Source: Bifidobacterium catenulatum DSM 16992 = JCM 1194 = LMG 11043
GTDB lineage: Bacteria > Actinomycetota > Actinomycetes > Actinomycetales > Bifidobacteriaceae
Assembly (NCBI RefSeq): GCF_001025195.1
Contig: NZ_AP012325.1
Coordinates: 1,240,001-1,304,000, forward strand
Reading direction: 5' to 3'
DNA: 64,000 nucleotides
Shown here: piece after piece, positions 1-64,000 of the stretch
How positions within the stretch are numbered: the first letter of the stretch is position 1
Layout of the letters: every line of letters begins with the position of its first letter
Made by a program: the position numbers and the translations under genes
Notes under the pieces: generated by a model
Databases searched by the model: none
Told to the model about the DNA's origin: nothing
Seen by the model: the letters and a program-made list of their open reading frames with translations, nothing else

Positions 1-158
1 CTGCGCTTGATACTACACAAGGCACAAGATTTTCACAAGGGCCGTTTCATTTTCGCTTCGTTTCCGGTATGGAATACGCTCGGTTTTTTGCAATGGCCTG
101 TCTTCGCTGGTTTCCCTCCCATACTGAATGCAGTACGGGGACACGGTTCCATAGAGTT

Positions 159-1280
159 TTACAGGGGCCTGCGCATCAACGATCCAGCTAGGTTCCTGAA
201 TGTCTCGCCAATATCGTCGGCACGTAATGAGCCATCCTCATTCAGCACGGCCGGACGTCCGGCCTCACCAGTCTCCCTCAATTCCGGTTCCAACGGAAGC
301 TGAGCTAGCAAAGGAACGTCATAGCCGAGGCTTTCGGTCAGCTGTTCCGACACGCGCGCGCCGCCGCCTTCGCCGAAAATCCGCAGACGTTCACCCTTGT
401 GCTCGTAATAGCTCATGTTTTCCACAACACCACGTACTTTCATCGGCACCTGCAGCGCCACCAGGCCGGAGCGGACCGCGATGTCGGATGCGGATGGCTG
501 CGGCGTGGTGACCACCACCAGTTCCGCGTTCGGCAAGGCCTGGGCCACGGAAATCGCCATATCGCCGGTGCCTGGAGCCAAGTCAAGCAGAAGCACGTCG
601 GGCTCACCCCACCACACGTCTGAAAGGAACTGTTCGAGCGAACGCTGCAGTCTCGGCCCTCTCCAAAGAATCGCGCGATCGGCGCCCGCAAACATGCCGA
701 TGGAAATCAATTTCGTTCCCCAAGCGGTGACGGGCATGAGCATGCCATTCAGATTGGTGGGTTGCGCGTGCACGCCGAACAGTCGCGGCAGCGAGAATCC
801 ATAGATGTCGGCATCAATGGCGGCCGTATCGTAACCGAGCGCCGCGAAAGTGGCGGCAAGATTCGCGGTGACGGACGATTTGCCGACACCGCCCTTGCCG
901 GATGCTATGGCGAAAATACGGGTTTTGATGCCCGGCTTGTTGAAGGGATTCTGCTTGCGCTCGGCTTTGAGACCGGCAACGAGTTGGGTGAGCTTGTCTT
1001 GGCTCATAGATCCGACTTCGATGCGCGGCAGCAGCGTTGCATCCGGGTAGGATGCCACCGCTCCGTTGATCTGGTTGGTGATGGTCTGCGATAATGGACA
1101 GCCTTCTACCGTCAGTTCGACCTCCACACGAACCTCATAGGTGTTCGCCTTACCTTCCACCGGTATCGCGTCGATGGCTGCGATCATGCCCAGATCAGTC
1201 ACAGATCGACCCAGTTCCGGGTCGATTACTTTGCTGAGTCGCTCATAGATGCGCGCTTCGATGGTGCGCTCGTCGGTCAT
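159..1280 (-). CDS. apbC: Mrp/ApbC-family Fe-S cluster carrier P-loop ATPase
   Basis: Cytosolic MRP-family ATPase that in studied relatives binds and transfers [4Fe-4S] clusters. The first 90 or so residues form a MIP18/DUF59-type domain (ERLSKVIDPELGRSVTDLG), followed by the P-loop GTPase-like domain with the deviant Walker A motif SGKGGVGKSSV near residue 130, a DADIYG switch and the LLDLAPGTGD Walker B region. I start at the ATG at 1278-1280 because AAAGGAGG lies just upstream; a longer frame continues to 1328 without a ribosome binding site. The CxxC motif found near the C-terminus of many Mrp proteins is not obvious here. It precedes no gene in the window and follows ligA on the same strand, with about 90 bases between them. 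The family call is secure; cluster transfer itself is inferred from the family. Confidence 0.9.
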   Translation of the reverse strand: MTDERTIEARIYERLSKVIDPELGRSVTDLGMIAAIDAIPVEGKANTYEVRVEVELTVEGCPLSQTITNQINGAVASYPDATLLPRIEVGSMSQDKLTQLVAGLKAERKQNPFNKPGIKTRIFAIASGKGGVGKSSVTANLAATFAALGYDTAAIDADIYGFSLPRLFGVHAQPTNLNGMLMPVTAWGTKLISIGMFAGADRAILWRGPRLQRSLEQFLSDVWWGEPDVLLLDLAPGTGDMAISVAQALPNAELVVVTTPQPSASDIAVRSGLVALQVPMKVRGVVENMSYYEHKGERLRIFGEGGGARVSEQLTESLGYDVPLLAQLPLEPELRETGEAGRPAVLNEDGSLRADDIGETFRNLAGSLMRRPL

Positions 1281-1373
1281 GGTTCCTCCTTTAGCCGCGT
1301 ACCAGACTAGCGTCTGGAGGCGCGGCATGCCAGAGCTTTCTTGCGATTACGTTGCCAGTTTGACGTGCCGGTA

Positions 1374-4133
<2,760 letters not shown>

Positions 4134-4178
4134 TTAACGTGCCGTCGACGCTGAATTATTCGCTCCGGATGGCGTCAG

Positions 4179-7100
4179 TCAGTTGTTCAACGATCTCAGG
4201 AACTGCATCTGCACCACGTCGGCCCCGTCTCGTTCCTCGTCATCCATTCTGGATGCGGCCACCGAAAGCGTTCTTGCCGGCACGAACATGCCCTCGTCCA
4301 CGCAGACTCGCGCGGCCTTGCGCACCAAGGACGCAACCCGCGTGTTGGGCCATACCGGCAGTCCAGCCTGCGCAAGCACATGCATGGCTTCCGGAACATT
4401 GGTAGGCACTGGAATGCACTGCGATTGCGCGCGTCCGATTAATTCCTGAAGCTCACCTTCCAACATGGCGATACGCCCCGGAGCGATCTCTTCGCTCATG
4501 ATATATGAGGCGGCCGCAATGTCGAAATGATCGCACATCCATTCCGCGTAGGCGAGCCTATAGTAAGCGAACGATGCATCCTCACGGTCGAGTGCGACAT
4601 GCAACGCGTTGAGACATGCGGCTCTAGCCGGATCCCAATCCTCGGAGCGTGCCAACTGCACCGCCAGTTTAAGGTGTGAGAGCGGATAAGCAGGCGCGTA
4701 TCGCACCATCGCGTTGAGATGCGGCAGCGCGGCCTTGACTCCTTTGACCTGTGCGAGCACGTCAGCTAGTTCCATATGCGCATAGAACAGGTTGTCAGGG
4801 ATAAGCACGGTACGTTCGCCTTCCGTAGCAAACATACGGTTATAGATGACACGTTCCGCATACGAGTTGAAATACCGTGGCACGCCCGGATTCGAAACGA
4901 ACAGCTGATCCATTCGTTCCAGCGCCGCTTCGGCCAATTCCACGCTCTGATCGATCTGCCCGGAAAACAGCAGATCCCTCGCCTTGATGCGCTCCGCATC
5001 GAGCTCGTCAGCCACGCGGAATGAGAAATCCGGCGTGTCCTTACCATCAATAAGAGCGCTCGTCACTTGCGGAGCCAGGGCCGTTAACTCAGGGTCGGAG
5101 ATGGCATTGATGACGTCCATGGCCTGCTTCGCTTTGGCCACCGATTCCAGATGGGGGTCCTGCGCGATCCTATGGAATTCGCCAACCGCGCGCTGCAGCA
5201 GATCCACACGTTGGATGGACAGCCCTGACATGTCGCGGCAGCCAAACAGTTGCGCCGTATCATGGTCGAACGCGGCGTCAGAAAGCTCGGGCTCCTCCTG
5301 GCTCCCCGCCGGAGAGAAACGGCTGTCACGCAGGTCGAGTGCAGCATCCACCGGCTTCAACGCTCCAAGACCATCCACATCCATTTCCGCGCCGAACATG
5401 CGGTACGTGCCTGTCGGATCAGACAGTCCGCACTCACCCAACCGTTCCATGAACTCGCTTCTGGTAAAGGTGACCGTCACCAGATTGCGCACGGTTGGAT
5501 TCTTGCGAAGCTGGCTCAACGGATCGTCGCCATCCCCGTCGAAATCGTTATAGCCGATCAGACCAGCATCAAGACCATCATGCGTGGAATGCTCGGAATC
5601 GCCCTCCTCGCCGGTGGACTCGTTTGAGGCTTCGTCAGGAACCGCAAACGCCATCTCGTCGAAGTCGATATCTTTCATCAGAGCCTCGAACTGGCTGTTC
5701 AGCGAATCGTCCGCATCATCGCCGTCACCGTCATCGGCACCCAAGTCAGCGGTTTTCGGCGTCACTGGCCGAGACGGATCCCCATGGAAATCGCCGTCCT
5801 TCGGATCGGCTTTGGATCCGGAAACGCCCATATCTCCGGTACGGATTCGTTCGAACGCGGCCAATGCCTCGCTCATCAGCTCGCTGATGGCGGAATCCTG
5901 CTCGGCCACGGCCTCCTCCAAACCAATCGAATCAATGTGCATCGATACGCGCTGGATGCCTGGATCGGCACCAAAACTCAACGCGGCCATCATCAGTCCG
6001 ACACGCAGATTGTAGTCCGCGCTCATGCGAGCGCGTTCGGCGTCCGTCATGTCCGCCCATGCATGGCGTGTCGCATCGTATCTGGTGGACGGCATCATGG
6101 AAACGCCTGCGGAAGTAAAGCCGATCGCCATATTGCCGTCCTTGAGGCTGCATCGGAAATCCACGTCGAAACGGTATGGAAGGCGCATGCTGCGCAGCAG
6201 CCGAGACATTGTCTGGCGGTACACCCATTCCGAACCGCCTTCGCGGCCTAAGGCGACGCCATCCGTGCCGCCCTTCGTGTTTTCGGCAATGGAACGCCTG
6301 GTTTCCGAGGCGATGTCCACCAGACGCATGACGGCCTGCACGCCATCATCCTGCCGGGAGTCGAGGATTGCGCCGAATTCGTCATCCGGTTTCAATGCGA
6401 TCAACGCCGGATTTTCCAGCAACGCCATGTCGATCTGCGCCGCTTCGGCTCGTGTCACGGTGTCTTCCGTGGGGAGCCTGCCGATACGGGCGTTGCGTTC
6501 CAACCATGAGCTGACTGCGGCGAAACGGTTGAGATTGCCTTCGATGTTCAGCGCACGCAACGATGCCGAGAACGGCAACGTGGAATCCCATGCGAAGAAG
6601 TAGCAGCCGGAATAACTGGACGTGTACAGATGTAGCGGTTCCGCACCATGTACGGCCTCAAGGCCTTGGTCTTTGTCGAGGGCACCGGCCTCGCGCATGA
6701 GGTCGGCGAAATAATCCTCGAGTCCGGAGGCACGCATGCCGTGCGAGCGGGCACTCATCGTGTCTCTGATGGATCGGCGGATCGCGCCCATCGGCGCTTC
6801 TCTGTTGAGCCTGCGGAAGATGTTGCCCGTGCCGAATCCTACGAGTAGTCCGTTCATTTGCGGCAGCATGTAGGCCGCGAAGAACGCGATGGCGATGGCG
6901 TCACGGTATTCTAGGTCGAATCGCATGGCTTCCGGCAGGTTGGCGCGCATCTGTTCAAGCGTGTAGCGGTTGCCGACCTTGAGCCAGGACGCGAGCCACA
7001 TCATGCGTCCTCCGGGCATGCGCCCTACGACACCGCCTTGTGATGCGCGTACCATTTTTGGCGTGCCGTTCGCAGCATGACCGAATCGTGGGCCGTCCGG

Positions 7101-7499
7101 CAGAGTGAGGGTCTCCTCTTTGACGAAGATGAAGCGTGGGTCCAGTTCCTGCACGTCCATTTCAGGATCGGTGCCTGCGAAGACGCGCGCTTTGTTGTCG
7201 GCGAGCGCGATTTGTGCGAAGTGGTTGGTGTCGGTGAATAGGCCGATGGAGAAGGCTTTGCCTTGGGTTTGCGGTAGTTGTGCCCAGCCGAGTTGGAGTG
7301 TGTTTGGCACGCCTTCGAAACCTTTGATGATGCGTCGTTTGATGAGCGGGTTGAGTTTGATGGCGTTGCGGGTGAGTTCGCCGACGATGTCATCTGGCGT
7401 GTCAAGGGCTTTGCCGAAGGGGTTGGTATCGGTGGCGTTGTGGGGGTGTTTGTTGTGGTTGATGAGTTGTCGTACCCCTTGCATGGCGTGGTTGAGCAT
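4179..7499 (-). CDS. Large tetratricopeptide-like protein, function unknown
   Basis: About 1106 residues with no signal peptide and no clear membrane helices. The C-terminal third (from about residue 790) is a run of helical pairs in a TPR-like pattern, e.g. AAALEASE-type motifs around LLFSGQIDQSVELAEAALE, LADVLAQVKGVKAALPHLNA and LARSEDWDPARAACLNAL. A central acidic, low-complexity linker (DLGADDGDGDDADDS) separates this from an N-terminal globular part I do not recognise. The ATG at 7497-7499 is preceded by CAAGGACGGACC; the open frame extends 22 residues further to 7565 through a His/Pro-rich stretch with no ribosome binding site, so I discard it. It is divergent from the membrane protein gene at 7557. 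I cannot assign a function; a scaffold or assembly role would be typical of TPR proteins but is inference. Confidence 0.75.
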   Translation of the reverse strand: MLNHAMQGVRQLINHNKHPHNATDTNPFGKALDTPDDIVGELTRNAIKLNPLIKRRIIKGFEGVPNTLQLGWAQLPQTQGKAFSIGLFTDTNHFAQIALADNKARVFAGTDPEMDVQELDPRFIFVKEETLTLPDGPRFGHAANGTPKMVRASQGGVVGRMPGGRMMWLASWLKVGNRYTLEQMRANLPEAMRFDLEYRDAIAIAFFAAYMLPQMNGLLVGFGTGNIFRRLNREAPMGAIRRSIRDTMSARSHGMRASGLEDYFADLMREAGALDKDQGLEAVHGAEPLHLYTSSYSGCYFFAWDSTLPFSASLRALNIEGNLNRFAAVSSWLERNARIGRLPTEDTVTRAEAAQIDMALLENPALIALKPDDEFGAILDSRQDDGVQAVMRLVDIASETRRSIAENTKGGTDGVALGREGGSEWVYRQTMSRLLRSMRLPYRFDVDFRCSLKDGNMAIGFTSAGVSMMPSTRYDATRHAWADMTDAERARMSADYNLRVGLMMAALSFGADPGIQRVSMHIDSIGLEEAVAEQDSAISELMSEALAAFERIRTGDMGVSGSKADPKDGDFHGDPSRPVTPKTADLGADDGDGDDADDSLNSQFEALMKDIDFDEMAFAVPDEASNESTGEEGDSEHSTHDGLDAGLIGYNDFDGDGDDPLSQLRKNPTVRNLVTVTFTRSEFMERLGECGLSDPTGTYRMFGAEMDVDGLGALKPVDAALDLRDSRFSPAGSQEEPELSDAAFDHDTAQLFGCRDMSGLSIQRVDLLQRAVGEFHRIAQDPHLESVAKAKQAMDVINAISDPELTALAPQVTSALIDGKDTPDFSFRVADELDAERIKARDLLFSGQIDQSVELAEAALERMDQLFVSNPGVPRYFNSYAERVIYNRMFATEGERTVLIPDNLFYAHMELADVLAQVKGVKAALPHLNAMVRYAPAYPLSHLKLAVQLARSEDWDPARAACLNALHVALDREDASFAYYRLAYAEWMCDHFDIAAASYIMSEEIAPGRIAMLEGELQELIGRAQSQCIPVPTNVPEAMHVLAQAGLPVWPNTRVASLVRKAARVCVDEGMFVPARTLSVAASRMDDEERDGADVVQMQFLRSLNN

Positions 7500-7556
7500 G
7501 GTCCGTCCTTGATGCGGATGGTGTGCTGATGGCGATGCTGGTGTGAGGTGTGACAT

Positions 7557-9797
7557 GTGGGCCATTCTTTCAATTCAATGCGACATGCAGCCTTTAGAAT
7601 AATATTTGTGGTTTTTTCGAAACAGCGTTTTCAGGCGCGTCATCGTGTGCGCGCAGCTATTGTAGCCGCTTTTGTTGTGGTGGTGTTGGTTGAGTGCGTG
7701 TTGTGTAATGTGCCTTTTTTCCGGTCGTTGGCGGCGTCGGGTGATTCGGCGGCTGCGTATAACACGTTGGGGCCAGGGCTTGAGCGTCGTGATGATGGGT
7801 TGTTGGAGGTTATTGATCCGACGCAGGCGTATTTGCAGGTGGCGGCGGATGGTTCATCGGATTATGTGCGTGTTGTTCCTGTTCCTGATGAGGTGCTGCA
7901 GGGGGCTGAGCAGCAGGGTGAGCGCGTGTTGCGTACGGTGCGTGTGCGTCCTGATGCTGATCGTAGGGCGTGTGAGCTTACTTCGGTGTCGTTGGATTCG
8001 TCTCGTTCGTTGTATGTGAGGGCTGCGGCTGGTCGTACGGTGCGTGTGCAGGTGGTGGAACCGAAGGGGTCTTTGATTCCGTTTGAGGCGGTGCGTGCGA
8101 ATGTGCGTGTGCCTTTTTCGGTGAGTCCGCTGCGTGTGGCGTTGTTGGTGTTGGCGCTGGTGTTGGTGGCGTTGTGGCGCCCTGGTTCGCGTTTGTGGAA
8201 GGTGCCGTTGGATACGTCGAGTGTGCGCCAGCGCGTGGCGTTGGGTGTGTTGCTGGCGATTCCGGGGGTGGCGACCGCCGCGGTGGTGGTGTGGCAGTTG
8301 GTGTCTGCCGTACCGTTGAGCTTTCATACTGATGGCATGTATACGTATGATTACGATCAATATGATCATGTGGCTCGGGCGTTGCTTGATGGTCATGCGT
8401 GGCTTGATTTGGATGTGCCCCAGGGGTTGCGTGATGCGGATAATCCGTATGATGTGGCGACCCGTCAGCAGTTGCTTGCCGATGGCGTGAGCCCTGTGTA
8501 TTGGGATTATGCGTTTTTCAATGGGCGTTGGTATTCGTATTTTGGTGTGGTGCCGGCGTTGCTGTTGTTTGTGCCGTATCGTGCGGTGACGTCGTTGTGG
8601 GTTGATGGTGGTCTGATGATGCCGTCGGGTGCCGCGGTGCCGTTGCTGATGTTTGGTTTTTTGGTGTTCGCATGCCTGTTGACGATTCGTGTGATCAAGC
8701 GTGTGCGTCCGCATGTTTCGGTGGCTGCGGTCAGCATGTTGTGCGTGTTTGTATTGTTGGCGTCGAATGCTTCGTATTTGTGGTATCGGACGAATTTCTA
8801 TTCGGTGCCGATCGCAGCGTCTTTGTTGTTGAGCACGTTGGGCTTGTGGCTGTGGTTGGGGGCCGAACGTCCGTCCGCGGCCAACGCTGGCGAGGATGGC
8901 AAGGTGAATGCGGTCGGCTCGTTGTCGCTGCCTCGTTTGGCTGCCGGCTCGGTGTGCATTGCTGCGAATGTGGGTTGTCGTCCGTCGTTTGTGGTGGTGG
9001 CGTTCGCCGCGTTTCCGTTGTTCTGGCCGCAGATTCGTGCGATTGCCAAACAGTTGCGTGATGGCGTGTTCGCTTCTGGCGCGCATGGGCGCGCCTGCGC
9101 CATGTTGCATGCGTTGCGCGCGCCTTTGGCCGTGCTGGTGCCCGCATTGGTTGTAGTGGTGCCGTTGTTCGCCTATAACATGGTGCGTTTCTCCTCGCCA
9201 TTCGATTTCGGTTCGTCATATCAGATAACGGTCACGGATATGACGAGCTACCATCAGTCGTGGTCGAATTTCATTTGGACGGTCGCATACTATCTGTTTT
9301 TGCCGTTGCGTTGGACGAATATGTTCCCGTTCCTTGCCGTCGACCCCACCCCATTGAAAGATTGGGGGTTCACGGAGGCGATGCCTGGAGGCCTGTTCGC
9401 CATGGCGCCTCTCGCATTGGCTTCGCTGGCATGCCCATTCCTACGCCGGCATATGCGCGCTCGTGGTCATACCGGTATGTGGCGTACACTGACGACGTTC
9501 CTGCTGTTGAGTTTGCTGATTGTGGCGCTTGACGCGCGCTTGGGTGGTCTTGGGTGGCGCTACATCGCCGATTTCGGTTGGCTGTTCGCCTTGGCTTCGT
9601 TGCCTCTGCTGCTCATTGCGTTGGATTGCGACCGTCCGCGGCTGTGCTGGCTGTTGCGCGTACTGGTGTTGGCGCTGCTGCTGTTCATGTTGGCGGTGAC
9701 GGTGTTGTCGTTGTTCCTATATGGTCGCGACGACGAGCTGATACGCAATAATTCCGGTTTGTTCCATGACGTGCAGTCGTGGTTCACCCTGATATGA
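7557..9797 (+). CDS. Polytopic membrane protein, GT-C glycosyltransferase-like
   Basis: About 740 residues with one N-terminal membrane helix, an extracellular segment of roughly 110 residues, then at least nine more hydrophobic helices. The loop after the third helix carries DQYDHVARALLDGHAWLDL and WDYAFFNGRWYSYFG, the acidic-loop and YYFG-type pattern seen in GT-C membrane glycosyltransferases and related membrane proteins that use lipid-linked sugars. The first part of the gene has extreme T/G-rich third positions, which produce a long Arg/His/Gln-rich antisense frame that is not a gene. The start is uncertain: GTG at 7557 or ATG at 7578, neither with a strong ribosome binding site. The next gene, 140 bases on in the same direction, encodes a membrane-anchored arylsulfotransferase-like protein, so both may modify cell-surface polymers (inference). 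Confidence 0.7.
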   Translation: MGHSFNSMRHAAFRIIFVVFSKQRFQARHRVRAAIVAAFVVVVLVECVLCNVPFFRSLAASGDSAAAYNTLGPGLERRDDGLLEVIDPTQAYLQVAADGSSDYVRVVPVPDEVLQGAEQQGERVLRTVRVRPDADRRACELTSVSLDSSRSLYVRAAAGRTVRVQVVEPKGSLIPFEAVRANVRVPFSVSPLRVALLVLALVLVALWRPGSRLWKVPLDTSSVRQRVALGVLLAIPGVATAAVVVWQLVSAVPLSFHTDGMYTYDYDQYDHVARALLDGHAWLDLDVPQGLRDADNPYDVATRQQLLADGVSPVYWDYAFFNGRWYSYFGVVPALLLFVPYRAVTSLWVDGGLMMPSGAAVPLLMFGFLVFACLLTIRVIKRVRPHVSVAAVSMLCVFVLLASNASYLWYRTNFYSVPIAASLLLSTLGLWLWLGAERPSAANAGEDGKVNAVGSLSLPRLAAGSVCIAANVGCRPSFVVVAFAAFPLFWPQIRAIAKQLRDGVFASGAHGRACAMLHALRAPLAVLVPALVVVVPLFAYNMVRFSSPFDFGSSYQITVTDMTSYHQSWSNFIWTVAYYLFLPLRWTNMFPFLAVDPTPLKDWGFTEAMPGGLFAMAPLALASLACPFLRRHMRARGHTGMWRTLTTFLLLSLLIVALDARLGGLGWRYIADFGWLFALASLPLLLIALDCDRPRLCWLLRVLVLALLLFMLAVTVLSLFLYGRDDELIRNNSGLFHDVQSWFTLI

Positions 9798-9935
9798 GGC
9801 ACGGCGTTTTCAGGGTTATTTCAGGGTTTTATTACGGTTTGTCCAATAAAATCTCCGGTTTGTTCCGAGTTTTGCGAATAATAGTGGTGTCGTAACTGTT
9901 CGCTATGAGATGAACCCTTGTTGGAGACATCAGCT

Positions 9936-11597
9936 ATGAAATCGCTTCCACTTCTGTCTAACCATCCTCGTGTTAGACGCTGGACCGCGGCCGTGGTAGC
10001 ATCGGTCATCGCATTGGGCGTCTGTCTCGCCAGCTATGACAACGTCGATGCGGCCATCAGACAAAACAGGATCGAACGGCTGAACGCACGTATCGAGAAT
10101 GTGTACACAGCCGACTATCAGAATATGGCCGACGACAAGCTCGAGCAGGAAAAAAGCAAGTCTGCCGCCACGGAAGATGACATGTTCGTCACTGAGGATC
10201 CGTACGGCACCAACACCACGTCGCTGTATGTGTATTTCACCACCGACGACTCGGTATCCGTATCCTATACCGTGCATGCGGACGGCTACGCGGATTTCAC
10301 CCGTGACGCCTACCAGCAATCGCAATACAGCAAAACCCATGAATTCCAGATACTCGGCCTTATTCCCCGGGAAAAGAACACCATCACCATCACGTTGACC
10401 AACGCCGATGGCAAATCCCGTACGCATACCTTCGAACACAGGGGCACTTCCCTGCTTGGCAATGAGGAAGTACAGCTGGAGCAGACCGTCGTAGCTGATT
10501 CCGGAGAAGACTTGGGCGATGGCCTGTATGCCATACTCGGCAACGATTCCGACGAGCAGGACTTCATGTTCTATTATGATACGAACGGCGTGCTGCGCGG
10601 TGAGATTCCCGTGCTCTACTATCGTTCGCATCGTCTGCTGTTCGACGATGACGGGCTCATGTGGTTCTCCGCTTCCACGCACCACATGGCGGCGATGAAC
10701 CGTCTCGGCAAGTTGGAGAAGATCTATGATCTTGGATCCGACTATATTCTGCACCACGATTACGCGATGGACGCCAATGGAGACATCGTGCTGTTGGCCA
10801 CCGAAATGGGCCGCGACGACAATGCCGTGCAAGATCAGGTCATCAAGCTCAGCACTTCCACCGGCAGTGTGACCCGCTTGGTGGATTTCGGCGAACTGTT
10901 CGCCGACTATAAGGCCTCCACCACGCATGCGGGAACCGACGAGTCGGATTCGAGCGCCCAGAATCGTTGGGATTGGCTGCATTGCAACACCATCCAACTG
11001 TTGGATGATGGTTCCGCGTTATTCTCCGCACGCGAAACGTCCACCATCATCAAAGTGGATGATCTGGAATCAGATCCGACGGTCGACTACATGATCGGCG
11101 AGCCGTCCGTGTGGGCAGGCACCGATGAGGTCAGCAGTTTCCTAGCGAAAGACGGAGATTTTTCCGATACCGGCGGACAGCATTCCATCACATACGTCGC
11201 CGATGATTCGCTGCCTGACGGCCAGTATTACCTGTACATGTTCGACAATAATTTCGGCACTTCGCTGACGCGTCCTGATTTCGACTGGACGGTGATCGAC
11301 GGTATCTCGACCGAACTGTCTTCTGACACGGCGAAGTCGCAGTATCGCAAATATCTGGTCGACGAGAATGCAGGCACGTATACGGAAGTGTCGTCGTTCG
11401 ACGTGCCGTATTCGCCGTATGTCAGTTCCGCACAGGAATTGGACAACGGACAGATTCTCATCGATTCGGGCATGAAGGGCCTGTTCGGCCAGTACAACGA
11501 GGATGGCGATCTGTTGGTGCAGTTCAAGATGACGTTGAACAGCGCGTACATCTATCGCGTGTACAAGTACGATTTCTCGGGATTCTATTTCGACTGA
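9936..11597 (+). CDS. Arylsulfotransferase (ASST) family protein, membrane-anchored
   Basis: 553 residues. An N-terminal signal anchor (TAAVVASVIALGVCLASY) is followed by a beta-rich N-terminal ASST domain (TSLYVYFTTDDSVSVSYTV) and a beta-propeller. PLP- and PAPS-independent ASST enzymes move sulfate between phenols through a histidine; the known set of three histidines and one arginine has plausible counterparts here in ILHHDYAMD (about residue 273), WLHCNTIQL (about 348), SARETSTI (Arg about 366) and GGQHSITYV (about 414). ATG at 9936 has GGAG nine bases upstream. Family assignment is good; substrate is unknown and the activity is not proven by motif reading. It follows the GT-C-like membrane protein and precedes an ABC ATPase after 105 bases. 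Confidence 0.8.
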   Translation: MKSLPLLSNHPRVRRWTAAVVASVIALGVCLASYDNVDAAIRQNRIERLNARIENVYTADYQNMADDKLEQEKSKSAATEDDMFVTEDPYGTNTTSLYVYFTTDDSVSVSYTVHADGYADFTRDAYQQSQYSKTHEFQILGLIPREKNTITITLTNADGKSRTHTFEHRGTSLLGNEEVQLEQTVVADSGEDLGDGLYAILGNDSDEQDFMFYYDTNGVLRGEIPVLYYRSHRLLFDDDGLMWFSASTHHMAAMNRLGKLEKIYDLGSDYILHHDYAMDANGDIVLLATEMGRDDNAVQDQVIKLSTSTGSVTRLVDFGELFADYKASTTHAGTDESDSSAQNRWDWLHCNTIQLLDDGSALFSARETSTIIKVDDLESDPTVDYMIGEPSVWAGTDEVSSFLAKDGDFSDTGGQHSITYVADDSLPDGQYYLYMFDNNFGTSLTRPDFDWTVIDGISTELSSDTAKSQYRKYLVDENAGTYTEVSSFDVPYSPYVSSAQELDNGQILIDSGMKGLFGQYNEDGDLLVQFKMTLNSAYIYRVYKYDFSGFYFD

Positions 11598-11702
11598 CGC
11601 GTAAGCGTTCGCGAATCTTGATGGGGCTGGAATCTGAACTCCTTTCGGGGGTTTGGGTTTCCGGCCTCGTTTCGTATGCGGCGGGTTCGGCGCGCCCGTA
11701 CA

Positions 11703-12512
11703 ATGGGCAGCATGGGTTTTTTCGATTCGTTGTTTTCATCCAAGCGTCCCGAGGGGGCGCGTGATGTCACGTTCACGCTTGACCAGGCCGGCCACACGTA
11801 TGAGGATGGCAATATCGGTTTGAAGCCGACGTCGTTGACGATCACTCCGGAAAGCAAGCGTGTGGCCGTGATTGGGCTGAATGGTTCCGGTAAGACCACG
11901 TTATTGCAGTTGTTGGATGGCGCGTTGGCCGCGACGTCCGGTTCGGTACGCGTCGACGCGGATGGCGTTGCATACGACCCGTCGGCGAAGCGTGATCTGA
12001 AACGTATCGAATCGATGATTGGTCGTGTTCGCCGCGAGGAGATTCCGAACAGTTATTACAAGGCGGATTCCATTCGTGAGGCGATTGATGAGCCGTTGAA
12101 GAAGCATAAGGTGCCGGAAAGCGAACGTCAGGCGATTATCGGCAATCTGTTTGCGCATTTCGATTTGGCTGCGGTCGCGCGCGAGTCTGCTTCCGCGTTG
12201 GACAGCGAGAAGCGCCATCTGCTGGCGATTGCTTCCGCATTGAGCTTCTCTCCCGCAGCGATCGTTGCCGACGAGCCGACTAAGGGTTTGGATGAGGTGG
12301 CGTCCGCGCATGTGGCGAAAGCCTTGTTCAGTTACGACAAGCAAGTGGTGTTCGCCACGCATGACACGGAACTGATCACACGCGCGGAATATGCGATCGA
12401 CCGCACACTGGTGGTCGACGACCATCAGGTGGTGTTCGACGGTGGCCCGCATGAGGCCGTCGCCTTTTACACAGATCTCATCCGAGCCAAATACGAGGCA
12501 GCCAAAGCCTGA
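11703..12512 (+). CDS. ABC-type ATPase with degenerate signature motif
   Basis: About 270 residues, cytosolic, one ABC nucleotide-binding domain. Walker A is GLNGSGKTTLLQLLDG, the Q-loop region is weak, Walker B is AAIVADEPTKGLDE and the H-loop is FATHDTE, all resembling ECF/cobalt-type ATPases. The signature normally written LSGGQ is replaced by ASALDSEKRHLLAIA. That change would be expected to alter composite-site ATP hydrolysis unless another subunit completes the site. ATG codons at 11703 and 11712 both lie in poor Shine-Dalgarno context; the reading frame is open further upstream to 11676. No permease is adjacent, so the partner (possibly the ECF module at 17.5-19.9 kb) is unknown. Confidence 0.75.
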   Translation: MGSMGFFDSLFSSKRPEGARDVTFTLDQAGHTYEDGNIGLKPTSLTITPESKRVAVIGLNGSGKTTLLQLLDGALAATSGSVRVDADGVAYDPSAKRDLKRIESMIGRVRREEIPNSYYKADSIREAIDEPLKKHKVPESERQAIIGNLFAHFDLAAVARESASALDSEKRHLLAIASALSFSPAAIVADEPTKGLDEVASAHVAKALFSYDKQVVFATHDTELITRAEYAIDRTLVVDDHQVVFDGGPHEAVAFYTDLIRAKYEAAKA

Positions 12513-12537
12513 TTCATATTCCGATCGATTCGTATTG

Positions 12538-12577
12538 GCCGCTGTACCGTCATTGGCGTTAATTGCGGCACAGCGGC
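12538..12577. terminator. Hairpin between convergent genes
   Basis: Twelve-base arms GCCGCTGTACCG and CGGCACAGCGGC pair with one mismatch across a 16-base loop. It sits between the convergent ABC ATPase and aminotransferase genes and could serve both. Confidence 0.6.
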
Positions 12578-12582
12578 ACGAT

Positions 12583-13746
12583 TCAAGCGATCATTGTGTT
12601 GACGGTGTCAAGCACCACTTGCACATTATGCCGAAATTCGTCGGATTCCGGCAGCAGCGAAATCGCAAGATAGCCGTTCGAAGTCATATCAAAGAAGTAG
12701 CCGGGTTGGCCTGAAATTCCATGGCGTTCGATCATGGCCAATACCAGCTCGTTCTCGTCGAGTACGCTCGGCACGCGTAACAGCACGTTCCATCCACCCT
12801 CGGCACGCAATACGCTGACCATACCGTTTTTGTCGGCGTTCAGCATGGCATGCAATGCGGTGAGATTGGCTTGCACGCGGTTTTTTACGCGCGTAGTCTG
12901 AGCTGGAGCCTCCTGCAGCATGAGGGGAATCTGTTTGGCGATGATTTCGCTCATCGGCAGATAGTCGTCGGCGATCACGTCGAGCCTGCGCCTGGCTTCT
13001 TCCACCTCTCCTGCCGGGCCGGATACTTGGATCCAACCGACTTTGGCGTGCGGCGCGGCCAACGTTTTCGAAAACCCGTCCAACGCGAAGGTCAATGCAC
13101 CTTTCTCTCCCGCAAGACGCGCGTTGCCGTCGAATGGTTCCAGATCGTAGTCGTAGAACACCTCGTCGGCGATGATGGCCACCTCATGGTCGTGGCAAAG
13201 CCGCACGATGGCTTCACGTTCCGACGGTTTGACATATGAACCAGTCGGATTATTGGGGTTAATGAGTACCAGTGCGCGGATACATTCGCCTTCTTCACTT
13301 TCAAGTGCTTCGCGCAGTTCGGCCACATCGATGTACCAAGATCCGTCGAATCGCTGCTGGTATTCGATCATGTCGACACATTCGAGTCGTGCGATCGATT
13401 CGATGAGAGGATAGCCGGGTTTCGGCGCGAGCACAGCATCGCCGGCGTCGCACAGGAGTTTGATCAGCCACGAGTATGCTTCGGACGTTGAGCTCAGTAT
13501 GTACAGGTCTTCGACGGCAACATCATTGCCTCGCCCTTGAAGGAATGCGGCCAACGCTTCGCGCGCATACCGTTGGCCGTGTGGCTCAGCGCCATATATG
13601 TCTGGCAGAAGTTCCGGCGCGAGCGCATGCTTGGTTGGATTGGAGTCGTTGAGTTTGCCGAGCGTGATGCCGCTTGTTTTGGCTTCCGCTTCCGCTTTGG
13701 CGATGGGATTGGGCTCGCTGATATCGACTCTGGAGGAAAAACGCAT
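12583..13746 (-). CDS. PLP-dependent class I/II aminotransferase
   Basis: 387 residues of fold-type I aminotransferase. Visible landmarks: YILSSTSEAYSWL (phosphate-binding loop), NPNNPTGSYV (substrate/PLP pocket), IIADEVFYDYD (Asp holding the pyridine nitrogen) and FSKTLAAPHAKVGW with the Schiff-base lysine. The C-terminal domain ends close to NTMIA. The family uses alanine, aromatic or branched amino acids; the specific substrate cannot be read from sequence. Start choice is uncertain: ATG at 13744-13746 begins MRFSSRV; AAGGAGT lies just ahead of an in-frame ATG at 13758, which is too close to it, and a GTG at 13755 is also possible. Separated from ppgK upstream by a strong hairpin, so it is probably transcribed on its own. 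Confidence 0.9.
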   Translation of the reverse strand: MRFSSRVDISEPNPIAKAEAEAKTSGITLGKLNDSNPTKHALAPELLPDIYGAEPHGQRYAREALAAFLQGRGNDVAVEDLYILSSTSEAYSWLIKLLCDAGDAVLAPKPGYPLIESIARLECVDMIEYQQRFDGSWYIDVAELREALESEEGECIRALVLINPNNPTGSYVKPSEREAIVRLCHDHEVAIIADEVFYDYDLEPFDGNARLAGEKGALTFALDGFSKTLAAPHAKVGWIQVSGPAGEVEEARRRLDVIADDYLPMSEIIAKQIPLMLQEAPAQTTRVKNRVQANLTALHAMLNADKNGMVSVLRAEGGWNVLLRVPSVLDENELVLAMIERHGISGQPGYFFDMTSNGYLAISLLPESDEFRHNVQVVLDTVNTMIA

Positions 13747-13826
13747 GGTCTCCACCATACTCCTTGGGTTGCGCAAGTCGTTACGTCAAGCAAGATGGTA
13801 TGCCTTCGCTTCACAAATGTTGACGG

Positions 13827-13870
13827 TATAAGCGAGAGCCGCCCGACGAATCGGACGGCTCTCGCTTATA
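13827..13870 (-). terminator. Terminator of ppgK
   Basis: Perfect 15-base arms TATAAGCGAGAGCCG and CGGCTCTCGCTTATA enclose a 14-base loop that can itself pair (CCGA with TCGG). Located directly after the ppgK stop codon. Confidence 0.8.
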
Positions 13871-13901
13871 CGAAAGTTGGGAACCTTAATGGTTCACGGC
13901 A

Positions 13902-14669
13902 TCACTTCTGCTTGGTGCTTGCGTAGTACGCGGCACCGATGATGCCAGCCTCATTGTGCAACTTGGCTGCAACGATCGGGGTCTTGATGTCGATGTACGG
14001 CAGGAACTTCTCAGACACACGAGACACGCCGCCGCCGACGACGAACAGCTGCGGATCCAAGTAGAACTCCATCAGGGAATAGTACTTGGTCAGTCGCTTG
14101 GCCCACTTCTTGTAGCCCATATCAAGCTTTTCACGGATAGAGGATGCCGCGTACTTTTCGGCGTCGCCCTTGCCTTTGAGCAGTTCCAGGTGGCCAAGCT
14201 CGGTGTTCGGGATGAGTTCGCCGTTGAAAATCAGCGCCGTGCCGATACCGGTACCCAGCGTGGTTGCCACGACCAGACCATCCTGGCCCTTGGCCGCGCC
14301 GAACTGCTGCTCGGCAAGGCCTGCCGCGTCAGCGTCGTTCACCACGGTGACTGGACGTCCGCAGGCTTCGGAGAACACTTCTGTGACGTCCACGCCAACC
14401 CAAGACTGGTCTAGGTTGGCCATGTAGCCGAGCTTCTCGCCCACGTGGATCGGCGCCGGGAAAGCGATGCCAACCGGAGCGGATTCGGGAACCTCGAAAT
14501 GCTCGAGCTGCTGGCGAACGATTTCACCGACGGCCTTCGGAGTGGAAACTTCCGGAGTAAGAATCTTCAGACGCGGTTCGGCAAACTCGCCCTTTTCGAG
14601 GTTAACCGGGGCTGCCTTAATGCCGGAGCCTCCAATGTCAACGCCAAACGCCTGTGCAGTTTCAATCAT
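13902..14669 (-). CDS. ppgK: Polyphosphate glucokinase
   Basis: 255-residue ROK-family sugar kinase that phosphorylates glucose using polyphosphate and, in many actinobacteria, ATP. The N-terminal phosphate loop is FGVDIGGSGIKAAPV, the catalytic region VTVVNDADAAGLAEQQFG contains the base aspartate, and the second phosphate motif is TTLGTGIGTALIFNG followed by NTELGHLE. Length and motif order fit actinobacterial PpgK rather than the longer zinc-containing ROK glucokinases. ATG at 14667-14669 has GGAGAGG upstream. Hairpins bracket the gene, so it is most likely monocistronic. Confidence 0.9.
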   Translation of the reverse strand: MIETAQAFGVDIGGSGIKAAPVNLEKGEFAEPRLKILTPEVSTPKAVGEIVRQQLEHFEVPESAPVGIAFPAPIHVGEKLGYMANLDQSWVGVDVTEVFSEACGRPVTVVNDADAAGLAEQQFGAAKGQDGLVVATTLGTGIGTALIFNGELIPNTELGHLELLKGKGDAEKYAASSIREKLDMGYKKWAKRLTKYYSLMEFYLDPQLFVVGGGVSRVSEKFLPYIDIKTPIVAAKLHNEAGIIGAAYYASTKQK

Positions 14670-14831
14670 CTTCGACCTCTCCTATCAAGGTACATAGTGG
14701 GTGTTATCGAACCGGTAAGCGCCATAGTAACTCGCCCCATGCCCCAAAACGCGCCGAAAAAGCATAAATGGTGAATACGATTGCATAATTTTTCGCAATG
14801 AAATGATTCATTCTGCAACTTTTTTCTGCAA

Positions 14832-14878
14832 ACGATTCGCCCCATGTCAACTCAACGCATCGGCATGGGGCGAATCGT
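14832..14878. terminator. Hairpin downstream of the family 2 glycosyltransferase gene
   Basis: Perfect 15-base inverted repeat, ACGATTCGCCCCATG and CATGGGGCGAATCGT, with a 17-base loop. It lies between the stop codon of the glycosyltransferase gene and the ppgK promoter region. No clear U-run follows on the minus strand. Confidence 0.6.
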
Positions 14879-14912
14879 AAGAAGATGACCGTCTGAAGAC
14901 GGCGCAACCGCA

Positions 14913-15926
14913 TCACTTGAGCGGCGGCATCGGCTTCCAATCCGGATCATGCAGCAGCTTGCGTGAATCCCACCAACCCTTGGCTATCTGCACCAAGCCG
15001 GTCTTCACATGCTCTCGGTCCACCATCACCAGACGGATGACTTCCTTGGCGGCGGTCAGCAGCGTACCCAGACCGAACATCAGCGGACGGTAATCGCCGA
15101 ACGCCATGAAATAGCGCGCCATGTAGCCTCGGTTACGCATGATGTGGTAACGGTTCATGTCAGAGGTGGAGTTGAGCTGGCGCACGCCGGCGATATCCCA
15201 ATTGCCGATTTCACGAGTGCGGCGCAGGATCACGTCGGGCACCACAATCGGGTTGGTGACTTTGCTGGCGCGGTAGCCGTACATCGTGTCGTCCCAGTAG
15301 ATGAAGAAACGCGGATCCGGCAAGCCGATCTGTTCGACGATGTTGCGGCGGAACAGACCCCCCTCGAAGCACAGGGTGTCCATCACGCGGTAGCCGGGGC
15401 GTCCGAATGCGGCCGGAGCGATCGGATTGGGGATGCCGAGGGAAATGATGAAATCGTATTGCCAGTAGAACGGGCCGCCGTCATAGTCGTATCGGCTGCC
15501 TTGGATCACATCATGGCTGCCGGTCCACTTGGCAAGTCGTTCGATGGCTTCGGGCATCACGGCCACATCGTCGTCCATCACCCAGAACCATTCGGATCCC
15601 AGCTCATATGCCTTCTTCACACCTGCGGAGAATCCGCCTGCGCCGCCGAGGTTGTCGGATTGAGGCGCATACACCACGCGACTTTCGTTGCCCGATTGGT
15701 CGGCGATGGTATTGCCCCACTGCGCGGTGACCGCTTCACGGAAATCGTCGACCATGCCTTGGGTCGCATCGCTGTGCTCGTTGTCAACGACGACGATACG
15801 CCATGGTGCCACAGTGAGTTTTTCGATGGATTCGAACAGGGTGGCGAGCAGCTGCTGACGCTTGTATGTCACCACGACGATAGCCAGCTTTTCGATGGTG
15901 TTCTTCGCAACTTGCTTTTCAGTCAT
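14913..15926 (-). CDS. Family 2 glycosyltransferase (rhamnosyl/galactofuranosyl-like)
   Basis: 337 residues. Begins with a GT-A Rossmann-like fold (LAIVVVTYKRQQLLATLFES), NNLGGAGGF-type motif (SDNLGGAGGFSAGVKKAYE) and the metal-binding WVMDDDVAVMPEAI. Downstream DDTMYGYRASK supplies the likely catalytic acidic residues, and the C-terminal part has amphipathic segments that could touch the membrane. This combination is typical of actinobacterial GlfT1-like and rhamnosyltransferase-like enzymes building cell-wall polysaccharide; the donor sugar is not readable here. ATG at 15924-15926 starts MTEKQVAKN; the frame is open to 16088 but the extension runs into the divergent tenA promoter and riboswitch. 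Ribosome binding site weak. Confidence 0.85.
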   Translation of the reverse strand: MTEKQVAKNTIEKLAIVVVTYKRQQLLATLFESIEKLTVAPWRIVVVDNEHSDATQGMVDDFREAVTAQWGNTIADQSGNESRVVYAPQSDNLGGAGGFSAGVKKAYELGSEWFWVMDDDVAVMPEAIERLAKWTGSHDVIQGSRYDYDGGPFYWQYDFIISLGIPNPIAPAAFGRPGYRVMDTLCFEGGLFRRNIVEQIGLPDPRFFIYWDDTMYGYRASKVTNPIVVPDVILRRTREIGNWDIAGVRQLNSTSDMNRYHIMRNRGYMARYFMAFGDYRPLMFGLGTLLTAAKEVIRLVMVDREHVKTGLVQIAKGWWDSRKLLHDPDWKPMPPLK

Positions 15927-16009
15927 ACGTTCTATTCTTGCACTCGCCCTCAACCGAACATCGCCTGTGTTCGCATCATGCGGCACGATTCCATTCGGCG
16001 GACAGGCTC

Positions 16010-16038
16010 TTGCACATTTCGGACGGCTTTGCCATAAT
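16010..16038 (+). promoter_or_regulatory. Predicted sigma-70-type promoter of tenA
   Basis: TTGCAC at 16010-16015 and CATAAT at 16033-16038 are separated by 17 bases, about 10 bases before the TPP aptamer begins. Confidence 0.5.
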
Positions 16039-16047
16039 ATACGGCGT

Positions 16048-16139
16048 AATGCAGGGGAACCCGTGTTTGTCGGGTTGAGATAGGCCAAGTGAGGCCTGAA
16101 CCCTTTGAACCTGATGGTTAATACCAGCGTAGGGAGGCA
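16048..16139 (+). ncRNA. TPP riboswitch (THI element)
   Basis: The conserved thi-box is plain: GGGGAACCCG and CGGGTTGAGA near the 5' end, then CTGAACCCTTTGAACCTGAT and TAATACCAGCGTAGGGA at the 3' end. It ends on the purine-rich sequence that serves tenA as ribosome binding site, so ligand binding probably blocks translation initiation rather than causing termination. No terminator hairpin lies between aptamer and gene. Confidence 0.95.
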
Positions 16140-16145
16140 TGTCTA

Positions 16146-16913
16146 ATGACTGCTGTGACATCAACAACCAATTTCGATTATGAGTTCGACGCCGCCAAAG
16201 GCATCCAACGCAACAATCTTCCTCCGTTCGCGCAGCGCATGCGCAAGGCTGCTGACCTGGTTTGGGAGGAAGGCTACCAGCAGCCGTTCATCCGCGAGCT
16301 TGGTGAAGGCACACTGCAACGCGAGCGTTTCGCCTTCTATCTGCTGCAGGATTTTCGTTATGTGAACGATTACGCCAGAGTGCACGCTTTGGGATTAGCC
16401 AAGGCCACCGACCCTGAAATCATGGCGTTCATGCTCAAGGTGCAGAACGGCGCCCTGCAGGTCGAGACCGAAGTACACCGCTCCTACTTGGCCAGCTATG
16501 GCATCACCGAAGAGCAGATGAACAATGTGCGCCAGTCGGCCTTCGCGCGTGCCTACACGTCGAATATCCTTTCCATCGCCTATGGCAAGGATATTCTCGA
16601 CATTCTTGTGGCCGTGCTGCCGTGCGCCTGGGTGTATGCGGATTATGGTTACCGTCTTGCCGCCGAGTTTGCCGACACGCTTGACGACAATCCGTACAAA
16701 AGTTGGGTCGACATGTATAAGACCGACGAATTCTGGCAGGATTCCGTGTGGCTGCTCGAACATATCGAGAAACTGGTAGCCGACGCGAGCGAGGAGCGCA
16801 AGCGCGAGCTGATTGACATTTTCGTGACCGGCGTGGAGAACGAGTACATGTTCTGGGCCAGCGCGTACGACATGCAGTACACGTGGAAGCCCGAATGGAA
16901 TCAGGAGCGCTGA
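16146..16913 (+). CDS. tenA: TenA-family thiaminase II / aminopyrimidine aminohydrolase
   Basis: 255 residues, all helical TenA fold. The enzyme hydrolyses aminopyrimidine breakdown products of thiamine (and thiamine itself) for salvage of the HMP moiety. Key family residues are visible: LLQDFRYVNDYARVH (Asp and Tyr of the pyrimidine pocket), VLPCAWVYADYG with the nucleophilic cysteine, and VENEYMFWASAYD with the catalytic glutamate. ATG at 16146 lies five bases after the end of the TPP element; an ATG at 16139 is in another frame. No other thiamine gene is adjacent. Controlled by the riboswitch upstream and closed by a strong hairpin. Confidence 0.93.
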   Translation: MTAVTSTTNFDYEFDAAKGIQRNNLPPFAQRMRKAADLVWEEGYQQPFIRELGEGTLQRERFAFYLLQDFRYVNDYARVHALGLAKATDPEIMAFMLKVQNGALQVETEVHRSYLASYGITEEQMNNVRQSAFARAYTSNILSIAYGKDILDILVAVLPCAWVYADYGYRLAAEFADTLDDNPYKSWVDMYKTDEFWQDSVWLLEHIEKLVADASEERKRELIDIFVTGVENEYMFWASAYDMQYTWKPEWNQER

Positions 16914-16966
16914 CACCGCTCCATCGCATGTTTTCCTGACTTCCGATTGTTTATTCTCATTGCAAT

Positions 16967-17009
16967 AGGGCGGGTGCCTTCTGATTGGTTTTCAGAAAGC
17001 ACCCGCCCT
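16967..17009. terminator. Terminator after tenA
   Basis: AGGGCGGGTGC and GCACCCGCCCT arms extend into TTCTGA/TCAGAA, followed on the plus strand by GTTATGTTT. Also faces the convergent CRM-domain gene. Confidence 0.8.
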
Positions 17010-17038
17010 GTTATGTTTGGTCGCGTCAGTTTCCCGCT

Positions 17039-17344
17039 TTATTCGCGTACGAGACGAATATGCTCCACGTCATCGCGATAGGAGCGGCGATAGAGCACGA
17101 AACGGTTGCCGATAACCTGTACGAGTTCCGCGTTCAGTTCTTCGGCCAGCCCCTCGCCCGCTTCCTTGGCAGTCAGTCCGGATCCGTCGAGCACGGAGCA
17201 TTTGATAAGCTCACGCTTTTCAATGGTCTCGTCCGCCTGCTTGATAGCGGTTTCGCTCAAATCGTTCTTGCCGACCTGGATGAGCGGATTGAGCTTGGTA
17301 GCCAGGCCACGCAGCTGCTTGACCTGCTTCTTGGTTAATGCCAT
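17039..17344 (-). CDS. YhbY/CRM-domain RNA-binding protein
   Basis: About 101 residues: ALTKKQVKQLRGLATKLNP and QVGKNDLSETAIKQADETIE open a single CRM domain, and VVQVIGNRFVLYRR-type sequence (LVQVIGNRFVLYRRS) forms its end. YhbY homologues bind pre-50S ribosomal particles. The start at 17342-17344 gives MALTKKQ with GGAA upstream; an in-frame ATG at 17356 is too close to the AGGA motif. Confidence 0.9.
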   Translation of the reverse strand: MALTKKQVKQLRGLATKLNPLIQVGKNDLSETAIKQADETIEKRELIKCSVLDGSGLTAKEAGEGLAEELNAELVQVIGNRFVLYRRSYRDDVEHIRLVRE

Positions 17345-17410
17345 AACTTGTTCCATTCCTATTTATGATGCTTGCTCAAGAGTAGCGTGAGGGCAGTAAA
17401 ATCTTGCATA

Positions 17411-17542
17411 TCACTCCCCCGCGCCTTTGATGGCGTTCACACCGTCTTCGATGTTCTTGCGCGTGTTCAGACGTGCTTCTTCGGCGGTTTCGCTTTCCAA
17501 TGCGATCAGTGGAGCGCCATGCCCATCCGAAATGCTCAGCAT
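17411..17542 (-). CDS. Small ORF (43 codons) overlapping the end of the ECF fusion gene
   Basis: The ATG at 17540-17542 overlaps the stop codon of the ECF transporter gene (ATGCTGA), and the frame runs 43 codons to TGA at 17411-17413. The product begins MLSISDGHGAPLIALESE and continues with charged sequence ending IKGAGE; it has no signal peptide or membrane segment. Position and overlap suggest translational coupling to the transporter. I do not recognise a family. It could be a real microprotein or the tail of a decayed gene; nucleotide conservation would decide. Confidence 0.4.
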   Translation of the reverse strand: MLSISDGHGAPLIALESETAEEARLNTRKNIEDGVNAIKGAGE

Positions 17543-19920
17543 AGTCCAGCGATCAGGGTCAATGCGGCAATGTACGACACACTCACACCGACTACGGCGA
17601 TGTCATGTTTGGCGATCCGCATGATTCGCCAGTGCGTGCGCATGATGCCTTCCTCGTAACATCGTGCGTCGAGTGCGAGGCTGAGATTATCGGCATGACG
17701 TATCGCTCCTGCGAATACCGGAATGATAATGGCGGTTATCGCTTTGATCCGCTGTACGAATGTTCCTGTTTCAATGCTGCCGCCTCGGGCTGATTGCGCA
17801 TCCACAATGGCTTTCGCTTCGCTTCCTAACGTGGGCAGGAACCGCAATGCGAGGCTCATCACCAACGCGATCTCCTGCGCATGGATGCCGAATTTTGCGA
17901 AAGGTTTGAGCAACGCTTCGAATGCGTCGGTAATGGCCGTGGGAGTGGTCGTGGCAAGGAATACCGCTCCGACGATAATGACCGCAACGAATCTGCAGGC
18001 GTACAGTATAGCGATACGCACACCGTCGTCGGTGATTGGAATCGGTCCGATGTTCGTAAGAACATTGCCGGATCGTACGAAGAACACATTGAGCAGTCCG
18101 CAGAACACGAACAATGCAAGGAACATGCGAATCGATTTGAACAGTTGTTTCACGCCGATGCCTGATGTCGCAACGATCATGCCGGTCAACAGTGCGGCCA
18201 CCAGTAACTGCCAGAAGGAGCGGATGGCGAATGCGGAGAACATGACCGCCAACGCGCTCACCATCTTCACGCGCGGGTCAAGCCGTTCCATAAAACTGCG
18301 GTTTTCACGGACGTCTCCCTTTGCATGTCCGGAGCCAAGCGTGTGCAGATTCTTCGAACCTGCCGTTTCGGAAGTGACATTGGTTCCGATATCTCGAGTG
18401 ACGTCATTACCGTTTTGTCTACGATCAAGTGCGATCACCCGATCGGCGAGCACATCGATTTCCGTTTGCGAATGGGAAATGATGAGTATGGTGATGCCTT
18501 GTGCGTGGAGGGTTTGAATGAGATTGTGCACGCAGGTTGTGGCTGCCTCGTCAAGCCCCGCGGTCGGCTCGTCCATAATAAGGATCTGCGGTTGGCATGC
18601 GATAATGCCCGCTATGGCGGCAAGTCGTTGTTGTCCGCCGGAAAGATCGAATGGCGAACGATCGGCAAGATGTTCGATATGCAGCAGCGTCATGGCTTGA
18701 TTGACGCGTTCGGATACTTGCGTTTCGTCAAGATGTTGGTTGCGTGGTCCGTAGGCGATATCCTCGGCTACGGTTTCAGCGAAAAGCTGACGTTCGGGAT
18801 GTTGCATGACATAGCCGACGGTGGCGCGCAGTTTCTCGCGGTCCGCACGCTTGAGCGACTGCATATTGCCGTTGGCGCGTTGACGTGCGACGGGAATGGT
18901 ATTGATGGTAATGTTGCCGGATTGCGGCTGGTCCAGCGCGCAGAGAAGACGCGCGAGGGTGGTTTTGCCTGCACCGTTATGCCCTGTGATGGCCACGGTT
19001 TCACCCTTATTGATGGTTATGGAAAGCTTATCAAGCACAGGCTTGCTACTGTTTGGATATTGGTATATCAGATTACGGATTTCAATGATTGGTACAGCTG
19101 ATGTTGGCTTCGATGCACCATTTGCAATATTGGATTTGGCAATTGGATTGTCTTCTTGCGCTGTGTCTGATTCGTCCATTTCCGGAATACTTGCAGTATT
19201 ACCGCGAGCGCTTTGCACGATACGCCCGTTATCCAGGCGAATGATGCGGTCGGCATTGACGAATTCGTCACGATGGTGGGTGACGAGAATGATGGTTGTG
19301 CCGTACTGCTGCAATTCGTCAAGAATATGCATGATGTCGGCACGGCCTTGCGGATCGAGCATGGCGGTAGGCTCGTCGAGCACGAGGATTTCGGGACTCA
19401 TGGCAAGCATGCCGGCGATGGCGACGCGCTGCTGTTGGCCTCCGCTCATTCGCGTGGGATCGGCTTCTCGTTGTCCGCTCATGTCGACTGCGTCAAGTGA
19501 CATGGCGATGCGCATATCGATATCATCATGCGCAATGGCGAGGTTTTCCGGACCGAAGGCAACATCATCCTCGGTGATGGTGGTGACGATCTGATCTTCC
19601 GGATGTTGGAAAACCGCCCCGATACCATGCCGGGCGCTGCGGTAAGCATCAGCGTGCGCGCCGGCGTCATCGAATACGTTGTTTCCCAACAGCGTGGCAT
19701 GTCCGGCATCGGGTGCGGCAAGTCCTGCGATGATGCGTGAAAGTGTGGATTTGCCCGATCCGTTTGGTCCTGCCAAGCATACACGTTCGCCTTGGCGGAT
19801 GGTCAGGTTCACGCCGTCGAGCGCCCAGGTCGCGCCGGAGTCATATGTGAAACGAATATCACGTAATTCGACCGCAATGGTGTTCGTGTCGCTGTCAGGG
19901 TTCATGGAATCGTCTTTCAT
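17536..19920 (-). CDS. ECF transporter energy-coupling module, EcfA-EcfA'-EcfT fusion
   Basis: 794 residues joining three normally separate ECF proteins. Domain 1 (residues about 15-245) is an ATPase with AGPNGSGKSTL, RMSGGQQQRVAIAG and ILVLDEPTAML. Domain 2 (about 285-505) is a second ATPase with ITGHNGAGKTTLA, DLSGGQQRLAAIAG and ILIMDEPTAGLD. Domain 3 (about 545-794) is the transmembrane coupling protein EcfT/CbiQ with five or so helices and the two Ala-Arg-Gly coupling motifs, of which DAQSARGGSIE is clear and ALDARCYEEG is the second. The module powers vitamin uptake with S components; ribU just upstream is the obvious client, and others elsewhere may share it. Start either ATG 19920 or ATG 19905; the 19920 ribosome binding site would lie within a hairpin. 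A 43-codon frame overlaps its stop. Confidence 0.93.
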   Translation of the reverse strand: MKDDSMNPDSDTNTIAVELRDIRFTYDSGATWALDGVNLTIRQGERVCLAGPNGSGKSTLSRIIAGLAAPDAGHATLLGNNVFDDAGAHADAYRSARHGIGAVFQHPEDQIVTTITEDDVAFGPENLAIAHDDIDMRIAMSLDAVDMSGQREADPTRMSGGQQQRVAIAGMLAMSPEILVLDEPTAMLDPQGRADIMHILDELQQYGTTIILVTHHRDEFVNADRIIRLDNGRIVQSARGNTASIPEMDESDTAQEDNPIAKSNIANGASKPTSAVPIIEIRNLIYQYPNSSKPVLDKLSITINKGETVAITGHNGAGKTTLARLLCALDQPQSGNITINTIPVARQRANGNMQSLKRADREKLRATVGYVMQHPERQLFAETVAEDIAYGPRNQHLDETQVSERVNQAMTLLHIEHLADRSPFDLSGGQQRLAAIAGIIACQPQILIMDEPTAGLDEAATTCVHNLIQTLHAQGITILIISHSQTEIDVLADRVIALDRRQNGNDVTRDIGTNVTSETAGSKNLHTLGSGHAKGDVRENRSFMERLDPRVKMVSALAVMFSAFAIRSFWQLLVAALLTGMIVATSGIGVKQLFKSIRMFLALFVFCGLLNVFFVRSGNVLTNIGPIPITDDGVRIAILYACRFVAVIIVGAVFLATTTPTAITDAFEALLKPFAKFGIHAQEIALVMSLALRFLPTLGSEAKAIVDAQSARGGSIETGTFVQRIKAITAIIIPVFAGAIRHADNLSLALDARCYEEGIMRTHWRIMRIAKHDIAVVGVSVSYIAALTLIAGLC

Positions 19921-19924
19921 AAAC

Positions 19925-19959
19925 GGAAGGAACCTTCCATACGTCGAAAGGTTCCTTCC
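19925..19959 (-). terminator. Hairpin between ribU and the ECF module gene
   Basis: Twelve-base arms GGAAGGAACCTT and AAGGTTCCTTCC with an 11-base loop, ending five bases before the 19920 start codon. Too close to the start to be only a terminator; it may also mask the ribosome binding site and lower expression of the module relative to ribU. Confidence 0.55.
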
Positions 19960-19997
19960 TATTCATCAATATGCGGAATCGATATGGTGAACGAGGC

Positions 19998-20621
19998 TCA
20001 GCGGTTCAACAGGTTGGAGATCGGCTTGTAGATCAGGAAGGTGACCACGCCATGGATGGTGAATTTCAACGCGTTGAACGGCAGAAGCGCCGGCACGATT
20101 AATGCCACGACCTGTGCGGTGGTCATGTGCGCGTAGAACGGTGTGACGATTATATTGCCCACAATCGCCATCGCCAAGGCTGCGATCGCACCGACGATGA
20201 TGCCGATGACCGCGCCTTTGCGGGTCTTGTTCCTGCGATAGATCAGTGCTGCCGGCACGGATAATGCCAAAGCCACGAGCACGGCCATAAGCGTGCCCCA
20301 TGGGTTGGTAAACAGGTGCGGCAGGAAACCAAGCACGCTGACGATTACCGCCGCCGCTGGCCCGTAGGCGAAACCTGCCACCAGGCTGACAATGCCGGAT
20401 GGATCATATTTCAGCCATTCCACGCCTGGCACAATGGGAAATTCCACAAAGCTGACGGCCATCGACAGCGCCACGAACAGCGCATACATGGCGATGCGTT
20501 TGGTGGACCAGCGTCCAGAGTCAGCCACGCCTGTGGAATGCGCGTTGTCAGGGCGCGTCACGCTTTCGCTGGCGATTTCGGCGTCGTTGTTTTGGGTATT
20601 GTTCGGTGAGGATACACTCAT
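19998..20621 (-). CDS. ribU: Riboflavin ECF transporter substrate-binding component RibU
   Basis: About 207 residues: a polar N-terminal tail, then six hydrophobic helices of the ECF S-component fold. The LKYDPSGIVSLVAGFAYGP segment matches the RibU pattern (LK.D.S.I..L..GF..GP), and NPWGTLMA follows in the next loop. It binds riboflavin at the membrane surface and works with the EcfA/EcfT fusion encoded 77 bases downstream. The FMN riboswitch in its leader independently supports the substrate. I choose the ATG at 20619-20621 (MSVSSPNN); an in-frame ATG at 20642 lies inside the conserved 3' end of the aptamer. Confidence 0.93.
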   Translation of the reverse strand: MSVSSPNNTQNNDAEIASESVTRPDNAHSTGVADSGRWSTKRIAMYALFVALSMAVSFVEFPIVPGVEWLKYDPSGIVSLVAGFAYGPAAAVIVSVLGFLPHLFTNPWGTLMAVLVALALSVPAALIYRRNKTRKGAVIGIIVGAIAALAMAIVGNIIVTPFYAHMTTAQVVALIVPALLPFNALKFTIHGVVTFLIYKPISNLLNR

Positions 20622-20637
20622 GTTGAGCCCCGTTTCT

Positions 20638-20778
20638 TCCATCCGGACTTTGACCGTTGGCTCCGGATTCTCACCGGATCAGCCGCTTTCGCGGGTCGCG
20701 GGCTTCGGCATGGGACTGTTATGAACGTCAGTCGTACCGTTACCGCCAGTAAGGATTTTCACCTTCCCTGAAACTTGC
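20638..20778 (-). ncRNA. FMN riboswitch (RFN element)
   Basis: On the minus strand the RFN core is clear: AAGGTGAAAATCCTTACTGG, CGGTAACGG, GAAGCCCGCGACCCGCG, GATCCGGTGAGAATCCGGAG and CCAACGGTCAAAGTCCGGAT. It ends about 17 bases before the ribU start, so FMN probably controls translation; no terminator is evident before the gene. Boundaries are approximate. Confidence 0.95.
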
Positions 20779-20870
20779 AAGACAATATATACGCCCACCA
20801 TGCGATATTCGCAAACCTGTGTTCCGTTTTTATCTTGCGCTTTGGAACGCAAGATTCCTCCGACCGCACG

Positions 20871-23800
20871 TCACGACAACAGGCCGAGCAGGTCGTCCTT
20901 GCTGAGTGTGCCGACGCCTCCGGATGCGGTGCCGTCGGTGAACTGCTGGGCGAGTTCGCTTTTCTTTTCCTGAAGTTTGAGAATGCGTTCCTCGATGGTG
21001 TCTTTGGCTACGATTTGGTACACGTTCACATCCTGCGTCTGGCCGATACGATGTGCACGGTCGGTGGCCTGGTTCTGTGCGGCGGCGTTCCACCAAGGGT
21101 CGGCGTGTACCACTACGGATGCGCCCACAAGGTTCAGTCCTGTGTTGCCCGCCTTGAGCGAGATGAGAAATACGGGAATATCGTTGCCGTTGAATTCGTC
21201 CACCAGTTCCACACGACGTTTCTTCGGTGTCTCGCCGGTGATGGTGTAGAAGTCCACGCCATGTTCAGCCAAACGTGTACCAATCAGGTCAAGGAATGAA
21301 GTGAACTGCGAGAATACGAGCACTTTCTTGCCTTCGTCCATGCACGTGGATACGAGTTCGCAAATGGCGTCAAGTTTGGCGGAAGCGTTTTTCGCATCCG
21401 CATAGACGAGTCTCGGATCGCAGCAGATTTCGCGTAGCAACGTGAATTCGGCAAGAATGCGGATTTTCTTGGTATTGAAGTCGGCATCCTTGGTTTTGGT
21501 AAGGGTGGCGCGCAACCGTTGTTCGTGTGCCGCATAGAGTTTGCGCTGTTCGCCTTCCAATTTGACGGTGAGCACGTTTTCGAACTTGTCAGGCAAATCG
21601 GTAAGCACGTCTTTTTTCAGACGTCGTTTAATGAACAGTCCAACCAAAGCCTGCAGTTTGTCAGCCATGACGGAATGTTCCGGACCGGGTGCCATGATCG
21701 GCTGTTCGTATTTTTCTCGGAACTTCGTGTAGGTTCCGAGCAATCCGGGCATGAGGAAGTCGAATATGCTCCACAGTTCGCTCAACCGGTTTTCGATGGG
21801 CGTTCCGGTTAACGCGAACCGGTGTTCGGCGGTGATTTGCTTAACGGCTTTGGCTAGTTTGGTGGCATGGTTTTTGATGTATTGAGCTTCGTCAAGTGCC
21901 ATTAATGCGAATCGGCAGTCGGCATAATCATCCACATCTCGACGCAGCAAATCATAAGAGGTGATCACCACATCGGTTTGCTGCGTTTCGTTGGTTGCAG
22001 GCGAATTGTTCCATTGCTGCGCCACGGTTGCGATGAGTTTGCGACGTTGTGCTTTCGTGCCTGCCACGACTTCGATGGTGAGATCCTGCGTGAACTTCTC
22101 GCATTCGGCGGCCCAGTTGTATACCAGGGATGCCGGGCAGACAATCAACGCTGGGCCGCTCCCCTTGCGAGCTTCCACCAGTGACAGCAATTGCACGGAT
22201 TTACCCAAACCCATTTCGTCGGCGAGAATGCCACCGAAGCCTTTGTCCCACAAGGTGGAAAGCCATTGGAAGCCTTCCACTTGGTATGGGCGCAGTACGT
22301 TTTTGAGCTTGCTGGGCACTTCGTATCGTTTCGGGTCGATGATTTTCACATCGTTGACATAGTCGACGAACGATTCGCTTTTGCCATCGTCATCAACTTG
22401 AGCATCCAAGAGGAACGCCTGATATCCGGGAATGGTGATTCTTCCGGAATCAAGCTGTTGCTCATCAAGGTCAAGATCTGTGGCAATCTGATCAAGTTCA
22501 TGCAGATCAGCTTTCTTCAGATCAACGAACGTACCGTCCCTGAAGCGATGGTAGCGGCGGTTCCTGCGGTAGGAATTCAGCAACGCACCGACCTCGTTCA
22601 TCGGCACTTCGTTGGCTATCGGCGAAATCTCAACCAGATTCGAGTCGATGGACAGTCCGACCTTCACGGTAGGACTGCTTGGCATCATCATGCCGTCGAA
22701 CGCGGCCGTGGAGAACACCTGCCCGACCGAACGCAAGATATCCACGCCTTCGGTGAGCAAGAGCAGAATCGTCTGTTCGTCTTCCTCACGAACCCGCGCC
22801 ACGTCAATGGAACTCCATGTCGGGAAAAGCTGGCGAACCACCTGCACCGCGAATGATTCGCGAGCCGTATCTCGTTTGATGAGCGCCGCTTTCGACCGCG
22901 AATCCGGATTAATCACGCCTCGTAGTGCTTTAGCGGTCGGCACCAACTGAAACACGAAATCGCCGTATCGTGCCACAGCCTCACAGGTGATGCCCTGCAG
23001 ATCACGGTCCAAGTAGAATTCGATCTGGCAGTCGACTCCCATCCGTTCGGCGACTTCCTGCGGAATATCGAAACCAATGCCCGCTTCGGTAAGTTTTGGC
23101 AGTATTGTTCGTGCGAACATGGGCCAGTCGTTTTCCGCGATGAACACACCATCGCTAACGTTCGACGCGCACAATGTCATCAACGCGTCCACTGCGGGAA
23201 GGATGCTGTCGGCGCAACGGAAGAGTCCGCTCACTGGCATCATATGGGAATCCGTCGGAGTGCCGTTATGTTCGGCACTCATGAGGTACACGCCCCGCTG
23301 CCCAACAATCCGATCCGTGATGGTACGGTTCGACGTGATACGCACGCCCGACGAAGCGCCTTCCTTCACATATTCGGCGATGAACCGAAATTGCGGATTG
23401 CCATCGAATATGGCGATAGTATGCGATCTGGACTCCCCTGGCGTGGCCACTTCGACATAGCCCGGAGCGGCGTCATCCGTATGGACGAAATCATCCGGAG
23501 TGAGCTGCCGCGCCCTCTCACGCCCCTCATGCTTGGGAGCTGCCAGCGGCCCACGTGCTATCAGCACGTCTTCGATGTAGTCCTGTTGCGGTTCCGCTTC
23601 GAACAGGTTCAGCAGATCGCACAATTCCCCATCGGTAAGCATGATTTCACGTTCGATACGCACGTCTGGCGCGTAATAGTAGTTGTTCTGCAGCTGTGCA
23701 GCGACACGTGATCCAACAACACCTTGCAGGAATCGGAACAGCTGCAGCGAGAACGGTTCGAGCATGTCCGGAGTGTGGGTGAACGAGAGTTTCTGCCCGT

Positions 23801-24713
23801 ATGACACGCATGCCCCATTGTGCATGTCGGCTACGAATTTGGAAATGCTTTTGATGATATAACTTGCGTCGCCGCAGCCGATTTTCAACGTCAGGCTCCA
23901 CAGCTCACGGTTCATGATCAGCGTGGGCTTCAGACATACGCTTCCCGGTTTCACCATGATGGAACCGCTCTTGCGTTTTGTTTTCGTGGCCCCTTGCGTA
24001 ATGACGCCTCGTTGTTCGTCGGCGAGACGGCTTTTCGCGTCGACGATGCGCTTGAGCACGTCAAGCTGCGCGCTTTGACCGGTATTGTCATTCTTCGCAT
24101 CCAGCGCACGCATGTAGTCGGATAGGATATGCGAGGTCACGCCACTTCGCTTGAATCCGCGGAACCGTTCGGGCTGGTCAAGAAACAGCAGCAGCATTGC
24201 GGCGACATGCTTGCACATGCCCGTATAGCGGCGTCCCCCAGCCGGCTCCGAATCGAACTCGTCATCGTCCTGCACATGACCGAACGTCGATCCTGAACCG
24301 AAATCATCATAATCGTCGACATAATCGTATTCATCGTCATCATCGTCGAAACTGCGATAATTTGGATTGTTGCGGTAACTAGGCGAATATGCCGACGAAT
24401 ACGTGCCATAACCATGCTGCGAACCGTTGAACGCCGGGCAGGAACAATACCTGGCCAAGAAAAGCTCATCATGCAAATCGAGCGTGGCCTGCACTTCGTA
24501 TCGGCTGGACGGTGAGGTGGTGCCCCGCATATTGGCATGCAGGGTGATGCGATCGGAATCGGAGTCGTTCAGGCAATGCAGATCCGACATTTTCGCACGC
24601 CACTGGTTGGCGATTCCACGGGCACGCTGCAATACAGGCTGACTGCATTCGCTGCGTAGTTCGTCAGAAAGCCATGACAAAGTATCCGCCAACTGAACCC
24701 CAATCGTTCGCAC
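20871..24713 (-). CDS. SNF2-family DEAD/DEAH helicase with SWIM zinc finger
   Basis: About 1280 residues, cytosolic. N-terminal SWIM-type finger: CSC at about residue 92 and CKH at about 168, but with nearly 75 residues inserted between the halves, rich in Asp/Tyr (SFDDDDDEYDYVDDYDDFG). Then a long uncharacterised middle, the SNF2 N-terminal ATPase (LADEMGLGKSVQLLS, MALDEAQYIKN, ALTGTPIENRLSELWSIF) and helicase C domain (VFSQFTSFLDLIG, LISLKAGNTGLNLVGA, RAHRIGQTQDVNVYQ). Homologues are DNA translocases of uncertain role in bacteria. The likely start is a GTG around 24713 without a strong ribosome binding site, so a downstream start is possible. It follows pepC after a hairpin. Confidence 0.9.
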   Translation of the reverse strand: MRTIGVQLADTLSWLSDELRSECSQPVLQRARGIANQWRAKMSDLHCLNDSDSDRITLHANMRGTTSPSSRYEVQATLDLHDELFLARYCSCPAFNGSQHGYGTYSSAYSPSYRNNPNYRSFDDDDDEYDYVDDYDDFGSGSTFGHVQDDDEFDSEPAGGRRYTGMCKHVAAMLLLFLDQPERFRGFKRSGVTSHILSDYMRALDAKNDNTGQSAQLDVLKRIVDAKSRLADEQRGVITQGATKTKRKSGSIMVKPGSVCLKPTLIMNRELWSLTLKIGCGDASYIIKSISKFVADMHNGACVSYGQKLSFTHTPDMLEPFSLQLFRFLQGVVGSRVAAQLQNNYYYAPDVRIEREIMLTDGELCDLLNLFEAEPQQDYIEDVLIARGPLAAPKHEGRERARQLTPDDFVHTDDAAPGYVEVATPGESRSHTIAIFDGNPQFRFIAEYVKEGASSGVRITSNRTITDRIVGQRGVYLMSAEHNGTPTDSHMMPVSGLFRCADSILPAVDALMTLCASNVSDGVFIAENDWPMFARTILPKLTEAGIGFDIPQEVAERMGVDCQIEFYLDRDLQGITCEAVARYGDFVFQLVPTAKALRGVINPDSRSKAALIKRDTARESFAVQVVRQLFPTWSSIDVARVREEDEQTILLLLTEGVDILRSVGQVFSTAAFDGMMMPSSPTVKVGLSIDSNLVEISPIANEVPMNEVGALLNSYRRNRRYHRFRDGTFVDLKKADLHELDQIATDLDLDEQQLDSGRITIPGYQAFLLDAQVDDDGKSESFVDYVNDVKIIDPKRYEVPSKLKNVLRPYQVEGFQWLSTLWDKGFGGILADEMGLGKSVQLLSLVEARKGSGPALIVCPASLVYNWAAECEKFTQDLTIEVVAGTKAQRRKLIATVAQQWNNSPATNETQQTDVVITSYDLLRRDVDDYADCRFALMALDEAQYIKNHATKLAKAVKQITAEHRFALTGTPIENRLSELWSIFDFLMPGLLGTYTKFREKYEQPIMAPGPEHSVMADKLQALVGLFIKRRLKKDVLTDLPDKFENVLTVKLEGEQRKLYAAHEQRLRATLTKTKDADFNTKKIRILAEFTLLREICCDPRLVYADAKNASAKLDAICELVSTCMDEGKKVLVFSQFTSFLDLIGTRLAEHGVDFYTITGETPKKRRVELVDEFNGNDIPVFLISLKAGNTGLNLVGASVVVHADPWWNAAAQNQATDRAHRIGQTQDVNVYQIVAKDTIEERILKLQEKKSELAQQFTDGTASGGVGTLSKDDLLGLLS

Positions 24714-24753
24714 ATTTGTTCTTATGAAAGAGTATCAGCACAGCGGAACAGGA

Positions 24754-24783
24754 AAGCCGTGGCTGCAATCCTAGCCACGGCTT
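24754..24783 (-). terminator. Terminator of pepC
   Basis: Perfect 11-base arms AAGCCGTGGCT and AGCCACGGCTT, 8-base loop, followed on the minus strand by TTCCTGTT. Lies between pepC and the SNF2 helicase gene. Confidence 0.7.
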
Positions 24784-24801
24784 CGCTCCATACAGGTTAT
24801 A

Positions 24802-26217
24802 TCAGCGGCAACGCTTGGTGAGCGGCTGCCATGGATCGAGTTCCACCGGTTCGGATTCCAGCAGCGCGAGGGTGGCGTCGTCGAGGTATTCCCTGCGGAT
24901 GATAATCTCGGTCACATAGCGGTCGAACCATGCGTCGGAGGCCACGTAGTAGCCGTCCTCGCCGTTGTCCTTGCCCCAGCTGTTCTCCACCTTCCAGCGG
25001 TTCGGCTTGCCTTGTTCATCAAGGTTTACGCCGGTAATGGTCATGGCATGGTTGCTCGGGCTGTCACCGTATTCGAGGCCGTGCACCTTGTCGAAATCGA
25101 AATCGGTGCCGAACAGCTGGTCCACGCGCACGCTGTCGCAGTCGAAATAGCCGGCCGCGCGTAGCGAGAATTGGGTGCAGTCGCAGGCGAACCAGATCGG
25201 ATGGCCGGCGCTGATCTGGTCGACGGCGGCCTTCTTGAACACGTCGAGCGGCACGTTGATGAATTCCATATCCTCCGCTTCGGCGACATTGGCAGTGTAG
25301 CGGATGCGGTAGCGTTTGTTGAACGGACGGGATTTCATCGGCACGTTGCACAGCGTCACCAGATCATCGACGTCCACCGGCACGTATTTCCTGTAGAATT
25401 CCATCGGCGTGATGCCGGTCTCACGGATCTGCCTGCGCTCGTCCTTGCCGGTCTTTGGATTGTCGGACTTGCCTTCGTCGGCTTTCTTGTCGTTTTTCTT
25501 GTCATCGTCGCTCACGCGGGCCAAGAAGTCGAACCTCTCCGGCGGCTCACCAAGCGAGATGGCGCACATGCGGTACACGGTGGACATGTCGTCTTCCTTG
25601 ACAGACCGCAACTCTTCAATCGAAGCTCCAGCGGCATGGCGTTCGCGCAAATCCGCCGCGAACTGACGCAGCCTGCTGTTGAGATACTGTTTGAATGCGT
25701 CGGAATCCTTGGAATTGGCGGATTCCGGATATGCGTTCTTCGGCACAAGACCGTACTTGTCAACAAGGGCGGCGAACATCTGCCACCAACCGCCATCGTC
25801 GGCCGGACCATAGTTGATCTCCTGGAACAGGCGGCTGTCGGTCGGCTCGTCGAGCGTGGAAAGCACGTTCTCAAGATATGCGTTGGATTTCTCCATCGCA
25901 TCCCAGAAAAACAGGTAGGTTTCGGAGAATTCGAAATCGTCAAGTCCCCATTTGTGCATGAGCTCATAACGCAGGGTGTTGAGGGACGCGAACATCCAGC
26001 AGCGGCCCGATCTACGTTGGTTGGTGATGGAGCCCTGCTTCAGTTCTATGGAGAAGTCGCGCGGCAGCGAGCGCTGACCCTTGTAATCAGTGGCAGCTTC
26101 GAGCACGCCCGCAGATATCGCCGCGTTGGCCGCCACGAGATTGGCGCGGTCTGCGTTGAAGTCCTTGGCGTATTGCATGAGACGTTCCGATTTGATTGCC
26201 TTGTTACTGTTTGTCAT
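24802..26217 (-). CDS. pepC: Aminopeptidase C / bleomycin hydrolase family cysteine peptidase
   Basis: 471 residues of peptidase family C1B, a cytosolic aminopeptidase that trims peptides. The catalytic set is complete: Gln/Cys in ITNQRRSGRCWMFASLN, His in SPSNHAMTITGV and Asn in WKVENSWGKDNG. About 25 residues of Asp/Lys-rich sequence (DDDKKNDKKADEGKSD) interrupt the fold near residue 240 and look like a surface loop. The C-terminus ends TKRCR instead of the usual extreme C-terminal tail that enters the active site in bleomycin hydrolases, so trimming specificity might differ. Start at ATG 26215-26217 with a weak ribosome binding site. Confidence 0.93.
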   Translation of the reverse strand: MTNSNKAIKSERLMQYAKDFNADRANLVAANAAISAGVLEAATDYKGQRSLPRDFSIELKQGSITNQRRSGRCWMFASLNTLRYELMHKWGLDDFEFSETYLFFWDAMEKSNAYLENVLSTLDEPTDSRLFQEINYGPADDGGWWQMFAALVDKYGLVPKNAYPESANSKDSDAFKQYLNSRLRQFAADLRERHAAGASIEELRSVKEDDMSTVYRMCAISLGEPPERFDFLARVSDDDKKNDKKADEGKSDNPKTGKDERRQIRETGITPMEFYRKYVPVDVDDLVTLCNVPMKSRPFNKRYRIRYTANVAEAEDMEFINVPLDVFKKAAVDQISAGHPIWFACDCTQFSLRAAGYFDCDSVRVDQLFGTDFDFDKVHGLEYGDSPSNHAMTITGVNLDEQGKPNRWKVENSWGKDNGEDGYYVASDAWFDRYVTEIIIRREYLDDATLALLESEPVELDPWQPLTKRCR

Positions 26218-26287
26218 ATCGCCGATATTCGCCGTATGCCTTGACAGAAAGGCACGTTTCAGCCCCCATTTCGTCCTGTCCCAATTC

Positions 26288-26439
26288 CATTTCGCTTATA
26301 TGTGGCACTTTCTTTCACGCCAGCACCTCCATAACCTCGGAAAAATACCCCCTTGTACGGTTTTTCCCAAAAGCATCTGCCACATATAAGCGAAATGACA
26401 TCAGGCGGAATGGGAAATCTGCCACATATAAGTGATTTG
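26288..26439. repeat. Inverted-repeat element, copy 1 (three 20-mer units)
   Basis: Two perfectly complementary 20-mers, CATTTCGCTTATATGTGGCA at 26288-26307 and its exact reverse complement at 26378-26397, bracket 70 bases; a third, direct unit with three or four changes lies at 26420-26439. It fills the intergenic region between divergent pepC and the HNH nuclease gene. A related element with the same inverted, direct, direct layout lies at 63067-63207. See findings. Confidence 0.8.
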
Positions 26440-26495
26440 ACTTCGATTTGCGGGTACGCTGATAGCGTGTGAGAGTTTGGAGATGAGGAGATATC

Positions 26496-27491
26496 ATGCG
26501 TCGTCACAATTCGATGATGTCCGTATTGTCCGGATTGCTGGCCGTGGGGTTGGTTGTCGGCTTATCGGTTGGATCCGCGTTGGCCGTGGAACCGACCGAT
26601 AATACCGGTGCCGGCCAGAGTGCCACTCAAATGCTGGATTCATTGGAGGTCAAAGGCCGCGCCCCGAAGACGGGGTATAAGCGCACGCAATTCGGCAAGG
26701 CATGGGCCGATGTGGATCGCAACGGTTGCGATACGCGCAACGACATCCTCAACCGTGATCTGACTGACGTGAAGCATAAGGTGCGTACGCACGATTGCGT
26801 GGTGGAATCCGGCCAACTGCATGATCCGTATACCGGCAAGGACATCGCGTTCAAGAAGGGATGGAAGACTTCCACAGCGGTACAGATCGACCATGTGGTG
26901 GCGTTGAGCGACGCATGGCAGAAGGGCGCGCAGAAACTCAGCCAGACGAAGCGTACCGAACTGGCGAATGATCCGTATAATCTGCTGGCAGTACAGGGAA
27001 AGGCCAACCAGAAGAAGTCGGATGGCGATGCGGCCACGTGGTTGCCGTCCAACAAAAGTTTCCGTTGCGAATATGTGGCACGTCAGATTGGTGTGAAGCA
27101 CAAATATTCGCTGTGGATCACGCAGGCCGAGAAAGAGGCCATATCCAAGGTATTGTCCTCCTGCCCGACGCAGACCGTGCCCGATTACACGGGAGTCAAG
27201 GATTCTACAGTCGAGAAGACCACCGAATCCGAGCAGACAGAACAGACGCAGACCGAACAGCAGACCGAACAATCAGCTGAGCAGGCCCAGCAGAATCAGC
27301 AAACGACACAGGCACCTGCACCCGAACCCGCTCCGGCTCCAGCTCCCGCGCCCCAGCCAGCGCCACAGCAGGACGTCTACTACCAGAACTGTGCCGCGGC
27401 ACGAGCCGCTGGCGTCGCGCCTATCTATCAGGGACAGCCGGGCTACCGTTCACAACTGGATCGCGACCATGACGGAGTCGCCTGCGAATAA
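26496..27491 (+). CDS. Secreted HNH-type (DUF1524) protein with Excalibur domain
   Basis: 331 residues. A cleavable signal peptide (MMSVLSGLLAVGLVVGLSVG, cleavage near ALAVEP) leads to a DUF1524/HNH nuclease-like domain with VQIDHVVALSDAWQKGAQ, DPYNLLAV and NQKKSDGDAATW, the pattern found in secreted actinobacterial nucleases. A low-complexity linker of Glu/Gln/Thr repeats then Pro/Ala repeats leads to a C-terminal Excalibur calcium-binding domain (NCAAARAAGVAPI ... DRDHDGVACE). Probably exported, degrading nucleic acid at the surface or outside the cell (inference). ATG at 26496 has GAGGAG six bases upstream. Divergent from pepC across the inverted-repeat element. Confidence 0.88.
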   Translation: MRRHNSMMSVLSGLLAVGLVVGLSVGSALAVEPTDNTGAGQSATQMLDSLEVKGRAPKTGYKRTQFGKAWADVDRNGCDTRNDILNRDLTDVKHKVRTHDCVVESGQLHDPYTGKDIAFKKGWKTSTAVQIDHVVALSDAWQKGAQKLSQTKRTELANDPYNLLAVQGKANQKKSDGDAATWLPSNKSFRCEYVARQIGVKHKYSLWITQAEKEAISKVLSSCPTQTVPDYTGVKDSTVEKTTESEQTEQTQTEQQTEQSAEQAQQNQQTTQAPAPEPAPAPAPAPQPAPQQDVYYQNCAAARAAGVAPIYQGQPGYRSQLDRDHDGVACE

Positions 27492-27533
27492 ATCCAATAC
27501 AGTGTCTCCACCTTCCGGTTGCGAGACGTATGG

Positions 27534-27592
27534 TGCTGAGGCATAGGAAAAGCGCCGGATTATTCATCTGGCGCTTTTCCTATGCCTCAGCA
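27534..27592. terminator. Bidirectional terminator between nuclease and channel genes
   Basis: A perfect 23-base inverted repeat: TGCTGAGGCATAGGAAAAGC begins the left arm at 27534 and GCTTTTCCTATGCCTCAGCA ends the right arm at 27592, with a 13-base loop. Among the strongest hairpins in the window, placed between convergent genes. Confidence 0.85.
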
Positions 27593-27627
27593 TTTTCCGT
27601 ATTTCCGCAGTGCAGGCATGAGAACCG

Positions 27628-28353
27628 CTATATCCTGCGCAGCTGCGCGATATCATCGCGCAGCTGGTTGACGGTGTCTGTCAGTTCCCGCACATTGTGA
27701 CGCAACTGTTCCGTTTCCGATTCCGCCTCATCCGCACGCTTGTCGGTCTCGTCACGAACACGGTCGACGATCCATGAAGCCAGCGTCGCGGTGACGATGC
27801 CAATCAGGGCAACGCCGGTTATCATCAGTCCGATGGCGATGCATCTTCCCTGCCATGTCACCGGGGACAAATCGCCATAGCCGACTGTGGTGACGGTCAC
27901 GAACGACCACCATATCGCTTCACCGAAATCGGTGATGGAAGCGCCTGGAACCCCACGTTCCACATCCAATTCGGCAAGGGCGCCGATATACATCAGTAGT
28001 GTCACGCTGCAGCATGTGTACAGTGTGATGCGCCCACGCACCGCCATGCCACCGGTACGATTGAGCACGTTGAGCACTGCCACCAGACGCAGCAGTCTCA
28101 ATGGCCTGAAGACGGGCAATGCGATGGACACCAGCATCAGCAGATTGTCTTTGAACCAGGTTTTCTTGTCTTCCGCCAGCAGGATCGAAACGACGTAGTC
28201 GACGATGAACGCCATCCAGATGATGTTGATCACCATTTCACACAGCAGGATATGCGTCCTCGCCAGCACTTCCCACGAATACGCGAACAGGAACATCAAT
28301 GCCAATGCCGTCATGAACCATTCCGTCGCACGACGCCATTTGTTCAATGTCAT
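27628..28353 (-). CDS. Voltage-gated-type potassium channel
   Basis: About 241 residues. Four N-terminal hydrophobic helices form a voltage-sensor-like unit whose fourth helix carries spaced arginines (FRPLRLLRLVAVLNVLNR); a pore domain follows with selectivity filter TVTTVGYGDLSP and a last helix. The C-terminal 45 residues are a predicted coiled coil (ETEQLRHNVRELTDTVNQLR) that probably tetramerises the channel. Located in the cytoplasmic membrane. ATG at 28353 has AAAGGAAAGGG just before it; the longer frame from 28380 has no ribosome binding site. Confidence 0.9.
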   Translation of the reverse strand: MTLNKWRRATEWFMTALALMFLFAYSWEVLARTHILLCEMVINIIWMAFIVDYVVSILLAEDKKTWFKDNLLMLVSIALPVFRPLRLLRLVAVLNVLNRTGGMAVRGRITLYTCCSVTLLMYIGALAELDVERGVPGASITDFGEAIWWSFVTVTTVGYGDLSPVTWQGRCIAIGLMITGVALIGIVTATLASWIVDRVRDETDKRADEAESETEQLRHNVRELTDTVNQLRDDIAQLRRI

Positions 28354-28418
28354 ACCCTTTCCTTTCTTTCCGACTGCCATCGACTGCCATCATGCGGATC
28401 TCCCCGCACGCGTGGCCG

Positions 28419-29411
28419 TCAGCCTTTAAGAGGCATGCGATTGTCAAGCGACTGACCGTTGGCGTAGCAGCGGACATTGCCCAATGCGATGGAAATGATG
28501 CGGCGCTCGGTGATCTCAAGATGATTGCCTCCCGCCACATGTGGTGTGATGAGGCATTTCGGCTCGCGCCACAGCGGCGAGTCGGCCGGCAACGGCTCCG
28601 GTTCGGTCACGTCGAGCGCGGCGCCACGGATTCGTCCTTCCGCGAGCGCGTCGGCAAGTGCCTGGCTGTTGATGGCGTTGCCGCGGCCAGCGTTGATGAT
28701 GATGGAGTCAGGTTTGAGAGATGCAATGCGTTCCGCATTGAGCAGGTGGCGTGTTGCCGGAGTGGATGGCACGCTCATGGCGATCACATCGGCATATTGC
28801 AGCACGTCGTCGAGGGAATCGAAACCGACCATATGATCGACGCCCGGCGCTTCGACGGCGGGATTACGGCGAATACCGATGGTTGTCATTCCGACGTTTT
28901 TGCAGAGTCGTGCGAAGTGTGATCCGATGTCGCCGGTTCCGATGACAAGCGCCGTTTTTCCGTTGGGGCTGATGGCGCGGCCCGCGTCCTGCCACATGGC
29001 GTTCGGATTGCTTGCCGCGTAGATGTGCAGGTTCTTCATGATGGCCCACATCATGGCGAACATGTGTTCGGAGACGCTTTGTCCGTAGGCTCCGGTGGCA
29101 TTGGTGAGCATGGATCCGGGCTGTAGAATGCCGGGTCGCTGGTATTTGTCGACGCCGGCACTCCAAGTTTGAAGCCATTCGAGTTTAGGGCATTGCGCGC
29201 ATTCCTCGGGCGCGATGTTGCCGATGACCGCGGTGGCTTTGGCTTTGAGTTCCTCCGGTACTGCGGCGGTCCAGCTCATGCTTCCCCGTTGGGTCGAATC
29301 GCCGACGAATTTCTGTGGTATGTCTTTTGCGGCACGTATGAATTGTGCACGTTCGGATTCGGTCAACGGCAGGCAGTTGACGATCAGTTTGCGGTCGTTC
29401 CATATTCCCAT
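28419..29411 (-). CDS. D-isomer-specific 2-hydroxyacid dehydrogenase family protein
   Basis: 330 residues. NAD-binding Rossmann motif ALVIGTGDIGSHFARLCKN, the substrate/cofactor arginine in IINAGRGNAIN, the acidic partner in GAALDVTEPEPLP and the catalytic histidine in CLITPHVAGGNH. The family reduces 2-keto acids to D-2-hydroxy acids; the substrate is not evident. A truncated copy of its first third lies in the same orientation at 43010-43316, with a 55-base stretch differing at one position. Monocistronic as far as spacing shows (53 bases to dtd upstream). Confidence 0.88.
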   Translation of the reverse strand: MGIWNDRKLIVNCLPLTESERAQFIRAAKDIPQKFVGDSTQRGSMSWTAAVPEELKAKATAVIGNIAPEECAQCPKLEWLQTWSAGVDKYQRPGILQPGSMLTNATGAYGQSVSEHMFAMMWAIMKNLHIYAASNPNAMWQDAGRAISPNGKTALVIGTGDIGSHFARLCKNVGMTTIGIRRNPAVEAPGVDHMVGFDSLDDVLQYADVIAMSVPSTPATRHLLNAERIASLKPDSIIINAGRGNAINSQALADALAEGRIRGAALDVTEPEPLPADSPLWREPKCLITPHVAGGNHLEITERRIISIALGNVRCYANGQSLDNRMPLKG

Positions 29412-29464
29412 GCGTTTTACCCTATGGCAATCGTCGGATATAGGGTTTCACGTTGGGTTTTGGG

Positions 29465-29944
29465 TCAGACGCCGAGTTCGTCGGTGTCAAGGATGATGGT
29501 GACCGGACCGTCGTTGGCGAGCCGCACGCGCATGTGGGAGCCGAATCGTCCTTCTTTTACTTCGAGTCCTTGCGCGCGCAGGGCGTCGTTGAATCCGTGC
29601 CATGCTTGTTCGGCGTGCGCGGGCGCTCCGGCTTTCACGAAGCTTGGGCGGTTGCCTTTGCGCACGTCCGCGTATAGCGTGAATTGGGAGATGGACAGCA
29701 CACTGCCGTTCACGTCGTGGATGGAACGGTTCATTTTGCCGTTCTCGTCTTCGAAGACGCGCAGGTTGGCGATTTTGCGGGCGAGCCAGTCGATTTGTTT
29801 CGCTCCGTCCGTGTCTTCCACTCCGACAAGCAGCACATAGCCGATGCCTATATGCTGTGGTTCGAATGTGGTGTCGACTTCTCCGCTTGTCTCGTCGACC
29901 ACGTCGACGGATCCTTCGCTGACCTTCTGCAATACGATGCGCAT
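29465..29944 (-). CDS. dtd: D-aminoacyl-tRNA deacylase
   Basis: 159 residues of the DTD family, a cytosolic homodimer that removes D-amino acids (and glycine from tRNA-Ala) from mischarged tRNA. Hallmarks are the SQF motif (VLSISQFTLYADVRKGNRP) and the Gly-cisPro motif (NDGPVTIILDTDE). ATG at 29942-29944 (MRIVLQKV) has GGGACGG upstream; the 27-residue upstream extension is Arg-rich and overlaps the neighbouring gene. Confidence 0.93.
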   Translation of the reverse strand: MRIVLQKVSEGSVDVVDETSGEVDTTFEPQHIGIGYVLLVGVEDTDGAKQIDWLARKIANLRVFEDENGKMNRSIHDVNGSVLSISQFTLYADVRKGNRPSFVKAGAPAHAEQAWHGFNDALRAQGLEVKEGRFGSHMRVRLANDGPVTIILDTDELGV

Positions 29945-29961
29945 ATTCCGTCCCGTTCTTT

Positions 29962-30693
29962 TCAGCCGGCGTAGTCGACGATGGCCTGCGTGACCTGTTT
30001 CAGGTAGTCGAGTGACGTCTGCCAATCGTCCGGCACTTCGATGGAATGGTTGGCACCAGCGTACGTGCGCACATGGTCGGTGAGCAGATGCGCTTTGGCG
30101 TCATCGTAGTATGGGTCGGCGTCACCTGCGCAGATTAGCGGCATCGGGCTGCCGGCGGTTCCCGGCAGCGGCGCGGGAATGACCGACTTGTGCTTGTCGA
30201 ATGGCGGCGGGTTGAGTACCGGGGTGAGCAGCACCACGCGCAATCCTAGTTTTGCGGAATGCGGATATGAGAGTGTGGAGAGCGATTTGGTGACGACCAG
30301 CAACTGCGGCTCCTCACCCGATTCGGCAGCATGTTCGAGCGCCGCCTTGTGCCATTCGTCGACCACGCGTTCCATGCAGGCGATCATTTCCGGAAACTCG
30401 ACGCTTTCCGTCAGTTTCAGGTCGAGACGGTCCACGAACCAGCCATTGGTGGCGAGCGCTTGCGCGGCCCAGTACAGCAGCGGTCGGTCTACGGTGTATC
30501 CAATGCCCGGCATGATGAGCACGTGCTTGCCGGTTTCGGTGTTCTTCACACGGTTCTTACCCCATGGTGTGACTGCTGGTGTGACGTTTTTCGTTGTTGG
30601 TTGCGTGCCGTTCTTGCCCATGCTGTGTTTGATTCGCCTTTTCGTGTGTTCCGTCCGTCTTGGCCGGTCGTTGTGGCCGGCGTCGTTTCCCAT
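29962..30693 (-). CDS. Alpha/beta-hydrolase-like protein
   Basis: Up to 243 residues. VLIMPGIGYTVDRPLLYW supplies the oxyanion-region strand and helix of an alpha/beta hydrolase, VVTKSLSTLSY a nucleophile elbow-like SxS sequence rather than the canonical GxSxG, LICAGDADPYYDD the acidic residue and YAGANHSIEV the histidine. Substrate unknown. The N-terminal 25 residues to the ATG at 30621 are basic and poorly supported, and no start has a good ribosome binding site, so the true start may be 30621. Just 17 bases separate it from dtd, which suggests cotranscription. Confidence 0.7.
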   Translation of the reverse strand: MGNDAGHNDRPRRTEHTKRRIKHSMGKNGTQPTTKNVTPAVTPWGKNRVKNTETGKHVLIMPGIGYTVDRPLLYWAAQALATNGWFVDRLDLKLTESVEFPEMIACMERVVDEWHKAALEHAAESGEEPQLLVVTKSLSTLSYPHSAKLGLRVVLLTPVLNPPPFDKHKSVIPAPLPGTAGSPMPLICAGDADPYYDDAKAHLLTDHVRTYAGANHSIEVPDDWQTSLDYLKQVTQAIVDYAG

Positions 30694-30698
30694 ATTGC

Positions 30699-30830
30699 AT
30701 GCTAGGCGGCGCCGGCTACAATCGTTTCCGTCAGTTCACCACGCATTGGTTGCCGAACTACGGACCGACCTATTACGCCGCTTTCGTGCACGATCCGGAA
30801 GGCAACAACATTGAGGCCATGCTCGCCTGA
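30699..30830 (+). pseudogene. Remnant of a glyoxalase/VOC-family gene (C-terminal end)
   Basis: A 43-codon plus-strand frame ends FVHDPEGNNIEAMLA, the usual C-terminus of VOC/glyoxalase-type proteins (YAAF..DPDGN.IE), preceded by FRQFTTHWLPNYGPTYYAA. The N-terminal domain is absent: the region upstream belongs to the opposite-strand hydrolase. An in-frame ATG at 30699 probably arose by chance. Read as the stub of a deleted gene. Confidence 0.65.
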
Positions 30831-30862
30831 GTGTCCGACAGCTCAACAGCGACAAAACCAGA

Positions 30863-30893
30863 TCCCGCCATACGTAATGTTCTCATGGCGGGA
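30863..30893. terminator. Short hairpin after small gene
   Basis: Nine-base arms TCCCGCCAT and ATGGCGGGA with a 13-base loop, directly downstream of the small minus-strand gene at 30898. Confidence 0.65.
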
Positions 30894-30897
30894 CCTG

Positions 30898-31068
30898 TCA
30901 TATTCCCAGAGAATCAAACATCTCAGCAGCCGTATGGAAACGCGGGCCGTTCTCCGCTGAATATTCATGGACTTCCCGCAAGGCAGAAAACGTATCAGTA
31001 GGAACGGCGCTCTGTTGAGGAAGGTCTAATGAAAGTCGGAACTCGTACGTGCCTGGATTGGAACACAT
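30898..31068 (-). CDS. Small protein with a RelB/DinJ-like tail
   Basis: 56 residues from the ATG at 31066-31068, which has AAAGGGGG upstream. The C-terminus RFHTAAEMFDSLGI resembles the end of RelB/DinJ-type antitoxins, but the N-terminal ribbon-helix-helix is not recognisable and no toxin gene follows. It may be a degenerate antitoxin or unrelated. It lies 23 bases after the next small gene, so the two are probably cotranscribed. Confidence 0.45.
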   Translation of the reverse strand: MCSNPGTYEFRLSLDLPQQSAVPTDTFSALREVHEYSAENGPRFHTAAEMFDSLGI

Positions 31069-31091
31069 GTGATTTCCCCCTTTAGCCCTAG

Positions 31092-31289
31092 TTACTTGAA
31101 CAGGTCGAACAGGCTGAACGTGGTCTTCTTGTAGATGGTGTTGTACAGCTTGCGCTTGGGGCGCAGCCAACCCATGCCCTTCTTCCCGTAGCCAGGGATC
31201 AACGCTTTCTTGACCGCACGGGTGGCACGCCCCTTCGTGCGCGCGGACAGGCTCTTCTTCCAGCTGGGTTTTCTCATTCCGTATTTCAT
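31092..31289 (-). CDS. Small basic protein of a conserved unknown type
   Basis: 65 residues, strongly basic, starting MKYGMRKPSWKKSLSARTKG and ending KKTTFSLFDLFK, with YGKKGMGWLRPKRKLYN in the middle. The look is of a small conserved protein often carried on phage or integrative elements, though I cannot name the family. AGAGG precedes the ATG at 31287-31289. It marks the start of the accessory island. Confidence 0.55.
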   Translation of the reverse strand: MKYGMRKPSWKKSLSARTKGRATRAVKKALIPGYGKKGMGWLRPKRKLYNTIYKKTTFSLFDLFK

Positions 31290-31571
31290 GGCGGCCTCTT
31301 TTCGGATGACTACGTTCATTCTATAGGTGACCGCACCTACTCAAGCCTGCACCGTTAAAGGACGGCAAGAACGGTCTAGCGAATTGAACAGAACAGCTCT
31401 TAGTTTCCAACTTGGAGTAGATAATAAATATTGGAAGTCATGCAAGCCGATGTGTAGCCATCGTGATGATGTGGCTGATTTTCACCCCGCATTCACTCTA
31501 AATCAATAAGGAATAATAGCACCAAATAATTTCGATATTTTATCAATATACGAAACACAGAATTTAATTAA
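31290..31571. other. AT-rich intergenic stretch
   Basis: No gene, RNA or strong hairpin seen. Composition falls sharply towards A+T from about 31500 and stays low through the next two genes, which suggests a transfer boundary. Confidence 0.6.
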
Positions 31572-32075
31572 TTAAAAAAAATTATTTAAAAACCAATCAC
31601 CTATTTTTATAGCCAATTTCCCTTGCTCAATCGACCGTCTTTTAGTGCAATTATCACTACCCCCGTGGGCAATTTTATTCCGACTCTTCACCAAGCTATC
31701 TAAATCGTCACCATCTCCCAACAATTCTAAAAAATCATCACACAATTTAGAATCTAACGTCTTTAAAATTTCTTTTACCTTCTCACGCTTTGGATTAAGT
31801 CCCCTTGCAAATCGAGCGTTGTCAACCAGTTCACGAACCCCGACTCCAGCTTTTCTTTCCACGTAAAAACAAACTGACCGTCTGAAAACATGCTCTACAT
31901 AGCCACACGCTCTAAGCATAAGAAAACGAGTGAGACAATTCTCAACAGCATCGTCAGATTCACCATAATTTTTGAAATTATCAACTGTTTCAATTAACTC
32001 ATTAAGAGACCTTCTTTTATCCTCCAGTTCCCTCTTCACATCGCTTTCAACAACAGATTCCATTTTATTCACCAT
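31572..32075 (-). CDS. HEPN-domain protein
   Basis: 167 residues, helical. SLVKSRNKIAHGG contains the R-x4-H signature of HEPN domains, which in many defence and toxin proteins is an RNase active site. The earlier part (LNELIETVDNFKNYGESDD, LRACGYVEHVFRRSV) forms the other helices and resembles the MAE_18760-like HEPN group. Its start lies six bases after the stop of the DUF262 gene, so the two form one transcript; pairing of DUF262 with small HEPN proteins is known. The gene is unusually AT-rich. Ribosome binding is weak, which suggests translational coupling. RNase activity is inferred from the motif only. Confidence 0.75.
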   Translation of the reverse strand: MVNKMESVVESDVKRELEDKRRSLNELIETVDNFKNYGESDDAVENCLTRFLMLRACGYVEHVFRRSVCFYVERKAGVGVRELVDNARFARGLNPKREKVKEILKTLDSKLCDDFLELLGDGDDLDSLVKSRNKIAHGGSDNCTKRRSIEQGKLAIKIGDWFLNNFF

Positions 32076-32081
32076 TACTGC

Positions 32082-33215
32082 TCAGCTTTGAGAAGAGTAA
32101 TCATTAATCACATTCCAAGCTTCTTGGAGTCTTGCACGAACTTTTCCTTCATTCGTTGTACTTTCTGCGCATGAATTAACGTATGTTTCGGAAGACATTA
32201 GTTTTTCAGCAGCAGGAAACAACGTATCAACAGAACAGTCTCTCCCCGCCTTACGGAGATGCATTACTGAAACAATGAAAGACTCCATAACCGCAGTGCT
32301 TACCCTTGGGTTATTACTTTTAAGTACCCTAATGAGACAATCATTGTCCATTCGTTCAACAGACCATTCGAACATCTTCTCCGCAGCTCGAATATTCTCT
32401 CCCGATCCTCGATTCTCCGACATAAATCGATTTAAGAAACTCTTTAACGGAGCAGCATAATTTTGAGCATTCAAATACAAAGCAATGATTCGCAATATAA
32501 GCTCATGATCCCTTAGCCTTCGATTCTTTGGGCCATAAATCGAACGCCAATGCTCATTATCATTCAATATTGACAATTCTTGCACAAGTGAACCAGTGAA
32601 AATAGCAACACGAATTTCATGCGCAGTCAACTGAGTCCCACCCGAATTCAACCTTTCAAAAATCTGATAAACAGCCTCTCGTGATTCAGGATTCTCGTCC
32701 ATGTTGACAACAGTTGCCTGTATGAAAGCGTTATCAAATGCTCTTCTCTGGGCATCGGATAATTTCTCATACGAAAGCCCTCTAAATTGTTCACAGACAT
32801 TCTTTAGCTCAAACACCCTCTTGTTATAGACGCCCTTCTTGAAACTTTGCAGAGTCAGTAATCGCTGCTGACCATCTAAGACTAAAAGACGTTTATCGCT
32901 TTGCTGCTTCACAAGAAAGATACCAGGCACAGGATACTCAAGCAGTAAGGTCTCAATGAACCTATCCATTTGTCTTTTTGACCAGACAAACTCCCTTTGG
33001 AATCCATCAACCTCAACAGTTCTATCTGAAAGACCAAATCGAGGAATAATCATATCTCCATTATCGAGGCGCCTGACAAGTCCATCAACATCAAAATCTT
33101 GCCCAGAGTATGTAATCGGAATAACCGTTTCATCAGCGGCTTCCAAATCTTCTCTTTCTTCTTGAGTCAGCACATTTTCATTATCACTCACATTCAGCTC
33201 TTCAAGATCATCCAT
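32082..33215 (-). CDS. DUF262 (GmrS/ParB-like) domain protein
   Basis: 377 residues. DUF262 landmarks are present: VDGFQREFVWSKRQMDRFIE, LLVLDGQQRLLTLQSF (the DGQQR motif of the ParB/Srx-like nucleotidase fold) and IFERLNSGGTQLTAHEIR. The C-terminal half is helical; no DUF1524/HNH domain is fused, in contrast to full GmrSD type IV restriction enzymes. It shares a transcript with the HEPN gene and is divergent from the modification operon across a dyad. GAGGA precedes the ATG at 33213-33215 by seven bases. Composition is AT-rich compared with the chromosome, consistent with recent transfer. A sensing or nucleotide-hydrolysing role with HEPN as effector is inference. Confidence 0.85.
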   Translation of the reverse strand: MDDLEELNVSDNENVLTQEEREDLEAADETVIPITYSGQDFDVDGLVRRLDNGDMIIPRFGLSDRTVEVDGFQREFVWSKRQMDRFIETLLLEYPVPGIFLVKQQSDKRLLVLDGQQRLLTLQSFKKGVYNKRVFELKNVCEQFRGLSYEKLSDAQRRAFDNAFIQATVVNMDENPESREAVYQIFERLNSGGTQLTAHEIRVAIFTGSLVQELSILNDNEHWRSIYGPKNRRLRDHELILRIIALYLNAQNYAAPLKSFLNRFMSENRGSGENIRAAEKMFEWSVERMDNDCLIRVLKSNNPRVSTAVMESFIVSVMHLRKAGRDCSVDTLFPAAEKLMSSETYVNSCAESTTNEGKVRARLQEAWNVINDYSSQS

Positions 33216-33241
33216 CTATGGTCCTCACATTACGTAACTAT

Positions 33242-33274
33242 ATGTTGCTTATCCCGATTATAGATAAGCAACAT
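33242..33274. promoter_or_regulatory. Dyad in the divergent promoter region
   Basis: Perfect 12-base arms ATGTTGCTTATC and GATAAGCAACAT with a 9-base spacer lie in the 115 bases between the DUF262 and methyltransferase starts. A -10-like TATACT follows at about 33286 for the plus-strand operon, and TATAAT on the minus strand lies in the loop. It reads as an operator able to govern both transcripts. Confidence 0.6.
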
Positions 33275-33330
33275 ACTTTTTGCACTATACTTAACCAATC
33301 AATGAGTGACCTACCCTTTTGAGGATGAAT

Positions 33331-34308
33331 ATGACCGATACCGATAAAATCCAGTGCACAACGCTCATTGACTTCAATGCATACCCGGTGAAAGACGTAC
33401 TGGGTATTCTTCTGCAAGACAAAAGCACAAAGCAGAACATCATCTACGCAACTGATGCGTACGTGGACGCCGAACCGACCGCCACGGAAGCAGCACCGAT
33501 ACTTGCCCAGCAGATTTCAGGCGAGACCTCCACCGTATGCATTGTGCCGCGCGTACAGAAAACCCTAGATGAGCAGACAGGCCGTACCAAGGCAAAAGCC
33601 GAGGTATTCACACCATCATGGATGGTGAACCAGATGGTCAATAACCTTGATGAGGAATGGTTCGGAAGAAAGCACGTGTTCAATACGGAGCAGGAAGACC
33701 ATTCCTGGATTCCTACGGAGGGAAAAATCACGTTCCCCTCTACGAAAAAACACGGCTGGCATGACTATGTGGACAGCCGCCGATTGGAAATCACCTGCGG
33801 TGAAGCCCCGTTCCTGGTATCGCGCTACGACGCCGCTACAGGAGCAATACTGCCTATCAGTCAACGCATTGGCCTGCTCGATCGCAAACTACGTATCGTA
33901 GATGAGCACACGGAAAATGACCTGATGTGGTGGAAGTGGACATTGCGGGCATTCCAAAGCGTATACGGCTACGAATTCCAAGGCGACAGCCTGCTGATCG
34001 CACGCGCAAACCTGTTGCTTACCTTCGTAGATCATTACCGCAACAGATTCGGCACCGACCCGGACAAGAAGCATCTCAAGCAGATTGCGAATGTAATCGT
34101 CTGGAACCTCTGGCAGATGGATGGACTGACCGAGACGATACCATTCCGTAAGCCGCCTGAGCAGAAGGTCGAATTCGACATGCTCGACATGCTGACCATG
34201 CTTGATGAACCCAATTCGCAAGACGTACCGGCATTTGTCCGGTTGTATGACTGGAGAGCAAAAACTTCGTTATCATATAGCCAACTGTTGAAGGGAGCAG
34301 AACAATGA
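33331..34308 (+). CDS. N-terminal half of a split adenine methyltransferase
   Basis: 325 residues. KAEVFTPSWMVNQMVNN is a motif X-like segment of gamma-class N6-adenine methyltransferases, and LEITCGEAPFLVSRYDAATG is a variant SAM-binding motif I. The catalytic NPPY motif is missing here and is encoded by the next gene, whose ATG overlaps this stop by four bases (ATGA). The pair is therefore one enzyme made as two coupled chains. I choose the ATG at 33331, which has GAGG six bases upstream; an earlier TTG at 33319 and ATG at 33325 are less well placed. Expected role: methylating the recognition sequence of the restriction-like system downstream. Confidence 0.8.
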   Translation: MTDTDKIQCTTLIDFNAYPVKDVLGILLQDKSTKQNIIYATDAYVDAEPTATEAAPILAQQISGETSTVCIVPRVQKTLDEQTGRTKAKAEVFTPSWMVNQMVNNLDEEWFGRKHVFNTEQEDHSWIPTEGKITFPSTKKHGWHDYVDSRRLEITCGEAPFLVSRYDAATGAILPISQRIGLLDRKLRIVDEHTENDLMWWKWTLRAFQSVYGYEFQGDSLLIARANLLLTFVDHYRNRFGTDPDKKHLKQIANVIVWNLWQMDGLTETIPFRKPPEQKVEFDMLDMLTMLDEPNSQDVPAFVRLYDWRAKTSLSYSQLLKGAEQ

Positions 34309-35270
34309 AGTTTGACTATATAATCGGCAATCCTCCATATCAGATGGAGGACGGCGGAGCGGGAGCCAGTGCAACTCCCGTCTATAACAAGTTTATCGAT
34401 GCTGTCAAAGAGCTTGACCCCTCTGTGCTGAGCTTAATCATTCCGGCCAAGTGGTATTCAGGCGGAAAGGGCCTAGATCAATTCCGTCAGGAAATGCTCA
34501 ATGACTCGCATATTCGTCGCTTGGCCGACTACACCAATTCGCTCGACGTATTCCCCGACGCAGATATCGCAGGTGGAGTGTGCATTTTTGTACGCGATAA
34601 AAGCTATGAGGGGGGGGGCTGCCACTATTCCAACACGCATAACGGAATTACTACGAAATGTCAGCGAAAATTGGACATGTTCGACACTTTCATTCGATAT
34701 CCTCTAGCCGAATCCATTATTGAAAAAACCACTGCACTAAAAGAAATAACACTTACAGATTTTGTCTCAACGCAAAAACCTTTTGGCTTGCGCACCTATG
34801 TAAAACCTTCAACAGAAGGTGAACTACTATTACGATACAACAAAGGCGTTGGCCCATTCCGTAAAGAAGACGTTACCGCTGGGTTTGACATGATTGATAA
34901 GTGGAAGATCATTATTTCCTATTTATCTGCCGAACACGCTGGGCAACCCGATAAAAACGGACAATTCAGAATCCTCTCTACTACGGAGAAATTGCCACCA
35001 AAGTCAATTTGCACTGAGACTTATCTCGTAGCTGGAGCCTTTGACACAGAAGCCGAAGCTGACAATTACATGGCATATTTGAAAACAAAATTCGTTCGGT
35101 TTCTTCTTGCCCAAGTGGTGGTGACCCAGCATATCAGCAAGGCATCATTTGTGTTTGTTCCCGCTCAAGATTTCACCAAGCAATGGACTGACGAGGAGCT
35201 GTTCAAGAAATATAAATTGACCTCCGAAGAAATAGCCTTCATTAACAATATGATCAAGGAGATGAACTGA
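34305..35270 (+). CDS. C-terminal half of the split methyltransferase (NPPY and target recognition)
   Basis: 321 residues in the Eco57I-type methylase family. The catalytic motif IV is at the very start, FDYIIGNPPYQMEDGG, and LSLIIPAKWYSGGKGLDQFR follows as in Eco57I/TaqI-like enzymes. From about residue 105 the sequence is probably the target recognition domain, and this part is AT-rich compared with the beginning. A run of nine G residues at 34610-34618 encodes EGGG within it; adding or losing one base would shift the frame and remove the recognition domain. The gene overlaps both neighbours (ATGA upstream, TGATG downstream), so a frame shift could also affect translation of the helicase gene. 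Confidence 0.82.
   Translation: MKFDYIIGNPPYQMEDGGAGASATPVYNKFIDAVKELDPSVLSLIIPAKWYSGGKGLDQFRQEMLNDSHIRRLADYTNSLDVFPDADIAGGVCIFVRDKSYEGGGCHYSNTHNGITTKCQRKLDMFDTFIRYPLAESIIEKTTALKEITLTDFVSTQKPFGLRTYVKPSTEGELLLRYNKGVGPFRKEDVTAGFDMIDKWKIIISYLSAEHAGQPDKNGQFRILSTTEKLPPKSICTETYLVAGAFDTEAEADNYMAYLKTKFVRFLLAQVVVTQHISKASFVFVPAQDFTKQWTDEELFKKYKLTSEEIAFINNMIKEMN
34610..34618 (+). repeat. G9 homopolymer tract within the methyltransferase gene
   Basis: Nine consecutive G in a coding sequence, read GAG GGG GGG GGC in the intact frame. Tracts of this kind in modification genes are classic sites of slipped-strand phase variation. The state here is in frame (ON). Confidence 0.85.
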
Positions 35271-38200
35271 TGAGCGTTTCCGATATCACAGGCAAGGTCA
35301 AGAGCACTCGACCGGCACTCCCCCAGATTTATGCATACACTACTCCAGAAATCCGCCGTCATGACGGCTGGACGAAAATCGGTTATACCGAGCAGGATGT
35401 AAACGTCCGTATTGCGCAACAAACTCATACGGCAGATGTCATCGCGAAACTCGAATGGCATGGCAATGCCACTTATGAGGACACTGGCGAAGTGTTTCAT
35501 GACACCGATTTCCATACCTATCTGCGCAATCTCGGCATCAATGATCAGCCCGGCACCGAATGGTTCGAGATTAATCCCCCTAACGCGAAGGATAGATTCC
35601 ATGAGTTTCGTGAGAATCATGGAATTCTTGACGGCCTCGGAGCCTCCGATTATGAGTTGCGTGCAGAACAGGAAGCTGCGGTCAGCAAAACCCTGGACTA
35701 TTTCCAGCTGCACGAGCAAGGCGAATTCCTATGGAACGCGAAGCCGCGTTTCGGCAAGACCCTTGCCACCTATGACCTCTGCAAGCTCCTTCCCACGCCG
35801 GGAAAGGACGGTAAGGCGAAACGCATTCTCGTCGTGACGAATCGTCCCGCGATTGCGAATTCCTGGTATGACGACTATGTCAAGTTCGTCGGCACCGATT
35901 CCGGCTGGCGGTTCATCAGCAGTGTGGACGCTTTGGCTGGCAAACCATATTGCATCAGCCACGATGAATACCTGCATCTTGCGAGCAAGGGCAAGCTTCC
36001 GAACTCCGTCGAGTTCATCAGTCTGCAGGATCTGAAGGGCTCCATCGAGTTCGGCGGCCATTACGACAAGCTAAAGTATGTGGCGGAATACGAATATGAC
36101 CTGCTCGTCATCGATGAAGCGCACGAAGGCGTGGACACGTACAAGACGGACGTGGCATTTGACCATATCAAGCGCAGGAACACACTGCACCTGTCGGGAA
36201 CGCCATTCAAGGCCATCGCGAACGACAAGTTCCCCGAGAACGCGATCTACAACTGGACATATGCGGACGAGCAGCAGGCCAAAAGGGACTGGAACGATCC
36301 GGAACTGCGCAACCCATACGAGAACCTGCCGAAACTCAACATGTTCACCTACCAGATGTCCGACATCATCGAGAACGAAGTAGCGCAGGGCATGCAGATC
36401 GATGGTGAACAGACCGAATACGCATTCGATCTGAACGAATTCTTCGAGACAAAGGATGGGCGATTCGTTCACTATGACGATGTGAAGCGTTTCCTCGACG
36501 CTCTGACCACACAGAAGAAATACCCGTTCTCCACGCCAGAGTTGCGCGATGAGCTACGCCACACGTTCTGGATGCTCAACCGTGTGGATTCCGCCCGTGC
36601 CCTTGCCAAAATGCTCCGGCAGCACGAAGTGTTCAAGTACTACGAGATCATTCTTGCGGCCGGCGACGGCAAGATCGACGATGACGAAGAAAACGAGAAG
36701 TCGTTCGACAAAGTTCGCGACGCTATCGCCAAGGCAGAGAAGGGCGGAGAAAACGCCAAGACGAAGACCATCACCTTGTCAGTCGGCCAGCTGACCACAG
36801 GCGTGACGGTTCCTGAATGGACGGGCGTGCTCATGCTGTCGAACATGAAGAGCCCGGCACTGTATGGGCAGGCCGCATTCCGCGCGCAAAACCCTTGCTT
36901 GTTCAGTAGGAACGGCAAATACCAGCGCAAGGAAAACGCGTACGTGTTCGATTTCGATCCGGCACGTTCGCTAACCGTGTTCGAGGAATACGCGAACGAC
37001 CTGTATTCCGGCACCACGTGTGGCGGTGGTGACACCGACTCGCGTAAGCAAAACGTGCGCCGGTTGCTGAACTTCTTCCCTGTGATCGGTGAGGATGAAA
37101 ACGGCGAAATGGTGGAGCTGGATGCTGAGCAAGTGCTCTCCATCCCACGCAAGATTCATTCACGCGAGGTTGTGCGCCGCGGCTTCATGTGCGATTTCCT
37201 GTTCCAGAACATCAGCAACATCTTCCATGCTCCGGCCGAAGTGATTGAGACCCTGCAACAGCTGGAACCATACAAGGCTCCGAGAGAAGACCTCGGAGTC
37301 AAAGCAGGAACCGCCGATGAACTCAATCTCGGCGAAAACGGCGAAGTGTCCATCCCAGATGAACAGGTCATCGGCAAGTCCAAGGATCTGTTCGGGGACA
37401 AAGTGTATGGCAATATCAACAACGAACTTAATTCCGTGATCGACTCCCTTGTCTCCGAGAAACCGGAGAATCCCGAAGAGGATTTCCTTGCCGATCTCCA
37501 GAAAGCTGTTGGCGTCAGCGTCGCCGAACCGTTGGTCGAAGCCGCCAAGCAGAACTACGGCTCCGATATGAAGGCTTCCCAACAGAAGAAGGTCGAACGT
37601 AAGATCAAGGCCGATGTGAATAACCGTATCAACCGCGAGTACGGCGACTACAACATCGAGAAGAACCGCATCGAACGTGACCGTGCGCAAGCACTCGAAA
37701 ACGCCAAGAGCCAAGCTGAGGAAGAGCAAATCAATCAGGCACACGACGAACGGATTGAAACCGCTCGTCTGACTCTTATCGATAATCTCAAGCAGTCGCG
37801 CAGCGAAATGGTCCAATCTGCCGGCGAAACCGTGGTACGTGAGATCGAGACCGCGAAGAAAGAAGCTCAGAAAAACAGCATCGAAAACGGCATCCGCGAC
37901 CATCTGCGTGGTTTCTCCCGCACGATTCCTTCATTCCTGATGGCCTACGGAGATGAGAACACCACCCTTGAATCGTTCGACAGCATCATCCCGGACTACG
38001 TGTTCAAGGATGTCACCAGCATCACCGTAGATCAGTTCAGACTCCTGCGCGACGGCGGAGATGTGACGGACCCTGAAACCGGAGAAAAGGAGCATTTCGA
38101 CGGTCACCTGTTCGACTCTGTTGTCTTCAACGATTCGATTGTGGAGTTCATTCATCTGCGCAGCAGACTCGCCGACTATTTCGATGAGTCCCACAAGGAA

Positions 38201-38629
38201 GACATTTTCGACTATGTGCCGCCCCAGAAGACCAACCAGATTTTCACCCCGCGCAAAGTCGTGGTGAAGATGATCGACATGCTCGAGCAGGAGAACCCCG
38301 GCTGCTTCGACGATCCGACGCACACGTTCGCCGACCTGTACATGAAATCGGGCATGTATATCACCGAAATAATCAAGCGCCTGTACAACAGCAAGGCAAT
38401 GCGCCGCTACTTCCCGGATGACCATATCCGTCTGGCGCATATCCTCGAACACCAGGTGTATGGCATCGCGCCTACCGAGATTATCTATCAAATCGCGACC
38501 CACTACATCCTCGGATATGACAACGAATTGGGTAAGGGGCTGCACACGCACTTCGCAATGTCTGACTCCGCCCAGCTCGCGAAAGAAGGCAAACTTGCTG
38601 AGTTCGTGGACAAAGCGTTTGAAGAATAG
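35270..38629 (+). CDS. GIY-YIG-like / DEAH helicase / methyltransferase-like restriction protein
   Basis: 1119 residues. Residues about 15-105: a T5orf172/MUG113-type GIY-YIG-like domain (IYAYTTPEIRR ... GWTKIGYTEQDVNVRI, FHTYLRNLG, TEWFEI). Residues about 145-620: a superfamily 2 helicase with a modified Walker A (WNAKPRFGKTLATYDL), LLVIDEAHEGVDTY, LHLSGTPFKAI and TLSVGQLTTGVTVPEW. Residues about 780-900: a long charged coiled coil. Residues about 985-1119: a degenerate methyltransferase-like module with motif X-like NQIFTPRKVVVKMIDM, motif I-like FADLYMKSGMYITEI and VYGIAPTEIIYQIAT. It begins one base inside the previous stop (TGATG). Most likely the nuclease/translocase of the system. Whether the GIY-YIG fold is catalytic is not established. 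Confidence 0.82.
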   Translation: MSVSDITGKVKSTRPALPQIYAYTTPEIRRHDGWTKIGYTEQDVNVRIAQQTHTADVIAKLEWHGNATYEDTGEVFHDTDFHTYLRNLGINDQPGTEWFEINPPNAKDRFHEFRENHGILDGLGASDYELRAEQEAAVSKTLDYFQLHEQGEFLWNAKPRFGKTLATYDLCKLLPTPGKDGKAKRILVVTNRPAIANSWYDDYVKFVGTDSGWRFISSVDALAGKPYCISHDEYLHLASKGKLPNSVEFISLQDLKGSIEFGGHYDKLKYVAEYEYDLLVIDEAHEGVDTYKTDVAFDHIKRRNTLHLSGTPFKAIANDKFPENAIYNWTYADEQQAKRDWNDPELRNPYENLPKLNMFTYQMSDIIENEVAQGMQIDGEQTEYAFDLNEFFETKDGRFVHYDDVKRFLDALTTQKKYPFSTPELRDELRHTFWMLNRVDSARALAKMLRQHEVFKYYEIILAAGDGKIDDDEENEKSFDKVRDAIAKAEKGGENAKTKTITLSVGQLTTGVTVPEWTGVLMLSNMKSPALYGQAAFRAQNPCLFSRNGKYQRKENAYVFDFDPARSLTVFEEYANDLYSGTTCGGGDTDSRKQNVRRLLNFFPVIGEDENGEMVELDAEQVLSIPRKIHSREVVRRGFMCDFLFQNISNIFHAPAEVIETLQQLEPYKAPREDLGVKAGTADELNLGENGEVSIPDEQVIGKSKDLFGDKVYGNINNELNSVIDSLVSEKPENPEEDFLADLQKAVGVSVAEPLVEAAKQNYGSDMKASQQKKVERKIKADVNNRINREYGDYNIEKNRIERDRAQALENAKSQAEEEQINQAHDERIETARLTLIDNLKQSRSEMVQSAGETVVREIETAKKEAQKNSIENGIRDHLRGFSRTIPSFLMAYGDENTTLESFDSIIPDYVFKDVTSITVDQFRLLRDGGDVTDPETGEKEHFDGHLFDSVVFNDSIVEFIHLRSRLADYFDESHKEDIFDYVPPQKTNQIFTPRKVVVKMIDMLEQENPGCFDDPTHTFADLYMKSGMYITEIIKRLYNSKAMRRYFPDDHIRLAHILEHQVYGIAPTEIIYQIATHYILGYDNELGKGLHTHFAMSDSAQLAKEGKLAEFVDKAFEE

Positions 38630-38660
38630 CGAAGCACTTTGAGTCGATGACAAAGCTGAT

Positions 38661-38705
38661 GGGTTGGGTGGCTAACAGACAACTACTCTGCTAGCCACCC
38701 AACCC
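38661..38705. terminator. Terminator of the restriction-like operon
   Basis: Perfect 14-base arms GGGTTGGGTGGCTA and TAGCCACCCAACCC with a 17-base loop, between the convergent restriction-like and EcsC-like genes. Confidence 0.8.
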
Positions 38706-38713
38706 ACCGTTTT

Positions 38714-39580
38714 TCAGTCGTCTATCTCGATCTCATGAATCGTGACTTCCGTGTCAGCATCTGCGGTATTGGCTTTCTTGAATTCCGGTCGAAGTTCCAT
38801 ACCGGTCTCATCGAACTCACCGTTTAGATTGCGTACCAGCACATCGGCCAATCGGCCACCCATGGGTTTGAACGTCGCATAGGTTATCGCCCCGGAAATG
38901 GCGCCGCCGACAACGGGCACAACCTTAGCAACGGCTTTCCCAACCGACTCCTTCACCACCTGTTTGCCGACCAATGCACCGATCTTCTTGAGCAATGGAT
39001 ACCAGGTCGTTTTCGTCAAAGCCTGTTGCGTGATCTTCTTGCCCATGTTCTTGCCGACTTCCCTGGCAAGCTTTCCCACCAACATCGCCGAACCTGACGC
39101 GCCGAGCATCACACCCAAATACGCAAGGACTCGGACTTTGGCACCTTCATTCAGTTCCGACTCGTCGGTGAACAAATCATCCTCACCAAAAAGATAGGCG
39201 ATTTTCTGCGCCAGATTGATCGCGAAACCAAAGTATTGGGCCACATCGGCACTTCCAGCGGCAACGGCGGCAGGTCCGCCGGGAATTCCTGCCACAAAGG
39301 CGGCAAGAGTGGTCTGATTCGTTGATTTCTTGATCACCCCATCCGCCTTTTTCCGCAACGACTCCACCGTATATACATGTTGCGGGCCATGCTGCAGAAT
39401 TTCATCGAGATATTCCGAATCGGCGAATTGCTGCCGCAGAAACGCTTCCCTATCAACCCTGATAACCGGAAGCTTCGCAACGCTTCCGATCATATTTATC
39501 GCCACATCGTAAAGCTCTTCGTCGGTTTTCTTAGCCATGTTCTCTCCACTCTGATAAGACGCATTGTGCTTAATGCCCAT
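38714..39580 (-). CDS. EcsC-family protein
   Basis: 288 residues. The glycine/alanine-rich hydrophobic segment AAFVAGIPGGPAAVAAGSAD followed by VAQYFGFAINLAQKIAYLFG is the usual EcsC signature. Further amphipathic helices (VLAYLGVMLGASGSAMLVGK, VVPVVGGAISGAITYATF) suggest peripheral membrane contact. The ATG at 39578-39580 is preceded by AAAGGAGCGAATACC, the best ribosome binding site nearby; a second ATG at 39538 also has GGAGAG and would remove 14 residues. Function of EcsC proteins is largely unknown. Divergent from two unknown genes (40049, 40598) with which it might form a cassette. Confidence 0.8.
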   Translation of the reverse strand: MGIKHNASYQSGENMAKKTDEELYDVAINMIGSVAKLPVIRVDREAFLRQQFADSEYLDEILQHGPQHVYTVESLRKKADGVIKKSTNQTTLAAFVAGIPGGPAAVAAGSADVAQYFGFAINLAQKIAYLFGEDDLFTDESELNEGAKVRVLAYLGVMLGASGSAMLVGKLAREVGKNMGKKITQQALTKTTWYPLLKKIGALVGKQVVKESVGKAVAKVVPVVGGAISGAITYATFKPMGGRLADVLVRNLNGEFDETGMELRPEFKKANTADADTEVTIHEIEIDD

Positions 39581-40048
39581 GGTATTCGCTCCTTTGTTTG
39601 CTCGATGGATAACATGCGGACGATCCGCATTCACCATGAGCCATGTTTTCTTCGCGAGCGCGACGGGCTTTCAACAGATAGGATCTGCTTCCAAGTCAGC
39701 AATTCGTCAGAATGCGTCCGCGCGCTTTTACGCACTCTCAGCACTCTCATGCATCTACATCTCAATTACATACTTTGTCGCTCATGCGGCATGTTCAATC
39801 ACCAAAGAATGTACAGCCTTTTATATCAGCGCCCATCCAAGGCTACGTTACGTCCTGAAATACGGTGGGCCTCCTTTTCTATCTCATTGCTGCTACGAGT
39901 AGCAGCAACAGCTTCCAAGCCTCTTAGCAATGCTCAAATCCAGGGTCTCTTCCTTCTACCAAGCCACATAGGCATGTATAAATCAACATTCCGCCTTCTC
40001 TGAACTACACTGTTCCTAGAAAAGTTTCAGCATTGAAAGGGGTAACCA
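39581..40048. other. Intergenic region between divergent unknown genes
   Basis: About 470 bases without a convincing gene. Plus-strand frames crossing it have composition and amino-acid content unlike coding sequence. It presumably holds two divergent promoters; I cannot place them with confidence. Confidence 0.5.
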
Positions 40049-40495
40049 ATGGCGCGCAAAGGTGGATTTCTGAAGGGGATCGTCACATCGGCGGCGACCT
40101 ATGCCGTCAAAACGGCGGTCGATATCGCGGTCAACCCGGAGAACATGCAGAAGGTGGCGCAGCTTGTCAGCGAACAACAGGTAGGCAGCAAACTCAAGCA
40201 GGCCGCCGCGAGCATGCATCTGCCGGCCGCGCTTAGCCCATCCGCAAGAGTCACCAAGCAACTTGACACCATCGAGGAGACACTGGAGCAATACGCCGAC
40301 CAATTTCCCGTAAACGCACCAGTCGAACGATGGAAAAGCACCCTGCAAAGCCTTCGTCTTATGGACACCATGAACAGATCCACAAGCGGCAGCGAGCATA
40401 AGATCCGCTTGGAAAAGCTCCAGGCACAAACCGAGGCCCTGTTCAACGAGATTTTCCAGTCCCTTGACTCGGGCGATGCCCAGATCGAAGACTGA
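40049..40495 (+). CDS. Unknown helical protein (148 residues)
   Basis: Starts MARKGGFLKGIVTSAATYAV and is almost entirely helical, with heptad-like LDTIEETLEQYADQF and IRLEKLQAQTEALFNEIFQ near the C-terminus. No signal peptide. GAAAGGGG precedes the ATG; the sequence around the start (GAAAGGGGTAACCAATG) closely resembles that of the next gene (GAAGGGAATAACCATG). I do not recognise a family. Probably works with the gene that follows 100 bases on. Confidence 0.6.
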   Translation: MARKGGFLKGIVTSAATYAVKTAVDIAVNPENMQKVAQLVSEQQVGSKLKQAAASMHLPAALSPSARVTKQLDTIEETLEQYADQFPVNAPVERWKSTLQSLRLMDTMNRSTSGSEHKIRLEKLQAQTEALFNEIFQSLDSGDAQIED

Positions 40496-40597
40496 CCACT
40501 TCCCCACCGCTTTCATACCTGCTCCCCGCCACTCCCAAGCGCACCGACACGTCTGCCGGTCGTATACTGCTACCAAGTGGATTTGAAGGGAATAACC

Positions 40598-42064
40598 ATG
40601 ATCGACGACGATTCCAACGAACTCATCCCATTCGAAGGCGGAGACGGTGATGCCGATGCCAGCACCGGGAACAACAATCCAGACGACGCGCAAAGCGTCA
40701 CCATCATCCAAGACGAACAAGGCATCGTCTTCCTCGGCGACGCCGGTACCATAGATCTCTGGCTCAAGGATGAAGGCTTCGATTCCAAAGCATTCAAAGC
40801 CAAAGCCATACAGACCGTCTCCTCGGCCAGCAAAGGCGCACAAACAGTCGGCAACGCCATGGCCGAAAGCGGGCGATGGGTAAAACTCACCAAGGAATCA
40901 GCTGAGCTGGTCGCCAAATACGGCAAGAACTGCAAGAAAGGACCGTTCCAAGCCGGTGTTGTACGGCAACCGAACGGGCGCATCATCAAACATTTGAAAT
41001 TCACCCAGCCAGGGCAGCTCAGCCCCGCTCTACTCACCGGTGTCAGCGGCGTCATGGCACAGATGGCACTGGAACAGGCCGTCTCCGAAATCACCGACTA
41101 CCTGAAGGAAATCGATGCGAAGCTCGACGACCTGCTGCGCGATCAGAAAGACCAGACCGTCAGCAAGCTCGCCGGAATCTCCCACATGATTGACGAAACC
41201 ATGCTCATCTACCAGCAAGTCGGTTCAATCAGCGAGACCACATGGTCCAAGATGTCAGGCTGCCCACAAGACATCGCCACCCTCCAAGCGTATGCAATCG
41301 CCAAAATCAAGGGCCTCACCGAGAAGGTGGAACGCGAGCAGGATCCCAAGCAGGTTCGTCCGCTGACCCAGCAGATTCGACAGGAGATCCACCAGTGGTT
41401 GGGCATGCTCGCATCCGCAGTCAGGATGCAGGATCAAGTCTCCTGCATCGAGCTCGCACGCGTATGCCAGGAGGAGCCGGAACAGCTCGAAGCACACAAG
41501 AAGGGCATCGTACTTGCCAGGAACAAGCGTCTTGCGGAAATCGAGCAGTCACTCAACGCATTGGGCAGGCAACTGGAAACGAAGGCTGGAATCGTAGGTG
41601 GGAAGGTGCTGCTGAACCCATACAGTTCACCTCATGCCATTGCCAACATCGAAAGCATCACCAGCGATCTCAATGCATTCGCCAGCACATTGCAACTTGA
41701 GCACATTCATCTGCACGTCGAAGACGGGCCTACTTGGATCGAGGCCGCAGGCAAAGCCGTAGATGATACCGGCAAGGTGCTGCAGAATGCCGGGCAGAAG
41801 ACCGCACACGCCGTCCAAGATGCCGGCAATGCGATAGCGAAGGGCGCTCAAGGCACCGGTGCCGCCGTTGCCAAGGGAATGCAGGACGCCGGAAACCAGG
41901 CCGCGCACATCGCGCAGGATGCGGGCGACGCCATCGCGAAAGGCGCTCAGGACGCAGGCGCCGGAATCGCCGACGGAGTGCAGCAGTTTGGCAAAGGAAT
42001 AGCAGACGGATTGAAACAGCTCCCGGAGATCAAACTGCCCAAGTTCGGGTGGGGCAAGAAATAA
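40598..42064 (+). CDS. Unknown protein with C-terminal 11-residue amphipathic repeats
   Basis: 488 residues. N-terminal acidic tail (LIPFEGGDGDADASTG), a middle helical region containing LTGVSGVMAQMALEQAVSEI and EIDAKLDDLLRDQKDQ, then from about residue 385 a run of Ala/Gly-rich 11-mers such as AIAKGAQGTGAAV, AVAKGMQDAGNQA, AIAKGAQDAGAGI. This pattern resembles apolipoprotein or LEA-type amphipathic helices that lie on membranes or pack into bundles. No signal peptide. Start ATG 40598 with GAAGGG upstream; the frame is open to 40577. Function unknown. Its neighbours (148-residue protein, EcsC-like protein) also look membrane-associated or helical. Confidence 0.65.
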   Translation: MIDDDSNELIPFEGGDGDADASTGNNNPDDAQSVTIIQDEQGIVFLGDAGTIDLWLKDEGFDSKAFKAKAIQTVSSASKGAQTVGNAMAESGRWVKLTKESAELVAKYGKNCKKGPFQAGVVRQPNGRIIKHLKFTQPGQLSPALLTGVSGVMAQMALEQAVSEITDYLKEIDAKLDDLLRDQKDQTVSKLAGISHMIDETMLIYQQVGSISETTWSKMSGCPQDIATLQAYAIAKIKGLTEKVEREQDPKQVRPLTQQIRQEIHQWLGMLASAVRMQDQVSCIELARVCQEEPEQLEAHKKGIVLARNKRLAEIEQSLNALGRQLETKAGIVGGKVLLNPYSSPHAIANIESITSDLNAFASTLQLEHIHLHVEDGPTWIEAAGKAVDDTGKVLQNAGQKTAHAVQDAGNAIAKGAQGTGAAVAKGMQDAGNQAAHIAQDAGDAIAKGAQDAGAGIADGVQQFGKGIADGLKQLPEIKLPKFGWGKK

Positions 42065-42244
42065 GCCGGAGAGTCACGCCGTAAGCACCGAGCTTCTTTT
42101 GTCGTTTCGCGGGACTCTTCCATCTGATCATCATCAACACGTGCCACAAACAAGCCAACAAGCATTTTGGGGAGGGCTATTCGTGCGATGTTGCGCTCTA
42201 TCATTGATAAAAGCATCCAGCAACCGCATATCGTAAGGAATCAT

Positions 42245-43000
42245 ATGCGCTATTTCACTTCGGACACGCATTTCGGCCATCCACTGGTCACCGCGCTGCG
42301 CGGGTTCCTGAACAATGGCAGGCTACGTGCTGAGTACCTCGACATCTGGCAGACGCAGACCCGCGCCGCCGCACACGCGTGGATCAAACAATATGTGCAC
42401 GACAATCAGACATCGTTCAAAGCGATCTGCGACATCGCACGTCATGAGAACACCATCATCGACAATATCAACGAGATCGTCGGGCACGACGACGAACTGT
42501 GGATTCTCGGCGACCTCTCCTACCGTTGCACCGTCGAGCACACGCTTGAATGTCTGCGCCGAATCAACTGCCAACATCTGCATCTGATCATCGGCAACCA
42601 CGACCGCAACTTCCGTCTCCGATTCAATGACATGCTATACGAAGACGTGTTCGAGACCATCGATGACTACTGCGAAATCGACATGGAACTTCCCGTTCTC
42701 GATGAATCCGGCAAAATAACGGTGGCGACCACGCAGCAAAGCATCGCCATGAGCCACTTCCCCAGACTCTCGACATTGGCCGAAGAACACGGCGATTGGC
42801 CGAGCAACTGGAACGAGTTCGCCGATATGGCGCCTACCACCGAAGGCTGGCTGCTCTACGGCCATACGCATCAGGACGTTCCCGACGGCACCGATCCGCG
42901 AAGTGTGAACGTGGGACTCGACGCATGGGATTTCAAGCCCGTCAGCGAACAGCAGATCCTCGCCTGGCTTGTATCCCGGTGTGCCGACCAATCAAAGTGA
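42245..43000 (+). CDS. Metallophosphoesterase family protein
   Basis: 251 residues of the calcineurin-like phosphoesterase fold. Metal ligands are easy to see: RYFTSDTHFGH, LWILGDLSYR, LIIGNHDRNFR, AMSHFPRL and LLYGHTHQDVPDG. The family hydrolyses phosphomonoesters or phosphodiesters; the substrate cannot be named. ATG at 42245 has AAGGA six bases upstream. The gene ends ten bases before the edge of the truncated dehydrogenase copy. Confidence 0.88.
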   Translation: MRYFTSDTHFGHPLVTALRGFLNNGRLRAEYLDIWQTQTRAAAHAWIKQYVHDNQTSFKAICDIARHENTIIDNINEIVGHDDELWILGDLSYRCTVEHTLECLRRINCQHLHLIIGNHDRNFRLRFNDMLYEDVFETIDDYCEIDMELPVLDESGKITVATTQQSIAMSHFPRLSTLAEEHGDWPSNWNEFADMAPTTEGWLLYGHTHQDVPDGTDPRSVNVGLDAWDFKPVSEQQILAWLVSRCADQSK

Positions 43001-43009
43001 ATTCCACCC

Positions 43010-43316
43010 TGAGCATGGATCCGGGCTGTAGGATGCCGGGTCGCTGGTATTTGTCGACGCCGGCGCTCCAGGTTTGCAACCATTCGAGTTTGGGACACTG
43101 TCGGCATGTTCCCGGATCAACATTGCCGATGATGGCGGTGACTTGAGCTTTGAGTTCTTCGGGGATGATGGCCATCCATGCCATGTTGCCACGCTGCGCC
43201 GGATCGCCTACGAATTCTTGCGGCACACCTTTGGCTACACGCATAAACTGCGCTTGTTCGGATGGCGTCAACGGCAGGCAATTGACGATAAGTTTGCGAT
43301 TATTCTCGATTCCCGC
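43010..43316 (-). pseudogene. Truncated copy of the 2-hydroxyacid dehydrogenase gene
   Basis: Matches the first 102 or so codons of the gene at 28419-29411 (e.g. NRKLIVNCLPLTPSEQAQF against DRKLIVNCLPLTESERAQF, and WLQTWSAGVDKYQRPGILQP unchanged). The equivalent of the start codon is GCG instead of ATG, and homology ends abruptly after PGSML, at 43010. The NAD-binding and catalytic parts are missing, so no enzyme can be made. The stretch 43010-43064 matches 29105-29159 at 54 of 55 positions while the remainder is more diverged, which suggests local recombination or conversion. Confidence 0.85.
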
Positions 43317-43425
43317 CTATCCCACCTTAGGACAGATATGAGATAAGCCTTTCACATGTGAGGGGCGAATAGATTCAGCCGGGTCTGACTTGACCCGGCT
43401 GAATCACATGTATGCGCCCGTCTGT

Positions 43426-43833
43426 TCAGGCAAGGGACTCGTACGCTTGCGCATCGACCGGTTCAAGCCATTCGTTGCTCATCGCGCCAAGGTCTCCTGC
43501 CGGAACCATGAACGCCAGGTGGGAGAAGGATTCGCCAGGAGCCGCACCATGCCAGTGCTTGGTGTCTGCAGGAATGCACACGGCTTCGCCAGCTTTGAGT
43601 TCCTTGGGTTCCTGGCCTTCGATCTGGTAGTAGCCTCGACCACCCACTGCGATGAGCACCTGGGCTCCGCCGTGATGTATATGCCAGTTGTTGCGGCATC
43701 CCGGCTCGAAGGTGACGTTGTGGATGGAAAATTCAGGAGTGTCGAGCACCGACGCGAGATAGCTTTGACCTACGAAATACTGGGCAAAGCCGTCGTTCGG
43801 CTCTCCCATGGGAAATGCGCTTGGATTTTCCAT
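43426..43833 (-). CDS. Cupin-domain protein
   Basis: 135 residues forming one small beta-barrel. The metal-binding cupin motifs are FEPGCRNNWHIHHGGAQVLI and AGEAVCIPADTKHWHGAAPG. Members bind a divalent metal and act as isomerases, dioxygenases or sensors; role here unknown. ATG at 43831-43833 has AAAGGA six bases upstream. The frame is open to 43884. A remnant of an aldo/keto reductase gene lies upstream on the other strand. Confidence 0.87.
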   Translation of the reverse strand: MENPSAFPMGEPNDGFAQYFVGQSYLASVLDTPEFSIHNVTFEPGCRNNWHIHHGGAQVLIAVGGRGYYQIEGQEPKELKAGEAVCIPADTKHWHGAAPGESFSHLAFMVPAGDLGAMSNEWLEPVDAQAYESLA

Positions 43834-44014
43834 AATGGTCCTTTCGTTGTAATACGCGTTCATTGAACCTCGCCGAAAATGCAATGTCTAATGAGCATCG
43901 AACATGCTTCTTCATACAACAGACACATATTATCATTAGGTTCATTCACAACCAAGCGGTACTGCGGAAAGCAACATTTCATACATGCAACGGGCAAAGG
44001 AGCTCCATTCAATC

Positions 44015-44125
44015 ATGACAGACATGAAGTACGTGTCACCAGGCTGGTCTGGCATCGAAGTGTCCAAAGTATGCCTTGGCGGCATGAACTTCGGCAAAGC
44101 CTCACCAGACTTCCATATCGGATAG
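44015..44125 (+). pseudogene. 5' fragment of an aldo/keto reductase gene
   Basis: 36 codons beginning MTDMKYVSPGWSGIEVSKVC and continuing LGGMNFGKAS, the standard N-terminus of aldo/keto reductases (Y..LG.SG..VS...LG.M.FG). A stop (TAG) follows soon and the rest of the barrel is missing. GGAGCTCC precedes the ATG. Read as a truncated gene. Confidence 0.7.
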
Positions 44126-44179
44126 CCAATGAACTCAGTGATTCGATCACTCACCTTTCACAGTGATGGGCAGAAACGT

Positions 44180-44893
44180 TCAGCAGCGCCCCTCGTACAG
44201 GAAGAAGGAAAGCGAACCGTCTTCCAAACCACCTTGAGTAAAGGAATCCCTGCGTATGGTACGTTCCGCTTTACGCGTCAAACCACGGTAATCATAAAAA
44301 CCGTAATCGCAGGTAGTGTCAGTGAAGAGGAAATACTCGTTCATTCCAGCATCACGAAACACGTCAAGCATGTGATTGAACAGCTTACGGCCAACACCCA
44401 TGCCCCGCGCTTCCGGAGAAACCACGAACAGCGTTACCTCAGCCTGATAGCTTTTGCCAGTATCTCGCTTCAACACTTCATCGGCCTGCAAAATCGCAAT
44501 CTGATCGGCAAGTCCTCGACGACCATCCTTGCTTGCCAACAAGGGCAACGCCAAGCAATTTCGCGTAATAGCATGACGTATCCTCTGCGCTGTGGTAACA
44601 CGGGACCTCAACGATCCCAATACCACGCCAAGCACCCGACCATCACGTTCAGCGACCGTAGCCTCGGTGGTGCGAGAAAGAAAATCATGCATGTCGATTG
44701 CCGCAAGTCGGTGCATATTGCGCAGACGAATCGCCTTGCGCAGCTTGTACTCACGCAACTCGCGCTCATCGTTCGGAACATTCCCGTTATTATCCGACTC
44801 ATCATCCGCATACCAAGCCTGTCGAACAAGCTCTTCAAGCGCAGGAAAATCCGTGCGACGCATCGTCCGAAGCATAATCGTTTCTGAAGTCAT
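44180..44893 (-). CDS. GNAT-family acetyltransferase
   Basis: 237 residues. The acetyl-CoA-binding motif A is TLFVVSPEARGMGVGRKLFN, preceded by the strand AEVTLFVV and followed by MNEYFLFTDTTCDYGFYDYRG. The start (MLRTMRRTDFPALEELVRQA) is the usual GNAT beginning. Substrate unknown. ATG at 44891-44893 has GGGGGAG directly upstream; the longer frame to 44992 is rejected. Confidence 0.87.
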   Translation of the reverse strand: MTSETIMLRTMRRTDFPALEELVRQAWYADDESDNNGNVPNDERELREYKLRKAIRLRNMHRLAAIDMHDFLSRTTEATVAERDGRVLGVVLGSLRSRVTTAQRIRHAITRNCLALPLLASKDGRRGLADQIAILQADEVLKRDTGKSYQAEVTLFVVSPEARGMGVGRKLFNHMLDVFRDAGMNEYFLFTDTTCDYGFYDYRGLTRKAERTIRRDSFTQGGLEDGSLSFFLYEGRC

Positions 44894-45078
44894 GCTCCCC
44901 CATCCTAGCCGCAGCCATGCCAAAGCTCCGTTCATGGATGGCATAATGCACATAGTATTGCAATAGCAAGAATGCGCAGGATTTGTTGGCATTGGCGTGC
45001 GACGCTTGGGAGTCTAGGGGCCACGCGCTTAGGATGAGACAGGATTGCGTGCGACACGCAATGAATGAGAGGTTCATC

Positions 45079-45828
45079 ATGGCAACGTTGATTAGACGAA
45101 TCACAGGCACTCTATGCTTAGTACTTGCCGTGGCATGCGCATGTTACGCTTTCGCCGTGCGCAATACGCATTCCGGCACGAGTTTCTGGATTGTTTGGCT
45201 AGCGTTCGCAGCTTTGTTCGCGATACTCGGATTCGGTCTGCTCTTCCGGTGGTGGACGATATTGCCAAGACTGGTCAGAGGCATATTGATTGCGGTCGCG
45301 TGCATTGGTCTGGTCGCGTTCGGCACAGTGGAAAGTTGCATCGTCAGTAAGATGCATGCGCAAGGCAAACCGGATCTTGATTATGTGGTGGTGCTCGGCG
45401 CCCAGGTGCGTAAGTCCGGCCCAAGCCTTGTACTTCGCTACCGTCTCGACAAGGCCATCGAATATTTAGATGAGAATCCGAATACCATCTGCATCGTTTC
45501 CGGCGGAAAAGGACCGAATGAACCGTTCCCCGAAGCCCAAGGCATGGCTGACTATCTTAAGGAACATGGTATTGCCGAACAACGCATTCTTGAAGAGTCG
45601 GATTCAAAAACCACTGAGGAAAACATCGTCAACAGCAAGAAGATGATCAACGACGATAATGCTTCCATAGGCGTGATCACCAATAATTTCCACATGTTTC
45701 GCGCGTTGCAGATTGCCGACAAATATGGCTTAGACAACGCCCAAGGCATTGCGGCTGGCTCTCCCCCGGATATGCTCGTCAACAATATGGTTCGTGAGTT
45801 TTTCGCCGAAATCAAATTCCTGCTGTAA
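45079..45828 (+). CDS. YdcF/SanA-like DUF218 membrane protein
   Basis: 249 residues. Three N-terminal hydrophobic helices are followed by a DUF218 domain: DYVVVLGAQVRKSGPSLVLR, RLDKAIEYL, IVSGGKGPNEPFPEAQGMADY, EESDSKTTEENIVNSK and ITNNFHMFRALQIA. DUF218 proteins are linked to cell-envelope functions such as vancomycin resistance at high temperature (SanA) or polysaccharide formation; exact activity unknown. The start at 45079 has GAGAGG upstream; other in-frame starts go back to 44983. Confidence 0.88.
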   Translation: MATLIRRITGTLCLVLAVACACYAFAVRNTHSGTSFWIVWLAFAALFAILGFGLLFRWWTILPRLVRGILIAVACIGLVAFGTVESCIVSKMHAQGKPDLDYVVVLGAQVRKSGPSLVLRYRLDKAIEYLDENPNTICIVSGGKGPNEPFPEAQGMADYLKEHGIAEQRILEESDSKTTEENIVNSKKMINDDNASIGVITNNFHMFRALQIADKYGLDNAQGIAAGSPPDMLVNNMVREFFAEIKFLL

Positions 45829-45882
45829 CTCACGTTTCGGCAATCTCTTTGCTCTGGTTAAGGATCCGAATACGGAATAAAT

Positions 45883-45917
45883 TGAGGGGTGGAGTCCATA
45901 CTGGATTCCACCCCTCA
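45883..45917. terminator. Terminator between the ydcF-like gene and tig
   Basis: Eleven-base arms TGAGGGGTGGA and TCCACCCCTCA, extendable by several bases, with a short loop, between convergent genes. Confidence 0.75.
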
Positions 45918-45962
45918 GCGCCCTAGAAAGATGACTCTAACGAGTCAGGCATTAAGAGAAGC

Positions 45963-47324
45963 TCACTCTTCGGAAGCGAGTTCGTCAGCCACAGCGGCGG
46001 CTGCGGAAGCAGCTTCAACGCTCTCGGCTTCTTCATCTTCAGCGGCTTCGCCGAGGAAGGCGCTCAGGTCCAGGGTTTCACCCTCGGACTTGAAAGTCAC
46101 GGCACGCATGCCGGCAAGCAGGCCCTTGGAACGGCCGACTTCCTGCACTGCGGAGCCGAGCTGGCCGTTGCGCATGATGGCCTGAATGAAGGCGTTCGGA
46201 TCCATGCCGTACTGCTGGGCGATGGAAGCGAGGAAGTTGAACACGTCGGCCTGGGAGACCTTGATGTCCAGCTTCTCGGCGAGCACGTCGAGCACCATCT
46301 GGTCGCGCAGTTCCTTCTCAACGGTTTCTTCGGCTTCTGCCTTCTGCTCCTTGGTGGCGTTGGCCGGATCAGCGGTCACACCCTTGAGCTGCTGCTCAAC
46401 CATTTCAGCCTTGACGCCCTTCGGCACCGGAATCTCCAGGCCTTCTTCGAGCTTGGCGATGAAAGCGTCGCGGGCTGCGGTGGCCTGACGGCCTTCGGCA
46501 TCCTGGGAAGCGGCCTTCTTGAGGTCTTCCTTCAGCTCGTCGAGGGTGTCGAACTCGGAAGCTTCGGAAGCGAAGTCATCGTCGAGTTCCGGCAGCTCTT
46601 CAGCCTTGACGGAGTTGACCTTGACCTTGACCTGGGCCTTTTCGCCCTCGTGCTCGCCAGCTTCCAGCGTGCCTTCGAAGGTGGTCTCTTCACCGGAGGA
46701 CAGGCCTTCGAGGGCCTCATCCAGACCGTCAAGCATGGTTTCGGAGCCGAGCTCGTAGCTCACGCCTTCCTGGGAGTCGACCACTTCACCGTCGATTTCG
46801 GCGGTCAGGTCGATGTTGGCGTAGTCGCCCTTGGCGGCCGGGCGGTCCACACCCACGAGGGTGCCGAAACGCTGACGCAGGGCTTCCAGACGGTTGTTGA
46901 TGTCTTCGTCGGTGATTTCAGCCTTGGCGACCTCGATCTCCATACCGTCGATTGCCGGCAGTTCGATGTCCGGACGGCGCTCAACGGTGGCCACGAACTT
47001 CAGCTTGGTCTCGTCCTTAGCGGATTCCGGCACTTCCTGAACGTCGATTTCCGGCTGGGCCATCGGGTGGATGCCCTTTTCTTCGAGAGCCTTGGAGTAC
47101 AGCTCCGGCACGCCGTTGTTCACGGCTTCGCCAGCAACAGCACCGAAACCGATGCGCTGGTCGATGATCTTGCCGGGCACGTGGCCCTTACGGAAGCCAG
47201 GCACGTTCACCTGCTTGGCGATTTCCTTGCGAGCATTGTCGAGATACGGGTTGAACTCTTCCGGATCAACGGTGACGGTGAGCCTCACCTTGGTCGGCTC
47301 AAGATTCCTGACGCTGATTTTCAC
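45963..47324 (-). CDS. tig: Trigger factor chaperone
   Basis: 453 residues. Ribosome-binding N-terminal domain with the signature region FRKGHVPGK, then the FKBP-type peptidyl-prolyl isomerase domain (AAKGDYANIDLTAEIDGEVV ... LEGLSSGEE) and the helical C-terminal arms, ending in an acidic/Ala-rich tail (EDEEAESVEAASAAAAVADE). Binds nascent chains at the ribosome exit. The start is GTG at 47322-47324 with AGGAG eight bases upstream. Follows RNase D on the same strand. Confidence 0.95.
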   Translation of the reverse strand: MKISVRNLEPTKVRLTVTVDPEEFNPYLDNARKEIAKQVNVPGFRKGHVPGKIIDQRIGFGAVAGEAVNNGVPELYSKALEEKGIHPMAQPEIDVQEVPESAKDETKLKFVATVERRPDIELPAIDGMEIEVAKAEITDEDINNRLEALRQRFGTLVGVDRPAAKGDYANIDLTAEIDGEVVDSQEGVSYELGSETMLDGLDEALEGLSSGEETTFEGTLEAGEHEGEKAQVKVKVNSVKAEELPELDDDFASEASEFDTLDELKEDLKKAASQDAEGRQATAARDAFIAKLEEGLEIPVPKGVKAEMVEQQLKGVTADPANATKEQKAEAEETVEKELRDQMVLDVLAEKLDIKVSQADVFNFLASIAQQYGMDPNAFIQAIMRNGQLGSAVQEVGRSKGLLAGMRAVTFKSEGETLDLSAFLGEAAEDEEAESVEAASAAAAVADELASEE

Positions 47325-47376
47325 GCTTGCGCTCCTGAAAAATACGGTTCTTCACATTTCTGCCGTTAGGCAACCT

Positions 47377-48672
47377 CTACATAATAGCGCGACTCACGGA
47401 CTCTGCAACCAGCGCGACCTGCCACGCCCTCGCGCCCTGTTCGGTGAGGAATTGCGCGACATCACGTTCCTGCGGCTCATCCGTCCAGCAGAGATTACGC
47501 AAATACTGCGGTTTGATGATGACTTCCGCGGGTGTGCGCGTATCTTCCGCTATCTGCGCCACCACCTTGCGTGCCTTGGCAAGTGTGGCGAGGCGTTCCG
47601 GATAGCGTTCCCTCCAGACTCGTGTCGCACGTGGGGCGGATGTGGCTTGCGCTTCTTGATTCTGAGGATTGCCGTTGTCTATGACCGGCCACTCGCTTTC
47701 CGGTAGATCAAGCGCCTGCTGGATTATTTTCTTCCACATGCTTGGCTTGATTTTGCGTTGGATGGGCGCGTAGCGTTCGAACATTTTCTCCTGTTCGGCG
47801 TCGGCTTGGATGCGCACACGTTCGTTGATGGAACGCACCGCCCTGAATTGTGCGGCATTGTGCGGCTTGCGCTCCGCCACTTCGATGATGGTTCTGTCGG
47901 CAAGCAGCAGCGTTGGCGAAATATCGTATTGGCGCGCCAGCTCGTCTCGCTTGGTCCATAGTGCTTTCGCCACAGCCAAGGCCTGACGGTCCTTCATGAT
48001 TTCGGTGATATGCGAGATGCGCAGCCATGGAACGGGATGCTCTTTGCGTGGCGCGGTTCCTTCGCGCAGCGCGTAATCGAATTCCTCCTCGGCCCATTCG
48101 ATTTTGCCTTGACGGCGCAGTTCGGCGCGCATGATCGTTTCCAGCTCGATCAGCAATTCAACATCCAACGCCGCATAATTGCGCCAGTCACGCGGCAACG
48201 GACGGTATGACCAATCGGCTGCGGAATGCTCTTTGGCAAGTGTCAATCCCAAGTAATGCTCGGTGACGGCGGCCAAACCGAACCGTTTCATGCCGAGCAG
48301 TCTCGCGGCGATCTCGGTGTCGAACAACCGCTGCGGCTTCAATCCAAGGTCATTGAATCCCGGCAGATCCTGCAGAGAATCATGCAGAATCCATACCGCG
48401 TCGCCTACGGCAGCATTGAAATCGTTCCAATCAACACCTTCAGCAGTCAATGCCTGCGGATCAAGCAATCCTATGCCGGCACCGTCCCTTTTGAACTGCA
48501 CCAACCAATCGTCATGACCGTATCGGAAACCGGATGCTCGCTCCGCATCGGCAGCAAGAGACCCGTGTGAGGACGCCAAAGCGCTGCAGTACTCGCGAAA
48601 TGCCGGTAGGGTGTCGATCACATCGGGCACGCCCTCACGCGGCTCGGCCTGCAACCTTGGCTCGTCAGTCAA
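47377..48672 (-). CDS. rnd: Ribonuclease D
   Basis: 431 residues. DEDDy exonuclease domain with DAERASGFRY (DxE), ILHDSLQDLPGF (Asp) and YAALDVELLIELE (Tyr-Asp), then an HRDC domain (ALWTKRDELARQYDISPTLL) and a longer C-terminal helical region. Trims 3' ends of stable RNA. It begins with TTG at 48670-48672, overlapping the end of the DUF3000 gene by eight bases and preceded by GAGGAGG. Confidence 0.92.
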   Translation of the reverse strand: MTDEPRLQAEPREGVPDVIDTLPAFREYCSALASSHGSLAADAERASGFRYGHDDWLVQFKRDGAGIGLLDPQALTAEGVDWNDFNAAVGDAVWILHDSLQDLPGFNDLGLKPQRLFDTEIAARLLGMKRFGLAAVTEHYLGLTLAKEHSAADWSYRPLPRDWRNYAALDVELLIELETIMRAELRRQGKIEWAEEEFDYALREGTAPRKEHPVPWLRISHITEIMKDRQALAVAKALWTKRDELARQYDISPTLLLADRTIIEVAERKPHNAAQFRAVRSINERVRIQADAEQEKMFERYAPIQRKIKPSMWKKIIQQALDLPESEWPVIDNGNPQNQEAQATSAPRATRVWRERYPERLATLAKARKVVAQIAEDTRTPAEVIIKPQYLRNLCWTDEPQERDVAQFLTEQGARAWQVALVAESVSRAIM

Positions 48673-49297
48673 CGGAATAATCCTCCTCGGATTGCGTCAT
48701 GGACCGGAGGAATTCCGCCCATGCACCCACCTGAGCGCCTGCGTCAAGACCTCCATCGGCATAGTCTAATGGCGTCCAAGACACACGAATCTCACATCCG
48801 GTTTCTGGAGCGTCGGATTGCCCGCCAAATACCGTGCTTCTCGTAACGGTGACGGTTCCTGAAACATGTTCGACACCGTATGCGCCGATCTGGTCCACCA
48901 TCGCATCCCAATACATGGATGGCGTCAGGCAGTCCCTTTCGTTGCCAGGCAATGGCAACGCGGCGAATGCGGCGCAACGCCAATGCGAATGCCAGTCGTT
49001 TCGGTATTTATGCGAATACAACACCATGATCCAACCGGTGGAACGCGTCTCATCGCAGTCCATTTCGACGCCGATGCCGAAACTCGCCATGGCGCATGGT
49101 ACTGGAATCTCACGATATGACACACCTGATAATCGTGGCATGCGTTCCACGGAAAGCACGGCATCCCACACTTCGTCTGGCACGCCAGAGGGTCGAGTCA
49201 ACATTGATTCAGGAGGGGCTGCGCAGGCGCACGATCCCCTACCTGTGGTGCGCGCTTCGTTGGGTGCACCTTGAGGAAAAGCATAGATGTCCACCAT
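48665..49297 (-). CDS. DUF3000-family protein
   Basis: Up to 210 residues. The actinobacterial DUF3000 family is typically found just before RNase D, as here, with the two reading frames overlapping. Typical sequences include GVPDEVWDAVLSVERMP, GIGVEMDCDETRSTGWIMVL and AEFLRSMTQSEEDY. Function unknown. The start is uncertain: ATG at 49297 lacks a ribosome binding site, and the family N-terminus aligns better near residue 32 (MLTRPSGVPDE, 49204). Confidence 0.8.
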   Translation of the reverse strand: MVDIYAFPQGAPNEARTTGRGSCACAAPPESMLTRPSGVPDEVWDAVLSVERMPRLSGVSYREIPVPCAMASFGIGVEMDCDETRSTGWIMVLYSHKYRNDWHSHWRCAAFAALPLPGNERDCLTPSMYWDAMVDQIGAYGVEHVSGTVTVTRSTVFGGQSDAPETGCEIRVSWTPLDYADGGLDAGAQVGAWAEFLRSMTQSEEDYSVD

Positions 49298-49491
49298 GAT
49301 TCAAGACTACGGCAGCGACACCGTTTCCATGGTATTTCACAGCATTTCGCCACGCGTCGAATGTGAAGATTTTTCCGCGTGGCGAACGCTGGTTCAACAG
49401 TTGCGCGAATATTCCTTTTTTCGATCGCTGAGGCACTTTCAAACGATTGATTTGCCTGGGATCGTTGGCTGGAATATGCGAGACTTTCCGT

Positions 49492-50373
49492 TTAGTAGAC
49501 GGTAAAGCCGTGCGATTGGAATTGTTCCACTACACGCTGTTTCATTGCCGCGGACGGCCCTTTCTGATCTTCCAGCGGGTAGGGAATGTCGAGCATATGC
49601 CATTTTGGGCGGCCCAGCTGATGGAATCCGAGCACGTCGATATGTTCCACGGCGTCGCCGAACGATTCGCAGATCTTCGCCACGTTCTCAACGTTTTCCT
49701 CGGACGAGGTGAGCCCTGGTACGAGTACGAAACGCACCCAGATCTTCTTGCCTGCTTTGGCCAGTCGTTGTCCGAAATCGATTGTCGGCTGCAAAATGCC
49801 TCCGGTAACCTTCTTGTAAGTTTCCTCGTCACCGGACTTGACATCAAGCAGACACAGGTCGATATCGTCCACCATGTCGTCGGTATAGCTTGCGCCAAGG
49901 AATCCGGAAGTATCGAGGCATGTGTGCACACCCATCTCCTTGGCCGCATGGAACACACGGGAGACGAATGCTGGTTGCATCATGGATTCGCCGCCTGAGA
50001 AGGTAATGCCGCCATGCGTCGCCTTGAAAAGGTCAGCATAACGTTCGATCTTTTTGACCATGGCTTCGTAGTAGACGGGTTTGCCATCACGCATTTTCCA
50101 CGTGTCTGGATTCTGGCAGTACTGGCAGCGCAATGGGCAGCCGCTCATGAAAACGGTCATACGTGTTCCCGGACCGTCGACGGACGTGTTAATGTCCCAA
50201 GAATGCACGAAACCGATATCACCGCTTTTCAGCGCGTTGATGCGATCGCGACGATCTAATCCGATCGGCGATTCAAAGCCTGACAATCCTCCCATAAGCG
50301 TCTGGTTGACGTAGCTTTGCGATTCTCTGAGCATGTGCCTGGTTGTGGAGCGAAAATGTACGTTCTCAGACAT
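49492..50373 (-). CDS. pflA: Pyruvate formate-lyase-activating enzyme
   Basis: 293 residues, radical SAM enzyme that puts the glycyl radical on PflB. The [4Fe-4S] cluster motif is SGCPLRCQYCQNPDTW and the SAM-binding GGE motif is ITFSGGESMMQ; DTSGFLG and LDVKSGDEE are also typical. Start at ATG 50371-50373 (MSENVHF), with AAAGGA upstream. It follows pflB after a hairpin, so some read-through or its own promoter is required. Confidence 0.95.
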   Translation of the reverse strand: MSENVHFRSTTRHMLRESQSYVNQTLMGGLSGFESPIGLDRRDRINALKSGDIGFVHSWDINTSVDGPGTRMTVFMSGCPLRCQYCQNPDTWKMRDGKPVYYEAMVKKIERYADLFKATHGGITFSGGESMMQPAFVSRVFHAAKEMGVHTCLDTSGFLGASYTDDMVDDIDLCLLDVKSGDEETYKKVTGGILQPTIDFGQRLAKAGKKIWVRFVLVPGLTSSEENVENVAKICESFGDAVEHIDVLGFHQLGRPKWHMLDIPYPLEDQKGPSAAMKQRVVEQFQSHGFTVY

Positions 50374-50430
50374 CCGTGTCCTTTCGTTGTATCTCTCCAA
50401 TGGGTTTCCCATATTGTACGGGGAAAACAA

Positions 50431-50456
50431 GGGGCGGAGCTTTCACGCTCCGCCCC
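50431..50456 (-). terminator. Terminator of pflB
   Basis: Ten-base GC-rich arms GGGGCGGAGC and GCTCCGCCCC with a six-base loop, followed on the minus strand by TTGTTTT. Confidence 0.85.
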
Positions 50457-50492
50457 ATTGTCGTCTACCGTTTCACGCGGTGCCGTTCAGTC

Positions 50493-52868
50493 TCAGTCAA
50501 CGACGGCGCCCTGGTGGAACGTACGGGAAATCACGTCGAGCTGCTGTTCCTTGGTGAGCTTGACGAAGTTCACCGCGTAGCCGGAGACACGCACGGTCAG
50601 GTGCGGGTACTTCTCCGGGTGATCGACGGCATCCTCGAGCTGTTCCTTGCGCAGCACGTTGATGTTGGCGTGGTACAGACCATGGCCATTGCCGGCGTCC
50701 AGAATGCCCACAAGGTTGCCGATGCGCTCGTCCTCATCGCGGCCCAGACCGTCAGGGGTGATGGTGTTGGTCAGCGAAATGCCGTCAAGAGCGTCGTTGT
50801 AGTCGATCTTGCCGACGGAGAACATGGACGGCAGCATACCGTGGGAGTCCATGCCATTCTCCGGATTTGCGCCCGGAGCGTACGGGGTGCCCTTCTTGTG
50901 GCCGGACGGGAAGGCACCGGTGGCCTTGCCATATTCCACGTTGGAGGTGATGGTCAGGATGGACTGGGTCGGGACTGCTCCGCGGTACACCGGCAGGCGC
51001 TTGACCTGGCCCATAACGGTGGAGACGACCCACTTGGCAATCTCGTCGGCACGATCATCGTCGTTGCCGTACAGCGGGAACTCGCCTTCGGTGCGGTAGC
51101 CGACGATCAGATCGTCATCGGCACCTTCAACGTACTCCTCCTCGTGGCCCGGGGTGGTCTTGGCGTCTTTGTTGTAGATCGGGTAAACCTTGGCGTACTT
51201 GCATGCGGACAGGGAGTCGGCTGCGATGGACAGGCCGGACATACCGCAACCGAGGGTACGGTACACTTCCTTGTCGTGCAGAGCCATCTCGATGGACTCG
51301 TATGCATACTTATCGTGCATGTAGTGGATGATGTTCAGGGCCATGACGTAGGTCTCGGACAGCCATTCGAGAGCCTTCTCGTAATTGGCCTTAACCTTCT
51401 CGTAATCCAAGGAGCCATCGGCTTCCGGCTGAATCGGCTCGATAATGCCCTTATCGATAACCTGCATGCCGGTCATCTCGTCGCGGCCGCCGTTGATGGC
51501 GTACAACAGAGCCTTGGCGGAGTTCACACGAGCTGCGAAGAACTGCATCTGCTTGCCCACACGCATTGGGGAAACGCAGCATGCGATTGCAGCGTCATCG
51601 CCCCAGTGGGAGCGGATTTCCTTGTCGGACTCGTACTGGATTGCCGAGGTGTCGATGGAGATCTTGGCGCAGAAGCGCTTGTAGGCTTCCGGCAACTTCG
51701 GATCCCAGAAGATGGTGATGTTCGGCTCCGGGCCAGGTCCAAGGTGCTCGAGAGTCAGGGTGTTGAGCAGACGGAACGAGGTCTTGGTGACCAGAGTACG
51801 GCCGTCATCGCCGAAGCCTGCGTCGGACCAAGTCGCCCAGTACGGATCGCCGGAGAAGATCGCGTCGTAATCCTTGGTACGCAGGAAGCGCACGATACGC
51901 AACTTCATGACCAGGTTGTCGATGATCTCCTGAGCGTCGGTCTCGGTGATCTTACCGGACTTCAAGTCACGCTCGAAGTACACGTCGAAGAAGGTGGAGA
52001 CGCGGCCGAACGACATTGCGGCGCCATCCTGGCTCTTGACGGAAGCGAGGTAGCCCATGTAGGTCCACTGCACTGCTTCCTGAGCGGTCTGTGCCGGGCG
52101 GGACAAGTCAAGACCATACTCGTTACCGAGGTTGATCAGCTGCTTCAGGGCCTTGATCTGCTCGTCATGCTCTTCGCGGAAGCGGATCCAGTGCTCGATC
52201 TCCGGCTCGGTGAAGTCGTTGCGATACGGCACGGAGTCCTTGTCACGCTGCTTGAACTTGATCAGGGCGTTCACACCGTACAGTGCCACACGACGATAAT
52301 CGCCGATGATGCGGCCACGGCCGTAAGCATCCGGCAGGCCGGTGAGGATCTTGTTGTGGCGGGCAACCTTGATCTGCTTGGTGTACACGCCGAAGACGCC
52401 GTCATTGTGGGTCTTGCGGTACTTGGTGAAGATCTTCTTGATTTCCGGATCCGGCTCCTTGCCGGCTTCCTTGATGGCCTGCTCGACCATACGCCAACCG
52501 CCATTCGGCATCATGGCACGCTTGCAAGGAACGTCGGTCTGCAGACCGACAACCACATTGTCAACTTCCGGAGAATCGATGTAGCCGGCGCCGAATGCGT
52601 CAATACCAGCCGGGGTGTGGGTGTCGACGTCGTAGACGCGCTGCTTGCGCTCTACTGCCAGATACTTGTCATCGAGATACTGCCACAGGTGCTTGGTCTT
52701 CTCGGTGGCGTCAGCCAAGAAGGACTCGTCGCCCTCATAAGGCGTGTAGTTCTTTTGAATGAAGTCACGGACATCAATGTCCTTCTGCCAGTTGCCCTCA
52801 GCGAAGCCTTCCCAAGCCTTAGCCTGAAGCTCTTCCGGGGAGACTGCCGTCGCATCAACTGCTGCCAT
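50493..52868 (-). CDS. pflB: Formate C-acetyltransferase (pyruvate formate-lyase)
   Basis: 791 residues. Converts pyruvate and CoA into acetyl-CoA and formate under anaerobic conditions; in bifidobacteria it draws pyruvate away from lactate. Catalytic cysteine pair in [12 protein letters not shown] and the glycyl radical loop [13 protein letters not shown] near the C-terminus are intact. ATG at 52866-52868 follows AAGGAGTGGAA; a GTG two codons earlier is within that site. A GTGA-N6-TCAC palindrome about 110 bases upstream is a candidate redox operator. Confidence 0.96.
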
Positions 52869-52976
52869 TTCCACTCCTTCTGGGTGTTGGTTTGGCGACG
52901 CATCGTTACGTCGTCGCTAGTTACCGATTCTAGCTGCACGAACCTGTAAAGAACCTGAGTTTGAGAGGAAATAAAA

Positions 52977-52990
52977 GTGACATATGTCAC
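52977..52990. promoter_or_regulatory. Palindrome upstream of pflB, Rex-like
   Basis: GTGACATATGTCAC is a perfect 14-base palindrome of the form GTGA-N6-TCAC, about 110 bases before the pflB start; on one side it continues as TCACAA. This matches the core of the Rex operator, a NADH-sensing repressor of fermentation genes. Not proven: flanking bases on the other half are AA rather than TT. Confidence 0.4.
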
Positions 52991-53008
52991 AATTGCGAAG
53001 TATAAGAA

Positions 53009-53042
53009 AAATCGCGGTGTCGTAATCCAGACACCGCGATTT
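53009..53042 (-). terminator. Terminator after the small gene at 53058
   Basis: Perfect 13-base arms AAATCGCGGTGTC and GACACCGCGATTT, eight-base loop, followed on the minus strand by TTCTTATA. Confidence 0.85.
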
Positions 53043-53057
53043 CATATATCGAATCAA

Positions 53058-53252
53058 CTACTTTTCATCGGAAGACCAGCGTTTCCATTCACGATCCTGT
53101 TCTTCCCATTTGATGTTGCGTTCCTGCACAATCTTCCATGCATCGAGCGCGTCTTCCCTGGTTTTGTATGGTCCCATACGATGGCTCGCCGGTGAGATCA
53201 TACCCAGTTCAGGCTGTTCGGTGACCGTATTGAAATACCATTGCTTTTCCAT
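53058..53252 (-). CDS. Small conserved SPOR-like protein
   Basis: 64 residues, MEKQWYFNTVTEQPELGM followed by GPYKTREDALDAWKIVQERN and a Trp/charged tail. Similar short proteins are common in actinobacteria and are sometimes described as SPOR-domain-like. Function unknown. AGGGAATG precedes the ATG at 53250-53252. 47 bases after nadE on the same strand, so probably cotranscribed with it. Confidence 0.75.
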   Translation of the reverse strand: MEKQWYFNTVTEQPELGMISPASHRMGPYKTREDALDAWKIVQERNIKWEEQDREWKRWSSDEK

Positions 53253-53298
53253 ATCATTCCCTACGAAGCGTGTAACGAAACAATAGTTCGCCGCTGTT

Positions 53299-54996
53299 TT
53301 ACTCGCGGAATGCGTTGGTGATCGGCAAGCGGCGGTCACGTCCGAACGCCAATGCCGTCACCTTTGGCCCAAGTGGGTATTGACGACGCTTCCATTCGGC
53401 ACGATCGACCAGTCGCATAACCGTGTCGACGGTGGTTTCATCGAAACCGTCAGCCAAAAGATCCTCACGACCATGCGCATGTTCAATGTACATGGCCAGC
53501 ACCTGGTCGAGCAGCTCGTACTCCGGCAGAGAATCGGAATCCTTCTGCCCTGGGCGAAGCTCGGCGGACGGGGCTTTCTCGATCGAATTGACGGGAATCA
53601 TCACGCCATCCGGCAATGGCGTTCCTTTAGAGCCCTGTTCGTTGCCCACAACATGCAGTCCGCCGATGCCCATGCCCTCGGCGGCAGCCTTATTACGCCA
53701 GCGGGAAATCTCCCACACGCGAGTCTTCAACAAATCCTTGATCGGAGCGTATCCGCCGACCGCATCACCATAAATGGTGGAATAACCGCAGGCAAGCTCC
53801 GACTTGTTGCCGGTGGCGACAGCCAGAAGTCCCTTGGAATTCGAATACGCCATAACGATCACGCCACGAATACGCGCCTGCAAATTCTCAGCAGCCACAC
53901 CTTCAAGATCAAGCTGCTTTTGGAAGGAGACGAACAGCGGCTCAATAGGCTGAACATCATAATGCGCACCAATGTTCTTCGCCAAATCGGCAGCATCATC
54001 CTTCGAACCGTCAGACGAATACATGCTCGGCATGGAAATGCCATACACGTTGGATCCACCCACGGCATCAGCAGCCATGGCTGCCACCAATGCGGAGTCG
54101 ATACCTCCAGACAAGCCCAAGCACACGCCCTTGAAATGGTTCTTGGCCATGTAATCTTTCAAGCCGAGCACGCAGGCGGTGTACACTTCCTCATCCGGAT
54201 CAGGCTTGGCCGCGATAACACCGACCTGCTGATGTTCGGCGGCAGTATCCAAATCAAAGAAGCTCAAATCCTCCATGAACATCGGAGAACGTTCCAGCAG
54301 TGTACCGTCAGCGTCAACCACGAAACTGCCGCCATCGAACACCAGATCGTCCTGACCACCCACCTGATTGAGGTAGATCATCGGCGCGTTCACTTCAGCC
54401 GCACGGCGTACCGCAAGATCGAGTCGAGTATCAGTCTTACCCTCCTCATACGGAGAACCGTTCATGGTAAGCAGCAAATCAATATGCTGCTCGGCAAGTT
54501 CTGCCACAGGACCGCCATCCTGCCAGATATCCTCGCAAATAGCCACACCAATACGTGCGCCATCCACATCAAGCACCATGGACTTATTGCCAGGACTGAA
54601 AATGCGGAATTCGTCAAACACACCGTAGTTGGGCAAGAAGTGCTTGTCATAGCCAGCCCAAACCACACCGTCATGCAACACAACAAGTCGATTACGCGGC
54701 TTAGACGTTTCACGATCAGTACCGACCGTGCCAACCACCACAAACAGGTCACCAAGCCCATCGGCAGCCAGTTCAGTAGCAAGCCAGTTGGCTTTGTTCC
54801 ATGCGGCTTTGCGGAAGGTGGCCCGCAGGGCGAGGTCTTCAATCGGATAGCCAGTAAGCGTCATTTCAGGAAAAACCACGACTTGCGCATTGTTGTTGGC
54901 TGCAAGGTGCGCGTAACGCATGACCTTGTCTGCGTTGGAGTCAAGATCTCCCACACAAGTATCGATTTGAGCGAGTGCGAAGCGAATGTCTGTCAT
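53299..54996 (-). CDS. nadE: Glutamine-dependent NAD+ synthetase
   Basis: 565 residues. N-terminal nitrilase-like glutaminase with the Glu-Lys-Cys triad in VFPEMTLTGYPIED, DKHFLPNYGVFDE and IGVAICEDIWQDGG; C-terminal synthetase with the ATP pyrophosphatase loop LGLSGGIDSALVAAMA. Uses glutamine and ATP to turn deamido-NAD into NAD+. Start at 54996 (MTDIRFALAQ) with a weak ribosome binding site. An antisense frame spanning the gene is not considered real. Confidence 0.95.
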   Translation of the reverse strand: MTDIRFALAQIDTCVGDLDSNADKVMRYAHLAANNNAQVVVFPEMTLTGYPIEDLALRATFRKAAWNKANWLATELAADGLGDLFVVVGTVGTDRETSKPRNRLVVLHDGVVWAGYDKHFLPNYGVFDEFRIFSPGNKSMVLDVDGARIGVAICEDIWQDGGPVAELAEQHIDLLLTMNGSPYEEGKTDTRLDLAVRRAAEVNAPMIYLNQVGGQDDLVFDGGSFVVDADGTLLERSPMFMEDLSFFDLDTAAEHQQVGVIAAKPDPDEEVYTACVLGLKDYMAKNHFKGVCLGLSGGIDSALVAAMAADAVGGSNVYGISMPSMYSSDGSKDDAADLAKNIGAHYDVQPIEPLFVSFQKQLDLEGVAAENLQARIRGVIVMAYSNSKGLLAVATGNKSELACGYSTIYGDAVGGYAPIKDLLKTRVWEISRWRNKAAAEGMGIGGLHVVGNEQGSKGTPLPDGVMIPVNSIEKAPSAELRPGQKDSDSLPEYELLDQVLAMYIEHAHGREDLLADGFDETTVDTVMRLVDRAEWKRRQYPLGPKVTALAFGRDRRLPITNAFRE

Positions 54997-55073
54997 AGCT
55001 GCCTAACCTACCGTTGATTTGTTGAACGTTTTATTTTCTTACGATCGCGAATTGAAAGTGGACCGCACGCGTG

Positions 55074-56222
55074 TCACGAAAGTTCGTTGAGCACCGTCAG
55101 CGCCGCGTTGGCGTAGAATTCCACGCCGGCCTGCAGTGATTCATCTAGACCGACGAAATGCGGGCTATGCCAATCGGGGCAGCCTTTCTCGCCATTGGAA
55201 CCGATGAAGGCGAACACCGGCATGGTGACGGGCATGAAATCGCAGAAATCCTCCCCCGCCATCGAAGGATGGATTGGCTCGAGCTGCGCGTAGTCGCGCA
55301 CGTTGTCAGCGACGATTTTGGATAGTTCCATGTCGGAGACGAGCGGATTCTGAAAGTCATCCCAGTCGATGTCTGTGGTAATGCCGTAGCCCGCGGCGAT
55401 GGATTGGACCTGCTGCTTGAAACGTTTCTCGACCAGTTCGCCGTCGGACTTATGGAAGTAGCGTACGGTTCCTTGGAAGCTGGCCTTGTCCGGCACGACA
55501 TTCCACACGTGGCCACCGTGCAGTTCGGTGATGGACAGCACGAGCGGATGGAATGGTGAGACATTGCGGCTGACGATGGTCTGCAAGGCGAGAATCATTG
55601 TGGCGAGCGCCTCGATAGGACCAGTGCCCTTGTGTGGATATCCGGCATGTGAGCCGGTGGCATGCAGCGTGACGTGGAATTTCACGCAACCGGCCATCAT
55701 CGGGTCGGGGCCTACGGCGATCTGTCCGGGCGCGTAATTCGGATTGTTGTGGGCGCCGATGGCGGCGGATACGTCGGCGAGCAACCCCGCATCGACCATA
55801 GCTTTCGCGCCGAGACCGAGCTCCTCGGCAGGCTGGAACAGCAGTTTGATGGAGCCTTTGATGCGCTTGCGGCGTTTTGCGAGCCAGAATGCGGCTCCGA
55901 GCATGTAAGACATGTGCAGGTCGTGGCCGCAACCGTGCATCACACCGTCGTTGACGGACGAGAACGGCAGGCCAGTATCCTCTTGGATGGGCAGACCGTC
56001 GATATCGGCGCGCAATGCGATACGTGGGCCTGGTTGCTCGCCGCGGATCAGGCCGACCACGCCGGTTTCAAGCGGGTTGTTGAGCACTTCGATGTCGTGC
56101 GCGCGTAGCAGTTTCTCGATATAGGCACTTGTCTCGTATTCCTTGAAACTGCGCTCGGGATGTGCGTGCAGATAATGACGGATCTCGATGATCTCCGGCG
56201 TGATCTCAATATGTTCGCTCAT
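55074..56222 (-). CDS. M20-family amidohydrolase/peptidase
   Basis: 382 residues. Metal-binding residues of the M20D group: HAHPERSFKEYETS, GVMHGCGHDLHMSYMLGA, FQPAEELGLGAKAM, GAHNNPNYAPG and the C-terminal HSPHFVGLDESLQ. Likely hydrolyses N-acyl amino acids or amino-acid conjugates (e.g. hippurate or N-acetyl-diaminopimelate type substrates); not resolvable by sequence. I start at ATG 56220-56222 (MSEHIEITPE); the longer frame to 56342 overlaps the promoter region of the divergent HAD gene. Confidence 0.9.
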   Translation of the reverse strand: MSEHIEITPEIIEIRHYLHAHPERSFKEYETSAYIEKLLRAHDIEVLNNPLETGVVGLIRGEQPGPRIALRADIDGLPIQEDTGLPFSSVNDGVMHGCGHDLHMSYMLGAAFWLAKRRKRIKGSIKLLFQPAEELGLGAKAMVDAGLLADVSAAIGAHNNPNYAPGQIAVGPDPMMAGCVKFHVTLHATGSHAGYPHKGTGPIEALATMILALQTIVSRNVSPFHPLVLSITELHGGHVWNVVPDKASFQGTVRYFHKSDGELVEKRFKQQVQSIAAGYGITTDIDWDDFQNPLVSDMELSKIVADNVRDYAQLEPIHPSMAGEDFCDFMPVTMPVFAFIGSNGEKGCPDWHSPHFVGLDESLQAGVEFYANAALTVLNELS

Positions 56223-56354
56223 GGTTGACGATTGTAGGCGCAACCGGACGTTTTTCCTATTTTCGTGTTCGTTTTTCGTGCCGACAATGGCGTTTTCCGC
56301 AGAGTTTCCCCGTAAGCTGGATGACGTTTTGAACGGATTCACGGGGAGATCGGC

Positions 56355-57155
56355 ATGTCATCGGACATCAAGGCTGCGTTTTTCGATATCGACGGCACTT
56401 TGACGAGTTTCGTCACGCATGTGGTGCCGCGATCCACCATCGACGCATTGCATGCGTTGCAGAAAAAAGACGTGAAGGTGTTCATCTGCTCGGGGCGCGC
56501 ACCCTCCTATATGGGTGTGGTGCTTGACACCATTCCCGTCGAATTTGATGGCATTGTTGGCCTTAACGGCCAGTTCTGTACAACACGCGACGGCCTCGAT
56601 TACCGTCATCCAATCGACCTGCACGATGTGGAGATCATCACCGACTGGCTGCAATCGCATACCGATGTCGTCGCCAATTACGCGGAAAGCGACTACGGGT
56701 ATTTCAATCGCATCAACGCCGCTTTGGAACGTACGTGGAACAGCCTTGGCAAAACCGCGCCGAAAATCGACATATGCAATCCGCGGCAACGTATAGGAAA
56801 CCATTGCACATTCCAGATCAGCCCATATGTGGATAAGGCAACGGAAGCGGAAATCGCCGGCATGTGCGACAACGTGCGCGGTGTGAGGTGGCATCCCGAC
56901 TTCACCGACCTGATTCCTGCGGATGGCGGCAAGGCGGTCGGCATGCAGGTCGTGCTTGAGCATTTTGGTTGGTCGAAGGACAATGCGATCGCGTTCGGCG
57001 ATGGCGGCAACGACGTGGATATGCTACGTTTCGCCGGCATAGGCGTGGCTATGGGCAACGCCACTGACGAACCGAAGACCGTGGCCGATTACGTCACCGA
57101 CAGTGTCGACGATGCCGGAATCTCGAATGCGTTGCATCATTTTGAAATTCTGTAG
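56355..57155 (+). CDS. HAD-superfamily Cof-type phosphatase
   Basis: 266 residues, cytosolic. Nucleophile motif FFDIDGTLTSF, Thr/Ser motif ICSGRAPSYM, the C2 cap between, and C-terminal FGDGGNDVDMLRFAGIGVAM. Acts on sugar phosphates or similar small metabolites; substrate unknown. GGGGAG precedes the ATG by seven bases. Divergent from the M20 gene. Confidence 0.92.
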   Translation: MSSDIKAAFFDIDGTLTSFVTHVVPRSTIDALHALQKKDVKVFICSGRAPSYMGVVLDTIPVEFDGIVGLNGQFCTTRDGLDYRHPIDLHDVEIITDWLQSHTDVVANYAESDYGYFNRINAALERTWNSLGKTAPKIDICNPRQRIGNHCTFQISPYVDKATEAEIAGMCDNVRGVRWHPDFTDLIPADGGKAVGMQVVLEHFGWSKDNAIAFGDGGNDVDMLRFAGIGVAMGNATDEPKTVADYVTDSVDDAGISNALHHFEIL

Positions 57156-57350
57156 AAAAGGTTTTTAAGAGTTTTCTTGCGATTTTTAAGACGGTTTTCG
57201 CGAATTTCTGCGTTTTTCATGCCCTTTATAAGTATTTTCAATAAGCAAACGCCGTGTTGCCGTCGATGGTTCCTCTATATTGGTCAATCGTTGGGTCCGC
57301 CGCGCGGCAAACAGGCGGCTCGTATAGCGAATTGAGAGAGGAATTCAACC

Positions 57351-58196
57351 ATGCGTAACAAGAAGCTTCTCGGCGCACTGCTCGCCGTCACCACGCTCGC
57401 GACCTTCGGCTTGGCCGGCTGCGGCGACTCTGGCTCCACCGGCGCCGCCTCCAAGGAGGATGACAAGACCATCACCGTGGCGGCCTCCCCGACCCCGCAC
57501 GCGGAAATCCTAAACAAGGCCGTCAAGCCGCTCGTCGAGAAAGATGGTTATAAGCTCGAAGTCAAGGAGTTCACCGATTACGTTCAGCCGAACACCGCCA
57601 CCGAGGACGGTGAAGTGGACGCCAACTACTTCCAGCACAAGCCGTACCTCGACAACTTCAACAAGGAGAAGGGCACGCATCTGGTGTCCGTGGAAGGTGT
57701 CCACTTCGAGCCATTCGGTCTATACCCTGGCAAGACCAAGGATTTGCAGAATCTGCAGGACGGCGCCACCGTGGCCGTGCCGAACGACGCCACCAACGAG
57801 GCCCGTGCTCTTCTGCTGCTGCAGGATGCCGGTCTGATCGAGCTGAAGAATCCGAAGGACATCAACGCCACTCCGAAGGACATCACCTCCAATCCGAAGA
57901 ACCTGAAGTTCAAGGAGCTTGAGGCCGCCGTGGTCCCGACCGTCATCAAGGATATCGACATCGCGGCACTGAACGGAAACTACGCCATTCAAGCCGGCTT
58001 CGACCCGACCAAGGACACACTGGTCACCGAAAAGGCCGACGGCCTGGCCGCGAAAACCTACCAGAACATCCTCGTGGTGAAGGAAGGCAACGAGAACACC
58101 GCCAAGACCAAGGAGCTCAAGAAGGCTTTGAAGTCCGACGAGGTGCGCGACTACATCAACAAGAACTACAAGGGCGCTGTGGTGCCGGTCTTCTAA
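57351..58196 (+). CDS. metQ: MetQ/NlpA-family methionine-binding lipoprotein
   Basis: 281 residues. Lipoprotein signal peptide with lipobox LAGC (cysteine near residue 24), then the NlpA domain (ITVAASPTPHAEILN, EFTDYVQPNTATEDGEVDAN, YFQHKPYLDNFN). Captures methionine outside the membrane for the adjacent permease/ATPase. First gene of a three-gene transporter. GAGAGG precedes the ATG. No SAM riboswitch or T-box is evident in the roughly 190-base leader. Confidence 0.93.
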   Translation: MRNKKLLGALLAVTTLATFGLAGCGDSGSTGAASKEDDKTITVAASPTPHAEILNKAVKPLVEKDGYKLEVKEFTDYVQPNTATEDGEVDANYFQHKPYLDNFNKEKGTHLVSVEGVHFEPFGLYPGKTKDLQNLQDGATVAVPNDATNEARALLLLQDAGLIELKNPKDINATPKDITSNPKNLKFKELEAAVVPTVIKDIDIAALNGNYAIQAGFDPTKDTLVTEKADGLAAKTYQNILVVKEGNENTAKTKELKKALKSDEVRDYINKNYKGAVVPVF

Positions 58197-58220
58197 GACC
58201 CGCTTCGGCTGCAAGAATTC

Positions 58221-58250
58221 AATGCCGCAGGTATACTACCCTGCGGCATT
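58221..58250 (+). terminator. Hairpin between metQ and metN
   Basis: Arms AATGCCGCAGG and CCTGCGGCATT with an eight-base loop followed by CTTGTTA. Such a partial terminator probably makes metQ more abundant than metN/metI. Confidence 0.75.
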
Positions 58251-58283
58251 CTTGTTATGGAACATCAATAGGAACAGGACATT

Positions 58284-59102
58284 ATGACGATTCAGATCGA
58301 CCATCTGCACAAAAGCTATGGCAGTGGCGCCGAGGCGCATGAGGTGCTGCACGACATCAACCTGACCATCGATTCGGGTGAAGTCTTCGGCATCCTCGGC
58401 TCCTCCGGTGCGGGCAAGTCCACGTTGGTGCGCTGCATCAATCTGCTGGAACGTCCCACTTCCGGCAAAGTGCGCGTCGATGGTGAGGACATCACCGACG
58501 CGAAAGGCAAGGAGCTGGCGGACGTGCGTGCCGGAATCGGCATGATCTTCCAGAATTTCAGCCTGTTCCAGCAGCGCACAGTGCTGCGCAACGTCACGTT
58601 CCCACTGGAGCTCAACCATACGCCGAAAAACAAGCGCGAGGAGCGTGCCCGCTATCTGCTTGACCTGGTTGGATTGGCTGATCTGGCCGACCGCTATCCG
58701 AGCCAGCTGTCCGGCGGCCAACAGCAGCGCGTGGCCATCGCACGCGCGTTGGCCAACAATCCGTCCATCATGCTGTGCGACGAGGCCACCAGCGCACTCG
58801 ACTCCACCACAACTGCGCAGATCCTTGACCTGCTGCGCCGCATCAACCGCGAGCTCAATGTGACGCTGGTCATCATCACGCATTCGTTGTCCGTGGCACG
58901 CAACATCTGCGACCGTGTGGCCATGATTGATGGCGGACGCATCGTGGAGATGGGCGACACGGAAGAATTGTTCTCCAATCCGCAAAGCGACATTCTGAAA
59001 ACACTGATCACCGATGCGAAAGTGGAGAACCATCGCCATAAGCATGATTCCGCTTCGTCCGATGAGCAGACGGACGCGCCGACCAAGGAAGAGGTGAAGT
59101 GA
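58284..59102 (+). CDS. metN: Methionine ABC transporter ATP-binding protein
   Basis: 272 residues. Walker A LGSSGAGKSTLVRCI, Q-loop IFQNFSLFQQ, signature QLSGGQQQRVAIARAL, Walker B IMLCDEATSALD and H-loop VIITHSLSVAR. It lacks the C-terminal NIL domain (about 80 residues) that provides feedback inhibition by methionine in E. coli MetN; here the end is a short polar tail (HRHKHDSASSDEQTD). AGGA precedes the ATG. Confidence 0.92.
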   Translation: MTIQIDHLHKSYGSGAEAHEVLHDINLTIDSGEVFGILGSSGAGKSTLVRCINLLERPTSGKVRVDGEDITDAKGKELADVRAGIGMIFQNFSLFQQRTVLRNVTFPLELNHTPKNKREERARYLLDLVGLADLADRYPSQLSGGQQQRVAIARALANNPSIMLCDEATSALDSTTTAQILDLLRRINRELNVTLVIITHSLSVARNICDRVAMIDGGRIVEMGDTEELFSNPQSDILKTLITDAKVENHRHKHDSASSDEQTDAPTKEEVK

Positions 59103-59103
59103 A

Positions 59104-59784
59104 ATGGGACAGATTATCTCGCAATTCATCGCCGATTATGGCGAACTGCTGGTCGAGGGAGTACGTGACACGATCATCATGACCGCGGTAGCGACGCTAC
59201 TCGCGTATGTGATCGGCCTACCTGTGGGCGTACTGCTCATCACCTCGGCAAAGAAGGGCATCCGTCCGAACGCGACACTCAACACCGTGCTCGGCTGGAT
59301 CGTGAACATCGTGCGTTCCGTACCATTCATCATTCTTCTGGTGGCCATCATCCCATTGACCCGACTGATCGTCGGCACTTCGCTCGGCGTGCCGGGAGCC
59401 ATCGTGCCGCTGGTCATCACCGCGGCGCCGTTCGTGGCACGCGTGGTGGAGCAGTCGCTCGCCGAAGTGGACGGAAGTCTGGTGGAGGCCGCGCAAAGCT
59501 TCGGCGCCAGCAATCTGCAGATCGTGTTCAAAGTGCTGCTGTTCGAAAGCCTGCCGTCGCTGGTGCGCGGCGCAGCACTGACGTTCATCACCCTGTTCGG
59601 CTTCTCCGCCATGGCCGGCACCGTCGGCGCAGGCGGTTTGGGCGATATCGCCATCCGCTACGGCTACCAGCGTTACCAGTACGACGTGATGACCGTGGCC
59701 GTGATCCTGTGCGTCATCCTCGTGCAAATCGTGCAGACTATCGGCGACGTGATATCCAACCACATCGACCATCACGAGCGCTAA
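59104..59784 (+). CDS. metI: Methionine ABC transporter permease
   Basis: 226 residues, about five membrane helices, BPD-type permease with the EAA loop EVDGSLVEAAQSFGASNLQI and SVPFIILLVAIIPLTRL. Starts one base after the metN stop; coupled. Confidence 0.92.
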   Translation: MGQIISQFIADYGELLVEGVRDTIIMTAVATLLAYVIGLPVGVLLITSAKKGIRPNATLNTVLGWIVNIVRSVPFIILLVAIIPLTRLIVGTSLGVPGAIVPLVITAAPFVARVVEQSLAEVDGSLVEAAQSFGASNLQIVFKVLLFESLPSLVRGAALTFITLFGFSAMAGTVGAGGLGDIAIRYGYQRYQYDVMTVAVILCVILVQIVQTIGDVISNHIDHHER

Positions 59785-59806
59785 ACCGACGCTTTCATGC
59801 TCCTAT

Positions 59807-59854
59807 ATACAAGAATCGGGTCTGAATAATTGTGTTCGGACCCGATTCTTGTAT
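59807..59854 (+). terminator. Terminator of the methionine transporter operon
   Basis: 19-base arms from ATACAAGAATCGGGTCTGA to TCGGACCCGATTCTTGTAT, with one G:U-type mismatch and a 10-base loop. Confidence 0.85.
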
Positions 59855-59988
59855 GCGAAGACACTGCTACGTGTTGCGCTTACTTGTTGAGTTCAACAAC
59901 CCAAGCTATGATATAACCCCGAACCATCCAGAACATCGATAAACTACTTCAAAGACAAAAGAGGCGCGGCACGATTGCAGGGGCATTG

Positions 59989-60399
59989 ATGACAGGAACA
60001 CTACCAAAACAGCATAAAGCGGCGCGCATCATCGAGCATATCGTCCTTGTACTCGCACTGGTCTGGGCCGGCGGCTGTACCCTCATATGGACGCAAATAG
60101 ACATGCCCCACAGCATCGTGAACACGACATCCTCTGACAGCACCTGCGAAGTGGCCATCGGCGAACTAGGCTCGCCCATGTTCTTCGGCCCAAGCACCAT
60201 CACGATCAAAGTCTCCTGGAACACCGATCCCAATGTCATCGGAGCCGAGAACGTCACGGAAATCAAGACGGACCTTCACAACGACGGCAAATCATTGGAC
60301 TCGGACAACTTCACCGTAACCTGGCACGGCAACATCCCGACCGTCACCACCCACGGCGAGGAACAATCGGACCAGAGCTACACGTTTAACTGGAAATAA
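59989..60399 (+). CDS. Membrane-anchored unknown protein
   Basis: About 136 residues. A short basic N-terminus and one hydrophobic helix (IIEHIVLVLALVWAGGCTLI) precede a beta-rich extracytoplasmic domain (SSDSTCEVAIGELGSP, ITIKVSWNTDPN). The AGGC before the cysteine is not a standard lipobox, so a simple signal anchor is more likely. No family recognised. AGGGG precedes the ATG. Confidence 0.55.
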   Translation: MTGTLPKQHKAARIIEHIVLVLALVWAGGCTLIWTQIDMPHSIVNTTSSDSTCEVAIGELGSPMFFGPSTITIKVSWNTDPNVIGAENVTEIKTDLHNDGKSLDSDNFTVTWHGNIPTVTTHGEEQSDQSYTFNWK

Positions 60400-60644
60400 C
60401 CACCCCGAACATCACGTCTCTCCGAGAATAGTCCTCACGGCCGAGCAGATCCCACAGGGGCATAAGCATGAAAATCATGACTACCATCATCATGCGCACC
60501 TCTGATGATAATCGCGTGTGGTCGTTTTTGGCTTTGTTCCAAGGTTTTCAATTTTTGGGAAACCTGCCGATCAGTCTCGTCTTCCACGAGGTACCTACAG
60601 GCACCCAAAAATAATCCGGGAACGTTCCACCACCCTGCCGGCGC

Positions 60645-61724
60645 TCAGCGTCTTCGCCGACCGGCACGGAAAAGTGCAATACCCCCTGTGGTTTCATGAT
60701 GTTCCGCATGGGTGGTGCAGAAGCATTCGCCCGGCAGCACGTCTCCATGGCGGACAATAGACAGAACGATACGCGGCCCATACAACCGTCCCAGCCGCCA
60801 ATGGCATCCCAAATCCATCCCGAATCCCACAGGCCTATTGCAGACAGCCCAGAATGGCATGGCGGAGGTCGCCCGTGCGACCAATGCGGAGAAGCGACCG
60901 AACAATTCCAAGTAATCGTCCTTGTCAAGCAAATAGCCAAGATCACCGATGGCCTGGTACACGTTCTCGTTAGCGCGCCCATCGTACCGGACACAATAGC
61001 AGCGCTCGTCATGCGCGCACAGGTTGCGGTAGAACACCAGTCTGCTGAAGATGCTGTCCAACCGCTTGATGGTGATGCGTCGCGGCCCGTCGTGCGTGTC
61101 CGCATACAAACCGGTGAAACTTTCGGCGACCGCCAATCGGACGGCCGGGGACTGGACTTGGAAGAACCATACCGTCTGGCCGAAAGAAAGATCGTTGGCC
61201 AGCACTCACAACGGGACCTGGCCGTTGTGGTCTTCCATGCAATGGCGGATATACGCCTTGCCGCCATAGTCGCCCCTGTTGCGCGGGCTGCCGTCCAACT
61301 CAGGTATCCGCTTGAAGACCTTGTCGATCAACGCCACGGCGCTCGGACGGCGCCTGGAATCATAATAGTCGGGATTGAGATACGGGTTGACCTCGTCGGG
61401 GTGCAGCCTGGTGAACTCATGCGCGCATACTGCCTTGAGCGCGGCCTCCGCCCGTGTGATGGCGGAAAACAACAGTTCACGCAACTCACGGTCGAACAGG
61501 AACAGGGCGTACAGATCATCGAAACGCGCGCCCGTCCCGTACCGGTCATCACCAGCGGTCAGACATGCCTTTCGGTCGAGGAACAAATCCTTGTAACCAT
61601 TGACGATCGGATAATAGCCCTCGCGCCTGAGCACATGACCCGCACCGGCATCGACAGCCATGCCACGGGAGCGCAAAATGCGCAGCTGTTCGTCCACACT
61701 CCTGTAGGGCTTGCGCAACGACAT
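60645..61724 (-). pseudogene. Abi-family (AbiD/AbiF-like) gene interrupted by an in-frame stop
   Basis: Translates as one Abi_2-type protein except for TGA at 61206-61208. First part: MSLRKPYRSVDEQLRILRSR, VNGYKDLF, FDRELRELLFSAITRAEAAL; second part, in the same frame immediately after the stop: VLANDLSFGQTVWFFQ and FSRLVFYRNLCAHDERCY, the last holding an R-x4-H HEPN-like motif. In family members the interrupted position (VPL.VL.N.LTFGQ) is normally tryptophan, so a single TGG to TGA change explains it. The start at ATG 61724 has GGGAGG upstream. Likely a former abortive-infection gene; expression of a truncated product is possible. Confidence 0.75.
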
Positions 61725-61984
61725 GAATTCGACCTCCCCCAATCCGGCGATGAAAGCACTGAGGCCACCCCGCATCCACGGGATGGCCTCAGCGAACCGA
61801 ACGAAGTCCAGCTTATTTCGCTGTTACAGAATAGCGCCGATCCTCGCGAATGCAACCCAGCCGGACGTCGAATGAGATGAAACCTCCATATCATTATTCC
61901 AAAGGCACACGCCGATCTATCAAGGCCACCACCAGAAAAACCCAAACGCCTCCAAAAAGAGACGACGCACGCCTCCACGAGACT

Positions 61985-62964
61985 GAATTGCGCCCCGTTT
62001 GTTGGACGTTGTTAATTAGGATACAGCCCTAGACCGCGAGGGACATGCTCCGGAACTCCTCCGGGGTATGTCCCTCGAGTCGTATCTGGCACCGTCTGGT
62101 GTTCCAATGGATGATGTAGGCGTCCAGTTCGCGTTTGAACTGTTCGTACGAGTCGAACTCTCCCGGCCTCGGTAGAACTCGTCCTTCAAGTGGCCGAACA
62201 CCTGCTCGGCGGCGGCGTTGTCCAGGCAGTTGCCCTTGCGGCTCATGGACTGGCGGATGCCGAGGCGTTCGAGCTCGCCCCGCCACCATTGGTGCTGGTA
62301 CTGCCATCCCATGTCCGAGTGCAGGATCGGCTCCACGCCGGCGGGCAGGCGCTCCGCGAGCATGACGAGCAGGCGCTTCTGCTGCCCGAGGTCCGGACTG
62401 CGGCTCACGTCCCAGGCGACGATCTCCTTGCTGGCCATGTCGTACACGGGCGCGAGGTACGCCTTGGAGCCGGCGACCTTGAACTCGGTGACGTCGGTGC
62501 CGAGCTTGGAGAACGGACGGGCCGAGTCGAAGTCGCGTTTGAGCAGGTTATGCACGTGATCGCCCGTCTCGCCCCTGTACGAGTCGTACCTCCTCCACGG
62601 GTTCCTGGAGCGGATGGCGCATCTCAGTCCCATGCGCCGCATGACCCCGGGCACGCTCTTGGCCGACACTCGTTGCCCGAACTCGTGGACCAGGCACATG
62701 CGCACCTGCCGGTGGCCGCACCCGTTCGGCGAGCTCCTGCTCGCGCGTCGGTTCGGGCTTCGGTTTGGATTTCGAGCCTCTGGGCCTGCCCTTGGGCCTC
62801 GGCCCGAGCGCCTCCGGACCTCCGGCCCGGTACTCGCGGCACCAGTGTTCCAGGGGTGCGACGCTCGCGATCCCGTGCATGGCCATGACCTCCGCCTTGG
62901 TCAGACCGTTCTCGACGTGGTCGCACGCCGCGGCGACCTTCGTCTCCCCACGTATACCGTATAG
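61985..62964 (-). mobile_element. Degenerate IS3-family (IS150-like) insertion sequence
   Basis: OrfA part: VAAACDHVENGLTKAEVMAM and WCREYRAGGPEALGPRPKGR (helix-turn-helix). OrfB part: VMRRMGLRCAIRSRN, LGTDVTEFKVAGSKAYLAPV, ILHSDMGWQYQHQWW and NCLDNAAAEQVFGHLKDEFY, giving the DDE triad. The end of orfA and the beginning of orfB are joined with a deletion near 62710, and a one-base frameshift near 62160 splits the C-terminus (FDSYEQFKRELDAYIIHWNT is in another frame). The right end GCGCCCCGTTTGTTGGAC at about 61990 looks like an IS3 terminal repeat; no left end is found. Not mobile on its own. Confidence 0.8.
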
Positions 62965-63644
62965 TCAGGAACGCTTTTATACCTGTTCTTATCTTCCGTA
63001 TGAACCACATACACCGTTGGATAATGAAGACGCGTTCTCTCGGACATCGATACCCCCTCTTATCCCTATCTCGCTTATGTATGGCAGATACACCTCAGAA
63101 AAGCGTATTTAGGGGGTATGAGAACAGCTGTTATGACAACCTGACCTGCCATATATAAGCGAGATGTCTCAGGATAAAGCACGGAATCTGCCATACGTAA
63201 GCGGGATAACCAAGCTTAAGCGCTCGTACGACACATTTTTGTGCACAAGACATTCCTCCGCAAGCGTCATCCGACCGCCTGGTGGCACGTTTCATATGCA
63301 CAGAGAAAACACAGCCCGCAAACGCCACACTCGAAGCATGACGCCAGTGGTTTTAAGGTGAAACCACGCCGATTCTGCTTGCTGATTAAGGTAGACGATA
63401 CGGGCTTTCTCTGGCATTCGTTGTCGATGGAAGCCCACTTGGCAGATTGCATGTTCCTCCCTTTCGGGTATGGAGGGAGTGTTCGGGCACTGGAGTGAGC
63501 ATAACGTAATCATGAGAGAGCAGACAAAATAACTACGGCAGCTTCGATCTTGCGCGTTCCGCCCCTCTCGGTCTTCCCTCGGCGCATCTCTACGAAGTGC
63601 TTGACGGTAATTTCTTCCAAGGTGAAATCAGCTAGTGGGGGCAA
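62965..63644. other. Region without recognisable genes
   Basis: About 680 bases between the IS remnant and the acyltransferase-like fragment. The only structure I see is the inverted-repeat element at 63067-63207; the short open frames of 60-85 codons in it have no homology that I recognise and several run through the repeats. Confidence 0.5.
63067..63207. repeat. Inverted-repeat element, copy 2 (three 20-mer units)
   Basis: Units at about 63068-63088 (ATCTCGCTTATGTATGGCAG), 63146-63165 (CTGCCATATATAAGCGAGAT, its reverse complement with one mismatch) and 63187-63207 (direct, CTGCCATACGTAAGCGGGAT). Related to the element at 26288-26439 by sequence and layout. Confidence 0.75.
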
Positions 63645-63983
63645 GTGTTTCTGTATCTGTGCATTCTTGGACCATCCGTGTTCATGATCAGTCTCGGGTC
63701 GAATCTGGTCTTCTCCGACGCCAACCCTCGCAAGATTGTAAAACGAGGCTGCACCACGCTCATCGCTTTTCTTCTGTTGAATATCGTGCGCGATGGGATT
63801 CCCGATGTAGTCGTTGCATTGACTGGCCACCCCAGTATTCTCGACACGTTTGGATACGATATTTTTGCGTCCGATATTCTGGGATTTGCGGGTTTCGTAT
63901 TCCTGTTTTTTCGCACTTGTCAAACATTTTTACATTGCTTCATTGGCTACGCCGCTGATTTCGTTATGCATGTTGACGGTTAA
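63645..63983 (+). pseudogene. Fragment of a membrane acyltransferase (DUF1624-like)
   Basis: 112 codons with several hydrophobic helices (VFMISLGSNLVFSDAN, KRGCTTLIAFLLLNIVRDGI, DILGFAGFVFLFF), similar to the DUF1624/heparan-alpha-glucosaminide acetyltransferase-like family. The N-terminus with the usual first helix is absent, the frame opens with GTG without a ribosome binding site, and it ends after the third or fourth helix. Probably a broken gene. Confidence 0.5.
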
Positions 63984-64000
63984 CGATCTGATTCCGCCAT

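Follow-up and report, generated by a model that had tools for sequence, protein, structure and literature searches.

The inverted repeat near the right-hand end of the analysed DNA (locus 2) is, on balance, probably a worn copy, with three sites, of a non-coding element that is dispersed in some Bifidobacterium genomes, resembles REPINs, and does not require a RAYT; its sites would bind a dimeric protein, and its copies would recombine with one another. The arms of the repeat are genuine and beyond chance, yet they are part of a larger element. They are complementary at 19 of 20 positions, and five matches to the unit (up to three mismatches) occur in the window, i.e., the whole stretch of 64,000 nucleotides from Bifidobacterium catenulatum, against 0.00 expected from 100 shuffles. 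The initial annotation of this DNA had preferred a functional element to a decayed insertion, and this preference is supported by the strict 42-bp step between the units and by the conservation of the units above that of the spacers.

Architecture of the element and its copies in the window

The unit together with two flanking bases forms an imperfect dyad of 22 bp whose centre is rich in A+T (consensus ATCTGCCATATATAAGCGAGAT). A full element of about 190 bp bears four such dyads in the order (-,-,+,+), with steps of 42, about 88 or 78, and 42 bp from start to start. Many copies of the 88 class carry the inverted pair GGGTA...TACCC in the centre, and the 78 class mostly keeps one half of it. 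A long palindrome around TTGGAATTCCAA occupies the centre in B. merycicum and B. pongonis, two species whose inner units take a form of their own, GTGCCATATATAAGCCAC.

The spacing was counted without a prior value in six sets of loci, with units of up to three mismatches and neighbours up to 300 bp apart. A step of exactly 42 bp separates neighbours on the same strand in 123 of 124 cases (the remaining step is 41) among loci many of which had been fetched with the 42-bp pattern, while the loci of B. catenulatum, G059, and G074 came from single-unit searches; all same-strand steps are 42 bp in B. catenulatum (7/7) and in G074 (12/12). Here and below, G059, G099, and G024 are genomes that we take to be B. 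adolescentis, B. pseudocatenulatum, and B. dentium, respectively. Neighbours on opposite strands lie 77–79 or 85–89 bp apart in 78 of 81 cases, the exceptions being spacings of 44 and 53 in two copies of B. pongonis from which most of the core is gone, and of 124 in B. catenulatum, where one unit bears a 4-base insertion. Forty selected copies of the 88 class from B. merycicum and B. pongonis (40/40) align over 192 columns without gaps, which supports the lengths of the spacers, not the total length, because these copies were picked for the 88 spacing. The 58 half-elements (of 63) picked for a half-element model also align gap-free, though their spacer positions vary freely. A four-site search that allowed inner spacings of 76–79 and 86–90 and placed the outer units at exactly 42 yielded 105 entries, including alternative registers (kashiwanohense L073, pongonis L188) and degenerate copies.

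Some related structures were seen in passing. Three loci of G073 (L097, L100, and L101) contain arrays of a related unit, CTCCCGCACATAAGCCAGAT, with steps of 24, 27, and 34–37 bp, not 42. In the window itself, a 21-bp hairpin, GTATAAGCGAGAGCCGCCCGA...TCGGACGGCTCTCGCTTATAC, lies at 13826–13871, and its outer ends are identical to the right half of the unit (ATAAGCGAGA); it resembles a B. dentium locus (L114) in which a GC-rich hairpin is enclosed by two inverted copies of the unit.

Both loci in the window, locus 2 and a further copy termed locus 1, are three-unit copies (Table 1).

Table 1. Positions of the element parts and of an adjoining gene fragment in the window
Feature	Position	Strand	Remarks
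Locus 1, left inner unit	26289..26308	-	
Locus 1, core half-site	26345..26352	-	24 bases before right inner unit
Locus 1, right inner unit	26377..26396	+	88-bp class
Locus 1, right outer unit	26419..26438	+	
rve (integrase core) transposase fragment adjoining locus 2	62016..62705	-	PF00665, 1.6e-17
Locus 2, expected place of left outer unit	63026..63045	-	eroded
Locus 2, left inner unit	63068..63087	-	CTGCCATACATAAGCGAGAT
Locus 2, core half-site	63112..63119	+	GGGGGTAT; 24 bases past left inner unit
Locus 2, right inner unit	63146..63165	+	CTGCCATATATAAGCGAGAT; 78 bp start to start from left inner unit
Locus 2, right outer unit	63188..63207	+	42 bp past right inner unit

The arms of locus 2 had been described initially as outer units; they are real, yet they constitute the inner pair, with the right outer unit lying beyond them. 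The left outer unit is unrecognisable at its expected place both in B. catenulatum and at the orthologous locus of B. pseudocatenulatum (L153), and a second ATACCCCC is found at 63050–63057, in the expected left outer spacer and close to the left inner unit. The inner units are spaced at 78 bp in locus 2 and at 88 bp in locus 1. The statement that about four bases differ between the loci is correct for the left arm (4/20 positions), whereas the right arm differs at 2/20. An equal distance of about 30 bases from the left unit to the core had also been noted; it does not hold as stated, and the distances become equal, at 24 bases, only after mirroring, because the 24-base gap lies on opposite sides in the two loci. 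The core of locus 1 lies on the minus strand, closer to the right inner unit and 36 bases from the left one.

Stable single-strand folding was predicted for both strands of locus 2 (plus strand -52.6 kcal/mol, z -6.2; minus strand z -4.4), as well as for the plus strand of locus 1 (z -7.8); in the best plus-strand fold of locus 2, the left inner arm is paired with the right outer unit. The half-element at 63146–63207 matches the half-element model with an E of 5.8e-15, a value that is not independent since this stretch is among the 58 sequences used to build the model. About 300 bp beside locus 2 are common to B. pseudocatenulatum at 96% identity. A scan of 62900–63500 revealed no promoter-like site and one terminator-like site versus 0.4 expected. 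Locus 1 is situated between two divergent genes, pepC and a reading frame (26496–27491) whose product bears GmrSD_C and Excalibur domains and is probably a secreted nuclease-like protein. No Rfam family matched the element above the cut-off, the best match below it being a microRNA family with an E of 0.89; elsewhere in the window, an FMN riboswitch (20627–20779, minus strand) and a TPP riboswitch (16043–16153, plus strand) exceed the cut-off.

Distribution of the element and constraint on its sites

The B. catenulatum genome (2,079,525 bp) contains 28 matches to a degenerate 20-mer with up to two mismatches, compared with 0 for a reversed-pattern control, and at least one such match is present in 29 of 112 genomes of the genus. 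The half-element model, which uses sequence only, matches 23 of the 112 at E <= 0.001 and gave no match in the other 89, with filters that lose weak matches. G098, whose assembly is 8% contaminated and has one contig end in duplicate, gave 48 matches, G087 gave 40, G074 34, and B. catenulatum 21. Among 149 sampled genomes of the order, the model found nothing outside the genus, B. catenulatum being the sole match and the five other Bifidobacterium of this sample giving none. Among the genomes searched, the element is restricted to part of the genus Bifidobacterium. Exact matches to a single unit in Vibrio, Riflebacteria, and Kaistella are not accompanied by the array and were taken as chance. 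No plasmid relative was found, nor an exact match in a collection of viral contigs (viral_contigs). A phage search returned the unannotated 5.2-kb contig MT838487.1 (L096) with a full four-unit element; this candidate relative was rejected, as its LysR-family and aminotransferase genes and CRISPR-like short repeats (by eye) look chromosomal. This "bacteriophage" record resembles a piece of a Bifidobacterium chromosome.

The form of the unit differs between species, being CTGCCACACGTAAGCG in G074, CCGCCATCTATAAGCG in B. adolescentis, and CTGCCAYATATAAGCG in the catenulatum group, and many copies are common to orthologous places of different species. At matching places (L105/L109), B. adolescentis and G074 have full elements, each with the unit form of its own species; thus, the site seems to drift in place. 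Whole 42-bp units are gained or lost at elements. At locus 1, there are no units in B. ruminantium, one in B. adolescentis, four in G083, three in the window, and five in kashiwanohense, where the count of five includes an exact 42-bp duplication. At 1673.2 kb of B. catenulatum, a unit has been joined to a unit-like sequence by a deletion, and kashiwanohense has a three-unit element at this place. The number and presence of units vary even between subspecies.

With gene strand assigned by a codon-position G+C rule, the genes around the 99 copies considered are convergent for 28, tandem for 34, and divergent for 14 of them; 21 copies were uncertain and 2 too short. The convergent, tandem, and divergent counts are 14, 14, and 1 in B. 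merycicum and B. pongonis versus 14, 20, and 13 in other species; therefore, a role as a promoter operator is unlikely in the former two only, since 13 of 47 copies in the other species are between divergent genes. There is no recurrent neighbour among the 93 of 152 neighbour genes that were searched: no Pfam family occurs in more than 3 of the 93 proteins, and in PADLOC the leading models, those for JetC, have just 2 members.

The identities within orthologous pairs speak for purifying selection on the dyads. In 15 pairs, the units are 0.81–0.84 identical, the spacers 0.56–0.57, the middle 0.59, and the 40-bp flanks, which were compared without gaps, 0.40; two of the original 17 pairs were dropped for unequal length, five of the 15 come from four loci (L105, L109, L184, and L196), and a sixth (another element of L109/L105) shares two of these. 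Since the sites change less than the spacers, the element looks maintained, not decaying. Eight equal-length pairs from B. merycicum and B. pongonis have an inner-unit identity of 0.92, against 0.91–0.92 for unrelated copies; such units are just as alike as unrelated ones, which is what constraint equilibrium would lead one to expect. These same observations tell against the idea of a decayed insertion without a present role, in which conservation would reflect ancestry. Several copies, including both in the window, are indeed eroded, yet we consider such an explanation very unlikely.

Pairing, rearrangements, and rival explanations

The arm pairing that had been regarded as preserved was examined by shuffling the right halves among the elements of one set, in five sets: merycicum, pongonis, G074, the catenulatum group, and adolescentis with ruminantium (n = 19, 21, 7, 11, and 5). 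Copies without a recognisable left outer unit or with inner units of more than four mismatches were dropped from the first three sets, and those without either outer unit from the last two. Outer arms pair no better within an element than between elements, with z values of 0.2, -2.1, -1.2, 0.1, and 1.9 in the order of the sets. They are complementary because a single form of the site is used by all copies within a species. The corresponding values are 3.2 (11/5000), 1.4, 2.1 (127/5000), -1.1, and 1.2 for the inner arms; 2.5 (69/5000), 0.4, 0.7, -3.7, and 0.0 for the core or middle; and -2.2, -2.0, -0.3, -1.8, and -1.7 for the spacers. In the 40-copy alignment, the outer helix is 85.8% paired and 4 of its 20 pairs are changed on both sides, the inner helix 97.0% with 4/20, and the core 76.6% with 13/19. 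The 21 pairs changed on both sides are not above the shuffles (21.9), and the covariation score of 0.144, against 0.124 after shuffling (reached in 0/500), is inflated by the relatedness of the two species and by recent inverted copies. At columns 2/191 and 12/181 of the outer helix, 20 and 21 of the 40 sequences are unpaired, which is largely the random loss of pairing that the initial annotation had set against its own interpretation. Covariation, which it had suggested testing over the collected copies, is absent from the outer arms; the inner arms and the core exhibit modest compensatory change, mainly in one species (B. merycicum, with the z values of 3.2 and 2.5 given above).

Compensatory change can result from selection on a hairpin or from template-switch correction of near-palindromes. 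One may ask whether the hairpin or cruciform itself, as RNA or single-stranded DNA, is selected, for example as a 3′ stabiliser of mRNA, a bidirectional roadblock, or a transposition intermediate. The strong folds of both loci, the convergent or tandem setting of 62 of the 76 scored copies, and the compensatory changes in the core and inner arms (with the score reached by none of the shuffles) would fit this proposal. We nevertheless hold it to be rather unlikely: the outer arms vary independently within an element both in the five permutation sets and in the 40-copy alignment, permuting the inner arms and core within a set gave a significant result in B. merycicum, a borderline one for the inner arms of G074, and none in the other sets, the covariation is inflated as described, and no Rfam match exceeded the cut-off. 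An ordinary MITE of an insertion sequence, whose units would be transposase-binding ends and whose copies would be recent insertions, could account for inverted end arrays in multiple intergenic copies and for the extra inverted copy between jetC and jetD of B. merycicum, none being found there in G074 and G062. This origin is unlikely, however, in view of the test for target-site duplication: among 71 four-unit copies, in 8 registers and with within-species permutation, exact duplications of at least 4 bp numbered 0–1, and partial matches gave a weak signal at 5 bp (30/2000) and at 6 bp (19/2000) after many registers. Moreover, no longer relative with these ends is present among the loci read, the interior length is mostly kept, and many copies at orthologous places are common between species. 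The latter persistence of positions, the set array, and the species-wide form of the site are also what one would expect of host-maintained sites that organise the chromosome, of the matS or parS kind, spread over it. Copies do lean to the origin half in kashiwanohense (15/19, four of them within 3.1 kb) and in B. catenulatum (11/15), yet the lean is weaker elsewhere (8/12, 6/9, and 4/8), congeners have from 0 to 48 half-element matches, and units vary in number and presence between subspecies, all of which makes a chromosome-organising role quite unlikely.

Some inversions, losses, and exchanges coincide with pairs of copies. In B. catenulatum, a two-gene segment (DUF559 and amidohydrolase) at 491391–493897 is inverted over 2.5 kb relative to B. 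adolescentis and G074; the inversion is common to kashiwanohense, the flanks are collinear with B. adolescentis, and units occur at both ends of the segment in all four genomes, in degenerate form in B. catenulatum and kashiwanohense. At 1848 kb, B. catenulatum and kashiwanohense carry different genes between common flanks, with the left break at a unit in both and the right one at a unit in kashiwanohense only. Nearby, at 1845.3–1847 kb of B. catenulatum (L029), an AAA_14/DUF4143 gene is flanked by a direct repeat, each copy of which consists of a sequence of about 65 bp (terminator-like, by eye) together with a unit; kashiwanohense is without the left copy of this repeat. In the Wadjet operon, G074 has the order jetC-jetD-rpoZ-metK with no unit found, B. 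merycicum jetC-element-jetD-element, and B. pongonis jetC-element-rpoZ with no JetD match in the genome, while G062 has a diverged element-like sequence after jetD (by eye). The pongonis operon that remains without jetD (L219 and L210 in merycicum and pongonis) is probably inactive. The notion of a mobile JetD cassette was rejected, as jetD follows jetC as an operon gene in B. merycicum and 19 of 20 JetD loci are without a unit (1/20 has units at the threshold used). Single elements in B. merycicum correspond to double ones in B. pongonis. This is the case around a response regulator accompanied by a 434-aa protein that lacks a Pfam match, as well as around a sortase-pilin cluster. At nine loci, both flanks are collinear between these two species without rearrangement.

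When copies of the 88 class only were ranked by likeness, four close inverted pairs were among the most alike, with ranks 1 and 2 of 190 in B. merycicum and 2 and 7 of 190 in B. pongonis. In B. merycicum, they include the mutually inverted copies on either side of the metal-type ATPase (65/68 middle positions, rank 1) and of jetD (63/68, rank 2), and in B. pongonis those on either side of the response regulator (61/68, rank 2). Likeness is not a property of all close pairs: of the 10 less than 20 kb apart in the two species, five are unlike (ranks 76 to 130 of 190), the alike pair L169/L170 (rank 6) is direct, not inverted, and the ranks of the four close pairs of G074 range from 7 to 18 of 21. 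In B. pongonis, the two copies with the greatest likeness (64/68) sit on two contigs, and the N4G05 pair is direct.

According to the reading we favour, that of a REPIN-like element with protein-bound sites, one trans-acting protein would bind each dyad as a dimer. The reasons are that the dyad changes between species in many copies at once and that 42 bp correspond to four helical turns, a step that would place the sites on the same side of the DNA. The copies would have spread by a copying step, and neighbouring ones may recombine, flipping or removing the genes between them, perhaps simply by a RecA-type process. Between inverted near-identical repeats, homologous recombination would invert the segment and gene conversion would keep the repeats alike, while direct pairs would be lost together with their cargo. 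Homologous recombination would explain the rearrangements, whereas a protein is needed to account for the strict step and the species-wide site. It is also conceivable, at a low probability, that recombination is dedicated, in a system unlike dif modules: a protein would assemble on the four-dyad array and join two copies, the modules between them would be inverted, deleted, or captured, and the site would drift with the protein in each species without leaving its place. The modules in question would be a pilus operon, jetD, a metal ATPase, toxin-antitoxin, and the amidohydrolase with DUF559.

Candidate partner proteins were sought by their domains. A RAYT was rejected, since Y1_Tnp is present in only 7 of 112 genomes (G000, G017, G076, G086, G098, G099, and G106), four of which, B. 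catenulatum included, bear elements, and is absent from many element bearers, among them the element-rich G068, G059, G074, G081, and G087; 11 of 12 Y1_Tnp loci have no unit, and one (L085) has a match with five mismatches. A serine recombinase (PF00239) was rejected as a common partner, being absent from 6 of 13 element-bearing genomes (G062, G074, G081, G099, G114, and G024). Tyrosine recombinases (PF00589) number 2 to 9 in all 13 (G062 has only two) and are also present in 14 of 14 controls.

Relation to known systems

The literature search, which covered titles and openings of abstracts of mostly open-access papers, brought up no description of such a Bifidobacterium element, and the one Bifidobacterium motif in the consulted part of PMC5217627 differs from it. 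If our interpretation is correct, the element represents an undescribed class of four-site palindromic repeats with a strict 42-bp step in some gut bifidobacteria. It would mark some of the places where genes, including the last gene of a defence operon, flip, vanish, or are exchanged, and would thereby provide a handle on the movement of accessory genes within bifidobacterial genomes. It would also be a case of a recognition site that changes in step genome-wide while its positions stay.

Among known repeats, MITEs are similarly non-coding and dispersed and have inverted ends; the present element differs in that no target-site duplication was found, its interior length is mostly kept, and its orthologous positions persist. 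The dif modules (pdif/XerCD) of Acinetobacter, as outlined in the consulted part of PMC6449649, also hold accessory genes, including toxin-antitoxin genes, between inverted recombination sites. The dif site there is 28 bp long (11+6+11), whereas the element is an array of four 22-bp dyads in 42-bp steps that is found between core genes as well. REPINs and REP-BIMEs, families with a RAYT (TnpA-REP) transposase, come closest to the element. With them, as far as they are portrayed in the sections consulted of PMC3116915, it shares short conserved sites in inverted pairs, a spacer kept in length and less conserved in sequence, a predicted hairpin, an extragenic location, multiple copies, and the occurrence of solo sites. 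It departs from them in having four sites instead of two, 42-bp steps, and a length of about 190 bp, in the lack of compensatory change in its outer arms, and in needing no RAYT (Y1_Tnp is missing in G068). We claim only that the element works like a REPIN, with no need of the REPIN transposase, and we file it among the interspersed palindromic repeats.
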